The position numbers and the translations under genes are program-made. A DNA stretch of 64,000 nucleotides from Heliopora coerulea (Eukaryota > Cnidaria > Anthozoa > Scleralcyonacea > Helioporidae). The notes under the pieces were generated by a model. That model made no database searches. It was given only the letters and a program-made list of their open reading frames with translations, and was not told the DNA's origin. Position 1 is the stretch's first letter; each line of letters begins with the position of its first letter. The DNA is taken from positions 984,001-1,048,000 of the forward strand of contig JASJOG010000060.1 of assembly GCA_030142905.1 (NCBI GenBank), read 5' to 3'. Below, piece by piece: positions 1 to 64,000 of the stretch.

Positions 1-705
1 TAATGTCTATAAAAAAGAGGTTTGAAATCAGTGGGACAGTTTTCTAGCCATATTTTCTCATGGTGTGATAAAAATATGTTGGCAAAAAGTGGGCCAAGCA
101 GTGAGCCCATGGCGATGCCATGGATTTGGTTGTAAAGTTTCCCATTAAAAACGAAATGACAATCCTTTACTGTTAAATGTAAGAGGTCTTTTAGTTCTTT
201 GTGCAAGAAGCCTTGGAAAAGACAGTTGGTAGAAAATAGCTTGTCAAGAACAATCTCTATGGTTTCATCAAGAGGAATATTAGTAAATAAAGTTGTAACA
301 TTAAAACTGGACATAACTAAATTTATCGGTATTAAGGTCTAAGAAGAGCAGTTCTTGGATAGAGGAAAACGAATTAATAATGACATAAGAACTTAAAGAA
401 ATAGGATGGAGAAGTGAAACTAGAAAGTTAGCTAGGTTAAATGAATGAGTTCCTATTGCTGAGAGAATAGGTCGAAGTGGTACGTTAGCTTTATGAATCT
501 TTGGCAGTCCATATAATATACCTGGTTGAGATCCTGTGGGGGCTATTTTCTTGAACTGCTTGTCAGATGTCACATTGGCCTTCTTTAGTTTTTGAAGGAA
601 TGCTTGAACATTGGTTTCTTGTTTCATTGTTGTTTTAATCAGATTGTCGTTGAGCAGGACAAATTCATACCACTTCGACCTATTCTCCCAGCAATAAGAA
701 CTCAT
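1..705 (-). pseudogene. PLE reverse transcriptase, left inverted copy
   Basis: This is the left arm of the palindrome read on the minus strand. The open stretch 705-301 carries the PLE RT signature GLPKIHK, followed by PLRPILSAIG, a strong Penelope-family fingertip motif. The frame breaks near 300; the remainder to position 1 still aligns with the right arm, including the copy of GVAMGSPLGP. It keeps sequence upstream (5') of what the right copy has, so the left copy extends further into the N-terminal part of the gene. It is a dead fragment. Confidence 0.8.
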
Positions 706-1148
706 TCATTTAACCTAGCTAAGTTTCTAGTTTCACTTCTCCATCCTATTTCTTTAAGTTCTTATGTAATTATTAATTCGTTTTCCTCTATTCAAGAACT
801 GCTCTTCTTAGACCTTAATACTGACAATTTAGTTATGCCCAGCTTTGATGTTACAACTTTATTTACTAATATTCCTCTTGATGAAACCATAGAGATTATT
901 CTTGACAAGCTATTTTCTACCAACTGTCTTTTCCAAGGCTTCTTGCACAAAGAACTAAAAGACCTCTTACATTTAACAGTAAAGGATTGTCATTTTGTTT
1001 TCAATGGGAAACTTTACAACCAAATCCATGGCGTTGCCATGGGCTCACCACTTGGCCCACTTTTTGCCAACATATTTTTATCACACCATGAGAAAATATG
1101 GCTAGAAAACTGTCCCACTGATTTCAAACCTCTTTTTTATAGACATTA
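1..1148. repeat. Head-to-head PLE palindrome
   Basis: The bases at 1-482 are the near-exact reverse complement of 667-1148, with a unique centre of about 185 bp. Both arms encode the same part of a Penelope-like reverse transcriptase on opposite strands. The left arm runs off the window edge, so the full palindrome is longer. Inverted, partly duplicated copies are a known outcome of PLE integration. The arms differ by scattered substitutions and small indels near 830, so they have diverged since insertion. Confidence 0.9.
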
Positions 1149-1546
1149 TGTTGATGATTCTTTTATTTTATTTAAATCTCATGAACACATCAAACCTTCT
1201 CTAAATTATTTAAACTCACAGCATCCCAACATTAACTTTACCTGTGAGGTGGATTCGAACAAAACGCTACTCTTTCTTGACATCACTATTTCTCGATCGA
1301 ATGGCTTATTTATCACCTCTGTTTATCAAAAACCAACATTTACCGGCCTTTTCACAAATTTCGAGAGTTTTTTTTCCTGTCATTTACAAGAAAGGTCTAA
1401 TCTACACTATTTTATTTCAATATTTAAATATGTGTTCGTCATATTGGATTTTTCAAGAAGAACTTGCAAAATTTAAAGAACCTGTTACTTTAAAATGGTT
1501 ATCTGCAACGGTTTATAGGCTATTGTATTTGCTTGTTTTTAAATAA
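592..1546 (+). pseudogene. PLE reverse transcriptase, right copy
   Basis: Penelope-like RT, the enzyme that copies element RNA at the target site. Visible motifs are PLRPILPAIRTHS, SFDVTTLFTNIPLDE (motif A region), GVAMGSPLGPLFANIFL (motif B) and the catalytic RHYVDDSF box (YVDD, near 1141-1161), followed by FLDITISR. A frameshift in a T run near 1370 moves the frame; the continuation reads on to 1546 in another frame. No GIY-YIG endonuclease domain is found after it, so the 3' half of the gene is missing or decayed. The first part of the ORF before about 660 is not RT and is probably the palindrome centre. Confidence 0.85.
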
Positions 1547-1549
1547 AGT

Positions 1550-2520
1550 TTCTCATAGCACCTAAATTGCAGTTATTCATTTCACTGCTTTTTACTGGTA
1601 GTCATGGTCTCAAAATTCGCCAACAGCTTTTGAAGTTGATATCATCAGCCCACCCACACATTGACCTCTGAGTAATAGTTCGACCAGTTGGCCGTTTTTC
1701 ACACTTTTTCTGTTTCAAAGACCGAATTCCTATGTGGCTAAGATCCAATGTCATATAAAAATTTACATGGCAACACTGCTCCACATTGTATTTGGGTGAA
1801 AAAACCTGAAACTTACACACCAGGATCTCTGAACACATGAGCATTTAGGCATACACAGAAAATGAGATCTCTCACCTCTCTTCCTTGTCTAGCATTTTAG
1901 CACATAAAAGAGAAACTGGACAACCGATTTCTTTCAATGATTTTTCAGTTTTAGCTAGTGGCTGTGCAGAATTAGATACTCTCATTCAAGAAAGTCTGTT
2001 AATCGCAAAAATAAATCCCTCTCTTAATGTGAATATAAGGTCATTTCCTCTCATGTTATTTTAATTTGTTTTTCTTTTCTTTTCTCCTCCACCTTAATCC
2101 GTAATATGACACCTCATTCATCATTCTCTCCTTTTCTCACCTCTATTTTTGTAATTGTTGTAGGTTATTTAAGCTGAAAATTTTCATGTAAATAGACACT
2201 CTGATGATGTTGCTTGTAACATGACAAAATGTTAGTTCCTCATTAAAGTATCTTTCAAAGTATCCTGATATGTTTGAGATAAGGGCTTCTTCAAAATCAT
2301 TTGCTGGGCAATAATCTTTATTACTAGACTTCGATTTCCGCCTGGTATCACAATTGTTTACATCAGCTCCAATCTTTCCCAAACAAGTGCCAAAATAAAT
2401 CCTTTATTTTATCTTCTCAAAAGACGTCTGTGTTAAACAATATACATTTATCTTGAAAAAGTCTATTGTAAGAAATAATCAAGGTTTTAAGCCTTTTTCA
2501 GCTTGTAATTTTTCATGTTA
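1550..2520. other. No gene; PLE-like 3' tail remnant
   Basis: No convincing coding region. At about 2100-2300 the plus strand resembles the tail at 59640-59780: a stretch ending in ACTCTGATGATGTTGC followed by a short purine-rich box and a conserved TAATAAA-like tail. I read it as a decayed PLE 3' end. The small minus-strand open frame over 2143-2382 looks like a shadow of this tail. Confidence 0.4.
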
Positions 2521-3130
2521 AATAAATTTCCGTTTTCTCATCAGGAAATACTCGTGTTCAAAAAAAGGGGTGTTTTCTGGATTTTTTGAATCATTATCAA
2601 ATACCAGATAATTACAGTATAAGCTTCAGAAAGCACATGTTGCATTATTTTTTGATTGTGAAAAATCAAGTGCAGGCTTATTTGATGGCCTGTATTATTG
2701 AACAAGACCTGATAAATGCTATTTGATTTGATGTAATTTTTCATTTCCATACATCAAATCTTGACACAAACATCACATTGGTATTTTGATGATGACAATC
2801 CTCTATTGCATAGCTGTTTAATTTTGATAAGCTCACCTTATTATCTGTAGCTACCAACATGAAGTCGTCTAAAATCAAAAGCACAGACCCCGCTTTTTTT
2901 TTTATTTAGTAATGTCTTGGGCAGATGGTATTTCGCATGTACACTGGATAAATTCAATGGAATCAAGAATTCCCTCAGTCATTTTTATTTGTTCATGAAA
3001 CTGGTGATGTAACCAACCTCTCATGGTGTAGGCTCACTCTTTTTTCAATATTTTCAATAACATGATAAATCCAATAGGTTTTACCAGATTAACTTGGTCC
3101 AACAGTTGTCATCATAAATAAACAGGATTG
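2521..3130 (-). pseudogene. Polinton packaging ATPase (FtsK-HerA type)
   Basis: A P-loop ATPase of the kind that packages DNA in Polinton/Maverick elements and related viruses. On the minus strand near 3110-3075 the frame reads TTVGPS-stop-SGKTYWI, a Walker A loop with a stop inside it. Further on (about 2890-2860) LLILDDFM is a hydrophobic strand plus acidic pair as in Walker B, followed by SYAIEDCHHQNTNVMFVSR, which matches the sensor-like helix-turn region of this family. The C-terminal part to 2521 is readable in two frames. At least two frameshifts and one stop make it a pseudogene. It sits directly downstream of and co-oriented with the polymerase gene, as expected for one element. Confidence 0.7.
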
Positions 3131-3239
3131 TTACTTCAAACATATCATGCATCTATATAACAAAATGGAACTGTTGTAAAATCATCTAGAACAACTCATT
3201 TGTTAAATGTGAACTTAAAATGTTTCTTTCAGTTTCAGA

Positions 3240-6200
3240 ATAAATTCATTATATTTGATAAGATCAGGATATGTATGGTCAATTATCTGTTGATTGTTGT
3301 CAAGGCATTACTGAAGTGTGGTGAATGAAAATTTATCCTTAGCTTCCTCCTTATTTGTCTGATAGGCATAACATTTTGGTCCTGTAGAACAGAACTTAGT
3401 TATCCACTTGCTGAAATCTAATTCGTTTGTCAACATCCCCAAATAATCATCCAACTGGATACCATCATCTACACCAATTTTTGAAATATATATGACAGAG
3501 TCAGTATCATAGTAAAGTACCCTTTCTTTTAATTTACTTAAAATTTCAAACAATTATAAACTTGCTATTCTCATATTTCCCATTTTCAAAGGGGAAACTA
3601 ATTAACCCTTTTGAGTTAAATGAGTTCTCAGGCAGTCTTCCATGACAAAATCAAGTGATGTTAAATTACAGTGCTCGTTATTGCTCAACTTAAGCAAATG
3701 TTCATCATCTTGTACAAACACAACATGAGAATTATTTTCATTTTGCCCAAATTTCCCCACAATTAATTCAAAATTAACTTAGTAATTACTTGAAGGCAAA
3801 GGTTTTTGACATATTTTTCTCTCTGTCTACCAAAATTCCTTCATGAGTCAAGTAACTTTCAATGTACTCCATCACGAGTTCTGACAGTTGACCATTTTCA
3901 TCAAAACAATCGGGGGGTATTCCACTGGATTCCTGTTCTAACTTTAAAAACGTGTTCACATAATCTCTAAAGATTTTTTTGTGAAAATCATAAATTTCAT
4001 AAGCTTCCTTTACCACATAGTCATTTTCAAGTGCCTTTTGAATTTCGACACTTGTCCACATTTTTTGTAAGCAGAAATCCTCATCATTGATATGGTCACA
4101 ACAAGTTTGGCATAAACAAAACATTAATTTTCTACTAATTCTTGAGGGAAGAACAGGAAACAATAACGATCTCTGGGGGAGAACTTTACATTTGATTAAT
4201 CTGAAAACTTAACACAAATCACGAGCATCACATCCAGATGACCAATGGGTACAACAAAGTAAAATCAACATATCAAATTTTCTCATCAACACTAGTCTTT
4301 TTTCAGTACTGCAGGAGAGGTTCTCCTACCATATAGTACATCTCTTGGAAAGGCTCAAAAAATCACATTACCACATTTCAATTACATCATAACCCAGCAC
4401 TTTTAGTTGACTTGTTTTTTGCATAGTTTTCTACAAAAGTTGCAAAAATGTACAGTTTAATATTTCATTGTATTCACTACACCTGTGATAAAAACAACCA
4501 TGAAATTCATACACCTTGCTCATAATTGGATCATACCTATCAACATAGTGACCACCAATTTTTTTTTCATCTTTTGGCATTAATTTTGAATGGAAATTCA
4601 AAACACCTTCACCCAACTCTTTCTAACCAAACCTCTGCAATCAAACTTTGATTACCACGATTTTGGTAACCAAGATTTGATATGATCCCAATTAAATCTT
4701 CATTGCAAGACTTGCAATTGTCATACAACTCTTATCGTAAAATGAGTGAATGTTTGTCATAGCACTAATCATTCAGGAAAATCTAACACTACATTTTCTT
4801 AGAATTGTGGCATGTAGTTCACAATAATAAAACAATTCGTTTTGAAATACATACATTTTACCTTCCCATATAGAATACTACTTGTCAAATTTCTCACGTA
4901 TCTTTTTGTTCATCAATGAAAGATCGAAAAATTTCCAATTGAAAATTGCACCCACATAATTTATATCTGTAAACAAGTAAGGATGATAGCCTTTTTTGAC
5001 TTCATCATCTAAACCCATACATTTTGGTAAATTTGCCAACTTGGTTTGAAAAAACAAATAACTGTCCATGATTGTAATACTTTTGTGACACAACACTTAA
5101 AGGATTTTGTGTGGATTTCCTTTCAAGTAACCACTACAAAATGAAAATTGAATCAAACCTAGACCCAATATGGGCAACCCACATACTGTTTTGCTGATCA
5201 AACCAAAAATTCAGAAAAATCATCAATCAAATTTTCACCTTTGGATACAAACTGGTATCTTCCACAACAATTGACCTCCTTCATATCAACATTCTCACAT
5301 TTCTTGCACACTTTTTGAACAACACAAAAGTAAGGTACTAAAAGCCTTGTCTTTGTTTCAAAATAAAAAAAAAAAAAACAATGGTGGCCAATTTTTTTCC
5401 CAAATTGGTAGTGGCTTAATATAACAATAATCACAATTAATTTTAGAGCAATCATGCTGATGATATTTCTTATGTCTGAAAAAAACCTCTGCACAGCTTG
5501 ATTACAATTTTCACAACAGAAAAAGTAATTACACATTGCTAACCTCTCACACCCATCAGTTTTGTTTTTAAATATTCGATTAAAATACAACTTACAGAGA
5601 TAACATTGATGTGCTTGTTGTAAATCTTTCTCTTGGAAGAATGGTATAACAGTTATAACGCATTGAGGGTATGACAGACATGATCTTTCTTCATGTCAAA
5701 ATGTCTTGTGCATTTCTTGCAAAACGTTCTCCCCCCAAACATAAATTGTGAAAAACTTAAGACCATGTTGTAATGATTTTCATTCAAGCACAATCCAACA
5801 CATTTGTTCCTGAGTCAAACATTTGAATCATTGAACTTGGATTAAAATATAACCAAATCAAGACCCTCTGGAGAAAGTATTTTTCATAACATTTTGAATA
5901 ATCCCTTCCCATAACAGGACCTATTGAAATACCAGCTGTACCATAGACATTTCAAACTTCTTCAGCCTAAATCAAATCATTGGTTTTCTTACCAACTTCT
6001 AAAGATTTAAAAAGATTATGCTTTTTACATGTGCTAATTCCAATCAATAATGTTATGATAAAATATTATCCAGGAACACACTTCTGTAATTTTTCATAAT
6101 TGACAAAAAAACATCCCATTTTAACTTTTCTATTATACTTTTTTACTGGGAAGTTAAATCCAACAGCATGTACTCCTCCACAGTCATATAAGCTCTCTCC

Positions 6201-6907
6201 AAGATTTGTATACAATTTTTGTTGGGTTTTTTTTTTTCAATCTTTCTCCTCCCACTTGGATATATATTGATTACCAAACAAATACTCCAACTTTGCAATT
6301 TGCATAAATTTTTCAAGAGTTTCAAAAAACATGTCTTCCATAAGTTTACTTAATTGAACAACAGCCATAGAAAAAGGCCAAGATGAAAAATAGTCATAAT
6401 AAACCTGAACACAATCATTATCATCTAAGTGTAAGTTTACATGTAACATTTCCAAAAGTTGGTGAAATACTTTTTTCAATAACTCTTTTAAATCAAGTCA
6501 TATCCTTGTGTGTTCTAACATTCAGCTGATATTTGTAACTTTTAATTTTATATTTCTTGCTATAGGAATTTGTTGTTTCAATTTTAAATGTTCCCATTCC
6601 TAAATCACTGATGTGGTTTGGATAGTTCTTCCAGTTCAGATATTGAAAATCTTGCTTTAGCCATTTTTTTTCTTTTGGACTGTTCTCTCAGCAGACGTAA
6701 GCACCAGCAACTGTAATTGGCTTGCTCTTGCTTGAAACATCTATTTTTATCAACAACTTCATTACCAACATCACTACTGCAACCATCCAGTTTATCAATC
6801 TGTGTGGAAGAAGAAATATAAACATGAACACAATTTAATTTTAAAAAAGGGCTTTTCCCAGCACACAGATTCTCCATGTCACACATTGATATAGAAATAT
6901 TTTTCAA
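3240..6907 (-). pseudogene. Polinton protein-primed DNA polymerase B
   Basis: Decayed family B DNA polymerase of the protein-primed (Polinton/adintovirus) type, which would copy the element DNA. Reading 5' to 3' on the minus strand: N-terminal region near 6480-6140; a Cys-rich finger near 5730-5670 (FCKKCTRHFD, then HVC); an exonuclease-like SRFDSIFIL block near 5180-5150; MDSYLFFQTKLANLPKCMG at 5070-5000; VYEFHGCFYHRC near 4530; a cysteine-rich insert and ENDYVVKEAYEIYDF near 4030; and motif C, VLYYDTDSVIYI, at about 3520-3485. At least eight stops or frameshifts interrupt it. A homologous N-terminus occurs at 58679-59330. Intact family members usually exceed 1,000 residues, consistent with this span. 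Confidence 0.85.
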
Positions 6908-7165
6908 AGATTCAAAACAAAAAACATAAAGTGTATCCTGATGTGACTTTCACAGATAATGACCAAGAGATCATGGTACATTTTGAAAAAGAAATTGGTG
7001 ACAAAGTTGATGTCTTTTAATACTTTGCTGAAAAATTAGAAAAAATAAAAAATTGGTTGGAGCACAAAATAAAAGTACTATCACACAAATTATAAAAAAT
7101 CATCCAGATGAATATAAGGAATAAAAACCTATCATAATGTCAGGTAGAAAAAAAAATCTTTATTC

Positions 7166-7667
7166 AGGTTTTCTCCACCACCACTTAACATTAGATATAT
7201 AATACACTGGCGGTCAAAAAGAATCGATTATGTAAAGATTTATGTTGCTTTCTCCTCACACTGGCAGACAAGAAGCACATCATACACCAACAGCCTTCAG
7301 GGTTATAGTAATGAATGTGCTGGAAAGATTGAGATGTGTCCCATAATGTTTGTAGAGATATTCTATTTTTAAAGTATTTTATAGCATACACTAAATGAAT
7401 TTCAAGTCTTAATTCAGGTTTTCTCCACCACCACATAACATTAGATATATAATACAATGGTGGTCAAAAAGAATCAATCATGTTAAGATTTATGTTACTT
7501 TCCCCTTACATTGGCAGACAAGAAGTACATCATACACCAACAGCCTTCAGGGTTATAGTAATGAATGTGTTGGACAGATTGAGATGTGTCCCATAATAAT
7601 TGTAGAGATATTCTGTTTTTAAAGTATTTTATAGCATACGCTAAATGAATTTCAAGTCTTACAAGAA
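7166..7667. repeat. 251-bp tandem duplication over the Tc1 left end
   Basis: 7166-7416 and 7417-7667 are two copies of one unit, differing by scattered substitutions. Each unit contains about 38 bp of flanking DNA (TTCAGGTTTTCTCCACCACC...), the Tc1 left TIR and about 190 bp of its leader. The duplication therefore happened after insertion and crosses the element boundary. Confidence 0.85.
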
Positions 7668-8719
7668 AGAATTGTTGGCCTGTCACAAATTGGAAGATAC
7701 GGAATAATGGGTCCAAAGAGAAGAATCAGTTTGGAAGATTGAAGAGTGCTGGCATTATCTGAAGAAGGCTACACACAACACGGAATTGGTGCTCGTGTGG
7801 GTTGTTCTCAAAGCAGTGTCAGTGAAATCCTCAAGAAGAGTCACTGGTAGTATGAAAGATGGCAAGATCCCTGGAAGGAAACAAAAGACATCTGAGAGGG
7901 AGGACAGGCTCATGGTAGGGAAAAGCAAGTCAAATCACTACAAAACTGCAAATAAAAGCTGAGATGCTAATTGAACATGATGTCAATATCTCGGTTTCCA
8001 CCACTGAAAGAAGGCTTAGAGAGGCTGGGTTAAAAGGTTGCAAGCCCAGAAAGAAGCCTAGGCTTACTGCTTGCCATAAGAAGCCTCAATTAAAGATTGG
8101 ACAGCTGAACCGTGGTCCCAAGTTATCTTCAGCAAAGGAGTAATGGGTGTGTGTATGTCTGAAGAATAGCTGGCAAAGAACTATAGGAAAGCTGCATTCA
8201 GACAACTTTCAAACATGGAGATGGTGGCTGTCTCTCTAAGATATATGCAAAGCTCAATGGAGAACAATAGATTGATCTCCTAGAAAATTTGCTTATTCCA
8301 ACCAGATAGATGGTTGGATATTCCAGCATGACAATGCAACTTGTCACACCTCCCGCCTTGTCAAAGGATGGTTCAAGGAAGAGGGCATAACTTTTATGGA
8401 ATGGCCACCAGTCACCCAATCTCAACCCTATTGAGAATCTATGGGACCAACTTAGGACAACGACCCAAGAGCTAAACTATACCAATGTCAAAAAACTTTG
8501 GAGTGCTGTAAAAGCTGCATGGCAAGGCTTTCCATTAGATAAACTAATTATTTTGATGCAGTGATCAAAGCTCATGGAGAAGCCACTACATATTAAAATT
8601 TGTTTTCTGTTTGTTTTCAGTGTAATTACTTGTCATGATAAGATTTGTTACAATGGTTATGGCATCACTATCTTTAGCTTGATCAATTTTGTGATCGATT
8701 CTTTTTGATTGCCAGAGTA
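7203..8719 (+). mobile_element. Tc1/mariner element, degenerate
   Basis: About 1.5-kb DNA transposon with TA target duplications (7203-7204 and 8718-8719) and inverted ends: CACTGGCGGTCAAAAAG at the left and, on the opposite strand, CTCTGGCAATCAAAAAG at the right, both followed by AATCGAT. It lies inside the SET-like gene. The left end is unusual in being present twice because of a 251-bp tandem duplication. Confidence 0.85.
7670..8580 (+). pseudogene. Tc1 transposase, decayed
   Basis: DDE transposase that would cut and paste the element. The N-terminal helix-turn-helix region is readable near 7705-7830 (MGPKRRISLED, then EEGYTQHGIGARVGCSQSSVSEILKK). The catalytic core is seen near 8310-8520: FQHDNATCHTS, containing the second acidic residue, and NPIENLWDQLRTT, containing the final acidic position. 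Many stops and frameshifts separate these blocks. Confidence 0.8.
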
Positions 8720-9239
8720 CAATGTAAAAGCAACACCTTAAAAGGGCACATATGCAAAAAAAACGCACAACAAGAACAAACAAATGCTGGATTCACTCAG
8801 GAAAAGAAAACAATCTCCACATCAAACCATGAACAATTCTAAATGCAGGCTTGGGTTTATTCACTTAGAAACAACCATTTCAAGCGCACCAAAATATTGG
8901 TACATATACTGGGCAAAGGTTAACCCAACAACAACAACAACTTGAAAACAAGTATGGGAAACATAGAACAGTCAAATATGCCATATGTGAAAACAATATT
9001 TCACCAACTAATAAATGTACTGATGCAAACAGAACAACAGATGATGCATTGCATTATGCAAATGATAGAAGGAATCAACAAGGGAACAATTTCAGTTTTC
9101 ACAAAGATAGACATTATAAAAATAAATAAAAAATACAGGAGGTAACAAACAAAAAAAAAATCAAGCCAGGAGAAGAATTATTGGTCTAGATTACAAGAAT
9201 AAAAATCTATAAAGACAAACAATACCCCATATTGTATCA

Positions 9240-10390
9240 AAAGAACAGCAAAAATCACCCCTTACCTTGGAGGTTTTAGTTATGGAACTGCAGAAACACA
9301 GACTGGTTATTTCTGTAAAAAAAGATTGTAGTGCAATAGTCTAGATTTCGTCTATACCACCTATGCTCCTGAACCTCAAAAGCCGGAATTTTTTACAGCT
9401 GCACATCCTGACGTCAACAAAAAGAAAATAATCAAAGATTTAATGATTTTTTTATACAAGAACAAAGATCATAAATTTCTATGCTATACTCTATTTAAAT
9501 TAGACCACGACAAATTCAAACCACCATTAATTGGGTAAAGTGGGGTTGGATGGTAGAAGACAACATTTCAACATCATTTTATCAAAAAAACACACTTTCA
9601 ATGATTTGAATTATAAATTAAATGCATGAGAAGACATTGTAATCTTACCAGATTTTGATATCCACACTGATAATGCTGATGGTCTCTCCAATAATACAGC
9701 TTCAATATTTGTAGCTCAGATAGAAAAAGAATACACACTGTTCACTGTGTCCGGGACTTAAGAGTTGAATGTGAATACCTACACCATCTTACTTCTGAGG
9801 AGAAAGAGGAGGGATAGTGAACCCATACCTGGTTGGAAGTTGGATGCATAGAAGAACACCATACCACTCCTTTTTCTGAGAGAACGTGGTGTATCATCAC
9901 ATCAAAAACACAAATTTCCATTTATTTATACCATATTTCATTTCATCATGTGGTTGATAAAACTATAATTTTTCGTCACAAAGATAAATAACAAACACTA
10001 TTTAAATTGTTTCCCAAATATGGTTAAAAATAGAAAACAATACATTCAAAACACAGAAGGGTGAAGAAACAAAAAGAACATGGTGTTGGAGCCAGTATGT
10101 TTGCATTAGCTTAAGCACCCAATTTATTAAACAATCTGGGAAAAGTGATCTCAGAAAAAGGAAGTTTTTGAAAACAAGTGATGTTTGGACATCATGCTGT
10201 AATATGTGAGCTGCACCATGTATTAACGTTCTCCAAGAAACAAATCAACAAGACATGCAGAAAGCAAAACATTACAATGAAAAGACATTAAAAAGAGTTC
10301 ATCTGACACTGGAAGATCTCTGTAACAGGAAAGGTTGGGTGTACCATGTAAAACCAGAAAAGATCAAGAAAAATATTGAATAAAAAATAT
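9240..10390 (+). pseudogene. Unassigned Polinton-region coding remnants
   Basis: Plus-strand stretches with protein-like composition but no family I recognise: ITPYLGGFSYGTAETQTGYFC near 9255-9320, PDVNKKKIIKDLMIFLYKN near 9407-9465, IVILPDFDIHTDNADGLSNN near 9635-9690 and LTLEDLCNRKGWVYHVKPEK near 10305-10365. Stops and frameshifts occur throughout. Position next to the SET and PolB remnants suggests further genes of the same Polinton, but nothing here proves it. Confidence 0.35.
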
Positions 10391-10806
10391 TACACATGAA
10401 TATTATCTCATCTCATTTGAACCATGTGACTTTCTTCAAGAACAAGACAGATTTACTTTTGTCAATGAAGGAGGACTCTCCGTCATCTTATTTCATACTT
10501 TATCCTTGTTAAAACATTATGTTCTAGTTAAGCTCTTAACTTCACCTAACTTATGCTTGGGCATCATGTTGTACTTTGTTTTGAACATACTGAATCAGAC
10601 CGATTGTATAATTTCTTTTTAAATTATTTGTCACACTATATACTATTCTTGTGTAAAAAGCAAAAACAAAATTGAATAAAAATCAAACAATTTCTTATAT
10701 TTCACAATTGTTATTATTACAATCATCTTTTTGTTGTTGTTGTGGGTTTTCCTTTCTCTTCTATTTCATACCAACAAAAATCAACAAAACAAGGCCCCAG
10801 TAAACA
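10390..10806. other. AT-rich spacer
   Basis: No coding signal or repeat recognised; simple AT-rich and TTG-rich tracts near 10725-10745. Confidence 0.4.
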
Positions 10807-10828
10807 CTAACAAATACATGTATTATAC

Positions 10829-11280
10829 CTGCTATAATCAACATTAATTTTCTGAACCTGTTTCTCTTCATGCATTACATATTCTGTTGACATGTTAATT
10901 GAAATTGGGCAAGAATCAATGAAAGAAAAATTTCGACAAGCATCAACAACACTAGGTGCAGTCATACTAGATAACAAACACCGTGCACGTTTGTCACAAG
11001 AGTACAGATCAGTGTTTGAATAAAATCCTGGTAAACAGTCAATAGCACAATCACGGTTTTCATCATAAAGACAAGCTTGATTCTCGACATGATTCAAGCA
11101 CTGCGTACAGGGTTGACATTCAGCATTATTGTACCCCTCTGAGAAATGTTCCATCAAATCAGGGTAGATCATAGAGGAATGAAATTTCTCACATGGTTGT
11201 AAACCAGGTGGGCAACTTGGACAGCTTGCACAAAAAGTAGATGAATGAGTTCCATCTGACCAAACTTCACATTCTCCTTT
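10829..11280 (-). CDS. TNF-receptor-like cysteine-rich exon
   Basis: A 452-nt minus-strand open stretch bounded by a splice acceptor (ACCAAAGCAG before position 11280) and a donor (AG/GTATAA at 10829-10824), entering in phase 0 and leaving in phase 2. It encodes repeated cysteines in TNFR cysteine-rich-domain spacing: FCASCPSCPPGLQPC, then ECQPCTQCLNHVENQAC, then DCAIDCLPGFY, then YSCDKRARC. Such domains bind TNF-family ligands outside the cell. A stop lies just upstream of the acceptor in frame, supporting an exon boundary. No stops or frameshifts lie within, in contrast to the decayed elements on either side, so it may be a live host exon. Partner exons were not found in the window. Confidence 0.6.
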
Positions 11281-11289
11281 CTGCTTTGG

Positions 11290-12030
11290 TGTATATAAAT
11301 CAGCAGCAACACAAAATTACAATTTGATACATTTTTTCTTCCCCAACAAAAACACATTCTTTTTATACCCGTGTAAACACGAGTATACATCACTCTTCAC
11401 CAGGGTTTCAAGCAACATTTTTGTCTGTGATAATTGTCATCACTTTCTTTCACCACCAACATCTTAACTTCATAATTAAAATAGCATTCCAAGCCAACAT
11501 CATCCTCAGAAAACAATATCTGGCAGATCATGATCAGGGAAAACCAAAACGTAAAATTTTTTATTCATTTTATTTAATTTTTCCCTAATAAAGATACATA
11601 AGATCACCCAAATTGATTATCATCATCACATTGGCATCATTGTTCATGTCTTTTGAATATATCCCATTTCTTTTATGTAAAAAAATTCACCAATGTTCAA
11701 ATCGTCAATTTCATCACAAAAAATTTTTGTGGATTGTTACATGATTTGTCTATTGTGCCAAGAAACCGATAACTTGTAGACCCAAATGTTGAACTATATA
11801 GAGTAGATAACATTGGATTTTCACATACCATTCTTAAAAAGAAAGAGGTAGAAGACCACAACATGAAGGGGGACAAACTACAATCATTTTTATTAAACAA
11901 ATACAATGGTAAAACCATAAAGAAGCTTGGAAATTGTGTGGTCTTAAGTAAAGGATCAGTATGGATTCAAAAAATATCCATATGATATGTTAAAAGATTA
12001 AATATTTAGATTTGTTGATATTCCAAAAAT
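11290..12030. other. No recognised gene
   Basis: Upstream intron or intergenic DNA of the TNFR-like exon. A plus-strand stretch near 11700-11990 has protein-like composition (DPNVELYRVDNIGFSHTIL, then FLLNKYNGKTIKKLG) with one stop, but I cannot assign it. Confidence 0.35.
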
Positions 12031-12040
12031 GGGGATATCT

Positions 12041-12065
12041 ATTATTATTATTATTATTATTATAA
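12041..12065. repeat. (ATT)n microsatellite at LINE 3' end
   Basis: Simple trinucleotide run, reading (AAT)n on the element strand just beyond the decayed ORF2 tail. Consistent with a LINE 3' tail repeat. Confidence 0.8.
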
Positions 12066-12294
12066 TTATTTACTATATTTTTACATGGTACAATTTCACT
12101 GTTATAAAAGGGAAAAAGAAAAAAGAGTGATCTTCCAACTGGCTGTGCTTATTTACAAGAATTAACAAACTATTCTTAACTACTATTTACAATAATAAAA
12201 CTAAATTTATAGATAAACAAATTACAATAAAAACACAGTTATACATATATGCATGCATTGGTGCATGTAAATAAATGTGTGCATATATATTTTA

Positions 12295-15249
12295 TTATTT
12301 CATGTTATGTCTTAGCAAAGATTTGAAAATGGTAAGGCTTTGTGATTTTTTAATGCTATTGTGTAATTTATTCCAATTTTCTGCGCCTCTATTGCTAAAT
12401 GAGTATTTCATATAATTTGTTCTTGGCTTTGGCAAAGCCAAATTGACATCTGACTGCCTAGTATTATGATTGTGTATATCACAGGTATTTGTAAATATAT
12501 CTCCCAAGTAGTCGGGGACCAATTTCTTATTTATTTTGTACATAAGAGTCGAAAGTTGTTGATTTCTTCCTTGCTCAAGATTTGGAATATTTAGTCTACC
12601 TAGAATATCAGTTGATCTTGTTGAATAACTCTCTCTAGTAATTATATGAAATGCTCTATTTTGGAGTTTCTGTAGTTTATTTGATAATGTACTACCGAGA
12701 CAACCCCATATTTGTGCACAATAATCGAAATATGGTTGGATTAATGAATTGTATATAACTAGTAAGGTAGAGAATTCAACCATATCTCGTAACTGTCGAA
12801 GAATACCAAGACCTGAAGTGACTTTACTTATAATGTAATCAATGTGCGCATTCCAGCTCAAAGACTCATCTATATTGAGACCCAAGGATTTTGTCTTTTC
12901 TACCCTTTTAATATTGAAATTTCCTACATATATAGTTGGGTTAAATGTTAATTGTCTCAATCATTTCTTAGAACCAATGAACATATATTCCGTTTTGCTT
13001 TTATTAAGAGTTAATTTGTTTGCAGACAACCAATTTGCAACATTATTTAAATCATCGCTCAATGTTTCAACAATTTCATTTATATCATGGCTTGCTGTTG
13101 CAATTTGAGTATCGTCAGCAAACAAATGCACTTCTGACTTTTCTAAGCAATTTGGTAAATCATTGATGTATATAAGAAATAACAATGGTCCTAAATCTGA
13201 ACCTTGTGGTATACCTGTTTTCATTAATAGCGGGCTAGATTGGTTGTCATTCACATAACAATACTGGGTCCTGTTTGACAGATAAGACTTTAGCCAGGAA
13301 TACGCAGACCCCTTAATTCCATAATATCCAATTTTATCTAACAAAATATCATGATCAACAGTATCAAATGCCTTTTTGAGATCCAAAAATACGACTCCAT
13401 TAATTTTGCCGATATCAATACTTTGATACCATTTATTAGTAAAATCTAACAATGCAGTAACTGTTGAATGAAAAGGACAAAACCCATGTTGGGAATTTGT
13501 TACTAAGTTATAGTTGTTTAAATATTCATAGGATCTCGTTGTAGATTAGCTTTTCAAAAATTCTTGCAACTACCGATATTATAGAAATTGGCCTGTAATT
13601 TGTCATTTCATCCTTGGCCTCCCATTTATAAATAGGCACAACTCTGGAAATTTTCCAATCATCTGGGAAAACTCCTGTTGAAATAGACTGATTAAATATT
13701 AATGTGAGAGATGGCAAAATACATGGTGCCGCTATTTTTAAAATTGTTGCAGATATACCATCTATTCCCGATACTTTATTGGTATTTAAAATTTGAATAA
13801 ATAATTGAATGTTGTTAGCTGCAATTTCATAAAAATAGGGAAATTCATGATTTTGAAGATTAATTTCATTCAAAAAACTCATAGGGGAAACATTAGATTG
13901 AGGAATTTCACTAGCTAACTTTTTGCCTAATTCAACAAAGTATTTATTAAATGCATTTGAAATAGATGTTTCATCAAGTATCTCTCCATTTTCATCTTTT
14001 ATTTCATTAATTTTGTTCCTACTTGAAGATTTATTCAAAATTTCATTAATTGTTTTCCAGGTCTGCTTTATATTACCCGAATGGCTATGTAAATCTTTTT
14101 TCATAATAATAACCTTTAGAATTTTTATGTGTCTGTTGTAACGATTTTTTGCCTTTTTGTAAGTCAGCCAACTCTCAGTAGTATTGTTTGAATGTGCCTT
14201 TCTATGTAAGAATTTAAGATGGTTCTTTTTGTGTATTAAATCACTCGTTAGCCATGCCAGATGCTTACTCAATATTTTCCTCTTTTTTATCGGCACATGT
14301 TTATCCCAAATTTTAATGAACATGTTCTTCCAAATTAGCCAAGATAAATTCACATCTTCCTGGTTAAGGTTAAAGTTTGAAAAAGTCATTTTGCATATTG
14401 TATAAAAATGCTTGCTTATCAAATTTCTTATAGTCACGATATTCAATTATTTTCCCTCTTTCCTTAATAAATTTAGATTTTCTGATCACATAAATTAAAT
14501 AATGGTCAATTATGTATACAGTTGAAACTACACATGAAATAATATAATTAGAATTTGGGGTATAAAAATGATCAATAAGAGTTTGACTATTTTTAGTAAC
14601 TCTGGTTGGATCTTTAATTAGTTGCTCATATTGGTAAAGTCTTGTGATAAATTTCAGTGGGAAAGAAGTCATAATTCATATCACCTAAAATTATGCTTTC
14701 TTTATTGGTTTGATCAATCAAATGCAAATATCTCTCGAATTTATAGAGAGATTCAATTGGATCGCTTGGTGGGGCGATACCATGTGGTAGTTAAGAAAGG
14801 CTTTACATTTTTTTGACAATTTCAATTGTAAGAATTTCAATGTCAGAATCATTTAAATCAGATCTAATTTGATAATTAATTGAATTCTTAATGTAGAATC
14901 CAATACCACCACCAGATCTATTTCTATGTTTGTATGTCCAACTGTAACCTTGAATTGCTATTAATTGAATTGGGATGCTATTGTCTAATCGGGTCTTGTT
15001 AATTGCTAGAATATCTATTTCTTTATTGTTCATAAAAATCCTAAGTTCATCGATATGTTTTAGCAAACTGGAAACGTTTAAAGAAGCTATTTTAAACCCT
15101 TGTATATTTGAAATCGATTGTTGAGCACTAACCTCAGGCTCAGTATTAATGTAGGGGCTGTACTCGGTACGAAGTATATTATTCCTTTTTGTTTTGTTGT
15201 TGGTTGCACAATCCGATTCTGAATGTTTATCTCGATTTATGTAATCCAC
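12295..15249 (-). pseudogene. LINE ORF2: endonuclease and reverse transcriptase
   Basis: The N-terminal APE endonuclease (15249-14620) shows KIASLNVSSLLKH, GGGIGFYIKN and ILGDMNYDF. Where the family has a catalytic Glu (NETRL), this copy reads AINKTRL, a Glu-to-Lys change. The RT (about 14000-12960) shows NEILNKSSS, KVSGIDGISA, NYRPISIISV, FLDLKKAFDTVDHDIL, GIPQGSDLGPLLFLIYINDL and the catalytic HLFADDTQIA. The C-terminal region (12960-12295) is the usual LINE tail. Breaks are a frameshift near 14800, another near 14400, another near 13525, and an in-frame TGA at 12961-12963. About 980 codons, close to the family's usual size. Dead, but recently enough that most motifs are intact. Confidence 0.85.
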
Positions 15250-15285
15250 CGATTGATTCCTATTATCATCAACTAGTCAGTTTTT

Positions 15286-16284
15286 TTAAAAATCAATGTA
15301 ATTTTTTGCTAATATTGCCATGCCTTGCCTGTTTAAATGCAGTCCTGATCCATTTAGGTGGTTAGTATGTATGTTAGCATATCCAACGAAGTACCAATTG
15401 GACTCTTTGCAAAGATTAGCCAGCAGTGTATTAGTTTCCTGTATTTTAATGTTCATCACTGCATCTTGTCTCCTCACAATTTCAGAGATAGCTATTTCAG
15501 TAGTTGGATTTTTAGTTACTATACCTTGGCACAGCAATTTCATATCATCTGCTAACTCCTTTGGCTCCTTGTGCTGTATATCATTGGTTCCAACGTGTAA
15601 GACAACTAGCTTGGGCTTTTTACATAAAGTTGGTTGTACATAATGGTCCATATCCGCTATTGTTGCTCCTGGGAAAGTTTTCACTTGAACTCTTTGACCG
15701 ACTGAGCGAGTAAGCTTTGTTGGTTGTAACATCTTTACCATTGAGTCTCCAAGGATTGTGACTGGGGCTTTAGTTGACTTTGCATTGTCCATGTCGATAC
15801 TTTCATGGATGTTTGATTGCTTATTGTGGTGTTGAACCTGTTCCATCTTGTTGTCTTTAAATGCCGTGGTAGACTTTGTTTTTTTCAATTTAGAAATAGG
15901 ACTTCTAATTGATTCTTCGTTGCATGAGCATTCATCATCAAGTACGGAAAATCTGTTCACACCTAGGACATCCCTCAAATATGGTTCACCTACATCTCTA
16001 TTTACTTCTAATTCTATCTTATTTGTTGGATGGTTATCTTCACTATGTTTCTCAAACTTCCACTTAATAACATCATGTCGAAGTAAGCAAATGGTGGTTA
16101 TAAGGCTTGCCTTCTCATCTTCTGCCAACTTTAATTTGCAATTTAGATCAGCCAGGATAAAACCCAGGTTGTCCAATCTTTCATTTAGAGCTTTGTTCTC
16201 ATCTTTCAATTTTTGATTTTCTCTAAGGAGGTCATTACAATGGGATTTGTCGATAGGTATTGAGCCATTATCATGCTTGGTCAC
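15286..16284 (-). CDS. LINE ORF1 with coiled coil and SGNH esterase domain
   Basis: An uninterrupted 332-residue frame. Residues about 20-85 form a charged coiled coil (NDLLRENQKLKDENKALNER). The C-terminal half is an SGNH/GDSL-like esterase fold: block I ILGDSMVKML (residues about 175-184, catalytic Ser), block III HVGTNDIQ, and block V GLHLNRQG with the His. ORF1 proteins of this kind bind element RNA and associate with membranes; the esterase activity has been demonstrated for some LINE relatives. It lies just 5' of ORF2 with about 36 bp between them. It is intact although ORF2 is broken. Confidence 0.8.
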   Translation of the reverse strand: MTKHDNGSIPIDKSHCNDLLRENQKLKDENKALNERLDNLGFILADLNCKLKLAEDEKASLITTICLLRHDVIKWKFEKHSEDNHPTNKIELEVNRDVGEPYLRDVLGVNRFSVLDDECSCNEESIRSPISKLKKTKSTTAFKDNKMEQVQHHNKQSNIHESIDMDNAKSTKAPVTILGDSMVKMLQPTKLTRSVGQRVQVKTFPGATIADMDHYVQPTLCKKPKLVVLHVGTNDIQHKEPKELADDMKLLCQGIVTKNPTTEIAISEIVRRQDAVMNIKIQETNTLLANLCKESNWYFVGYANIHTNHLNGSGLHLNRQGMAILAKNYIDF

Positions 16285-16300
16285 TAGCTCTTTAATGGCA

Positions 16301-16650
16301 TTTAAAGAGTCAGTTCAATGCTTTTCAATAGGGAATACAACTGATTCTGAATGGCTTTAACTGTATTCTCCAATGCATACGGACCATCTTGATAGTAGGT
16401 ACCAGAAATTCATTAGTCATAATACACCACATAGAAGCAAAATTGTGTTATATTATATTGTTAAAGACCTTAAGAAGGCAGCTTGTGAAGCTAATCAAGG
16501 AAGAGCCAAAAAATTAATTGAAATGTATGAATGAATATAAATAGTCCAGACAATCAGAAAAGATAAAACTGAACAATAAAAATTAACTGATAGATTTAGA
16601 TATTAATGATAATGTTGTTGTATCAATCAAAGACACAATAAAAATAATTG
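16301..16650. other. LINE 5' flank / spacer
   Basis: No coding region. AT-rich DNA up to the abrupt GC-rich Helentron start at 16651. Confidence 0.5.
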
Positions 16651-16652
16651 TC

Positions 16653-16685
16653 CCCTCGTCCACCGTGCGAAGCACGGTGCGAGGG
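16653..16685. repeat. 5' terminal hairpin of Helentron
   Basis: CACCGTGC-GAA-GCACGGTG forms an 8-bp perfect stem with a 3-nt loop, and the flanking CCCTCG / CGAGGG adds six more pairs. The related hairpins at 52167-52185 and 57171-57189 keep the pairing with different bases. Confidence 0.85.
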
Positions 16686-17003
16686 TACTAATCTCAACGT
16701 GCCTGGAGTCCTTTTCCACGCATGGTGACTAGGGAGAAAAATTTTTGCTTTATGTATGTATCTTTCTATATATATATATATATCCATGGGTTCCAGTCAC
16801 TTAAGAATGCTGTGTTTCCTTCAGAGGACTGGGTCAATATTGCTAGGTAGCAGGAGGTGTTCAAAAATTTGAATTGGTGACAGCAAATGAAGTATTCAAC
16901 TGTCATGTTTGGTAGAAAAAATGGTAAACACTTTTTTAAGGAAAAAAAGATATTTTCCAAAAAAGAAAGGAATTAGCCAGAGAAGGTAATTAGACTTTTT
17001 GGT

Positions 17004-18281
17004 ATGGCAATGGAACATGAAAAGGAATGCCAGCAAAAAAAGAGACTGGAAGGGCTACGAGAACAAAGGCAAACAGAAACCACAGACAAGAAATCTGAAA
17101 GGCTCCGAAAAGACCAAGAGGGAAAGCGAGAAAAGCTTTTGAAGGAAACAAAGGCGGAGAGGGAAGTGAAGAAAAAAGAGGTAAGAGTAGTCAATATAGC
17201 AGCGAATATGATAGGAAGAGAATGCTGCAGGAAAGTATTGAGGAGCAAGAGAGGAGATTGCAAAGGTTAAAGCGTACATCTAAAGAAAGAATTGAAGCAG
17301 AAACTGCGGAGGAGAGGGCAAATAGACGGGAGGTTCTGAAAAGAAACAGTGCCGCATGAATGATGAAAGAAACTAACGAAGAATGAGTTGAACGACTGAG
17401 AGTTCTTAGGCAAAAAGCAGCCAAGAGGATTGAGTTGGAGACACCAGAAGAACAAGGTAAGCGACTACAAGTTCTCAGGGTAAATTCAGCTGCTCGGATT
17501 GAATCTGAGACACCAGATCAACAAGCAAAAAGACTAGAGAATGCTAGAAAAAATGACGTAGTGAGAATAGCTTCAGAAACTACGAAAGAGAGGGAGTTGA
17601 TTGCAAAAAATGAGTAAAAGGTGTCGTGTCAATATAGAAAATGAAAGTGAGAAAGAGTGAAATTAAAGGCTGTTGTTATTAAGAGAAAATACTGGGGAGA
17701 GAAGAGCCAAAGAAGCATCTGTCAAGGAAGCACAGGTTAGCAGTCACAAAGAGTATCTTGATCAAGGTGGTTGGCAAGATGTCGACAATCCTTTATATGA
17801 GCAAGAATGGGTGAAAAATGAGATGAACAGATTTCAATCCAGCCAAAAAATGTTACAACATCGCCAGTGCACAGTTTGTAAGGAAATATGGCCAACGAAG
17901 CAGAATTTAGCAGCAGAAATGATCGAGTGCTATGTTTGCAACCGATGCAGGAGGGATAAGAAATCACCGAAGGTATACAGTGCAGAGAATGACATGGACC
18001 CTGGTTTAGTACCTCACCAGTTACAGGGGTTAACACAGGTAGAGGAAATGTTAATTGCTAGGGTGTGTCCAATAATGAGCGTGTATCAGAAACACAGAGG
18101 TCAGAGAGGGTACAGGGAACATGTCCTTAACTTACCACAAGATATTCAAAGTTTCTTGAATAGGTTACCTTCTCATGTATCTGATCTACCCACTTTGGTA
18201 GTGAGAAGACATGGGGTGGATAACAGCCACAGAGATTTTACTGTACGCAGGCATCAAGTTCTTGAAGCTTGTTGTGGTTGA
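17004..18281 (+). pseudogene. Helentron N-terminal region
   Basis: The 5' part of the Helentron protein. 17004-17617 encodes highly charged repeats of about 26 residues with a recurring ETPEEQ.KRL.VLR pattern, probably coiled coil. 17673-18281 is an uninterrupted frame with two CxxC pairs (CTVCKEIWP and CNRCRRDK), then VPHQLQGLTQVEEMLIARV and LPTLVVRR, a block commonly found before the Rep domain. Frameshifts and stops lie near 17190, 17350 and 17620. Confidence 0.75.
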
Positions 18282-18445
18282 AAACAAACAGCCTGTACTT
18301 CAAAGATGTAGAGATTGACTGAGAGGCAATAGAAAGTCTGCCAGAAAATGGAATTCCTGGTGAGCTGAGGTATGTAGAATCAGAATTATGTACTAATGAA
18401 ATTCAGGATGAAGGGCCAGCTCAGGAACCATTACTAGCTAATGAT

Positions 18446-20880
18446 ATGAATGAAGAACCTCTTTTAGAGTCTGTAAAGTCATCATTCATACCTCAGCGAC
18501 AATGGCAGAGGAAGGATGAGGATGCCATTAGGGAGACTGTTAATGAAAAGGATCCATTAGAGTGGCCATCTATTGAAGGTGATGTAGTTAATGAATTTAA
18601 AACAGAGGGTTTGGCTACTATGGCATTTCCCACTTTGTTTCCTTTTGCGAAAGGTGATCTGACCAGCAGGGCAAAACAGCATGGGGTCACTCACACAGAA
18701 GCATTTAAGCATTTGATAAAGTTTGCTGAAAGGTTGTCTGATGGTAAGTATAGATGGATGTTTGCTTCTCATCCAAGATTTCCCTACTGGGCACTTGACA
18801 TGAAGCAAAGGCATCAACTTTTGTCACAGGCCAATATCTATTTGTGCCAACATCCAACTGATGCTAACATAACCATGGAAGAACACAAGGAGATGGTAAA
18901 TTCCATGAGTGGTAAGCAAATGGTAAACAGGGTTCAGCATTATGTGTCTAAAGTACAAGGTACTAACCAGTACTGGTACCAACGTTTGCAAGAGTTGTTG
19001 GCTTTGATTGAGCAGAAGGGTTGCCCAACTTTTTTCTTTACATTTAGTGCAGCTGACAGTTACTGACCTGAGTTACAGAGACTATTGCAGAGTGAGCAAA
19101 ATGCAACACATTCTGAGTGCATGAGAGCTGTTGTAGATAATCCTCATTTGACTGATTGGTATTTCAAACAGCACCTTGAGATGTTTTTCCATCACTGGTT
19201 GGATGGAGTGTTGGATGCAGATTGGCATTGGTTCAGGTTTGAATACCAAGCCAGAGGAAGTATTCATGCCAATGGTTGTGCTAAGCTAAAAAATGATCCA
19301 AATATTCCATTGTTACAGGCACAAGCTGCTCAAGGTTGGTTTTACACAGAAAAAGCTTCTCAGGAAGATATCGAATTCTTTTACCAGGATGATATTGATC
19401 GTGACCAAGATGCAGAGAAGCAGATTGTGAGGTTAGCAAAGAACAAATTGATTTTAATTTTAAAAAGTATTTAAAAAATAATTTAATATGTTATTTGGAA
19501 ATTTTACAATACTGTTTACCCAAGGAATTGATCCTTTAGTTTGTGTGTTACTTTTTTCACAACTAATTGATATAATTATTACATGAACACAATGAGTGCT
19601 GTCTATGAAGAATCATGCACTACATTTACAAGTACAGGTATAATAGATGAATACATAGAGCTGATTGCTTGCATAATATACTTGCTTGTCATGTACATTT
19701 GTTGATTGGCTTGTGACAACATTTAATGATGATTTGCCTGATAAGCAATGGAGGATGCCAGAACCCCATCCTGCAGCAGTAAGGCCAGGTACAATAGACG
19801 ATAGTAATGCAGATTATCATAAGTTAGTAAATACTGTTGAGAGGCATACAAGATGTAGTGCTGCATATTGCCTGAGGCAAAAACATTTTGATGCACCAGC
19901 TGAATGTAGATTTGGGTTTCCAAAGGACTTGCAAGAGGAGACGAAAATGTTTTATGAATTGTTGCCCTATAACAAAGTAGGTACGGAGTCAGTGACTAAA
20001 CGAAATGACCCAAGGTTAAATTCTCATAATCGAGTCACGTTAGAAAATTGGAGGGTTGATCTGCATTATGTTGATCTGCAGGTTATTATAGATCAGAATG
20101 CCTGTGCAAGGTACATGGCGAAGTATGCAGCAAAAGGAGAACCGAGATCTAAACAGGAAACAGAAATCTTGCATTTCTGTGTTTCGAGATTACGAGATGA
20201 TGAACAAGTGTCTACGGCTATTAAAAAAGCTGTAATCAAGGTTGCTGGAGATCGAGATATGGGTGCTCAAGAGACAGCTATATGTTTCTCAGCTTACCTC
20301 TTGTGGGATGCACTTATAATTTTGTCACTGTTTGTCTGCAGAACAGCAGAAAAGTTGTTTTAGAAAATGATGAACATGGAGATGCATTGCCGAAATCTGT
20401 AATTGAAGAATATGCCAATCGTACAAGTGACAGTAGGTATAAGGGCTTGTCACAGTTGAATTTAATGCATTATGTCTCACAATACAATAGAGTGGGAACT
20501 GGGATAAGGAAACGAGCTGTGCCATTTATCGTAAGGACATTCCCAAAGGTATCCTCAAACCCTCATGGGCCTGATTTTGGTAGATGTTGCAAATATCAGC
20601 TAATTAAATTCAAACCTTGGGTGGATGATCCATCAAATGCATGGGACAATGGTGATGAAAGTGAAGAAATGTTTATAAATTCCTATTATCTTTTTTTTGA
20701 TACTGATTTTGCTCATGACAATGTTTTAGTTCATGGTAGAGAATTAGATAAAGTGTTTGCAAGAGTTTCAGGTCAAAGCTACGATGAGGACGAAGGTGAC
20801 AATGCCAACAGTGATGATGATGCCCATGAAAATAATGAAGAAGTGGAGGAAGTGGAAGACTGGATGATGTTATGCAGATT
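18446..20880 (+). pseudogene. Helentron Rep (HUH) nuclease region
   Basis: The Helitron-like N-terminal domain reads ATMAFPTLFPFAKGD and HPRFPYWALD (18600-18800). The Rep motif region follows at 19085-19470: the histidine motif reads RGSIHANGCAKL, where families have His-x-His, so the second His is Asn here. About 200 bp of unrelated sequence (19475-19690) interrupts the gene. The tyrosine region reads CARYMAKYAAKGE (near 20100), keeping both tyrosines. The rest to 20905 continues towards the helicase. The stop near 19063 and the frameshift near 20340 add to the decay. The nuclease would nick DNA to start rolling-circle transposition. Confidence 0.8.
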
Positions 20881-21148
20881 AAATCAACATTATGAGGAAT
20901 CATGAAATCCCATGTTTGAGAATACAACTGACTGGTTTGAGGCTGCAAAGTCTGTGTCAGTGGAGGTGTTAAGAGATTGTCCTGACTGGATTTATAAGAA
21001 GAAGAAAGAAATGGAAGAAGGTCAACAATTAGTTATGCAGCCATAGGTTGTTGTGATTGATCCTGTTTGCTTGAATGAGAAGCAAACACTAGCCTTTAAT
21101 ATTTTGAAATCTCATGCACAAAGATTAGCAACCTCTGAGTCACTGTGA

Positions 21149-22455
21149 ATGATTATTTGTAGAACTGCTGGAACAGGTAAGACATACCTAATCAATGTCC
21201 TAAAACAGGTTATAGGAGAGAAGTCCATAGTTACAGCAACTACTGGGATAGCTGCATTTAACATCCATGGGCAAACATTTCATTCTGCTACCCAACTTCC
21301 AATTTGTGAGATCAAAGAACTTCAGGGTGAGTCATTACAGTGTCTACAGTTGAAACTTGAAGGTAAGGAATATCTTATTGATGAAATGTCTATGATTGGC
21401 CACAAAATGCTGTCATGGTTAGACAACAGATTATGTGCAGGGACTGTATTTCAAGATACACCATTTGGAGGCATGTCAATTATTCTTTTGGGAGACTTTG
21501 GACAGTTGCCTCCAGTGCGTGATCGACCATTGTATGTTAGTGGGAGTGGGTCTATTGTTAGTGATCATGGCCACAGTTTATATTCTTTGTTTGATACTCT
21601 TGTTATCCTAGATGAGGTTATGAGGCAGGCTGGGGATGATCCTGATGCATTATCATTCAGAGTTTGTTGATGAGGATGAGAGATGGGAGAGTGACAGAAC
21701 AAGATTGGTATCTTCTCCTTCAACATTCACCTACCAATGTTAATATGGTTGAGTTTGCTGACGCCATTCGATTGTTCTATGACAAGAAAAGTGTAGCTGA
21801 TTATAATTATGAGAAGTTAAGAGCAAATGGACAACCAGTAGCAAAAATTCAGGCAAGACATTCTGGTCATGGAGCATCAGCAGCAACATCAGATGAAGCT
21901 GGAGGGTTAGAGCCTGTCCTGTTCTTGTCTAAGAAAGCAGATGTAATGCTAACAAGTAATCTCTGGGCTGAAGCTGGCCTTTGTAATGGCTCATTTGGAA
22001 TGGTAGAAGAATTTTGGTTTTCTGAAAATATTGGACGACCAAATTTACCTATTGCTGTGTTGGTTCATTTCCCTTGTTATACTGGTCCTGGTTTTTGTCA
22101 CAATTGTGAGAAGTGTCTGCCCATTCCCCCAAAGGTATTTGATTGGATGGCTGACAGTAAGTATATGACTAGACAGCAGATTCCATTGAGATTGAGGTAT
22201 GCAATGACAATTCATAAATCACAGGGGCAATCACTAAAAAAAGTTGTTGTGGACCTGGGAAAAGGAGAGAAAGTTGCTGGCTGTACATTTGTGGCCACTT
22301 CAAGGGTAAGGTCAATTGATGAAATGGTTTTTGAACCAATGACATTTGATCAACTAAAAGCAATTGGCAGAAACAGAAATATGATAAAGAGACTTGAAGA
22401 AGAACAGAGCTTAGAATCACTGGCAAAATTGACAAAGCAAAGATATAGTCAGTAG
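21149..22455 (+). pseudogene. Helentron Pif1-type SF1 helicase
   Basis: The helicase that unwinds DNA during rolling-circle transposition. Motif I reads RTAGTGKTY, with Arg in place of the first Gly of the Walker A loop. Motif Ia is TATTGIAA, motif II LIDEMSMI, motif III LLGDFGQLPPV (21480-21530). After a stop at 21668 the frame resumes with VMLTSNLWAEAGLCNGS, AMTIHKSQGQSLKKVVVDLG and FVATSRVRS, the C-terminal motifs. It ends at 22455. Only the stop and the Arg substitution are obvious lesions. Confidence 0.85.
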
Positions 22456-22569
22456 TAAAATTTCAGAGTATGTGTATGCATGTGTGCATCAATTATGAAT
22501 TTGGACAAGTAGACTTAGCCACTATACACTACATGGTGGTTAAAATATGTGATTTTGCTATAGATGATT

Positions 22570-23076
22570 GTCTGTTACTGGGCACATTGAACTTTATGGT
22601 AGTATGTGCTTTCGAGGTAGACAATGTAAAATATCCTCTGGTTCTCCTAGATTTGCTCTATTTGCAGGAGACAAGCTGAGGGATGTCTGTTACTGGGCAC
22701 ATGACTATTCTTAATAGGCATGTTAATTATGTAACTGCCAAAATCTACAATCATAAATTGAAGCTTAGAAAAAGTTTAAAAGTTTATTAAATCCAGGTAA
22801 ATTTTGTAGAATAAAGTAAAAATCTATGATTGCAATTGCATCACAAATATGAATTTTAAAGACAATGACAATAGTACTTTGATTTTCATACACATGCCTA
22901 TGAATAAATCATGTGGTTTCGAGGGAGACTGTGTTTAAAAATGTTTGTTACTGAGCACATATTTATGTGCTTTCGAGAGAGACATTTGTTTTCATTAATT
23001 GCTAGTGATTATTTAGCAGTTAAAGAAGTGAAGGTCTGTTACTGGGCACAATGTTCAGTTGTGCTTTCGAGGTTAA
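22570..23076 (+). repeat. Array of hairpin units with conserved flanks
   Basis: A unit of the form GTCTGTTACTGGGCACA-(loop)-TGTGCTTTCGAGGTAGAC recurs at 22570-22622, 22945-22983 and 23034-23076, with split halves at 22685 and 22891-22929. In each unit the central GCACA and TGTGC pair into a stem (ACATG/CATGT in the split unit) while loop length and sequence vary from 4 to 16 nt. It lies just 3' of the helicase and is probably a Helentron 3' feature or a structured RNA. Confidence 0.7.
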
Positions 23077-23079
23077 CTG

Positions 23080-24850
23080 TTGTTTAGTCTATGACAGAAA
23101 TCATATATTTGTTTCAGAAAATGGTTTTGGTGATGCACAGAATCTGAGAACAAAATTGAACAGTATGCATAAAAGAGAATGAAAAAATCCCAATGATTAA
23201 CACTGCATCTTGAGTTTCCTGGTGCACTGTTTAGTATTTTAATTGCTGAAAAAAAGAAAAGCATCACAATGATTTTCAAAAATTAAAGGTAAGAATATAA
23301 CATTTACTATATATCATTAAGATATTGATAATTTAAACACCTAAGCTCTACTACTATGACACTGTGTTATTTTAGTAGCTGTATCAATCATAGAAGTAAT
23401 AACTATTAATATAATTTATAATTGCATATTATTAAAACAAAAATAACTGTGCTTGTTTTTTCTCCTTTTTACCAAAAAATTCTAGACTTTGTATATAATT
23501 ATTGAAGACTATATTGAAGTGAAATATTACTGGACTCTTGTATATTACGATATGGGATTTAAAACTGACTTCCTGTACAGATGGTTGGAATATCTGCTGG
23601 TGAACATAATTATGACAAAATTTACTTATCAGGTTAACCATGAAAAATGGTAAGGAATTAATAATGAAATTATAATATTGTTAAAAGTATCATTGTTACC
23701 AGATGTCTGCTGTCGAACCTACACTGTACTACAAATAGTGATAAACCTTGCACTTATAATATAATGGTAGTCAGTGTGAGAAATATTTCTGTTATAGTGA
23801 GGTTCAAGTACGGTCAAACCTATGCAAGGTGGTTCTGTCTGGCTGAAAATTTTTGGTCAGTGGGCACAACAGATTTTCTATGTGTTTGATATTGATGATT
23901 TAAACACCTGCAAATGAATATTGATCATTTTTAATCATACTCAGGACTGAAGTACCACATAAGACATTCACATCCTTTGATTGATTGCGGCTATTGTTCT
24001 TTCTGGATTATTCCTAGCTTAAAGAGTTTATTTTGTTCATCACTTATTGCAGTTATGCAAGTATTTCTTGTGGTATACTCTTCACATGTCTTGGAGGATG
24101 AATCTGCTACTTTCCACTTTAGTTTGTTAGTATGACGGAAGATATGTATATGTGACCTGAATCCTTGGAAGATGTTAAAATTGGTTTTTAAATCGTGTAC
24201 CAGATGATCATGTGTTAAGTGTAAACTAGCAGGGCACCCGAATGTAAGGTTTCATTAGCATGTGCCATCTTTACTATAGTTCTAATCTTGGTGGAGTGTC
24301 TTCTCCATTGATTTAAAATTATTTCCGTTCCATCATTTCAGCAGAAAATGGGGGATTTCCCCACAATTTCAACATTTCCTCGACTGGATTTAAAGTAGTT
24401 TTAATTCATGTAGGGTAGATTTATAGATTATTTCTTGAATTTCAAGTGTTCATTGTTAATTCATTATACATTCCAAGTTTTGTGAGCAGAAGGAGAAGAA
24501 ATTGACAAGCATTGAAGATAGCCAGTGCATCCAGGGTAGCACAATGTGGGAGAATAATTATTAGCTGTTCTTGTGGAAAAAGAATTAAAGACAAGGTTTC
24601 ATGTTAAAAAACAGTTAGTTTAAAGTTGTACATATAATAATTTTTGTTTAAATTTTTAGTGTATTTTAAACGTTAGGCATTTCACAAGGATAACCAATAG
24701 CATTCCCGTCGTTCTGTAGATAGGGAATCTCAACAAAAGGTCGAAAATACGCCTTTAAGCACGCTAACTTTGAGAGAATTTCAAAGATGGATCGTAAAGT
24801 TCATGAACATCCAACATGTAGTTGAATGTACAAGTTAGGAGTATTGGATT
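23080..24850. other. AT-rich intergenic region
   Basis: No coding region or repeat family recognised. The last 200 bp before 24899 are richer in CpG than their surroundings (24700-24800) and could hold the promoter of the micro-exon gene. Confidence 0.4.
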
Positions 24851-24898
24851 TATTTGTCTCTCCGCATTTCAGTGACTGTCATAACTAATTTTAAGTGC

Positions 24899-27801
24899 AT
24901 GAATGGGCAAAGAATAATCTTTTCCGGGTTCAACTTAATTTTTCAACATTTAATATTACGTTTTCTCTCTGTTTTGATCACCGTTTATATTGGTTACCAT
25001 GGCAATTTTTACCTCTCAAAATATGAATTTTGGCGCGAATTTTGCGAAGGCCGTAAACTCCAAGAGGACGAAGACTCTGTAAGTTATCACTTCTTCCTTT
25101 ATATATAATTTAGTGAAATATTTCCATGTTCTTTTACGTGAATTTTGTTTTATACATTCCAAGGAAGATTTCACACTGTAGCATGCTTAACTTTGTAATT
25201 TAATATTGTCGTTTATGCTTCTTTCTTTATCTCACCTGCGTTTAGCGATCTCATTCATTGGCTTTGAATTTCTTACTTTAATTCTTTGTAACGTTCTCTC
25301 CTAGCTTTAAACTGCAACTGAAGTTCTCGACTACTCACATGACGTTGACTTTAAAGTAATTTATTATTCTTAATCTCCCTGCATAAGCAATGACCAATGC
25401 TGGTGACTAACTATATTTTGTATAGAATTAAAATGCTTAAAGTTTGTGAAAGGTGCATACTTATAATGTCCTTTTTGCAAAGTACTTAGTTAACATTGTT
25501 ATCGTGATCTAAATCCAACAGTGAAATAAATTGATAACCTGTTTTCTTAGGGGAACAATATGTGTGAAAAAACATCAATAATACTTCTATTCTTATATTT
25601 GTTTTCTTTCAGCATTTTAAGCACCAATATGGAGGTATTGTATCAGAGGAAAACTTAAACGCTAATTCACTTCAAGTTTCATTCATTTAGAAATGAAAAA
25701 AAAAACATAAATAATTAAAACTGCACCATTTACTCGTATGCACGATGTCAAAGTTAGAGTTTGTCAAAGTAAACACAAATTTTATTAACTAATATTAGCA
25801 GACTCTGACCTCCAACAAGAATAAAACAAACTCTTGGTAGCATCATTCCTCAAATCAAATAGGCATCAAATAGGCTAGAAGGAAAATGAGTTTGAACCTA
25901 TGTTGAATTTTAAAAGAGGACATACCATTTGGATGGAAAAAGTCATCTGACCTTTACTGTTTAACTTGTCCAGTTGTTGTAATACATAGCTGTACAATGT
26001 CTGTATGCAGGAAAAGTTAAGTCTATCGACAACAATTAATTGTTGGTGTCTTAATATCTTTTCAGAATGATGAACAATATATTGAAGAAAGTAAGGTTTT
26101 TAGAAATCTTTCATTTAAAACTGACAATTTTTCTTTTTGACATTAGTGATATGATTACTGCTGTCGACAATGACCAAATGAGCATCAAAAGCTGTACACA
26201 CCAGTATCTTTTTGCACTCAGTCCAATTATTATAATAAATAACTGATACAAAATGAACCTTTTTCTTTTTGCAGATGCTAGTCAAGCTCATTCAGGTGAG
26301 ACAGGTGACAATTACGATAAACATAACGAAAACTTGTATTAAATAAATTAATATTGTCTACTTTCCTTCTTGTGTTTCTTTCCTTAAAGATGCAAGCTAT
26401 GACAGTGATGGTAAGTGGACATACTTTTCTCACAAAAACATTAGGTTAAGATAACTAACAGAGTTTGTAATTTCTAGTTTGTTTACATTTCTTGTTAATT
26501 AAATTGAAACTGCATATTTAAAAGATCTGCTTTTCCACCTTTGTTTCTTTTCTTAAAGATGCAAGCAATGAAAACCATGGTTAGTGTGCTGTATATAACA
26601 ATACTTTTTTGCACTAGTCCAATTATTATAATAAATAACTGATACAAAATAAACTTTTCTTCTTCCAGATGATAGTCAAGCTCATTCAGGTGAGACAAGT
26701 GACAATTATGATAAAAATAATGAAATCTTGTAGTATATAAATTAATATGGTCTGCTTTCCTTCTTGCATTCTTTTTTCATTAAAGATCCAAGCTATGAAA
26801 GTGATGGTAAGTGGTCATAATTTTCTAAGTAAACATTTGGTTCAAATAAATAATAGAAGTTGTCATTTCTAATTTGATTACATTTCTTATTAATTGAATT
26901 GAAACTTCTGTGTATATTCAAAACATCTGCTTTTCCAACTTTATTTTTTTCTTTTCTAAAAGATGCAAGAATTTACAACCATGGTAAGTTGTGCTTGATT
27001 TGTATCAGTATAGCAGAATGTGATTAATATGGTTATGATAACTTCACAATTAACCTGGTTAATTGTGAAGTTATCATATATATTAATACAATCTGCTAGC
27101 GTGTCTTACTGCTACTTCTTTTCTTTATGTTGCAGGTGATAACAACCGTGGTAAGGTCCAAAACATTAGGTTACCACTAATAAAGGAGTTCCTAATCTTT
27201 ATTTAGATTACATTTTGCCTTAATTAAAGTTAGAAATAGCACCACATATAAGTAACATTTGTTTTTTTCCTTTTCTTTCTTAAAGACGCCAGATACAACA
27301 ATGATGGTATGTACTGGTAGTGCTTTTCACTAACAATTCTATTGGTTAAAACTAAAAAAGGGTATTGCTAAGCTCTTATTTATATGTATTTTGCCCTATT
27401 TAACTGTTAATAACTACATTCCTTTATTTCTTTATTAAAATACAGATGGTGGACACCATGGTAAGTTGTGTAAATTTTGCATTAGGTACATTTAATTTTA
27501 CAGAATTTATATAATATTTATTATAAGTATCACTAAGATTGATTTTTTATGTTTGTTTTATTTCATAAATATTCAGGAGAACAATTTCATGGTAAGTTAA
27601 GTGTTGTTGTTAAATACTTTATGTTATTCATTACAATATATTCATTTTCCCATTCTCTAATTTGTTTACATTTCATGTTATAGATCACTATGTGAGAGGT
27701 GATATTACAAAACCTTTTTGATATTTTATAATTACAAGAACATTATATGAATGACGATAATTCTCTTCTTTCTAGTGAGACTGCCACGGAGGCAGCAATG
27801 A
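24899..27801 (+). CDS. Micro-exon gene with membrane-anchor first exon
   Basis: Predicted spliced host gene. Exon 1 (24899-25078, 60 codons, then GTAAGT) begins MNGQRIIFSG and has a hydrophobic segment LIFQHLILRFLSVLITVYI, a signal anchor, then an acidic end. Alternative second exons are 25613-25634 (22 nt, phase 0 to 1) and 26067-26091 (25 nt, same phases). Then come eleven symmetric phase 1-1 micro-exons: 26275-26295, 26390-26410, 26559-26579, 26669-26689, 26786-26806, 26963-26983, 27136-27150, 27286-27306, 27446-27460, 27577-27591 and 27684-27698, seven of 21 nt and four of 15 nt, each with AG before and GT after. A final exon starts at 27776 and stops at 27801 (VRLPRRQQ). Each encodes a 5- or 7-residue peptide usually starting with Asp: DASQAHS, DASYDSD, DASNENH, DDSQAHS, DPSYESD, DARIYNH, GDNNR and so on. 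All join without a stop. The design resembles schistosome micro-exon genes, but no homology is claimed. Splicing is predicted by eye. Confidence 0.75.
26213..26995 (+). repeat. Tandem duplication of a three-micro-exon block
   Basis: 26213-26600 and 26605-26995 are copies of one segment of about 395 bp, each with three micro-exons (exon spacing 394, 396 and 404 bp between copies). Intron sequence is conserved too, e.g. CCAATTATTATAATAAATAA occurs upstream of both first exons. This shows how the array expanded. Confidence 0.85.
27036..27081. repeat. Perfect inverted repeat in an intron
   Basis: ATGATAACTTCACAATTAAC, three loop bases, then its exact reverse complement. A hairpin of about 21 bp. 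The core GATAACTTCACAATTAACC also occurs at 29604-29622 inside the polymerase gene, suggesting a small mobile foldback unit. Confidence 0.8.
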
Positions 27802-28099
27802 AGATGTAAGTTAAATTGAGCAAAGTGTGTAAATAATGTTGAGTAGCTTACAAAGCTTATCATTCATAGGGTGTTCATAAATCAACAGGAGACATAATAA
27901 TATATTTAGTTTTTACAACAGTTACAAATATGATTTCTGCATGAAATTTATTTGCACATTATCATAATATATTATAATGTTCAGCTTAAACAAAAATACA
28001 ACAAAGTAAAATGTTTAATAATACCAATAACACAATTGTTATAATCTACTCTGTCTATGATTAAATCACATCCTGATTGGGTGAGCATTGATTCGTTTC

Positions 28100-28530
28100 T
28101 TTTGTTGTTCTTTTTTATAGTTATACAAAGATGCTAAAGATGTGGCCATGGTGGCCACATTGCAAAATATTGCCAACTGAGAATTTTTTATTTTAAAGTC
28201 AAAAAACAAATTATAAATGGAAAAATAATATATTTGGTAAAGAAACCCACATATCTAATTTCATAAAGATAAAATGTTCATGACATTGTTACCAAAGTGT
28301 TTCTGCTTCCATGGATTTTTCAGAAGAGGGCATCTGAATTCAACCTTTAAAACTACTCAAGGTTCATTAAATTACATGAAGGTTTTTCTAAAGTGAGTCT
28401 ACTTTAATTTACAGGAATCAACTGTTGGAGGTGTGGCCAGATGGGCCACACTGCACGCAACTCCCACCGAGGGGGTGGTAGTGGCAGAAGCTGGGGTCCC
28501 CAAAGGAATGGAGGGGGCCCCTAATACATT
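28100..28530 (+). pseudogene. Two zinc-knuckle exons
   Basis: Two CCHC-type blocks follow acceptor-like sites. The first (about 28127-28180) reads a stop, then RCGHGGHIAKYC. The second (acceptor TTTACAG before 28415) reads NCWRCGQMGHTARNS, then a Gly/Arg-rich tail and stop at 28523. Zinc knuckles bind single-stranded nucleic acid. The first has a stop in the Cys-x-x-Cys, the second has Ser in place of the last Cys. They may be the 3' exons of the micro-exon gene, an alternative 3' end, or an unrelated remnant of a retroelement gag. Confidence 0.4.
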
Positions 28531-28547
28531 TTTAAAAAGTGCACCAT

Positions 28548-28576
28548 ATACACCAAGTAATACTTGGTGTATACAG
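28548..28576. repeat. Short palindrome
   Basis: TATACACCAAG-TAATA-CTTGGTGTATA, an 11-bp inverted repeat with a 5-nt loop. No role assigned. Confidence 0.7.
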
Positions 28577-28985
28577 TACAATGTTTGTTATTTTATGTTG
28601 TTTTAGTTATATATTACGTTAGAGGGCTGGAATGAAGATAGGCGGTTAACCAGAAAGATGATTAAGAGTTTTTTTACTCAAACATTTTGTTATATAACAC
28701 TTTGTAGGTGTACTTTTGGAAGTTCTCAAACTGTTTTACAATTCCTTGTCTTGATACTGAATATCAAAAATGCGGCAGATACTAAAAAATGTTAAACCAT
28801 ACCTGTCAACTGTTTCCGAAAACTTTTGAAAACTTCATTCCAGCCCAACAGTTTTGATTCTTATTTTTCAATAAAACTTCTTATTTGGTTTAACAGTCTA
28901 TATTTATTGAGTTATTTTTGAAAGTGCCATCGAACTTAATCAAAGCGAATAATTTCACATACTAGGAGCTTTTCCTTGTCTCTTA
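28577..28985. other. Intergenic, no gene seen
   Basis: AT-rich, without coding signal. A possible polyadenylation signal AATAAA lies at 28870. Confidence 0.4.
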
Positions 28986-29240
28986 AAACGAATTTGCCAT
29001 CTTGCACAGTTGACTATTCTTTGTATCATTTACTACATAGTGTAGGAATTTCCAATTTCCAGTTTGGGTTGTTAGTATTTGTGGACAAATGTTCTGTTTT
29101 TCTTCTATTGCATACCCTCTTCCAGTTATAGTGAGGGGGATTTGCCTTTTTGGCAATTTTGAAAAATTATCAATGTTACTTGCACTCTCGAGAGATATTG
29201 GAAGGGTGGGCGAGGGGTTGTTGCATGCACGTATTTCTAG
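28985..29240 (+). repeat. Dispersed repeat, copy 1
   Basis: A 200-250 bp block containing GCATACCCTCTTCCAG, TTTTGAAAAATTATCAAT and a GTTGCATGCA..TATTTCTAG end. It recurs at 53985-54190 (+) and 55480-55695 (-). The block may be decayed coding sequence upstream of the polymerase or an independent repeat. Confidence 0.6.
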
Positions 29241-29329
29241 TTGATAAATATGAACTATATATTGAGCAAGTAAATTAGATGTATTTATTGAATAATGATT
29301 ATAATATGAGGAAGATTTTAAATGGAAGA

Positions 29330-30287
29330 ACCAATCTATAACAGCATTGGCTAGTTCACTGTTTAAGATTCAAAATGATTATCTTCCAGACTCTTCATAC
29401 AGTTCTAGAGTATTGGAAATATTAGACAAATTTGAACCGAGAGCTTTATATTTTTGTGATGCCAATTACTTTGACAAAGATGAAGATGACAAGCTGTATA
29501 AGCATTTCGATATTTGTAAGAGTTATTTACAAATATTGATTAAAAATGAACAACCTATACCAATATATTCTATTTCAGAATCATCCTCAGGGTATTATGA
29601 AACGATAACTTCACAATTAACCGTGAAGTACTATATATACCAATATATAGTATCAATAATATTCGCAATCTAGAAAAAACAGGAGAATTCTACATAGATG
29701 AGGTAATTTTGGAGAAATACAATTGTGGTCGTACAACAGAAGCCAGTTTTTATTCTTCAAATTTAGTGAAATATTTGGTTCAAGTGTTAAAAATGGACAG
29801 ATCAAATATAAAATACAAGATTACTACCAATAAAGCATTAAAACTGGATACATTCAAAACTTTCATAGAATATATATTTTATAATTTTGAAGAAAAACAA
29901 CCTGAACTGTTAGCAAGCTGTTTTATGGGACATTTAGGAACTAAATATAATAAAACTAACAATGGTTTTACCTCCCAAGACTGAGACAACTATAATTTAT
30001 TATGGATAACTATAATGATTTATATTTGATTAAGGAACAAAAAAATTGATAGATTGTTTTACGAAAAATGTAGTGTTAATAAATTTGTTGTTTCCAAAGC
30101 AATCTTATTCCTCTAAATCTAATAGAAACATGTTATGGACCGGAAAGTTGTCTTATCAGTTAACACTGATGGCATATTTATTCAAAATGCAACAAGAAGG
30201 ATGTTAAATTTAGTATCAAACAAATAGGAAAAGTAATAAAATATTTCGAGAAAGATTTTTGAGATAACATCGAGAAGGTTATATATA
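29330..30287 (+). pseudogene. Family B DNA polymerase, part 1 of split gene
   Basis: N-terminal-to-middle part of a family B DNA polymerase unlike the Polinton one at 3-7 kb. 29347-29570 reads YSSRVLEILDKFEPRALYFC, then FDICKSYLQILIKNEQPIPIY, where Asp and Tyr fit polymerase motif A. A small insertion near 29570-29655 flanked by ACCAATATAT breaks the frame. 29709-29984 then reads EKYNCGRTTEASFYS, KITTNKALKLDTF and LLASCFMGHLGTKYNKTNNG, the latter in motif B position. Near 30150 VNTDGIFIQ resembles motif C. The frame continues to the Tigger insertion at 30288 in the middle of KVIYT. It is interrupted by stops and two insertions. Confidence 0.65.
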
Positions 30288-30879
30288 CAGGTACTCCTCA
30301 CTTAACAACATAATCGGTTAACAACAACTCGGAGTTACGACAAGCCTTACGACATTCATTATTTTTCACTTACCAACGATCTCTCCCATCCCAGTAGCAG
30401 GTTTCCCTCCTTGCTTACACTTTAACTTAACCACCAGTAGCCTTAGTTTATTACTTTAATTCTAAAATTTGGACTATAAGAAAGCTCAAAGAGAATCAAA
30501 CTCTGTAGCATAAAAACAAACACTTTGAGAGCAAATAGAATAAAATAAATAGACAATTTGGCTTCACCACAGATTTGAACCCTTGTGGTACCAATCGCTA
30601 TGGGCCACATGAACCACTAGACTAGGCTTGCAGGCTCAGTTGAAACTTGCCAAAATTACAAATTTAAAAAAACATATCCAGTGAGGGTCCTCAAGGTACA
30701 ATTGGGGAAGCCAAAGATATTAGGAAGGCAAAGACCATTTACAAAAGGGCAAATAGCTACAGCTTGTCTCATCAGTCAGTCATTGGCGTCACTACAGCAT
30801 TTTACTCGTCTTGCCACCACATGTACCCTAGAGCATTTCATTGCTATAGCCCCTGAAGAAGTCTGGAAAAAGAAAGAGT

Positions 30880-32523
30880 ATGGCATCTCCTGCTGGACCC
30901 TCTACCAAGAAACAAAGGAAGGCTATTGATATCGAAACCAAGATGAAAATAATTAAGGATTATGAAGACTGTAAGAAAGTTCAAGCGAAAAGGTTTGGTG
31001 CATGAGATGGAAAAATTGCTGTCCATATGGTTTGATGACCAAATCATGAAATGAATGCCAATGAGCCTTTCCTTAATTCAAAGTAAGGTGCTTAGCCTCT
31101 TCAACACCTTAAGACATGTGAGGGTCCGAAATGTACCAAAACGTTTTCGGCAAACCATGGTTGGTTTCAGCAATTTTGCCATAGGTTTAATCTACATAAT
31201 CGTGGTGTTTATGGTGAGGCAGCAGAATGATTCATTGACCATTTGGATAAGATTATTGAGGAAGGAGGCTATCTACCGGAACAAATATTTAACGTCAACA
31301 ACACTGGCCTCTTGGAAAAAAATGCCAGAAAGGACATACCTTCACAAAGAGGCTACAAGTATGCCTGCTTTCAAGGCCTTTAAGGATCGCATCACATTGC
31401 TGTTAGGCGGAAATGTTGCAGGGCATAAGTTAAAACCATTCTTCATTTATCGCTCCGAAAACCCTTGTACTTTAAAGTATGTTAATAAAAATACTTTACC
31501 AGTCTATTATCAGGCTAATAATAAAGTATGGATGACTTGCACTTTGTTTGACGACTGGTTTATCAACTGCTTCATACCTGCAGTCAGGCAATATTGCCTT
31601 GAAAAGGGCATTCCCTTCAAGATAATGCTTCTCCTAGATAATGGCCCAGGTCACCCCCAGCATCTTGATGATCTACACCCCAATGTAAAAGTTGTGTATC
31701 ACCCTAAAAACACAACTTCTATCCTTCAGCCAATGGACCAGGGGGCCATACCTACTTTTAAGGTGCATTATTTGCGCACTACTTTTGCAAAGGCAGTAGC
31801 AGCAATGGAGGACGGCAAAACAACTCTTTGTGAATTTTGGAAGGAATACAATATTTTACATTGTATCAAGAATATTGAAACAGCCTGTCATGAAGTGACA
31901 GAGAAGTGCATGCAAGGCATATGGAAAAAAAATGCCAAAAAATTTGTGAACACTTTTGAAGGATTTAACAAAGATCATTCCAAAGTGACAAATAAGAAAA
32001 TAGTTGATCTTGTGTGAGTGTTGAATTTAGAAATGGAAGCGAATGATGTGCAAGAATTAGTGGAATTTGTTGAAGGGGAGTTAACGAACGAAGATTTACT
32101 TGAGTTAGAGCAGCAACAACACCCAGAAGAGGATGAAGAACAAAAGAAATTCACAGTCAAGGGCTTAGGGGATGTATTCTCAAAAATAAATGAGGTGATG
32201 CTTGAACTAGAGGCCATGGACCCCAATGTTGAACGCTTAACAAAAGTTGAACGGCACATCAATGAAGGACTAAGATGTTATCATGAAATTTATGAGGAGA
32301 AAAAGAAACAAACAAAGAAAAATTGATACTGGGATTTCTAAGAAAAACTCCAACACCGACTCCCACTGAGACTACATCTACAGCTAGTACCCTTTCTCCG
32401 GCAACCTCTCCCTCACCCGGGCCCTCTGCTATACACAAGTCTTTCGATGACAACCCTGATGATCCTCGAACTCTTTTTGACTCTGGCCCAGAAGATGAAA
32501 TATTTGAAGGATTTCAAGAGTAA
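30880..32523 (+). pseudogene. Tigger transposase
   Basis: DDE-superfamily pogo/Tigger transposase. The N-terminal DNA-binding part is readable near 30880-31000 (SPAGPSTKKQRKAIDIETKM), then KLLSIWFDDQI and SLIQSKVLSLFNTL. The core frame 31300-32017 has RTYLHKEATSMPAFKAFKDR, MLLLDNGPGHP (second catalytic Asp) and ILQPMDQGAI (third Asp). The first catalytic Asp region reads FNVNNTGL, with Asn in its place. The acidic tail (32018-32523) ends in a Pro/Thr/Ser-rich stretch after a frameshift. Stops and frameshifts in the N-terminal third make it inactive. Related to the TIGD1-type proteins of animals. Confidence 0.85.
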
Positions 32524-33033
32524 ATTGTGTCTGTTCTTTATGCTTGGCTTCATTTACATTGTACCTCATACAGTTAGCACATTGTGTGTGTGTACACATA
32601 ATAGAGAGAGATTTTGGATTTATTATTGCTTATGGCCTGTACAGTATTTTTGTATGTTCTGTGTCTTATGCAAATAAAACAAAGATATCAAGTTTGTTTC
32701 CTTTACCACTGAATTCTGAATGTTAGATAAAAAAAAAATACAGTAACATGTTTATGTTTATTACTTTATACAATAATAAAAATAGATAGAAAAGCAGCTA
32801 TGATAAAACAGAAAGAATGTGGCTGTAATACAAAGAAAAGGTATAGTGATATGTGTGGTTTATGATGTAGGGTATCCTAGGCTATACAGTACGTATCTTT
32901 CAGCCAGTCTAGCCTAGCTTTGAAACACTTGAAATTGGCACTTTACCATTAAAGTACTGTATATGATACAATCCAAAAGGTAAAATGTAATAAAAACAGA
33001 AGTGTAAAATAGCCAGTACAGTACTACACAGAA

Positions 33034-33252
33034 AGCAAATTCCGAAAACAAAGGCCATCTTTCAACTTAAGATTTAAGTTAGCAAAATATGAAAACTGTG
33101 AAATGGTAATATTTCGATTTTATTACAAAATTATCTTCAGACCAAGGAGACTGAAGATGAATATGCAATAAAATCGAAATATCACCATTTCACAGTTTTC
33201 ATATTTTGCTAACTTAAATCTTAAGTTGAAAGATGGCCTTCGTTTTCGGAAT
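33034..33252. repeat. Long palindrome (foldback)
   Basis: The segment from GCAAATTCCGAAAAC at 33034 to its complement ending near 33252 folds into a stem of about 85-90 bp with a short asymmetric loop around 33130-33155. The right arm includes CTGAAGATGAATATG..CGAAATATC, similar in layout to the PLE tail motif. Possibly a foldback MITE inserted in the Tigger 3' end. Confidence 0.75.
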
Positions 33253-33465
33253 TTGCTTTCTCTTATATTTTTTTAAGTTGTTGGATGGTCAAGGTTTTTA
33301 GTACTAAATAGTTTGTATGCAAATATACAAAAATATTTTATATTATTCAACCACGCAAAATATATGCAGAGATGTCGGCCAAGAGGAGCATTCACTTAGT
33401 GACGAATTTGCTTACTGACAGGGTCATAGGAACTGAACTATGTCATCAAACAAGGAGTATATGTA

Positions 33466-34590
33466 TACTGGTGCTATATACTGGTATATATAGGAGGAAC
33501 TTTGTAACCTGATTCTGAAAGAAAACCCAATCATGTTCTCATTCACAAATAAGGCTGTGCAAAATGTCAGATAGACTTACAAGAAAGATAAATAATGATG
33601 ATAATATTGAGTGTTGTTCCAATAATGTTAATATGATCTGTTACACATTTGACAGCTATTTTAGTGAATGGAATGACAGTAATAGAAATATTAAAGATAA
33701 AACTATATTTGTCAACAAATTTAGTATGGTTCCTAACAAGTTTACGACTTTATTATATAAATTATGGTCACAATATGATACCAAAATATACATGTTCCAT
33801 GACCCCAATCAATGTAGCCTAGTAGAAGGAGGGAGTCAAATTAGCTGTAACTATTTGGGAAGTCTAGAATGTTTACAAATGAGCCCCAGTTTGGTAGAAT
33901 TAGAATATATCAAGGATTCAGGCAGATATGATAATACTTACTTGGCCCTCGATTTCTTTCTTAAAAATGGTTATATCTGCAAGAGGACAGTTTTGATACT
34001 AAAAAGGTATCTTCAAGCCAATTACAGAATCCTACAAAAACATATAAGCATATAATAGGTAGCATAGTAGGTAGCTCTAAATAAGACTAGAAAAGCTGTT
34101 AACAGAGGAGGTTGTATTTTAATACAAAGGTGAAAAGGAATCATATTCTGTCTGTGAATGGATGCTGGTGAAGGCCACCACTAATATCAAGGAAAAGAAT
34201 ATGTATAACGTGATGGAGTTTCTTATCGACAAAATAAATAATTATGGTGAAGATTGTGTGTTCCAAGTGGACGAGTAGTTTAATGAGGAAGACTTTTCAA
34301 AATCTTTCATACCATCATTTTGTTTAACCGTATATCAGTACCAAGGAGACAAGAAACAATTGTACACCACTTTGACTCACACAACTACTGTAAGTTTAGC
34401 CATATCCATTTAGATGAAAAGTTGTTTAATAAATGTTATATAAACTGGAAGATATTGGAGCTAGAATTAGTAAATGCTAAACAAAATTCGCTTTTTAAGA
34501 ATGGTAAAATTTACAAGATTACTTCTAATAACAAAATGATTTATGTACATGTAATTCTTCACCCAATTGTATAGAAAAGCTATTATCAAG
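33466..34590 (+). pseudogene. SF1 helicase with GIY-YIG-like tail, part 2 of split gene
   Basis: Continues the gene cut by the Tigger element. 33530-34055 reads VLIHK / SFTNKAVQNV in shifted frames, then KTIFVNKFSMVPNKFTTLLY (Walker B position; acidic pair replaced by Asn-Lys), then MFHDPNQCSLVEGGSQ, the SF1 motif III layout. Later FCLTVYQYQGDK (34320-34360) matches the C-terminal helicase motif, followed by HLDEKLFNKCYINWK. The end (34480-34545) reads FKNGKIYKITSNNKMIYV, the start of a GIY-YIG-type nuclease, then stops. The same gene order, polymerase then helicase then nuclease start, in one reading direction implies a fused protein. Confidence 0.6.
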
Positions 34591-35262
34591 CAATATCTTA
34601 ACTGCATATTTGTATTTATCCTCCTTACTAATTTTCAATGGCATTTTTGTTTCATATGGTTCTCTAATTAGTGTTATTTCCTTGTTTCCAACTAATATTG
34701 CTTTAATCTTTATTGAAACCTTTTAGTTTGGCATATTTTTGATCCTTATACCAAATAGCTCATTGAAACTCTTATTCATACTTTTACCATATAATCGTTT
34801 ATGCAATGTTTGTTCCTCACCGCAGAATTTTTGGATTGATATTGTTTTTAATGGTAACTGTTTGGTTTTCTCACCTATCTTATTCTCCTCCTCATCAAGT
34901 TTTCTAATATCTTCTTCAATATCTAATTCCCACTACTGTTTTTCTTTCTTTGGGATATTATTGTTATCTTATCAAGCATTTCATCAAAAACTTGTTCATT
35001 AATGTATTTCAAAGAGTTGATCTCCTTTTCACATTCATTATTCTTGTCAGCCTTACGTAATTCAGATTTTAATTCACTTTTTCACGTATTACCCCATCCT
35101 GGTGTGAACTTACCATTTGGCAAGCTATCAAATAACATACGTTTTACTTCATCGAATTATTTATTTTTAGGCCCAGCCACCCGAGTCCTTTTAACAGTTT
35201 TAGTATTTGTCTTCTGTTTTGGAAAGTCAACAAATGTATTAAATTTATTGTTAATTTCACTC
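34558..35262 (-). pseudogene. Charged coiled-coil protein of the virus-like element
   Basis: Minus-strand gene converging on the helicase gene. It starts MSEINNKFNTFVDF at 35262 and reads about 235 codons with two in-frame stops (about 35160 and 35083), a frameshift near 34935 and a further stop near 34723. Charged segments such as EEDIRKLDEEENKIGEK suggest a coiled coil. The end overlaps the helicase end by about 30 bp. No family recognised; position between replication genes suggests an element protein. Confidence 0.5.
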
Positions 35263-35375
35263 ATCTATATTTAGTTGTCTTGTATTGTAATATGGGACAT
35301 TTCTTTACGTGATTTATAAACACACCTTCCATTTCATAATGTATAAAGACATGATATATACTGTAATTTATTAAA

Positions 35376-36121
35376 ATGAGTCAGATCAAAGTTAAAAATT
35401 TTGTTTATAAAGTTCACCCTGTTTATAATATGTACGCTGCATCAAAAGATGGCAAGATTATCCATATAGTAAAAAAGAATCCAATGGATGGTAATCTATC
35501 TAATACCAGTTATGGGATGATAATGGTAAGAAAAAGGGGTGGTTCTAAATATAAAGGATATTATGCACACAGGTTACAATGATATGATAACAGACAAAGT
35601 TATTGACCATATTAGTGACAATAAAAAAGATAACCGTCTGTCTAATCTCAAACTAATTACAACACAGGAAAATAATAAGAAATCAGAAAAAAATCGTGAT
35701 TACACATTTGTCCAGAATAATCATAAAAATAGAAAATATGTTAGAACAATTAATCTTAACACTACTCAGTTTTTATACTTTAACAGTTTATATAGTGTAA
35801 AACAACATTTACGCATTAATTTTGGTATGGTTAAAATGATATGTCGAGGCTTGAATAGTTGTAAATCAACATATTCAAAAAACTATAATAAATACACCTT
35901 TCCATATATTACAGAACAACAATTGCCAAAAGATTATAAATCTGACAATAAACGTCCAAGAAAGATTAGTGAAGAAGAAAAAAATAAAAATAGAATAGAA
36001 TCAATTAAAAAATGGAAAAAAACAAAGAACAGATATGTCCAAAATGTGATAAGAAAATGAAGAACCATTATAGAAGTCTTCATAATAAAAAATATTGTAT
36101 TGGAAATCATAAGAGTGATTG
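35376..36121 (+). pseudogene. HNH homing-type endonuclease
   Basis: Starts MSQIKVKNFVYKVHPVYNMY, with an N-terminal NUMOD4-like region. After a frameshift near 35575 it reads VIDHISDNKKDNRLSNLKL, the HNH core, with His-Ile-Asn-type spacing and an Asn-rich helix as in bacteriophage and organellar HNH enzymes. KSEKNRDYTF and a DNA-contact region follow, and a C-terminal zinc finger (ICPKCDKKMKNHYRSLHNKKYC spans about 22 residues; key Cys-x-x-Cys and His-x-Cys pairs). HNH enzymes cut DNA. The single frameshift is the main lesion. Confidence 0.7.
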
Positions 36122-36354
36122 AATAGTTGCAAATCAATGTGTTTAAATATGTTCACAATGAATAATATTTAATAATATTAATTGATGCATTAAAAAAGTG
36201 GACAATATGCAATTAATCCATTTGATGACCTTCCCAAAAAGGGAATTAAAAATAGTTATAGTATTATATACAAACAGAGAATAATTATATGTTTAATTTT
36301 AATTTGATTCCTTCCATTCATTATAATTTTTACAAACACAATTTATATCAAACC

Positions 36355-36735
36355 TCATTTCTGGATAATTATTTTTGAATCTTTATTCAGACTGTGTGGT
36401 TTTACCAATAATGGTATTGACCTGCTATAACATAAACAAATAATATAATAACCATATCTAGAAACAGTTGTTCTTATCAATCCATGTCTCTTAAGCTGTG
36501 TAACAACTTTCAAGAAATCATTAACAACCAGATGTGTATATTGACTACTAATATATTTTCTACAAAGTTTCTCAAACCATTTGTGGTGCTTGTGTTGGGT
36601 CTTCTCTTTCATCCGAATATTGGGAATAAAACCTTCTTGATGCTGATATCCACCAACTTCATCACATTCTGGACAAATGAAATACCCTTCTTCTTGTAAA
36701 ATTCTATCTGTGTTACAATTATACAATATATTTTT
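36355..36735 (-). pseudogene. Zinc-ribbon protein, VLTF3-like candidate
   Basis: The frame starts at an ATG at 36726 and reads about 120 codons. CNTDRILQEEGYFICPECDE gives two CxxC-type pairs (zinc ribbon), then EKTQHKHHKWFEKL and a helical domain ending in PLLVKPHSLNKDSK. The layout, short zinc ribbon then a basic His-rich helix, recalls late transcription factor 3-like proteins of large DNA viruses and Polinton-like elements. That resemblance is from memory and weak. The minus strand joins two small membrane genes further upstream. Confidence 0.35.
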
Positions 36736-36859
36736 GTTTGTGGTAAGTGTTCTTCTACTTCATCTATATAATAATCCATAATTCTATAATCAGTTTTCTC
36801 AAATTATTCATTCTACATATTCTTATTACATAATGGTGATATTGCTTTATACCAATTTA

Positions 36860-37180
36860 TGAATCAAATAACCTGAAGTCAAACCAAATACAGCAATATA
36901 TATAAGCTGATATTGTTTCATCTCATCTGATGGTTGCTAGAAATCTGATAGTTTAGGCTCTCTATTGAATTGCATTCCATTGTATTGTATTGTTTGAAAA
37001 CTTTATTTGTTCTGTCAATATCATTATTACCATTATTTAATTCCATATGTAATCTCTCAATTCTCTCTTTTCCTGCCACTTGATTTCATCTTTATAGCCT
37101 TAGTGATTCAGTCTAGAAAATAAAAATCCGGCTGTGGCAAAACTCACAGCATTAAACAATAAACCTGCTATCATTGCCAT
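36860..37180 (-). pseudogene. Small membrane protein with coiled coil
   Basis: Starts at ATG 37180 with MAMIAGLLFNAVSFATAGFL, a transmembrane segment, then an in-frame stop, a charged coil (HMELNNGNNDIDRTNKVF) in a shifted frame, LSDFYQPSDEM and a second hydrophobic segment YIAVFGLTSGYLI. Length would be about 105 codons before decay. It follows a similar small gene by a few bases. Family not identified; probably a virion or membrane component of the virus-like element. Confidence 0.45.
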
Positions 37181-37183
37181 TAG

Positions 37184-37376
37184 TTATATATAATTAAGCA
37201 AATTTTTTCTCTTTATGATAATTATAAGAGATCCAATTGCCACTGATCCCTTAAAGGTTTCAGGAGCCCCCATTTGGACTCCTAGCTTTTTAGCAGCCAT
37301 AACAAACACAATAGCACCTGCTCCTATGAGAGTGCTGTCATATGCTTGATCTAAAACTTCTTCACTTCTTCTCCAA
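37184..37376 (-). pseudogene. Small membrane protein truncated by DIRS
   Basis: Minus-strand frame reading SWRRSEEVLDQAYDSTL, then a Gly/Ala-rich membrane segment IGAGAIVFVMAAKKLG, then VAIGSLIIII. It ends at 37184, just upstream of the next gene. The DIRS end starts at about 37376, so the original start has been cut away; an ATG in the right orientation lies across the DIRS at 49085-49087. Confidence 0.45.
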
Positions 37377-37478
37377 CTGATACTCACAATACTGTTTGAT
37401 GTTTAGGAAACATGAGAGCTTGGATATATTGAAGTAGATGAACGATCTTCACGCTCGATACTCAGAAAATGATATCTG

Positions 37479-37551
37479 AGCCCCAGACGGGGATCGAACC
37501 CGCAACCTTCTGATGACCGGTTAGACGCTCTAACCATTCAGCTACCGAGAC
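37479..37551 (-). tRNA. tRNA-like copy 1
   Basis: 73 nt; folds into a cloverleaf with acceptor GTCTCGG/CTGGGGC, T arm GCGGG-TTCGATC-CCCGT and B box GGTTCGATCC. The anticodon loop CCGGTCA would give GGT (Thr) but has C at position 33 where U is invariant, and the stem has an A-C mismatch. Possibly a pseudo-tRNA or SINE head. Confidence 0.5.
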
Positions 37552-37720
37552 TCAGATGGCGAGCTAAGTTGCAAATTCGATATATATATGTGCGACCTAA
37601 GCGGAAGCCACTATATATTGATAATGATTGAAGCAGTTTGATGTTTAGGAAACATGAGAGCTTGGATATATTGAAGTAGATGAACGATCTTCAAGCTCGA
37701 TACTCAGAAAATGATATCTG

Positions 37721-37793
37721 AGCATCAGACGGGGATCGAACCCGCAACCTTCTGATGACCGGTTAGACGCTCTAACCATTCAGCTACCGAGAC
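37721..37793 (-). tRNA. tRNA-like copy 2
   Basis: As copy 1, except that the 3' acceptor strand reads CTGATGC, adding one acceptor mismatch. Confidence 0.45.
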
Positions 37794-37962
37794 TCAGATG
37801 GCAAGCTAAGTTGCAAATTCGATATATATATGTGCGACCTAAGCGGAAGCCACTATATATTGATAATGATTGAAGCAGTTTGATGTTTAGGAAACATGAG
37901 AGCTTGGATATATTGAAGTAGATGAACGATCTTCAAGCTCGATACTCAGAAAATGATATCTG

Positions 37963-38035
37963 AGCATCAGACGGGGATCGAACCCGCAACCTGATGATGA
38001 CCGGTTAGACGCTCTAACCATTCAGCTACCGAGAC
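37963..38035 (-). tRNA. tRNA-like copy 3
   Basis: As copy 2, with a further change in the anticodon stem (TCATCAGG in place of TCAGAAGG), so the stem no longer pairs. Confidence 0.4.
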
Positions 38036-38204
38036 TCAGATGGCAAGCTAAGTTGCAAATTCGATATATATATGTGCGACCTAAGCGGAAGCCACTATAT
38101 ATTGATAATGATTGAAGCAGTTTGATGTTTAGGAAACATGAGAGCTTGGATATATTGAAGTAGATGAACGATCTTCAAGCTCGATACTCAGAAAATGATA
38201 TCTG

Positions 38205-38277
38205 AGCCCCAGACGGGGATCGAACCCACAACCTTCTGATGACCGGTTAGACGCTCTAACCATTCAGCTACCGAGAC
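38205..38277 (-). tRNA. tRNA-like copy 4
   Basis: Acceptor as in copy 1; one change in the T-arm side (GTGGG for GCGGG). Last minus-strand unit before the head-to-head junction. Confidence 0.45.
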
Positions 38278-38342
38278 TCAGATGGCGAGCTAAGTTGCAA
38301 ATTCGATATATATATGTGCGACCTAAGCATATTGCCATCTGA

Positions 38343-38415
38343 GTCTCGGTAGCTGAATGGTTAGAGCGTCTAACCGGTCATCAGAAGGTTGCGGGTTCGA
38401 TCCCCGTCTGGGGCT
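38343..38415 (+). tRNA. tRNA-like copy 5
   Basis: First plus-strand unit; sequence equals copy 1. Confidence 0.5.
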
Positions 38416-38584
38416 CAGATATCATTTTCTGAGTATCGAGCTTGAAGATCGTTCATCTACTTCAATATATCCAAGCTCTCATGTTTCCTAAACATCAAAC
38501 TGCTTCAATCATTATCAATATATAGTGGCTTCCGCTTAGGTCGCACATATATATATCGAATTTGCAACTTAGCTCGCCATCTGA

Positions 38585-38657
38585 GTCTCGGTAGCTGAAT
38601 GGTTAGAGCGTCTAACCGGTCATCAGAAGGTTGCGGGTTCGATCCCCGTCTGGGGCT
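38585..38657 (+). tRNA. tRNA-like copy 6
   Basis: Sequence equals copy 5; spacing 242 bp. Confidence 0.5.
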
Positions 38658-38826
38658 CAGATATCATTTTCTGAGTATCGAGCTTGGAGATTGTTCATCT
38701 ACTTCAATATATCCAAGCTCTCATGTTTCCTAAACATCAAACTGCTTCAATCATTATCAATATATAGTGGCTTCCGCTTAGGTCGCACATATATATATCG
38801 AATTTGCAACTTAGCTCGCCATCTGA

Positions 38827-38899
38827 GTCTCGGTAGCTGAATGGTTAGAGCGTCTAACCGGTCATCAGAAGGTTGCGGGTTCGATCCCCGTCTGGGGCT
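38827..38899 (+). tRNA. tRNA-like copy 7
   Basis: Sequence equals copy 5; the unit is cut 43 bp after the tRNA at the 16-bp direct repeat. Confidence 0.5.
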
Positions 38900-39059
38900 C
38901 AGATATCATTTTCTGAGTATCGAGCTTGAAGATCGTTCATCTACTCACAATACTGTTGCAGATCTCAAGCGGCAAGAGGTCTGGATACCACACTTAATAA
39001 AATGAACTGCGCATGTCCTATATATCCTATTTTCTCTTGTGGCATTGTTTTCGGACCAC

Positions 39060-39437
39060 AGTTTAGTCATTTGCATGTTAAATCCAACTATTTATAAAGC
39101 ATCTGGCATAAAGAATCAACGACAACATGTCTTTGAAGGAAATACAAACTGTAAGTAACCCAAAATGTTGTTTTGCCAAGTGTTATTGACGTTTTCAGGA
39201 AAAATACTGACAATGTTATGAGTGTTGTCTACTAGTAAATGCGAGTATATTATATATGTTTTGTTTACATATATGGTTAAATGGTATTAAAACTTCCTGG
39301 GACTAGTTTGAGATCTCTCTAGATGCTGAGACCTTAGATAAGAATCTTTTAGGGATTCCTATGTTATGTATGAAATGTGTATACATTTTGAAGGTATGAG
39401 TAATTGACTGCTTTCTGTTATCCTTTAGGGTAATTAA
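39060..39437. other. DIRS 5' leader
   Basis: Non-coding sequence between the left ITR and gag. Nothing further recognised. Confidence 0.4.
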
Positions 39438-41400
39438 ATGGAGCCAGACGTCCCGATCCAGAAGGCGGGTACTGGTGAAGCCATTTCTCAACAGGAATTA
39501 GAGAAAATAGTGGCCGAGACAGTGGCAAAATCCCTGCCAATTGCCCTATCAAGTATGCTAGCTACAGGGGGTCTTCAACCGTTAAACACTGAGCGATCGC
39601 ATAAGAACAGGCTGAGTTTCTCAGCCTGTCAATTATGATTAAGGAAAGGTTGCATGTTATTGGTCAATTGAGTTCAGACTAATTTCCAGTAGACGAATAT
39701 CACGTTCAATTGAGGAGAATATAGGAGATGAATTTAATTCCTACGACGTTGCTGCCTGGACAGTATTTTGCGCCTGTTGGCCATTTGAACTGTTTTGACT
39801 GAGCCAACAATTGAAGAGCAATTCCATCACGTCAACATTTCCTGCCGGTTTTCCATTGGACAGTAACTGATTCTACACGGTGTTGATCTTTTTACGTACT
39901 TCTACCAAGAACCCTTCCTCATCGCGTTTCATTTCCATTTGAAGCCGTAGTAGGCCTTGCTCTCTTTAATTGCACTTTTATTCTTCTGGTAGTAGACTTT
40001 ATTGTGATCATACTTGCTAAGCCCCGCAGAACGCGGAGTTGTGCTTTGCGCCGAGGTAGAAGTCCGAGCTGTTGGATGAGAGCAACCGAGCATATTTGCC
40101 ACAAATGGATTTGAAAGTGGCGCCAGTTTTTGTTTATATTTATAATATTACAAGCTTCAAGTATGCGCCAAAAAGAATACAGATGGCTATGACGCATCGC
40201 GGACGTAATAAAATGTGAATCGTGCCCAAACACTACGCAGGTAGGATGACTATAAGTGAATGAAGATGCGCAGGATGTCTCGAATGATTATAATACGACG
40301 TATAACAACCAGAAAAATCAGTAAATGTGCCTTGTTCAGCCATTTATTGCTTTATATATTGTTTAGCTGTATTTTAAAAACACATTTTAAAAGTATTTCT
40401 ATAAGCTTTAGGCTCTAGGACACGCTTGTGGAGCTCTACGCTGTCCAGTTCAGTCACACTTCAAAGTGTCCACCATTTGGAAACATGCAACCGCCATACG
40501 AAGCCAGAAATGTGGGAGGAGCTTACCCTTTTATAGCGTCGCTCCATGTTTAAGTGCCATACCTCCTAGACAGGAAGTAGAACCTACAGCTGATAATATA
40601 CCAGCCCAGACAACCACGAGCCAAGAGGACTGGTTCTATACAACTGAAGCCAAAGCAAACCTCTCTGAAGAGTTGAGGACGCTGACCATTCAAGCCTTCT
40701 CAAAATCTCTACCCAAGGAAACCTGGCAAAGGCTCTTAGAGAACTATCCTGCTCTAACAGGCACTGAATCCCTTCTAAATGCTCCAACAATGAAAGCAGG
40801 CATGAAGGAGAAGATACACAAAAAGCATGGATACCATAAAACCAGAGATGTTCGCTTTTTATGATGCCCTAGCTGATAAACGAAAGCCTTCCTTATTACT
40901 GTGCGACCAATTCTGGCAGCCCCCACTGCACTGGATAATCCCAGTGAGGATGATGACCCTGATCCTGACCTTATTAAAGGTATGCTAGAGGATGCTCTTG
41001 TCCTCCTGGGCAATGTTAACGCTCGGCTAAACTCTTGGTGCCAGCGTCGCTTTTCAGAATACCTTACTGAAATTGGCAAGCGTACTCCTAAAGAAGAGAT
41101 ACCGTCCGACCAACACCTCTTCCCTGATTGTTTTCAAGACAGGATTAAGGATGAGCATAATCATATGACCACCAACAAGAGCTCAATAAGCAAACCTCCT
41201 GACAGACTACCTCAGGCCGGAAAGTTTGTGCGATTTTGTCAGCCCTTTTGAGGTCGCTCAAGTTCCAGCCCTTCAGGCAGTGGAAGGAAACGGAAATTGA
41301 ACTTCAAACGAGATCGCAGCACTGGAAACCCAAAACAGTTCCAGCCCCGAACAGAGCCAGCAAACAAAACCTGACTATCCATTCCCCAGATTAATAAACA
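39438..41400 (+). pseudogene. DIRS gag-like region
   Basis: 39438-39640 starts MEPDVPIQKAGTGEAISQQE and would be a short gag N-terminus. From 39641 to 40465 no coding frame is seen and the segment may be an insertion. 40466-41370 continues in several frames: EDWFYTTEAKANLSEELRTL, SEDDDPDPDLIKGML, and a basic end SGRKRKLNFKRDRS. Gag packages element RNA. The 40860 stop and several frameshifts break it. Assignment is by position before the RT. Confidence 0.5.
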
Positions 41401-41440
41401 AACAATTTGGAACACTTCTAACCGCCTGTCATCTAGCTCA

Positions 41441-43489
41441 ATGTTTGGACAATTGGAAGAAAATTGCTCAGGACCCTTGGGTCCTGCAAACTGTTCAGGG
41501 ATACAAGATGCCCTGATTCGTCCTCCCCACCAGTGGAGAATGAGAAAAACCAAACCTCAAGTAACACAACGTCACCTAATGGACAATGCTATCCAAGAGT
41601 TGCCCAACAAGGGAGCAATCAGACAAGTTCAACCATTGGCAAATGAGTTTGTGTCAACACTATTTCTGGTCAAGAAGGAGAACAGTTCCAGCCAGTATCA
41701 CCCAGTGATCAATCTTCAGGCCCTGAACCAGCTTGTAGATACTCATCTGTTCAAAATGGAGAGCCTTCAGGTGGCGAAGTCCCAGATCCAACCGGGGGAC
41801 TACCTCATGAAGATAGACCTGAAAGATGCTTACTATACCGTGCCCTTTCATCCAGACCATTGCCGTTACCCTTGGTTTCCTTACCTGGGAACCCTGTACG
41901 AATTTGGCTGTCTTCCTTTTGGACTTTCTTCAGCTCCTTGAGCATTCACAAAACTCTTGAAACCAGTTGTCCTGATTAGGGGTGCACCGGATAGAGTTTT
42001 TTTATAGCCGGCCAGATACCAGATCTACCAAATAATTGAAAAAAAAATCCAGCTGGATTATCCGGCCAGATACCGGTATTTTGAATGAAAAGCTCGCACT
42101 TGCCACAAATCAATCAATTATTACCCAAATTAGGTTTGGATTGAGAGGAGAAAAATTAAAACTTTACACTGAAGTTCAAATGTGATTTGTCTTTTTTTAC
42201 AAGTAATTACTTTGAAACATTACTTGTTCACTGGCGTTTATAATCATTACAAGCATTAATTAGACAAGTTACGAGTTGCAACTTGCAAATGGCGGAAAAA
42301 TGCAACAGAATTGAAGATGAACATGAAGATGAAACTCCTTTTCATTCATCACAATGCAAGAAAATTCTGACAATGCCACTATATAACAAACTAGAGTGGG
42401 ACTACAAACAACTTTGTGTAAAATGGTTGTTATGCACATAAAAATATGTCACTTATTGAGATTGTTATCAAGTAACAGACAATTATCTTCTGTTTATTTG
42501 TTAAAAAAATGTTAGATCAAAACGCGAGTTTACATTGTTTCTTCCATTAATGTCTATTGTTAGTATGGTACAAGTAACACAAATTGACAATTGTCTTCAG
42601 AAAAGCAAATTATTTGGTATCCGGTATCTGGCCGGATATAAGAAAATAACCGTCAGGATACCGGATAGTCCCATTACCCTACTATCCAGCTGGATTATCT
42701 GGCCAGATACAATATCTGGTACACCCCTAGTCCTGATTCGCTCACTGGGAATCCGGGTTGTAGTTTACCTGGACAACATTTTACTGCTACAACAGAACAA
42801 GGACGACCTGGTGAAGATCTTTCACCAGGTTATCAGCCTACTATGGAACTTGGGATTTACCATCAAACTGGAGAAATGCTCGCCTCGCCCAACACAACAA
42901 CTGGTATTCCCAGGAGGGCTACTCGACTCCTTAAAGATGACGATTTCACTCCCACCACCAAAGTTGGATACAATCATCCAAGAAGCTCAGCAGATTCAGA
43001 AGACAAACCAAGTATCACTGGAGAAACTGTCATCTCTGATTGGCAGGATGAGCCATGCTGCCCAGACAGGTGTCTGGAGGGCACCATTGTATTACCGGGA
43101 TCTTCAGCACAATCAATCATCAGCCCTTCATCAGTGTGGCAAGAATCACAAGAAATTCCAAGTCACCTTATCCCACCAGAGCATAATGGAGCTGCAATGG
43201 TGGTCATCTCCTCAAATCCACACCTTCAATGGCCAACCCTTGTGCACAGCAGCCTTCGATCAGACCATTTCAACAGATGCCTCTCTGGCAGGTTGGGGAG
43301 CAACTTGGAACGTGACAACAGGGGGTCACTGGCTTCCCAAGGAGGGGAAATCCCACATCAACTTGTTGGAACTCAAAGCAGCCTACATTGCTCTGCAAGA
43401 ATTTTTCAACTCCCAGAAGTCCAACCCCAACCACATTCTATTGCAGATGGACAATGCCACTGCAGTGGCATATGTGAACAAGCGGGGGG
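41441..43489 (+). pseudogene. DIRS reverse transcriptase and RNase H, split by hAT MITE
   Basis: RT motifs: LANEFVSTLFLVKKENSS, INLQALNQLV, MKIDLKDAYYTVPFHPDH (catalytic Asp, motif A), LPFGLSSAP then a stop where a Trp is expected. The MITE at 41977-42729 interrupts the gene; the frame resumes with SLGIRVVVYLDNILLL, where the catalytic YLDD box reads YLDN. RNase H follows near 43260-43500: STDASLAGWGATW, LLELKAAYIALQ (Glu), MDNATAVAYVN (Asp). A run of seven G at 43485-43491 shifts the frame. The stop and the Asp-to-Asn change mean no active enzyme. Confidence 0.85.
41977..42729. mobile_element. hAT-type MITE, 753 bp
   Basis: Flanked by a perfect 8-bp TSD GTCCTGAT (41969-41976 and 42730-42737). 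Ends are TAGGGGTGCACCGGATA and, reversed, TAGGGGTGTACCAGATA. Subterminal CCGGATA/CCGGCCAGATA motifs repeat at both ends. No transposase is encoded. Excising it with one TSD rejoins the RT frame. Confidence 0.9.
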
Positions 43490-44130
43490 GTGACCAGATC
43501 TCACACCTCGGCTCAAGCACTAGACTTGTGGGCCTTAGTGCTGGAAAAAGGTTCTTGGATCACAGCACAACATATTCCAGGCTCTTCGAACAAGGTGGCT
43601 GATGCAGCATCCAGGTGCTTCAACAACAACTTGGATTGGACTCTGCACCCAGATATCTTCCAGCTGGTGGTGAAACGGCTTTATCGACCATCAGTGGACC
43701 TCTTTGCCTCACGGACCAGCCATCTTCTTCCACAGTATGTCTCTCGTCACCCAGATCCAGCAGCAATAGCGACAGATGCCTTCCTCTGCAACTGGAGCAA
43801 GTGGAGGAGCTGGATATACCCACCAGTAATCTTGTTGCCAAGGATCCTCGACAAGATCAAGACAGGCAAAGCAACAGCTTTGATCCTAGCCCCTTGTTGG
43901 CAAGGTCAGCCATGGTTTCCACAGCTGTTGGAGATACTGGCAGACTATCCACATCTACTGCCTCACCATCCTCACCTGATCTCTCTTCCTTTCGAAACTG
44001 AAACGAAACATCCCCTCCAGAACAAACTCCATCTGATGGTATGGCCTGTATCTGGGAGCACTATCACACAACAGGACTTTCAGAGTCGGCTACAAGAATT
44101 CTCTTGTCGTCCTGGAGTGAGGCTACCCAG
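43490..44130 (+). pseudogene. DIRS RNase H tail and linker
   Basis: Continuation of the pol protein in the frame after the G run: SAQALDLWALVLEKGSWITA, HIPGSSNKVADAASR (RNase H end, His-containing), then SVDLFASRTSHLLPQYVSR, a block between RNase H and recombinase typical of DIRS pol proteins. It overlaps the recombinase frame over 44041-44209. Confidence 0.75.
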
Positions 44131-45006
44131 AAACGATACTCTGGACTGTGGAATGCTTGGGCAAGCTGGTGTAATAAACGGTCTTTGTGTCCCTTTACTG
44201 CCCCTGTAGACTGCATACTTTCATTTCTCACAGAGCTGTCGGATCAAGAGAATCTAGCCTACAGAACAATCGGGGTGTACAGATCGGCTATATCCCAGAC
44301 CCACGATCCAATTGGTACCATTCCGGTGGGAGAACTACCCATTGTATCACGGTTTATGAAGAGAATATTTAGGTTGAATCCACCTAAGCCCAAACTCTGT
44401 ACCACATGGCGAGTTAGAGATGTTTTGTCTTTTATATGGACACAGAAACCCATCACAGGACTATGTCTTAAAGATCTTTCATGGAGACTAGTTTTATTGC
44501 TAGCGTTAACAGCAGCAACCTGTGCTCATGAAATAGCAGCATTGGACATGGATTTCCTTACTGAGAAGGAGGATTCATGGGAGTTTTCCCTAGCTGTTCA
44601 TGTCAAACAATCCAGACCTAACCATCCAAGCAGGAGGATCTACCTTCCGGCATTGCCAGAAGACACAAACCTCTGTGTAATCACGACCCTAAAAGAATAT
44701 CAGGCCCGAACAGCAAAATATCATAGGTCATCGAGACTACTACTGGCTATTGTAGCCCCTCATGCACCCATGACAGCCCAGACGGAATCTAGATGGCTAA
44801 GGAACGCTCTAGGACTGGCTGGGATTACCCCAGAATACACAGGACATTCCACTCGAAGCACGTCAATGTCTGTGGCAGCTGAATCGGGTATTCCCTTGGA
44901 GATTATTATAGAGGCCACTGATTGGGCATCAGCAGAGACCTTTCATAGATTTTATCATAGACTATCTACTAAAGGAACATTTACCAACACTGTTCTTTCT
45001 GGTTAG
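44041..45006 (+). CDS. DIRS tyrosine recombinase
   Basis: Open frame of 321 residues ending at 45006. The core-binding half has SWSEATQKRYSGLWNAWASW; the catalytic half has LLLALTAATCAHEIAALDMD, YTGHSTRSTSMSVAAESG and FHRFYHRLSTKGTF. His-x-x-Arg and the nucleophile Tyr are present. The first catalytic Arg should lie in ALTAA.xAHEI but Cys (TGT, from CGT by CpG loss) stands there, so the enzyme is probably inactive even though the frame is open. The recombinase integrates the circular element DNA without making a TSD. Confidence 0.85.
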   Translation: MACIWEHYHTTGLSESATRILLSSWSEATQKRYSGLWNAWASWCNKRSLCPFTAPVDCILSFLTELSDQENLAYRTIGVYRSAISQTHDPIGTIPVGELPIVSRFMKRIFRLNPPKPKLCTTWRVRDVLSFIWTQKPITGLCLKDLSWRLVLLLALTAATCAHEIAALDMDFLTEKEDSWEFSLAVHVKQSRPNHPSRRIYLPALPEDTNLCVITTLKEYQARTAKYHRSSRLLLAIVAPHAPMTAQTESRWLRNALGLAGITPEYTGHSTRSTSMSVAAESGIPLEIIIEATDWASAETFHRFYHRLSTKGTFTNTVLSG

Positions 45007-45101
45007 TTGTAATTGTACAGTTGATATTGAAATATGTTTGAGGAAGTTGATCGTCCAGGTTAGTGTAGTCTTGAGAAAGACTGTTGGTTGAAGTGACTGA
45101 C

Positions 45102-45133
45102 GTTTCGACAGCCTTAGCGGCGGTCATCTTCAG
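45102..45133 (-). ncRNA. Hammerhead-like core in PLE tail, left copy
   Basis: On the minus strand CTGAAGA-T-GACCGCC..GGCTGTC-GAAAC resembles the hammerhead core CUGANGA-stem II-GAAA, with three plus three stem pairs around one mismatch. An extra U precedes the stem and no clear stem III is visible. PLEs are known to carry hammerhead motifs. Confidence 0.35.
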
Positions 45134-45248
45134 AGTCAAAAGGAGAGTAAAGTTCAGGTTCGCCTGTATTTGTATCTGGCTCGTCCGTGATAAGTGGGCG
45201 GTCGTATTAGTCATGGAGGTGTGATATTTGGCGAGAAGCAATGGGTGT

Positions 45249-46742
45249 GGTTGTGTAGGCGTTAATTATCAGTTTGTCAAAGTGTAAGTCTATTGGCTGC
45301 TCGCACGTTTGACTTTGTGAATTAGTCGTTTGTAAGGTCCCGGTAATTGTTGTGATCGGTTTAATGGATTTTGTTCTAAGTTCGTATACCAGCTTTCTAG
45401 TGTGAGTCGCTGTTTGTAGTTGCTGCTGTACGTAATGCATTTTGCCGAATCCCAGTCAATGTTGTGTTTGGTTTGTCGGTGGTGTTCGGCAATGTGGTTG
45501 GTTTTGTCTCCGTTTTTTGTCGCTCGTTTGTGTTCTGTTAGTCGTATATTTAAGTTTCTGCTAGTCTCACCTATATAAGTGGCTTGGCAGTCGGAGCAAT
45601 TAATTTTGTAAATTGCACCTTGTCTTTCGTGCGGTTGTTCTCTGTCCTTAACGTTAGTCAGTACATGTCGTAAAGTTGTGATGGGTTTGTGCGCTACTCG
45701 TATGTTGTATGGTCGTAAGATACGCGAGATAATCTCAGACGTACCTTTTATGTAGGGTATCGTTGCTGTAGTTGTTGTCGGACTGTTGTTTTTGTCGCGT
45801 TCATTGTCTTTGTAAGTGTTAAGTTTGATGAAGTCAGAGTTATAGTTGTTTTTGTGGAAAACGCATTGTAGGTAGTCATTTTCTTGGCGTAGAGCGTCGG
45901 GTGAGTTACAAATGAGTTGTGCGCATCTCGTCAATGTTTTAATGGTGGTAGCTTTGTGTGAGGTTGGATTGTACGACGATTGGTCAAGTAGTCTGTCAGT
46001 ATGCGTTGGTTTCCTGTAGACAGTGGTCTGTAGTTTGTTATTGTCACGACCTACCAAACAGTCAAGGAACGGAATAGCTCCGTCTTCTTCAATCTCTTTG
46101 GTAAATTGTATGTGACTGTTCTGTTCGTTAATGTGTTTGTGAAACTCGTCAATCTCGTCTTCGGGTAGTGCAGTAATCGTGTCGTCAACGTAACGAAACC
46201 AAAAAGGTAACGTGTTTGTAAGTTGCAAGAGCTCGTTCCTCTATGGATTGCATTACAATTTCAGCAACCACAACAGAAACGGGTGAGCCCATTGCCGTGC
46301 CATGTAACTGTTTGTAGTGTTTACTGTTGTATTGAAAGTAAGTTGATGTGAGACAAAGTTCCAGTAGTTCCACGATGTCCCCTGTAGGTAAAGGAAGTGC
46401 ATCAGTAAATTCGTTGATGGCAGTTTTGGTGCATTCTAGCGCCAGTTAAAGCGGAATACTGGTAAACAGTGATTTCACGTCAAAAGACACTAGCTTCTGG
46501 TTGTGTGGTATTTGTACTGTTTTGAGATTGTTGATGAAGTTTTCAGTTGATCGTAGTCTATGTTGTGACTTGTTGGTTAGTGGTTGCAGTATGGTTGTTA
46601 AGTATTTGGAAAGTTTGTAAGTAGGCGACCCACAGAACGAAACTATAGGTCGCATGGGTATTTGTGGCTTGTGAAGTTTCGGTAGTCCGTACAGCTTTGG
46701 TGATCGCGGTACCGAACACCTGAGTCGATAGTAGGTTTGTTG
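45249..46742 (-). pseudogene. PLE RT and GIY-YIG, left copy
   Basis: Minus-strand copy. RT parts: LYGLPKLHKPQIPMRPIVSF, LVSFDVKSLFTSIPL followed by a stop (CAA to TAA), TAMGSPVSVVVAEI and the catalytic box RYVDDTITA. The GIY-YIG endonuclease reads CQATYIGETSRNLNIRLTEH (near 45590-45530). The 5' end is truncated at 46742. One extra frameshift near 46220 separates RT halves. Confidence 0.85.
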
Positions 46743-46744
46743 TT

Positions 46745-48341
46745 ATGGACAAGACCGATTACTACGACAAAATGGACGAACTAGTTAACGACAAACAAAC
46801 CTACGAACTACTTAAACGAGACCCTGCACCATCACTTCAACGAAAACTTAACAACAAAATTTTCTCAATGAGAAAAACTAACACGATCACTCAACAAACC
46901 TACTATCGACTCAGGTGTTCGGTACCGCGATCACCAAAGCTGTACGGACTACCGAAACTTCACAAGCCACAAATACCCATGCGACCTATAGTTTCGTTCT
47001 GTGGGTCGCCTACTTACAAACTTTCCAAATACTTAACCATACTGCAACCACTAACCAACAAGTCACAACAGACTACGATCAACTGAAAACTTCATCAACA
47101 ATCTCAAAACAGTACAAATACCACACAACCACAAGCTAGTGTCTTTTGACGTGAAATCACTGTTTACCAGTATTCCGCTTCAACTGGCGCTAGAATGCAC
47201 CAAAACTGCCATCAACGAATTTACTGACGCACTTCCTTTACCTACAGGGGACATCGTGGAACTACTGGAACTTTGTCTCACATCAACTTACTTTCAATAC
47301 AACGGTAAACACTACAAACAGTTACATGGCACGGCAATGGGCTCACCCGTTTCTGTTGTGGTTGCTGAAATTGTAATGCAATCCATAGAGGAACGAGCTC
47401 TTGCAACTTACAAACACACGTTACCTTTTTGGTTTCTTTACGTTGACGACACGATTACTGCACTACCCGAAGACGAGATTGACGAGTTTCACAAACACAT
47501 TAACGAACAGAACAGTCACATACAATTTACCAAAGAGATTGAAGAAGACGGAGCTATTCCGTTCCTTGACTGTTTGGTAGGTCGTGACAATAACAAACTA
47601 CAGACCACTGTCTACAGGAAACCAATGCATACTGACAGACTACTTGACCAATCGTCGTACAATCCAACCTCACACAAAGCTACCACCATCAAAACATTGA
47701 CGAGATGCACACAACTCATTTGTAACTCACCCGACGCTCTACGCCAAGAAAATGACTACCTACAATGCGTTTTCCACAAAAACAACTATAACTCTGACTT
47801 CATCAAACTTAACACTTACAAAGACAATGAACGCGACAAAAACAACAGTCCGACAACAACTACAGCAACGATACCCTACATAAAAGGTACGTCTGAGATT
47901 ATCTCGCGTATCTTACGACCATACAACATACGAGTAGCGCACAAACCCATCACAACTTTACGACATGTACTGACTAACGTTAAGGACAGAGAACAACCGC
48001 ACGAAAGACAAGGTGCAATTTACAAAATTAATTGCTCCGACTGCCAAGCCACTTATATAGGTGAGACTAGCAGAAACTTAAATATACGACTAACAGAACA
48101 CAAACGAGCGACAAAAAACGGAGACAAAACCAACCACATTGCCGAACACCACCGACAAACCAAACACAACATTGACTGGGATTCGGCAAAATGCATTACG
48201 TACAGCAGCAACTACAAACAGCGACTCACACTAGAAAGCTGGTATACGAACTTAGAACAAAATCCATTAAACCGATCACAACAATTACCGGGACCTTACA
48301 AACAACTAATTCACAAAGTCAAACGTGCGAGCAGCCAATAG
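46745..48341 (+). pseudogene. PLE RT and GIY-YIG, right copy
   Basis: The N-terminal part (46745-47086) reads MDKTDYYDKMDELVNDKQTY, then GLPKLHKPQIPMRPIVSF, then breaks at small deletions near 47030-47070. The second frame, 47139-48341, is a 400-residue uninterrupted ORF with FDVKSLFTSIPLQLALE, GTAMGSPVSVVVAEIVMQS, the catalytic LYVDDTITALP, FLDCLVGRDNN, and the GIY-YIG domain ATYIGETSRNLNIRLTEHKR with His-containing helix. PLE proteins reverse-transcribe at nicks and cut with the GIY-YIG domain. Only the deletions in the 5' third prevent a full frame. Confidence 0.9.
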
Positions 48342-48497
48342 ACTTACACTTCGACAAACTGATAATTAACGCCTACACAACCACACCCATTGCTTCTCGC
48401 CAAATATCACACCTCCATGACTAATACGACCGCCCACTTATCACGGACGAGCCAGATACAAATACAGGTGAACCTGAACTTTACTCTCCTTTTGACT

Positions 48498-48529
48498 CTG
48501 AAGATGACCACCGCTAAGGCTGTCGAAAC
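48498..48529 (+). ncRNA. Hammerhead-like core in PLE tail, right copy
   Basis: Same motif as the left copy with one G-to-A change in stem II, which leaves fewer pairs. Confidence 0.35.
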
Positions 48530-48680
48530 GTCAGTCACTTCAACCAACAGTCTTTCTCAAGACTACACTAACCTGGACGATCAACTTCCTCAAACATGTC
48601 ACGATTCTCCCAGGTTCAAACCATTTACTTTGATATTGAAATACATGTTTATAAGGAATGCTCATGTCAGTGGCTTTGAA

Positions 48681-48798
48681 ATCTGCAACAGTATTGTGGG
48701 TATCAGTCAGAGAAATGAAGTTTCCCCAGAGGGTACTTACCTGAAGGGGAGACGTAGTTCTCTGAGCTTCTTCGTAGACTGATACAAGCAATACTGTT
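48681..48798 (+). repeat. DIRS internal complementary region
   Basis: 48681-48707 is the complement of the left element end (one mismatch over about 25 bp). 48714-48798 is the complement of the right end at 48986-49075. This is the expected template for circle closure in DIRS replication. Confidence 0.8.
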
Positions 48799-48879
48799 CC
48801 CCATCATGGAGGAAGGAAAATATAACTTTATAGTCACATGGGATATGGAGGTATCTTTTCCTTCCCCTCCCCAGCTTCC

Positions 48880-49075
48880 ATTCGCATTCAGGTTTAGGCA
48901 AATGCCACATGATCAAGAGGATATTTAGGACATGTTCAGTTCGTATTATTAATTGTGGTATCCAGACCTCTCTCTGCTCAAGATCTGCAACAATATTGCT
49001 CGTATCAGTGTACGAAGAAGCTCAGAGAACTACATCTCCCTATCAGGTAAGTACCCTCTGGGGAAACTTCATTTC
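48880..49075. repeat. DIRS right terminal repeat
   Basis: The reverse complement of 48880-49008 matches the left ITR (GTTGCAGATCT..GAGGTCTGGATACCACA). The last about 65 bp to 49075 are the right-end extension found also in the ICR. Confidence 0.8.
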
Positions 49076-49440
49076 TTTTCTATCCATTATATTATACATT
49101 ATATTTTATTTTGATGCTTTTTTGTGTTACAGTGTAAATATTTGTAGACCAAGACATCTCTAGTAGTGATGATAATGACACAGTTTGATGGTGGGGGTGT
49201 TGGAACCAAAAAATTAACCAATCAGAAACCAGGAAATTTAATCCAATTAAAAAAATCAGGGGAATGCATGAAAAAAGGTGTATTGTAAGTAAATTATAAA
49301 GGACAACACCATGGAGGTTTTATTTTTTGCACATAAACTTCCTCCTTTCATTATGCTTTAATCACAAAGAGTTAAAACCTGAATTTTTTTAATGATTTTT
49401 TTTTTAAATGAGTAAGCAGATATAAAACAAAATTCAAACA
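49076..49440. other. No gene seen
   Basis: AT-rich flank right of the DIRS. An ATG on the minus strand at 49085-49087 could be the original start of the membrane gene truncated at 37376, which would make this the other side of the interrupted virus-like element. Confidence 0.35.
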
Positions 49441-49539
49441 AGGTGGTGGTTTGGTTGTTCCTGTGCATCTTTATAAAAGATATGTCAGTGTGGTGGTTGG
49501 CTTTGGCCCATTGCACCTTTGTTGGGATTGCTGAAATAA

Positions 49540-50950
49540 AGAAAAAAATGGAAAGTTTTCCTAAAGTGGATATTCATTCTCATTTCTCAAGACCATGTGG
49601 ATGTCATGATGGTTGTTGGAATAAACCTCCATTTGCACCAACTTGTGTTTCATGTAAAAAAGAGATCACTGATTTCAAACTGGAAAATGAATGTATAAGG
49701 TTTCTCAAGTGTTGTGATTGTAGATTGGTTATTTGCACAGTATGCTATTTTTCTGATCAAAAGGATTTTGCACCACATTCTTGTTGTGTTTCCTGTGCAT
49801 TGGGTATAAAAAAAGTGTAGCATAGATGTTAAAGACAGAACAATCAAAAACCCATTTCCTTAGATGCCGATGAGCTTTATCTTCTGTGGGATGAATCCAT
49901 TTGTGTAGAGAAAAAAATGGACAAGAAAGAAGTTGTAGTTAGAACTGTGAAAAACGAAGAATCAATATTTGTATCTGTGTGTTGCGATACGACAGGCATT
50001 AATGAAGGCGATTGTGGAAAAGAGTGTTGTTTTGTTCTTGGGGAAGATGATCCAATTTTTGGTAAAACATTTCGTGTACTGTGAGCAAAAGGAGAAGATG
50101 GCTGAAGCTCCAGTTGGAAAACATAATATACCTTCTTAAACATTACATTTGGCGATATTTACAAAGAAATTAGTGATTTAAAAGAATTCATTTGTTATAT
50201 GATGAGATGTCCAGAATTCTTTAAACCTCTGTGTACTTTGGCAATGGTCAACAACATTTTAGTTTATTTTTTTCCTGCTAAAAAGTATTTTGAGATTTGC
50301 AGAGTATTGAACAGTATACTTGAATATTTTGAAGAGGAATTGTTTTGATGTCCCATACTGGAGTTGGAAGAATCTTTGAGAATTAATCTGGATGGCTTCA
50401 TGGTTAATCAAGAGATAATAATTGAGAGGAGTAGTCAGCAACCTAAGAGAATTAGTATTTTTTTCAATCATGGATTGTTGTCGTAAAGTAACTTTTTAGA
50501 GCAGAAATTGATTTGTTTTCAGTGTGATAATGCTGTTTTGAAACCATATTGTCAAACTTGTTTCACTGAGAGATATGTTCAAGAAGTACTGGGTTTTGCA
50601 TGTGAATGTTTTAACCATTTACATTTCAAATCAATTTTAAGAGTTGTTCCAAGTAACAAAAAATGTTATTTTATTTAAAAATATATATATAATCATTTGT
50701 TTTTTATCTAGGAAAATAGGAGAGACAAAGGAGGAAAAGAACACTGCCACAAAAGATTAACTTGAGCCAACTTGTACGCTTTGATTTGGATTATAGAGTT
50801 ACTGGAGTTGAGAAGTACTGGTTTTTTGGTAAACCAGTTCAAAGATTATTTCTCAAAGTGCTATGTGTTAACAAAATTTTGACAACCGTTTTGAAGATCG
50901 CATTGGTGTAAAACTCGGAGTAGCAACCATATACTCTTAAGCAAAAGCTC
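49540..50950 (+). pseudogene. Unidentified Cys-rich protein remnants
   Basis: Plus-strand coding remnants in several frames. 49550-49820 reads FPKVDIHSHFSRPCGCHDGC, FAPTCVSCKKEITDF and CCDCRLVICTVC, at least four Cys pairs that suggest zinc binding. It continues in another frame as LDADELYLLWDESICVEKKM, then IYKEISDLKEFICYMMRCPE and, near 50515-50620, CDNAVLKPYCQTCFTERYVQ. I do not recognise the family. Stops and frameshifts every 100-250 bp. Possibly an element gene. Confidence 0.4.
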
Positions 50951-51017
50951 ATTACATTTAAGCTCTGCCCCACATGGTGTCAAGCACTCTTGGATTCATT
51001 GTAAACATTATCATCTC

Positions 51018-51019
51018 AG

Positions 51020-51050
<31 letters not shown>
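51018..51050. repeat. (TA)n microsatellite
   Basis: About 16 TA units, directly left of the Tc1 end at 51051. Confidence 0.9.
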
Positions 51051-51055
<5 letters not shown>

Positions 51056-51381
51056 TAGTGGAATTAAGTTTTGTCATCCCAAAGACAATATACTGTAACA
51101 TGTTGTGTGAATGTCAGACAAGCTGTTCTCTACAGAAAAACATAAAAATCTTAATGTTGATGATTGCAATTACTTATTCCCACTGTCAGTTGCATTCAAC
51201 ATGTCATGCATAATTTTCAGTGAGGAATTCTACCTAACACTTTGTATGGCCACCCCTAGCTTTGATTACAGCATCAATGCATCTGGGCATAGAGTGCACC
51301 AAGCTTTGGCAAGTAGATGCTGATATTTGCCCCCAGTGATGAGAAACCATTTCCCACAAATCATCTAAATTTGTGGGTTTC

Positions 51382-52137
51382 TTATTCAGAACTTTTTTTG
51401 CCAAGATCATACCAGAGATTCTCGATTGGGTTCAGATCTGGACTCTGACCTGGCCAATCCATGACAATGACATTATTGTCTCTCAAGCAGGTCATGCATT
51501 TCTTGGCCTTGTGGCAAGGAACATTATCCTGCTGAAAAATTAAGTTGTTATCATTGCCAAAAAAATCCCTAGTGGATGGCAGCATTGTACTGTAAAGAAT
51601 GTCAATGTATTGGTCTTGCTACATGGAGCCCTTCACACGGTGAAGTTTTCCAACCCCTGAAGGTGTCATACATCCCCACAACATGATGCTTCCTCCTCCA
51701 AGCTTGACAGTGGCCAAGATACAGTCATGATGAAACCTTCCATTTTTGCGACGTCTAATGTAAGCATGTTTGGGGTGGCAGGATAGTTGAAATGTATATT
51801 CATCGCTCCAGATGACCAATGGCGATGTTCTTTAGCGCAACCAACTGCTTTGCTTTGTGTTAGTATTGAGCAGGGGCTTCTTGGCAGTTATCCTGTCATT
51901 AAGACCCATTGTCTGCAGCCTCTTCCTAATGGTTCTTGGGTGAAGATGGACATTGCACTCTTCTGCCTTTCTTCTTTTCAGATCTGCTGATGATCCTTAA
52001 ATTTCTGTAACACTCTGGATACTGTTCACATAACAACACCATCTTTTTTAGCAATTTTGGCCATAGATACTCCTCATTGATGCATCGCTACAATCCTTAA
52101 TCTCTGTTCTGTAGTGCAATTTCTTCTTTTAACCATG
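51382..52137 (-). pseudogene. Tc1 transposase
   Basis: Starts MVKRRNCTTEQRLRIVAMHQ near 52137, then a stop. The DDE core shows VIWSDEYTFQL (first Asp), FQQDNVPCHKAKKCM (second Asp) and LNPIENLWYDL (final acidic Glu). Frameshifts near 51600 and 51850 and several stops make it inactive. Confidence 0.85.
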
Positions 52138-52154
52138 GCGAGTAGATTGTTAGT

Positions 52155-52269
52155 TTCCCCCTTGCCCACCACACAAAGTGTGGTGTGAGTGTACTAATCT
52201 CGATGTGCATGGAGTCCTGTTACGCATGTGGTGACTAGGGAGGAAAATTTTTGCTTTGTGTATCTATCT

Positions 52270-52319
<50 letters not shown>

Positions 52320-53690
52320 ATGGATTCTGGTCACTCAAAAATGCTGTGTGCAAGCTTGGGGACTGGTATGTTGTTGACCAAACCATACTTAGGTACCATA
52401 TTGAAGCAAATTGATTTGGTCTCATTCTTTTTTTTCCCTTGTATGGATCTCTCCCAAGTTTTTTGCATTATTTGAACACTGAAGCCAGTAAATGATTTAA
52501 GACTGGCAAAGGAAATGGTTTTCCTGGTGCCTATGGCTGGTTTCGCTTTTGAGGGCCACCTCAGTAACTGGACAATTGGTGACTTGAAAGAGCAGTTCTC
52601 AAAGTTAGCTCCTTGGAACATGCATTTGCCAACTATTCACTTTTTGCACCAATGCTTTGTCTTGGTTCTTTCTGATTTACATGAACAAAAGATGTAAGAG
52701 AACTCACTCGCTGTCAGGACATTTGCTTAGCAACTAAGTGTATTAAAATGACATTCTTTGCTGAAGTTGAATAGATGCCAATTAGAATAAATCTTGGGAC
52801 TTTTCACGTTCTGGTAACGACTTACCTGAGCTACACAATCACAGGTACGTCTGAATCAAGTACCTTTCAAAAGTAGCTTCCCGACTTCATTCTTCCCTAA
52901 GGGAGACTTCTTGTACCAAATATTACCACCTGGATTTTGCTGATGTTCATTGGTAAAGTAGAATGAAGATTCTGGTTCATTTATCTCTTTAGGACGATTA
53001 TTTTTGAACAGCCACCAGGTAACTCATTGCAAAGCTACTTGTTTTTGGTCACCAAATTATCCTTTGGCAAAACAGTTGTCGGCTTTAGTCTTTCTTACTT
53101 CGAGAGTGATTGTTGCATGATGACCTTTACTGTATTGGACCAGTAATGCTTTCATCAGGATTTTAAAACCTCTCAAGAAAGTTTAAAGTTATCTTTGTGT
53201 AAGGTGCCACTGAATGCTTAGTTGAAAATACGTAAGAGTTCCAGGTTTATACACCATTTTTCTTTTTTACTGAAAAAGTACATCCTTTACTTCCCTCTTC
53301 TTGTTCTTCTTTTGACAAAACTTGCACAAGGTTTGCTTGTCGTATTTTGTTTTATGTTTTGTATTTTTTTATTTTTGGTCAGCAATAAAAGTGCAGAATT
53401 CGTTCATGTTTTCTTTGTTTACTTCATTGTCATCAAAGTCTTGTACTTCCAGATGAATACTTAGCATAAATCCTTATCATAAATCCTTATCTTAAAGACA
53501 TTTGTAACCAATTTTGAGATAACATAATTTATCCATTTTTTTTAAGTCAAAAAAATGTCCAATCATCAGCTGTCCGTAATGCTGGTATTCATTTGATTAA
53601 CTATAAGAATGCTCGACTTTTAAGACAGAAAGTCTAGTCATCTAATAAAACAATCTTTCTTTAAGGCAAAATGAGTGAGAAGTCCAATTG
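52155..53690 (+). mobile_element. Non-autonomous Helentron, copy A
   Basis: Begins TTTCCCCCTTGCCCACC with a perfect hairpin (52167-52185, CACCACAC-AAA-GTGTGGTG), then GTACTAATCTC..GGAGTCCT and a (TA)n run at 52274-52318, as in the autonomous copy at 16651. It aligns with copy B to about 53690. No Rep or helicase is encoded. A peptide-like stretch (52515-52600) is shared with copy B. Confidence 0.75.
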
Positions 53691-54340
53691 GAAAATGACA
53701 CAAATTACCATAAACCTGCAAATAATTCAGGGTATTGATTCTATCATTTGTTGTTTAATAATTTAATTGTAAGGATATGTTATGTTTGTCTTCGACTAAC
53801 TGCCAAGTCAATTTACAAGTCTCCTTATATATCAATGATTATCGTCCCAGGCCTACTCATACAAGATATACATGAATTATCATGACAGGATAGATATCTT
53901 ACTGTTTGTTAATTTGTTGAATGTTATTCTCACCTAACTTTTTGTTTTAATAAAGTAGAATTAAAATTTTGAATATAAAATAATTTCCAGTTTGGATTGT
54001 TGTTAATTTGCGGCCAAATTTTGTTTGGATTTTTTTTTATTGCATTCACTCTTCTAGTTATAGTAAGTTATAGTCTCTGACAATTTTGAAAAATTATCAA
54101 TCTTATTCGGATTCTCAAGAGATATAATGGAAGGGTGTGGGTGAGAGTTTGTTGCATGCATGTATTTCTAGTTGGTAGATGTGGGGTTTCTAGCCATCTG
54201 ATCATCACATTGTACACAAAGACATTTTAAGGGTGTTATGCCGAAGTAAAATTGTGAGATGTGCTCAAAAAATATTGCGCAGAAAATTTTAAATAGTCAG
54301 ATATGACCTTATTATGCCACAACACCATACATTGTCACAT
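53690..54340. other. Tc1 remainder and dispersed repeat copy 2
   Basis: 53985-54190 is copy 2 of the repeat also at 28985 and 55480. The rest shows no gene. Confidence 0.5.
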
Positions 54341-54370
54341 GGATGACAAAACTTAATTCCACAACTGTAT

Positions 54371-55190
54371 ATATTAACGAACATTCAATAAGATAAAGTA
54401 TATGTGAGAGTGATAGTAAACATTACATATGGTTTATCTGTGTGAACAACTAAATTGGATCTTGAACTTTCCTAGTATCCATCTGAAGGTACATCAACAT
54501 GTGTATGCTGTGGTTAGGTACTTTTATTATGTCTTCATTTGCACACAATTTATTCTTTAAATCAGTGAAAGTTATTTTTCTTTGGGAAAATGTCATGAAA
54601 CCCCAATTCGTAATATTTTCATCATCACTTATGCCCCATGTTCACCTACCAAGATTTGATTTTTTAAATTTATGATTTATTTTAAATAAATTATCTTCAT
54701 ATTCAATAGTAAAATCCTTTGTTGCTCATTTTTGGAATTATGAACATGACAAACTGTAAAAAATTCTGGAGATTCATGTTTGTAATTGGTATTATTATAA
54801 AAATAATTGATTCCATCAAAATACCAATTTGTTGGGTACAGTATTAAAGGTATGACTTTCACATTTGAATGATATTGGGGTGTTGAAGCATTTTCAGCAT
54901 CGGCATAATATAATTTTATATTTTTATTAAGAATCTTTTTTCCAGCACATAAGACATTGTATTTGTTCTATAACAGCTAACAAAGAATAACATTCTTTTT
55001 GTCTACTTTTGTTAACATACAATGTGACCATTGAATGGCAAAAATTAATTGGCTACTCATACATGATGTAAATGGTTGATGATTACTCCTTTTTGGATTC
55101 TTTTTCTCATCTTGGTAATAATACAAGATAGGATTTAATTTTTTTCAAAATGTTAATGTGAAAGTTGTTGTTACATTAAAAGTAAAACAT
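54371..55190 (-). pseudogene. Unassigned coding remnant
   Basis: Minus-strand stretch, best at 54862-54677: VIPLILYPTNWYFDGINYFY, then ESPEFFTVCHVHNSKNEQQR. A preceding frame reads KLYYADAENASTPQYHSN. Composition is protein-like but the family is unknown; it may belong to the Polinton at 57-59 kb. Confidence 0.3.
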
Positions 55191-55202
55191 ATGGGGTACT
55201 AC

Positions 55203-55361
55203 CAGGGCCGCCGAGAGACAAATTGAGGCCCGGGGCATAACGGTCGGGTAGAGGCCCCCACCCCGGACCATTGGAGCATTGACTACGAGCATTGGGGGCC
55301 CCTGAATATCTGAGGCCCTGGGGCAAATTACCCCCTCTGCCCCCCCCTCTCGGCGGCCCTG
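55203..55361. mobile_element. GC-rich 159-bp MITE
   Basis: Perfect ends CAGGGCCGCCGAGAG in inverted orientation, flanked by an 8-bp TSD GGTACTAC (55195-55202 and 55362-55369). Much richer in G and C than anything around it. The TSD length fits hAT; the end sequence does not resemble the 753-bp hAT MITE. Confidence 0.85.
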
Positions 55362-55479
55362 GGTACTACAACTTGTGGCAATAATACTTATATGATTTCT
55401 AATGACCATCTCCATTTATAGTACTGTCTATTGATTGGTAGAGATTTGTGATCTCGTTTTGTCCATTGACACTCTTTAC

Positions 55480-55695
55480 AACTAGAAATACATGCACGCA
55501 ACAACCCCTTGCCCACCCTTCCAATATATCTCTCAAGAGTCCAACTAACATTGATAATTTTTCAAAATTGTCAAAAAGATAAATCCCCCTTACTATAACT
55601 GGAAGAGGGTATGCAATATAAGAAAATGACGATGTTTGCATACAAATATTAACAACCCAACCTGGAAATTGTTTTATATTTAAACTGTTCATCGT
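55480..55695 (-). repeat. Dispersed repeat, copy 3
   Basis: Reverse-orientation copy of the block at 28985-29240 and 53985-54190. In this copy a frame runs through (FDNFEKLSMLVGLLRDILEG), so the repeat may be decayed coding DNA. Confidence 0.6.
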
Positions 55696-55859
55696 CATGT
55701 TTACATTTAAAAGTTTGACTCTGCTTTATTATGACCTTTAACAGTTTTACGAATAATGGGATCCATCCTGACAATTCTACAGCTAAACAATGGATGTTCG
55801 TATCAAGACCCCATATTAGTTGCAGTCTTGACATACTTTGTGTCGTTTTTGGATGAGAC

Positions 55860-57200
55860 TTATCACTTTTTTCATTTTGAAGAAGGACATTTTAGTTGAT
55901 GGCAACACTTTCCATCTTAAAAGCAGAGCATTCTCATAGGTTACCGGTCAGATACCAGCATTATGGATAGCTTATGATTGAAAAAAATTTTTTGATATTT
56001 TTTGTATTAAAAAATTGATAACTCCTACATTGCCTTAAAGTTAATTAAAAAATTTCTAGTAGAAGTACTATGATGAAGATTTATGCTAAATACTCATCCA
56101 GAGATAAAAGACTTTGGTAACAAAGATGAAATGAATTATGTAACCGATGAAATAAACAAAGAAAACATGAGAGTTTGGCATTTTTATTGCTCACTAAAAA
56201 TTGGAAAATACAAAACATACAACAAAATACGACAAACTAACCTGTAAGTTTTGTCAAAAGAATAAGGAGTAGAGGGAAGTAAAAGATTCTCTTTCCCACT
56301 GTAAAACTTTTGTAAAACAGAAAAATGGCATAGCATACTAACCTTTAAATTTTTACGTATTTTCAATGAAGCGTTTATTGTCACGTCAACAAAAAGAGTT
56401 CAATGGTGAATTTGCAGAAAGAACATGGCTTTATACTTTCAAAATTTCTTGCAAGGTGTCAAAATCCTGATGAAAGCATTACTGGTCAAACAAGGTAAAG
56501 GTAATCATCCACAAGCCAACCAAGAAGTGAGAAAGACTGAAGCGGACAACATTTTCACTGAAGGATAGTATGATCTCCAAACAGAAGTAGCTTTTCAGCA
56601 TGTTTCAGCTATTTGATTCAGATGTACCTGTGATTACCAGAACATGAATAGTCTCGATTCAACTACAGCAAAGAATATCATTTACACTCAGTTGCTTACC
56701 AAATCTCCTGGCAATGAGCAAGTTCCTGTAACATCTTTCTTCATATTCACAAGAAAGAACCAAATCAAAGCATTGCTATAGAATGTGTACAATAGGTCAA
56801 TGCATATTCCATAGAACTGTTCTTTCAAGTCATAAACTCTCCAGTAATCAAGATGCCCTGGGAAAATTAAACCAGCCGCAAGCACCAAGAAAGCCATTTC
56901 ATATGCCAGTCTTAAATCATTTACTGGCTTCAGTGTTCAAATAATATAAACAACTTGTGAAAGATCCATACAGGAGAAAAAATGAGACCAAATCAATTTG
57001 CTTCAATACAGATCTAAGCAACCTAAGTAAGGTTTGGTGAACAACATACCAGTCCCCATGTTGGCACAGAGTATTCTTGAGTGACTGGAATCCGTGGATA
57101 GAAACCTATATACTGATAAACATAGAATATTTCACCCAAGTGACCATGCATGTAGAGATTAGTACCCTTGCACCACGCTTTGGGTGGTGGGTTAGGGGAA
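55860..57200 (-). mobile_element. Non-autonomous Helentron, copy B
   Basis: Minus-strand copy of the 52155 element. Its 5' hairpin at 57171-57189 has one mismatched pair. It aligns through the peptide-like block (56688-56897) and on to about 55860. Confidence 0.7.
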
Positions 57201-57249
57201 AAGTATCCACTGCAACTTTCCATTGATCCCAGTAGACTTGGTTCAATTC

Positions 57250-58330
57250 TATCCTTTTCTGGGTTGAATCACTTTGGTTGCAAAAACATTTGGGTGTCAG
57301 AGTATCATCTGGATTTTGGTAAATAGTTTTAATGTTTCTACTTAATATTTTTTTTCCATATAGTTCGTTTGTGATTATCTTTTATATCCTCACCAATATT
57401 TGTGGCCATATTTTAGAAAAAGTTCCTCATCGGGTTTTATAGGTTTGTTTGTGGATCCATAAATTTTAAGCTTATATTTATTTTGATGATCACAATATAA
57501 TGATATGTTTCCTAATCGATTGTTCCTTTTATCATTTGCATATCGCAATGCATTGTCTGTTGTATTACTTGAGTTAATGCAAGGTGAATTAGGTTCATCA
57601 CCATCACAAATTGAGTATGGTACTGTTATTCATTCCCTATATTTTTGTTCCAATTCTCTTTTGTGATATTCTTCTTCCTGAATACATTCCTAGTCTTTTG
57701 TCTTTTCAGAAGGGTTTATTGAAAATAATCCAAGGTTTTATTGACAGGTTATCTTCTTTTCCAAGATGTATCCAAAATTTTTTTGTTTGATTCGTTCTGT
57801 TTTTACATCTTGTGACATGTCGTATGGAAGATTGAATTCTTTGTCATCGATTTGGCATTTTTTTTATGAAACAACATAAGTTTTTATACCTGCATTTTTT
57901 TTAATAATTGAAATAATATTTTCAATTTTTGTGTTTACAATTGATGGCACGTCTTTTATTTGATCATTCATAGCTTGTTGCCTTTTTTTACTTCCTCAAT
58001 GGTGAAATAAAAGAGATCCACTTGATCACCTGATGTTTTTTCAAAATGTTCTAAACTTTCTTGGAATATAAATGGTGAAAACAACATATTTTCATTTTTG
58101 TTTTGTATGCATGTGAATGGATAGACCTTTTTTTCCTCTATTAAATTTTTAAAAAAAAAAATTTAGATTTCAACAACTGTCATGGATGGTCTGTCTTGTG
58201 GTAAAAATCCTTTTTTGAAATTTAAGTATGTCTTTGTTTAGAATTCACCCTCTATGCAGGTGCATTCTGGAGGGAGAGATGAACATGGTGAGAGTAACAT
58301 GGATGACTTAAAATCACTAGAAACACACTG
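57250..58330 (-). pseudogene. SET-domain gene, second copy
   Basis: Minus strand, divergent from the polymerase start at 58679. Near 58060-57990 it reads ESLEHFEKTSGDQVDLFYFT, matching the copy at 6.9 kb. The SET part near 57640-57400 reads PYSICDGDEPNSPCINSSN, NALRYANDKRNNRLGNISLY and PIKPDEELFLKYGHKYW, which ends in the Tyr-Gly-x-x-Tyr typical of SET C-termini. Several stops and frameshifts interrupt it. Confidence 0.6.
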
Positions 58331-58678
58331 CTGCTGTTCATTTTTTTCATGGAATAAGTTTGCAAAGAGGAGGAACAATAATATTGAAAAAGATGAGTAA
58401 AGTAAAATTTGATGGGTGAATAGAAAGTGTGAGATTTAAGTTAATTTCATACACTTATCAATTAGTTGTATGAATACATCATCAAATGTCTCAAATTGAT
58501 CTTATGTTGTTATTGAAGAAAGTGTTTTCATTTGTTGTAAATATTGTGAAAGTATTTTTTTACCAAATTTCCAGAGTGAGAATTCTCTACAGCCACAATG
58601 AGGGCTGAAATGTTGACTGATCAAATGTTATTCAATGTGTTGTAGAGTAATAAAGCAATAGAAGTAAATGGGTGGGAA
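58331..58678. promoter_or_regulatory. Divergent intergenic region of SET/PolB pair
   Basis: About 350 bp between the SET and polymerase starts, likely holding both promoters. AT-rich; no defined motif. The corresponding spacer at about 6.9 kb is much shorter. Confidence 0.3.
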
Positions 58679-59330
58679 ATGACAATGATTATAAGCACTT
58701 TTCCTGATGGAAAGGTTGTTAAGAAGCATGGTGGTAACAGGAAAAAATTGTATCAGCATTTGGGTAAGGAGTTAGATCAAACTGGTAGTGGTAGAAAGAA
58801 AGTATTGCAGCAATATGATAGACTTGATAAAAGTGTGCCAAATGATTGTTTTGTTGTGGCATTATTAATTGGTTTAAGTTACTGTAAGAAAACAAATTTA
58901 TTCAAATTATTGCAATTGGGTAGAAAGATTGATGATTTAATAAATGCAACAGATGTATGTAATGTTTATGAAAAAATTGGAATTTTACCCCCTTGTGCTA
59001 TTTTGGTTAGAGATTTTTTGAGTGTTTGCAACAATTTTCTTAAGGAAAGAGGTGTTGATTTGGTGGCATTTTCTTTGGAATTTGACAATACAAACTTCAA
59101 AGGTTGAATAATGGACACTATGATCTTGTGTTAAGTTTTTCATAATTTATTTATGAATGTACACATACTTTCTATGCAAAGTGTATGCAACGTTTTGATA
59201 GTACATCACATCATATTTGTTTGATTCTTACTATGTGTTACAAGTGTTACAGGATTCATTATAAATTTGAACATGATGTAAACTCAAATGCCAATTATAT
59301 GGATTGTATTTTTACAACTGCCATTGTTTC
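58679..59330 (+). pseudogene. Polinton DNA polymerase B, N-terminal part
   Basis: Starts at a plus-strand frame opening at 58679 and reads 142 codons: FPDGKVVKKHGGNRKKLYQH, SVPNDCFVVALLIGLSYC and GVDLVAFSLEFDN. A frameshift near 59105 leads to NGHYDLVLSFS and FMNVHTFYAKCMQRFDSTSH with following Cys pairs, equivalent to FCKKCTRHFD in the copy at 5.7 kb. The rest of the gene is absent, cut by PLE tail sequence after 59330. Confidence 0.7.
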
Positions 59331-59800
59331 AATGTTGCAAGCAAGGATCCAGGCGAAAATCTCAATCTTAAAACAAATATTAATGCCCAGCAAAGTACAT
59401 GCAATAAGGCCATGATTTATAAAAGATACAAGTTTATTAACAGCACTGTTTTGTTGCATCTTGCAACATCATCAGAGTATGAATAAATTAAATAAAATCC
59501 ACATAATTGGCATTCGATATTTGAATTTACATCATGTTCAAATTTATCGTGAATTGTGTAACACTTGTAACACATAGTGGGAATCAAACAAATATGATGT
59601 ACTATCTCTCTCTTTTAACCATTCTATGCATTTCCGTTTCCCATACATCTTGTAATATAACACCTACTTTATATCTTTAAGCTTGTAAATGTGATACTCT
59701 GATGATGTTGCAAGATGCAGCGAACTGTTAGTGCTGTTGATAAACTTATTTCTTTTATAAATCACGGCCTTAATATTTGTTTTAAGATCATTTCAATAAT
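59185..59800. repeat. Inverted PLE 3' tails
   Basis: 59448-59620 (-) and 59580-59800 (+) are two copies of a tail with ACTCTGATGATGTTGCAAGATGCA..TAATAAACTTGTATCTTTTAT, facing opposite ways. The block 59190-59310 (+) repeats the sequence rc to 59500-59610, giving an inverted repeat of over 100 bp. Confidence 0.75.
59699..59725 (+). ncRNA. Hammerhead-like core in PLE tail
   Basis: CTGATGAT-GTTGC-aagat-GCAGC-GAAC: core plus a perfect 5-bp stem II allowing one G-U pair. Partial; no stem III seen. Confidence 0.35.
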
Positions 59801-59955
59801 ATTTTTAAAGATATGAGAAGCAATGTGGAAAGATTATCCCCTTATTCTATTTTCATAAGTTGTTCGACATTTTTTTTTTTTTAGAACAAGAAATATAATA
59901 CATATGATTGTAATACACATTTCAAATAAATGACAAATTTTTTAATAGTAAACAT

Positions 59956-59982
59956 GTTTCGGCATACTTATGCCATCTTCAG
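59956..59982 (-). ncRNA. Hammerhead-like core, 60-kb PLE tail
   Basis: On the minus strand CTGAAGAT-GGCAT-aagt-ATGCC-GAAAC, just 3' of the GIY-YIG gene end at 60085. Best stem II of the set. Confidence 0.45.
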
Positions 59983-60084
59983 TACAGTGGAAGAGATCTA
60001 ATTATAATTTACAATAGGATATATACTCATAACATGTCAAGTGATGTGGATGTTAAATTACAATGTTGAGAAGGTGGAAAATAT

Positions 60085-62286
60085 TTACAAGTTGAAAACG
60101 GTGTTAAGGTGGTGTACCTGTTTATTAAGGTCTGGTTTAAGTTTCTTAATGTAAAGTGCTTCTTTGAGTTTTAATGAAAAAGGAGAGTTAGCAGTGTTTA
60201 GGACATGAAAGCATGATGGTGTGAAGTTAGATTTACATTGAGGTGAAGTGAGGAAGTGTTTAAAGATGTGTGAGTTTTTGTCGGAAGTCATATGCTCCTT
60301 AATCTGTGTGGATAGGTGGCAAGTGGTTTCACCAATATAGTGAGAATTACATCCTCCACAAGATAATTCATAGATCACACATGTTTTAAGGAGAGGTGGA
60401 ATGGGACCTTTGAAGCTAAAGGAATTATTTATTTTGAAAGAAAAGTAAACTATTTTGAGATCTAAGTCAATACAAAAGCATTTAACAAGGTTCCGTAGTT
60501 TCCGTTCAGTAATTTGTGAGTAAAAGCCGATGTAAGGTAGTTTAAAATAGTAGGTGTTGGGTTTGGTCGTAGTAGGTTGACAAGTATAGTTTGATGGGTC
60601 TGAGTTGTTGGTGTCGTTGTGTGATTTGATGACTTTGTCAATGAAGTGAAAAGGAAATGAATTGCGTTTTAATGTGTCAATTAATGCATTCACGTCACGT
60701 TGGTAGCCAGTGGATGTGTTGTTAATTTTGCATGTGTAGTTGAGAAGAGTTTTTATTTGTCCTGTTTTGTAATTGTGTGATGTGAAACTGAGAAAATTCA
60801 TTAAGAGTCCGGTGTAAGTTTTCTTGTGAAAGATAGAAGTTGTGCACGTGTCTGAATTAGCATCTTTTGTGATGAGTATATCTAAGAATGGCAGTTTGTT
60901 GTCTTGTTCTTTTTCAAGAGTAAATCTGATGTTCTTGTGTTGTAAGTTTAAATAATTACAAAATGATAAGGCATCAGTATCATTATTGAGAACACAAAAT
61001 ATATCGTCTACATAGCATCTCTAAAATAATACATTAGGTCCATCATAATTGGTAATCCAATTCCCTTCATGATAGCCCATGAAGAGATAAGCGAGTACTG
61101 GTGCTAATGGGGAACCCATTGCAACCCCGTCAATTTGGTCATAAAACAGTCTGTTGAATAAAAAATGCGTTTGCGATGTAGCGATAGTGAATAGTTGTTT
61201 GAGGTCATTTCTGTTGATGTTGAAGTTAGGATGCTGAGAAAAGATGAGATCTAGTGCGATGTCTATGGTTTCAGATAAAGGTATGTTAGTGAAGAGACTT
61301 TGAGCATCAAATGACACAATGTATTTGTTGTTAATGTCTTGGTTATGGATTTCATTGACAAAAGAAAAAGAGTCTTTAGTAGTATGGTCATTAGGAATAA
61401 TAGGGTCGAGTAACATGCATAAGTATTTAGATAGGTTGTAGTTGTAGGAGCCGATGGAAGAAACTATAGGTCTAAGAGGAGGTGGTGTGCTGGGTTCTTT
61501 ATGTTTGTGAAGTTTGGGTAGACCATAGAACCAAGCTGGTTGTGAACCTTTTGGATAAATACTGTAACTTGGTTTCTCTAAGTATCGTGGGATCCTTATC
61601 TAACAGTTTAAATTTAGATTCATTGTTAATTATTTCCAAACAAGAAGTTTTATATACCTTTCAGTCCATTATTACTACACCATTGCCCTGTCTGGTTTGA
61701 GCGATATTATGTCCTTATTGTTGCAAATGTTTTTCAAGATGCGGTATTTCTTTAAATTGGATGGTGAAGGATGATAGGAGACGTAGCTTTATGTGGTATG
61801 TATTAATTAATTCTTTATGGGGATGTAGTCTTCTTCATGTTTGACTGTATTTTTGATGGTGTAATGAATGCATTCAAATGTTGATAGGATATCTGCATGG
61901 TTGAGTCTTGGAGGTTTGATGGAGAAGTAAAGGCCATTCTTTAGTAAATCAAGTTCTTCCAGTTTAAGTTCTTGTGAGGATAAATTGGTGATGGTTTCTT
62001 TGTGAGTGAAAGGTAGCATTTTGTTCTTAGTGACGTTTTTAAGTTTCTTGTGGTGGTTGCATAGTAGCTTGTTTATCTTCTCATTGATGTTCTTTGTTAA
62101 AGCCTTCTTTAGGATATACCAGTCAATGAGGTTCAGGATGTTTTTTCGTTCCGATGTTTTCTTGGTCAGGTCATTCTCTAGCTTTTGTTTTTCTTTTGAC
62201 TGTTTGATAGCAGAGTGAAGCAGTTGTTTGTGGATGGCATGGACATCTTGGTTGTGGAAAGCAAACAAATTTTGGGAAGACATCAA
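60085..62286 (-). pseudogene. PLE RT and GIY-YIG, nearly complete
   Basis: Minus strand. The N-terminal frame 62286-61807 is coiled-coil-like. After broken frames (61800-61420, PAWFYGLPKLHKHKEPSTP) the RT frame 61416-61021 has IVSFDAQSLFTNIPLSETID and DGVAMGSPLAPVLAYLF, then a stop (TAC to TAG) just before RCYVDDIFCVLNND, the catalytic box. FLDILITKDANSD follows, and the frame stays open to 60085 with the GIY-YIG domain CNSHYIGETTCHLSTQIKEH. Different PLE lineage from the 45-48 kb pair. Confidence 0.85.
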
Positions 62287-62805
62287 AGGACTGACAATCT
62301 CTTAAGAAATTCACATCCAGATCAGCTTTCCGTTTCTTGGTCAATAACTTCTCTAGTGTTTGGAGGTCAGATAAAGAAACCTTTTCTTCATATTTTTGTG
62401 CTAAGTCATAGATAATATTTCCATATTATCCACTGGCTACCAATGTGACTTGAACGCATTAATTGACACGTTAAAATGTAATTCATTTCCTTTTCACTTC
62501 ATTGACAAAGTCATCAAATCACACAACGACACCAACAACTCCGACCCATCAAACTATACTTGTCAACCTACTACAACCAAACCCAACACCTACTATTTTA
62601 AACTACCTTACATTGGCTTTTACTCACAAATTACTGAACGGAAACTAAGGAGCCTCGTTAAACGCTTCTGTATTGACTTAGATCTCAATATAGTTTACTC
62701 TTCTTTCAAAATAAAAAATTCCTTTAGCTTCAAAGGTCCCATTCCATCTCTCCTTAAATCATGTGTGGTCTATGAATTATCTTGTGGGGGATGTAATTCT
62801 CACTA

Positions 62806-63978
62806 CAGTCAACTCTTGCCTTGCGGACACCCCGCTATTACGGACACCCTATAATTCCGGACAGATGGTAAATCCCCGGCCGAAACTACTATGAAATGTA
62901 TTGAAATAACTCTCACTATTATGGAATTGCGGACACTTCATGCGGTCCCAAACTAACATTTGTATTGTTTTACAACGGACACCTGTTTGTCAGCTGAAGT
63001 ACTTTGAATATTCTGTTCGTCATTACTTCTGTCGACAAAAATGACAGACAAAATATTAACGTGTCTTTTAATACGACCAAGGTTTATCTTCCGATCTTCA
63101 AAGTTCTTCCACTCTGTTTACATTACTTTCGAGGCTTTTCAGTTTGTTTTGCCGTTTCAATGCTCGTGACAGACTTGCGCTTTTGTGTAGACTGTGCAGT
63201 GGCTATTCCTTCTTGTTTGTCTCGCAAGGACTGCCTGGCTATATCACTGTCAGTAATGAGTTTTTCAAGTCTTGTCAAATATTTATGTTCACCATGAAAC
63301 TTGTAAAGAACAGGAATCTCTAAACCCAGGCCAGCTCCTCTGTTTACACTCTTTCCACAAATGACAGCTTCTCCTCTGTGACGTACTCTTTTCAAAAATG
63401 AAGAAACAATTTTGGACAGTCCTAAAGGAATATGCCCCACAACTCGTCCGTTATTTTCTGTTATGGCCACAGCATGTGGATCTTTGGCATTTTCCGGTTC
63501 ACATTGAAGCACAAGAGTCATGTCAATTTCAGGCTGAAATTCGTCTTTGTAAACATGGTGGCCTCTCAACCAAGAATAATAAGACTTGTGTTCTTCACAC
63601 TTTTCTTGACTTGCCATCAATTTGTCAGCATTTGTCTGAAACATGATTACTAACTTGGCATAAGACGACTGAGTTTTGTTACGTTATTGTAGCTTTACAG
63701 TGAAGGAAAAGGCAATTGACACTGATTCATGTTACAGTTTGATTTTTGGTTTGGGTATATAAAATTTTTGATTTGTATTTTAATTTGTATTGTGTATTTA
63801 TATATCACAGTAAATATTAACTAGATATTGAAAGAAACTGGACATTTTAAAATAAAAAAGCAGTAATACATAGTAAAAGACATTTTACAACCTGACTTTG
63901 GGTCATTTTTCTCGCACCTCACTATTACGGACACCAAATAACAGTCCCCAGGGTGTCCGCAATAAGGAGAGTTGACTG
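62806..63978. mobile_element. TIR element carrying a HIRAN ORF
   Basis: 1,173 bp with ends CAGTCAACTCTTGCCTTGCG and, reversed, CAGTCAACTCTCCTTATTGC, flanked by TA (62804-62805, 63979-63980). GCGGACACC-type motifs repeat near both ends. The TSD and end sequence fit Tigger/pogo-type elements. It has no transposase but holds one intact ORF. Confidence 0.9.
63123..63644 (-). CDS. HIRAN-domain protein inside the TIR element
   Basis: Uninterrupted 173-codon frame. Residues about 24-85 form a HIRAN domain: RGHHVYKDEFQPEIDMTL, then CEPENAKDPHAVAI, then GRVVGHIPLGLSKIVSSFL. HIRAN domains, known from HLTF-type helicases, bind the 3' end of single-stranded DNA. The C-terminal part is charged (LRDKQEGIATAQSTQKRKSV). 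The start could be the first Met or the Met ten residues later (MASQEKCEE). Its intactness within an element and beside broken genes suggests recent movement or selection. No transposase neighbour. Confidence 0.8.
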   Translation of the reverse strand: MFQTNADKLMASQEKCEEHKSYYSWLRGHHVYKDEFQPEIDMTLVLQCEPENAKDPHAVAITENNGRVVGHIPLGLSKIVSSFLKRVRHRGEAVICGKSVNRGAGLGLEIPVLYKFHGEHKYLTRLEKLITDSDIARQSLRDKQEGIATAQSTQKRKSVTSIETAKQTEKPRK

Positions 63979-64000
63979 TATATTGGCAAAACCACTTGCC

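Follow-up and report, generated by a model that had tools for sequence, protein, structure and literature searches.

A candidate micro-exon gene with eleven frame-neutral 15- and 21-nt units in genomic DNA of Heliopora coerulea

We have analysed a stretch of 64,000 nucleotides from Heliopora coerulea, hereafter the window, in which eleven consecutive units (seven of 21 nt and four of 15 nt) with acceptor-like and donor-like borders lie at positions 26275-27698 of the forward strand. All eleven are in phase 1-1 and can be joined without a stop codon, as the original prediction of AG-(15 or 21 nt)-GT units had it; that observation is right and is not a matter of chance. What is established is how the locus is built, that its frame is open, how it was duplicated, and that each unit has splice signals. 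The best explanation, to which we assign a probability of about one half from the DNA sequence, is a protein-coding gene of the micro-exon-gene (MEG) type, in which splicing would tune a disordered acidic segment. The units and their predicted peptides are as follows.

26275-26295, forward strand: micro-exon 1, 21 nt, DASQAHS
26390-26410, forward strand: micro-exon 2, 21 nt, DASYDSD
26559-26579, forward strand: micro-exon 3, 21 nt, DASNENH
26669-26689, forward strand: micro-exon 4, 21 nt, DDSQAHS, copy of micro-exon 1
26786-26806, forward strand: micro-exon 5, 21 nt, DPSYESD, copy of micro-exon 2
26963-26983, forward strand: micro-exon 6, 21 nt, DARIYNH, copy of micro-exon 3
27136-27150, forward strand: micro-exon 7, 15 nt, GDNNR
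27286-27306, forward strand: micro-exon 8, 21 nt, DARYNND
27446-27460, forward strand: micro-exon 9, 15 nt, DGGHH
27577-27591, forward strand: micro-exon 10, 15 nt, GEQFH
27684-27698, forward strand: micro-exon 11, 15 nt, DHYVR

The introns of the array are 89-156 nt long. As every unit is divisible by three and in phase 1-1, the layout would allow skipping without a change of frame, in agreement with what had been proposed. The peptides were also said to begin mostly with Asp, and nine of them do (the other two begin with Gly). The last base of the units is G in 11/11, the first A in 9/11 and the second T in 9/11, and the Asp start is largely a consequence of the junctions of G with AT. A second donor 9 nt downstream of micro-exon 1 would give a 30-nt form, and if the donor of micro-exon 11 were unused the frame would continue as GDITKPF and then stop.

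Two further observations concern the introns. Those after micro-exons 1 and 4 (26296-26342 and 26690-26733) continue in frame with an Asp/Asn-rich peptide, followed by a stop, and have a second donor-like site 9 nt downstream of the micro-exon; the readthrough may be what remains of a micro-exon since lost, or may belong to an alternative form of 30 nt. A palindrome is present between micro-exons 6 and 7, within their intron (27011-27098; 88% self-complementary, with perfect 22-bp arms), the RNA of a 101-nt stretch around it folding at -45.7 kcal/mol, and its 19-nt core is found again at 29604. It is possibly a small mobile element, and it might have an effect on splicing.

The array was compared with chance using splice sites scored with generic metazoan matrices. 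The best frame-keeping, stop-free chain in 26200-27800 comprised 11 units, against a best of 4 and a mean of 0.45 in 1000 dinucleotide shuffles of the same DNA. Away from the array, the best chain among 312 overlapping 1601-bp segments covering both strands of the 64 kb was of 5 units, at ~42.8-45.6 kb, in DNA that we take to be DIRS-like coding sequence and that has an integrase match. The bare AG-15/21-GT pattern occurred 20 times in 26200-27800 versus a mean of 8.4 in 200 shuffles, which is weak evidence by itself; being only about twice the expectation, it leaves the case for the array to rest on site quality and frame. When the micro-exons are joined, phase 1 contains no stops, frame 0 one and the third frame 17, and phase 1 was open in 0.6% of base-shuffled joins of all exons and in 3.6% of those of the eight exons outside the second copy of a duplicated block (see below). 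GT and AG are present in 11/11 units each, A at donor position +4 and G at +5 in 10/11 each, and pyrimidines make up 81% of positions -20 to -5 of the acceptors.

Upstream of the array, three predicted exons were identified:

24899-25078, forward strand: exon 1 (coding part), 60 codons, phase 0 at the donor
25613-25634, forward strand: exon 2a, 22 nt, phase 0 to 1, HFKHQYG, acceptor 9.9 bits, donor 4.0 bits
26066-26090, forward strand: exon 2b, 25 nt, phase 0 to 1, NDEQYIEE, acceptor 6.1 bits, donor 7.5 bits

The hydrophobic character that had been ascribed to the first exon was found again: it encodes one hydrophobic segment, strongest at residues 13-31, with a hydropathy maximum of 1.95 over 19 residues. 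No obvious cleavage motif was seen by eye in this N-terminus. The end of a CAG acceptor-like site, read from the sequence and unscored, lies 26 nt before the ATG, and exon 1 may therefore not be the first transcribed exon. With either 2a or 2b alone, the array is read in phase 1, through to the 3' exons; with both joined, translation stops after 68 codons, and with neither the array falls into another, Met-rich frame, open until a stop in the last micro-exon. By frame, then, the two would be mutually exclusive, as had been suspected, and because they are unusable together, the gene would need at least some alternative splicing should both be real. The first residue of the micro-exon 1 peptide would be Asp after 2a and Asn after 2b. 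The acidic segment formed by exon 2b and all micro-exons would comprise 77 residues, rich in Asp, Asn, Ser and His, with a calculated charge of -16.5. Dual coding through the Met-rich frame was considered and rejected as evidence, the openness of that frame having a trivial cause: only 3 of the 69 phase-1 codons have T in the second position, and 3786 of 5000 codon shuffles likewise left the Met-rich frame open over 66 codons.

Downstream of the array there are several candidates for the end of the gene:

27776-27805, forward strand: possible stop exon, 30 nt, phase 1, VRLPRRQQ and a stop at 27799-27801
28121-28150, forward strand: possible phase-1 exon, VIQRC and then a stop, weak donor of 4.0 bits
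28415-28524, forward strand: possible terminal coding exon, phase 1, acceptor 7.7 bits, GINCWRCGQMGHTARNS...GGGP and a stop
28870-28875, forward strand: AATAAA, 346 nt past the stop of the preceding, zinc-knuckle-like exon

The gene had been thought to end at 27801. The stop is there and the sites of its exon are good (acceptor 9.2 bits, donor 7.7 bits), but other 3' exons are possible as well, and another exon in phase 1 is predicted at 28415-28524. The latter continues the phase of the array and reads GINCWRCGQMGHTARNSHRGGGSGRSWGPQRNGGGP to the stop, a peptide that is zinc-knuckle-like and then Gly/Arg-rich. Against the Pfam family zf-CCHC it scored 20.6 bits, just under the cut-off of 20.8. 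The zinc knuckle has the pattern C-x2-C-x4-H-x4-C, and the last Cys is replaced by Ser in this exon; zinc knuckles are unusual in anchored or secreted proteins. The candidate at 28121-28150 overlaps what appears to be a decayed partial copy of the zinc-knuckle-like exon (~28121-28167) with an in-frame stop; its local alignment with the 28415 exon scored 36, versus a maximum of 35 in 500 shuffles, which is only suggestive of kinship. The AATAAA at 28870 is the first after 27179, with four ATTAAA in between and eight AATAAA at 25525-27179; as this hexamer is common in such AT-rich DNA, it is weak evidence for a gene end. The gene may extend beyond 27801 to the zinc-knuckle-like exon, and the likelier arrangement would have 28415-28524 as a long C-terminus and 27776-27801 as an alternative short one.

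The array has grown by tandem duplication, and its eleven units are therefore not independent observations:

26191-26590, forward strand: tandem block, first copy, micro-exons 1-3 with their introns
26588-26995, forward strand: tandem block, second copy, micro-exons 4-6 with their introns, 83% identical to the first

An intron piece at 27160-27228 is 74% identical to 26435-26503, an older repeat that links 27136/27286 to the block pattern. A comparison of the two blocks gives 7 differences in 63 exon positions and 36 in 257 intron positions, the latter count excluding the 20 nt before acceptors (9/58) and the 6 nt after donors (1/18), which were counted apart. All seven exon substitutions change amino acids, and no purifying selection was seen between the blocks, exon divergence being about the same as that of introns. 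Gap openings numbered none in exons and seven outside, a difference that is not significant given an estimated ~1 expected in 63 exon positions. Gapped global alignment of intron to intron was uninformative (shuffled baseline of 0.81).

The persistence of the units was also compared with simulated neutral decay. The older intron pair, the only one that could be aligned, differs by 26-30%, or ~15% per lineage, and this single pair is the sole source of the drift estimate. With the second block copy set aside, eight units are left, and the probability that every one of them remains usable was 0.008, 0.001, 3e-5 and 5e-7 at 7, 10, 15 and 20% substitutions per lineage, respectively; the simulation starts from the present sequences, and its outcome depends on the drift assumed. 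At 15% per lineage a single unit stayed usable in 29% of cases on average. Splice signals and frame are kept in all 11 units, and neutral decay is an unlikely cause of this pattern. Selection, if any, would act on splice sites and frame rather than on residues. This would be expected of a tether that is disordered or of a product that diversifies, but also of a dying gene.

The predicted gene lies between coding regions which, from their open reading frames, we take to be transposon-like. On the upstream side, pieces ending at ~22.45 kb on the same strand as the gene are presumably Helitron-like, and a PIF1-like helicase was matched by Pfam at 21149-21670; on the downstream side there is a DDE_1 transposase match (Pfam) at 31055-32017. 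Just downstream of the Helitron-like pieces, the motifs TGTTACTGGGCACA and TGTGCTTTCGAG are repeated three times each (22573-23071). Elsewhere in the window, two adjoining 242-bp tandem arrays of opposite orientation (37394-38945; 3.9 and 2.5 copies) contain six tRNA genes according to ARAGORN, which reads them as tRNA-Thr(GGT), or seven according to Rfam. An ORF with an HNH_3 endonuclease match is present at 35530-36060, with no relative confirmed in viral contigs. On the reverse strand, a HIRAN-domain ORF (63123-63683) gave 53 relatives in a database search, with identities of up to 87% in the part aligned, and an ORF at 10807-11316 matches the TNFR cysteine-rich family at 19.8 bits, below the Pfam cut-off of 29.4.

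Searches for homologues returned nothing for any part of the predicted gene. The conceptual spliced protein had no match at an E-value of 1 or better among 110 candidates in a database of predicted ORFs, which need not include spliced MEG proteins; neither exon 1 nor the micro-exon DNA patterns had a match in collections of predicted ORFs, viral contigs and prokaryote contigs. Spliced genes are scarce in the collections searched, and records of the source genome may be missing from them, so that this absence says little.

A different reading of the same locus is that of a real gene whose micro-exons are all constitutive, the array being a repeat-rich acidic linker grown by tandem exon duplication with little splicing diversity. 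Exon symmetry would be needed for such duplications to be tolerated, and tandem exon duplication, where tolerated, results in symmetric exons of one phase; moreover, nine of the 11 donors and six of the 11 acceptors score at least 7 bits. However, five of the 11 acceptors are AAG instead of CAG or TAG, AAG acceptors are usually weaker and would favour skipping, and exon definition is difficult at lengths of 15-21 nt. Furthermore, 2a and 2b are not usefully joined, which calls for some alternative splicing if both are real. We consider constitutive splicing possible, but would not expect it.

Unlikely, in our estimate, is a decayed or never-functional array, that is, a duplicated intronic or intergenic unit in which a signal resembling a micro-exon was present by chance, or what is left of a dead gene in surroundings rich in transposons. 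In principle, duplication could have multiplied one chance signal, and the similar divergence of exons and introns, the seven non-synonymous exon substitutions out of seven, the lack of homologues among predicted ORFs and viral and prokaryote contigs, the flanking transposon-like regions and the in-frame stop in one zinc-knuckle-like copy would all be in keeping with it. Against this, neutral decay would hardly have spared frame and splice signals in 11 of 11 units, and the first exon, the second and one candidate last exon share the frame. Capture of a host gene fragment by the neighbouring Helitron-like element would be in line with the same-strand coding pieces and the helicase match, but a search of 22-31.5 kb for a terminal hairpin with an exact stem of 7-11 bp and CTRRT after it gave nothing, a crude and weak test, and we regard such a capture as very improbable. 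In favour of the predicted micro-exon gene are the chain of 11 units, the open phase-1 frame, the consensus at the splice positions, the outcome of the decay simulation, the exclusion of 2a and 2b by frame, the shared phase of the 28415 exon and the agreement with a published structural rule (see below). The five AAG acceptors, the lack of homologues in the collections searched, the seven amino-acid-changing substitutions between the blocks, the N-terminus with no obvious cleavage motif and the zinc-knuckle-like end, unusual for an anchored or secreted protein, speak against it.

In the predicted micro-exon gene, the first exon would encode a hydrophobic anchor or signal, one of the two mutually exclusive short exons (2a or 2b) would set the frame, and the eleven symmetric micro-exons would encode a disordered segment rich in Asp, Asn, Ser and His, joined to one of several C-termini, either the short basic VRLPRRQQ or the zinc-knuckle-like and Gly/Arg-rich end. 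Each skipped micro-exon would take 5 or 7 residues off the acidic segment with the frame unchanged, and skipping would thereby tune the length of the segment, its charge and its number of His and Tyr residues. We infer transcription of the locus, skipping and the resulting splicing diversity, as well as the disorder of the segment, its membrane location and its tuning role. If expressed, the gene would be a compact example of micro-exon gene growth: two generations of exon duplication are readable in its introns (the 83% block and an older ~70-74% remnant), and splice sites and frame have been kept while the encoded residues drifted.

Bicycle proteins carry a paired cysteine-tyrosine motif, and this was not seen in the predicted protein. 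According to PMC9168663, aphid bicycle genes have many micro-exons of uniform phase and encode rapidly evolving proteins; these features would be shared by the gene predicted here, but the internal exons of bicycle genes are almost all in phase 2 and 11 of 11 micro-exons here are in phase 1, so that on the phase given in that source a bicycle gene is ruled out. The conceptual protein has no troponin match in Pfam. To our knowledge, troponin T has neither a membrane anchor nor a zinc knuckle. PMC2447309 describes the alternatively spliced 5' exons of TNNT3 (fast skeletal troponin T) as mostly of one phase class, and PMC4012202 a hypervariable N-terminal region of troponin T that in some birds contains sites for metal binding. 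The use of alternative exons of one phase to build a variable region would be common to TNNT3 and the predicted gene. Among the matches listed from open-licence papers, there was no comparable long micro-exon array outside flatworms, aphids and troponin T. We consider it rather unlikely that the locus is a micro-exon gene that evolved independently of those in flatworms and aphids. In such a gene, skipping of tandem-duplicated 5- and 7-residue modules would dial an acidic tether between a membrane anchor and a zinc-knuckle-like end, setting how long and how charged it is and which metal- or tyrosine-bearing sites it has, with a frame-enforced choice of the second exon. If expressed, the predicted gene would offer a test of whether a parasitic life is a requirement for genes of this kind or whether they appear wherever symmetric micro-exons undergo duplication.

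The closest parallels are the MEGs, which are reported in tapeworms as well as in schistosomes (PMC7653826). The structural rule given there demands at least 7 exons, at least half of them shorter than 70 nt and divisible by three, with a run of four (PMC7653826); the predicted model with exon 2b and the 28415 exon has 14 exons, 11 of which are shorter than 70 nt and divisible by three, and 11 micro-exons are consecutive. By these numbers the predicted model would qualify as a micro-exon gene; the rule also takes its exons from a gene annotation and asks for exon skipping, and the exons used here are predictions. The likeness to schistosome genes that had been suggested holds for structure and frame-neutral layout, but not for the short introns or the Asp/Asn/His-rich product. 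Introns of 0.1-5 kb, longest in the centre, are described as characteristic of Schistosoma MEGs (PMC10526429), whereas those of the array are 89-156 nt with none long in the centre. Schistosoma MEG proteins have an N-terminal signal peptide (PMC10526429), where we predict a hydrophobic segment at residues ~13-31. Next to the introns, the Asp/Asn/His-rich product with its candidate zinc-knuckle-like end is a further difference. What the MEGs of Schistosoma, Echinococcus and Hymenolepis have in common with the gene predicted here is a series of tiny exons, more than four of them consecutive and each divisible by three, with 15 nt a common length, skippable without a frame shift, together with a hydrophobic N-terminus, a fast-changing product and transposon-rich surroundings (PMC10526429, PMC4350168, PMC7653826).
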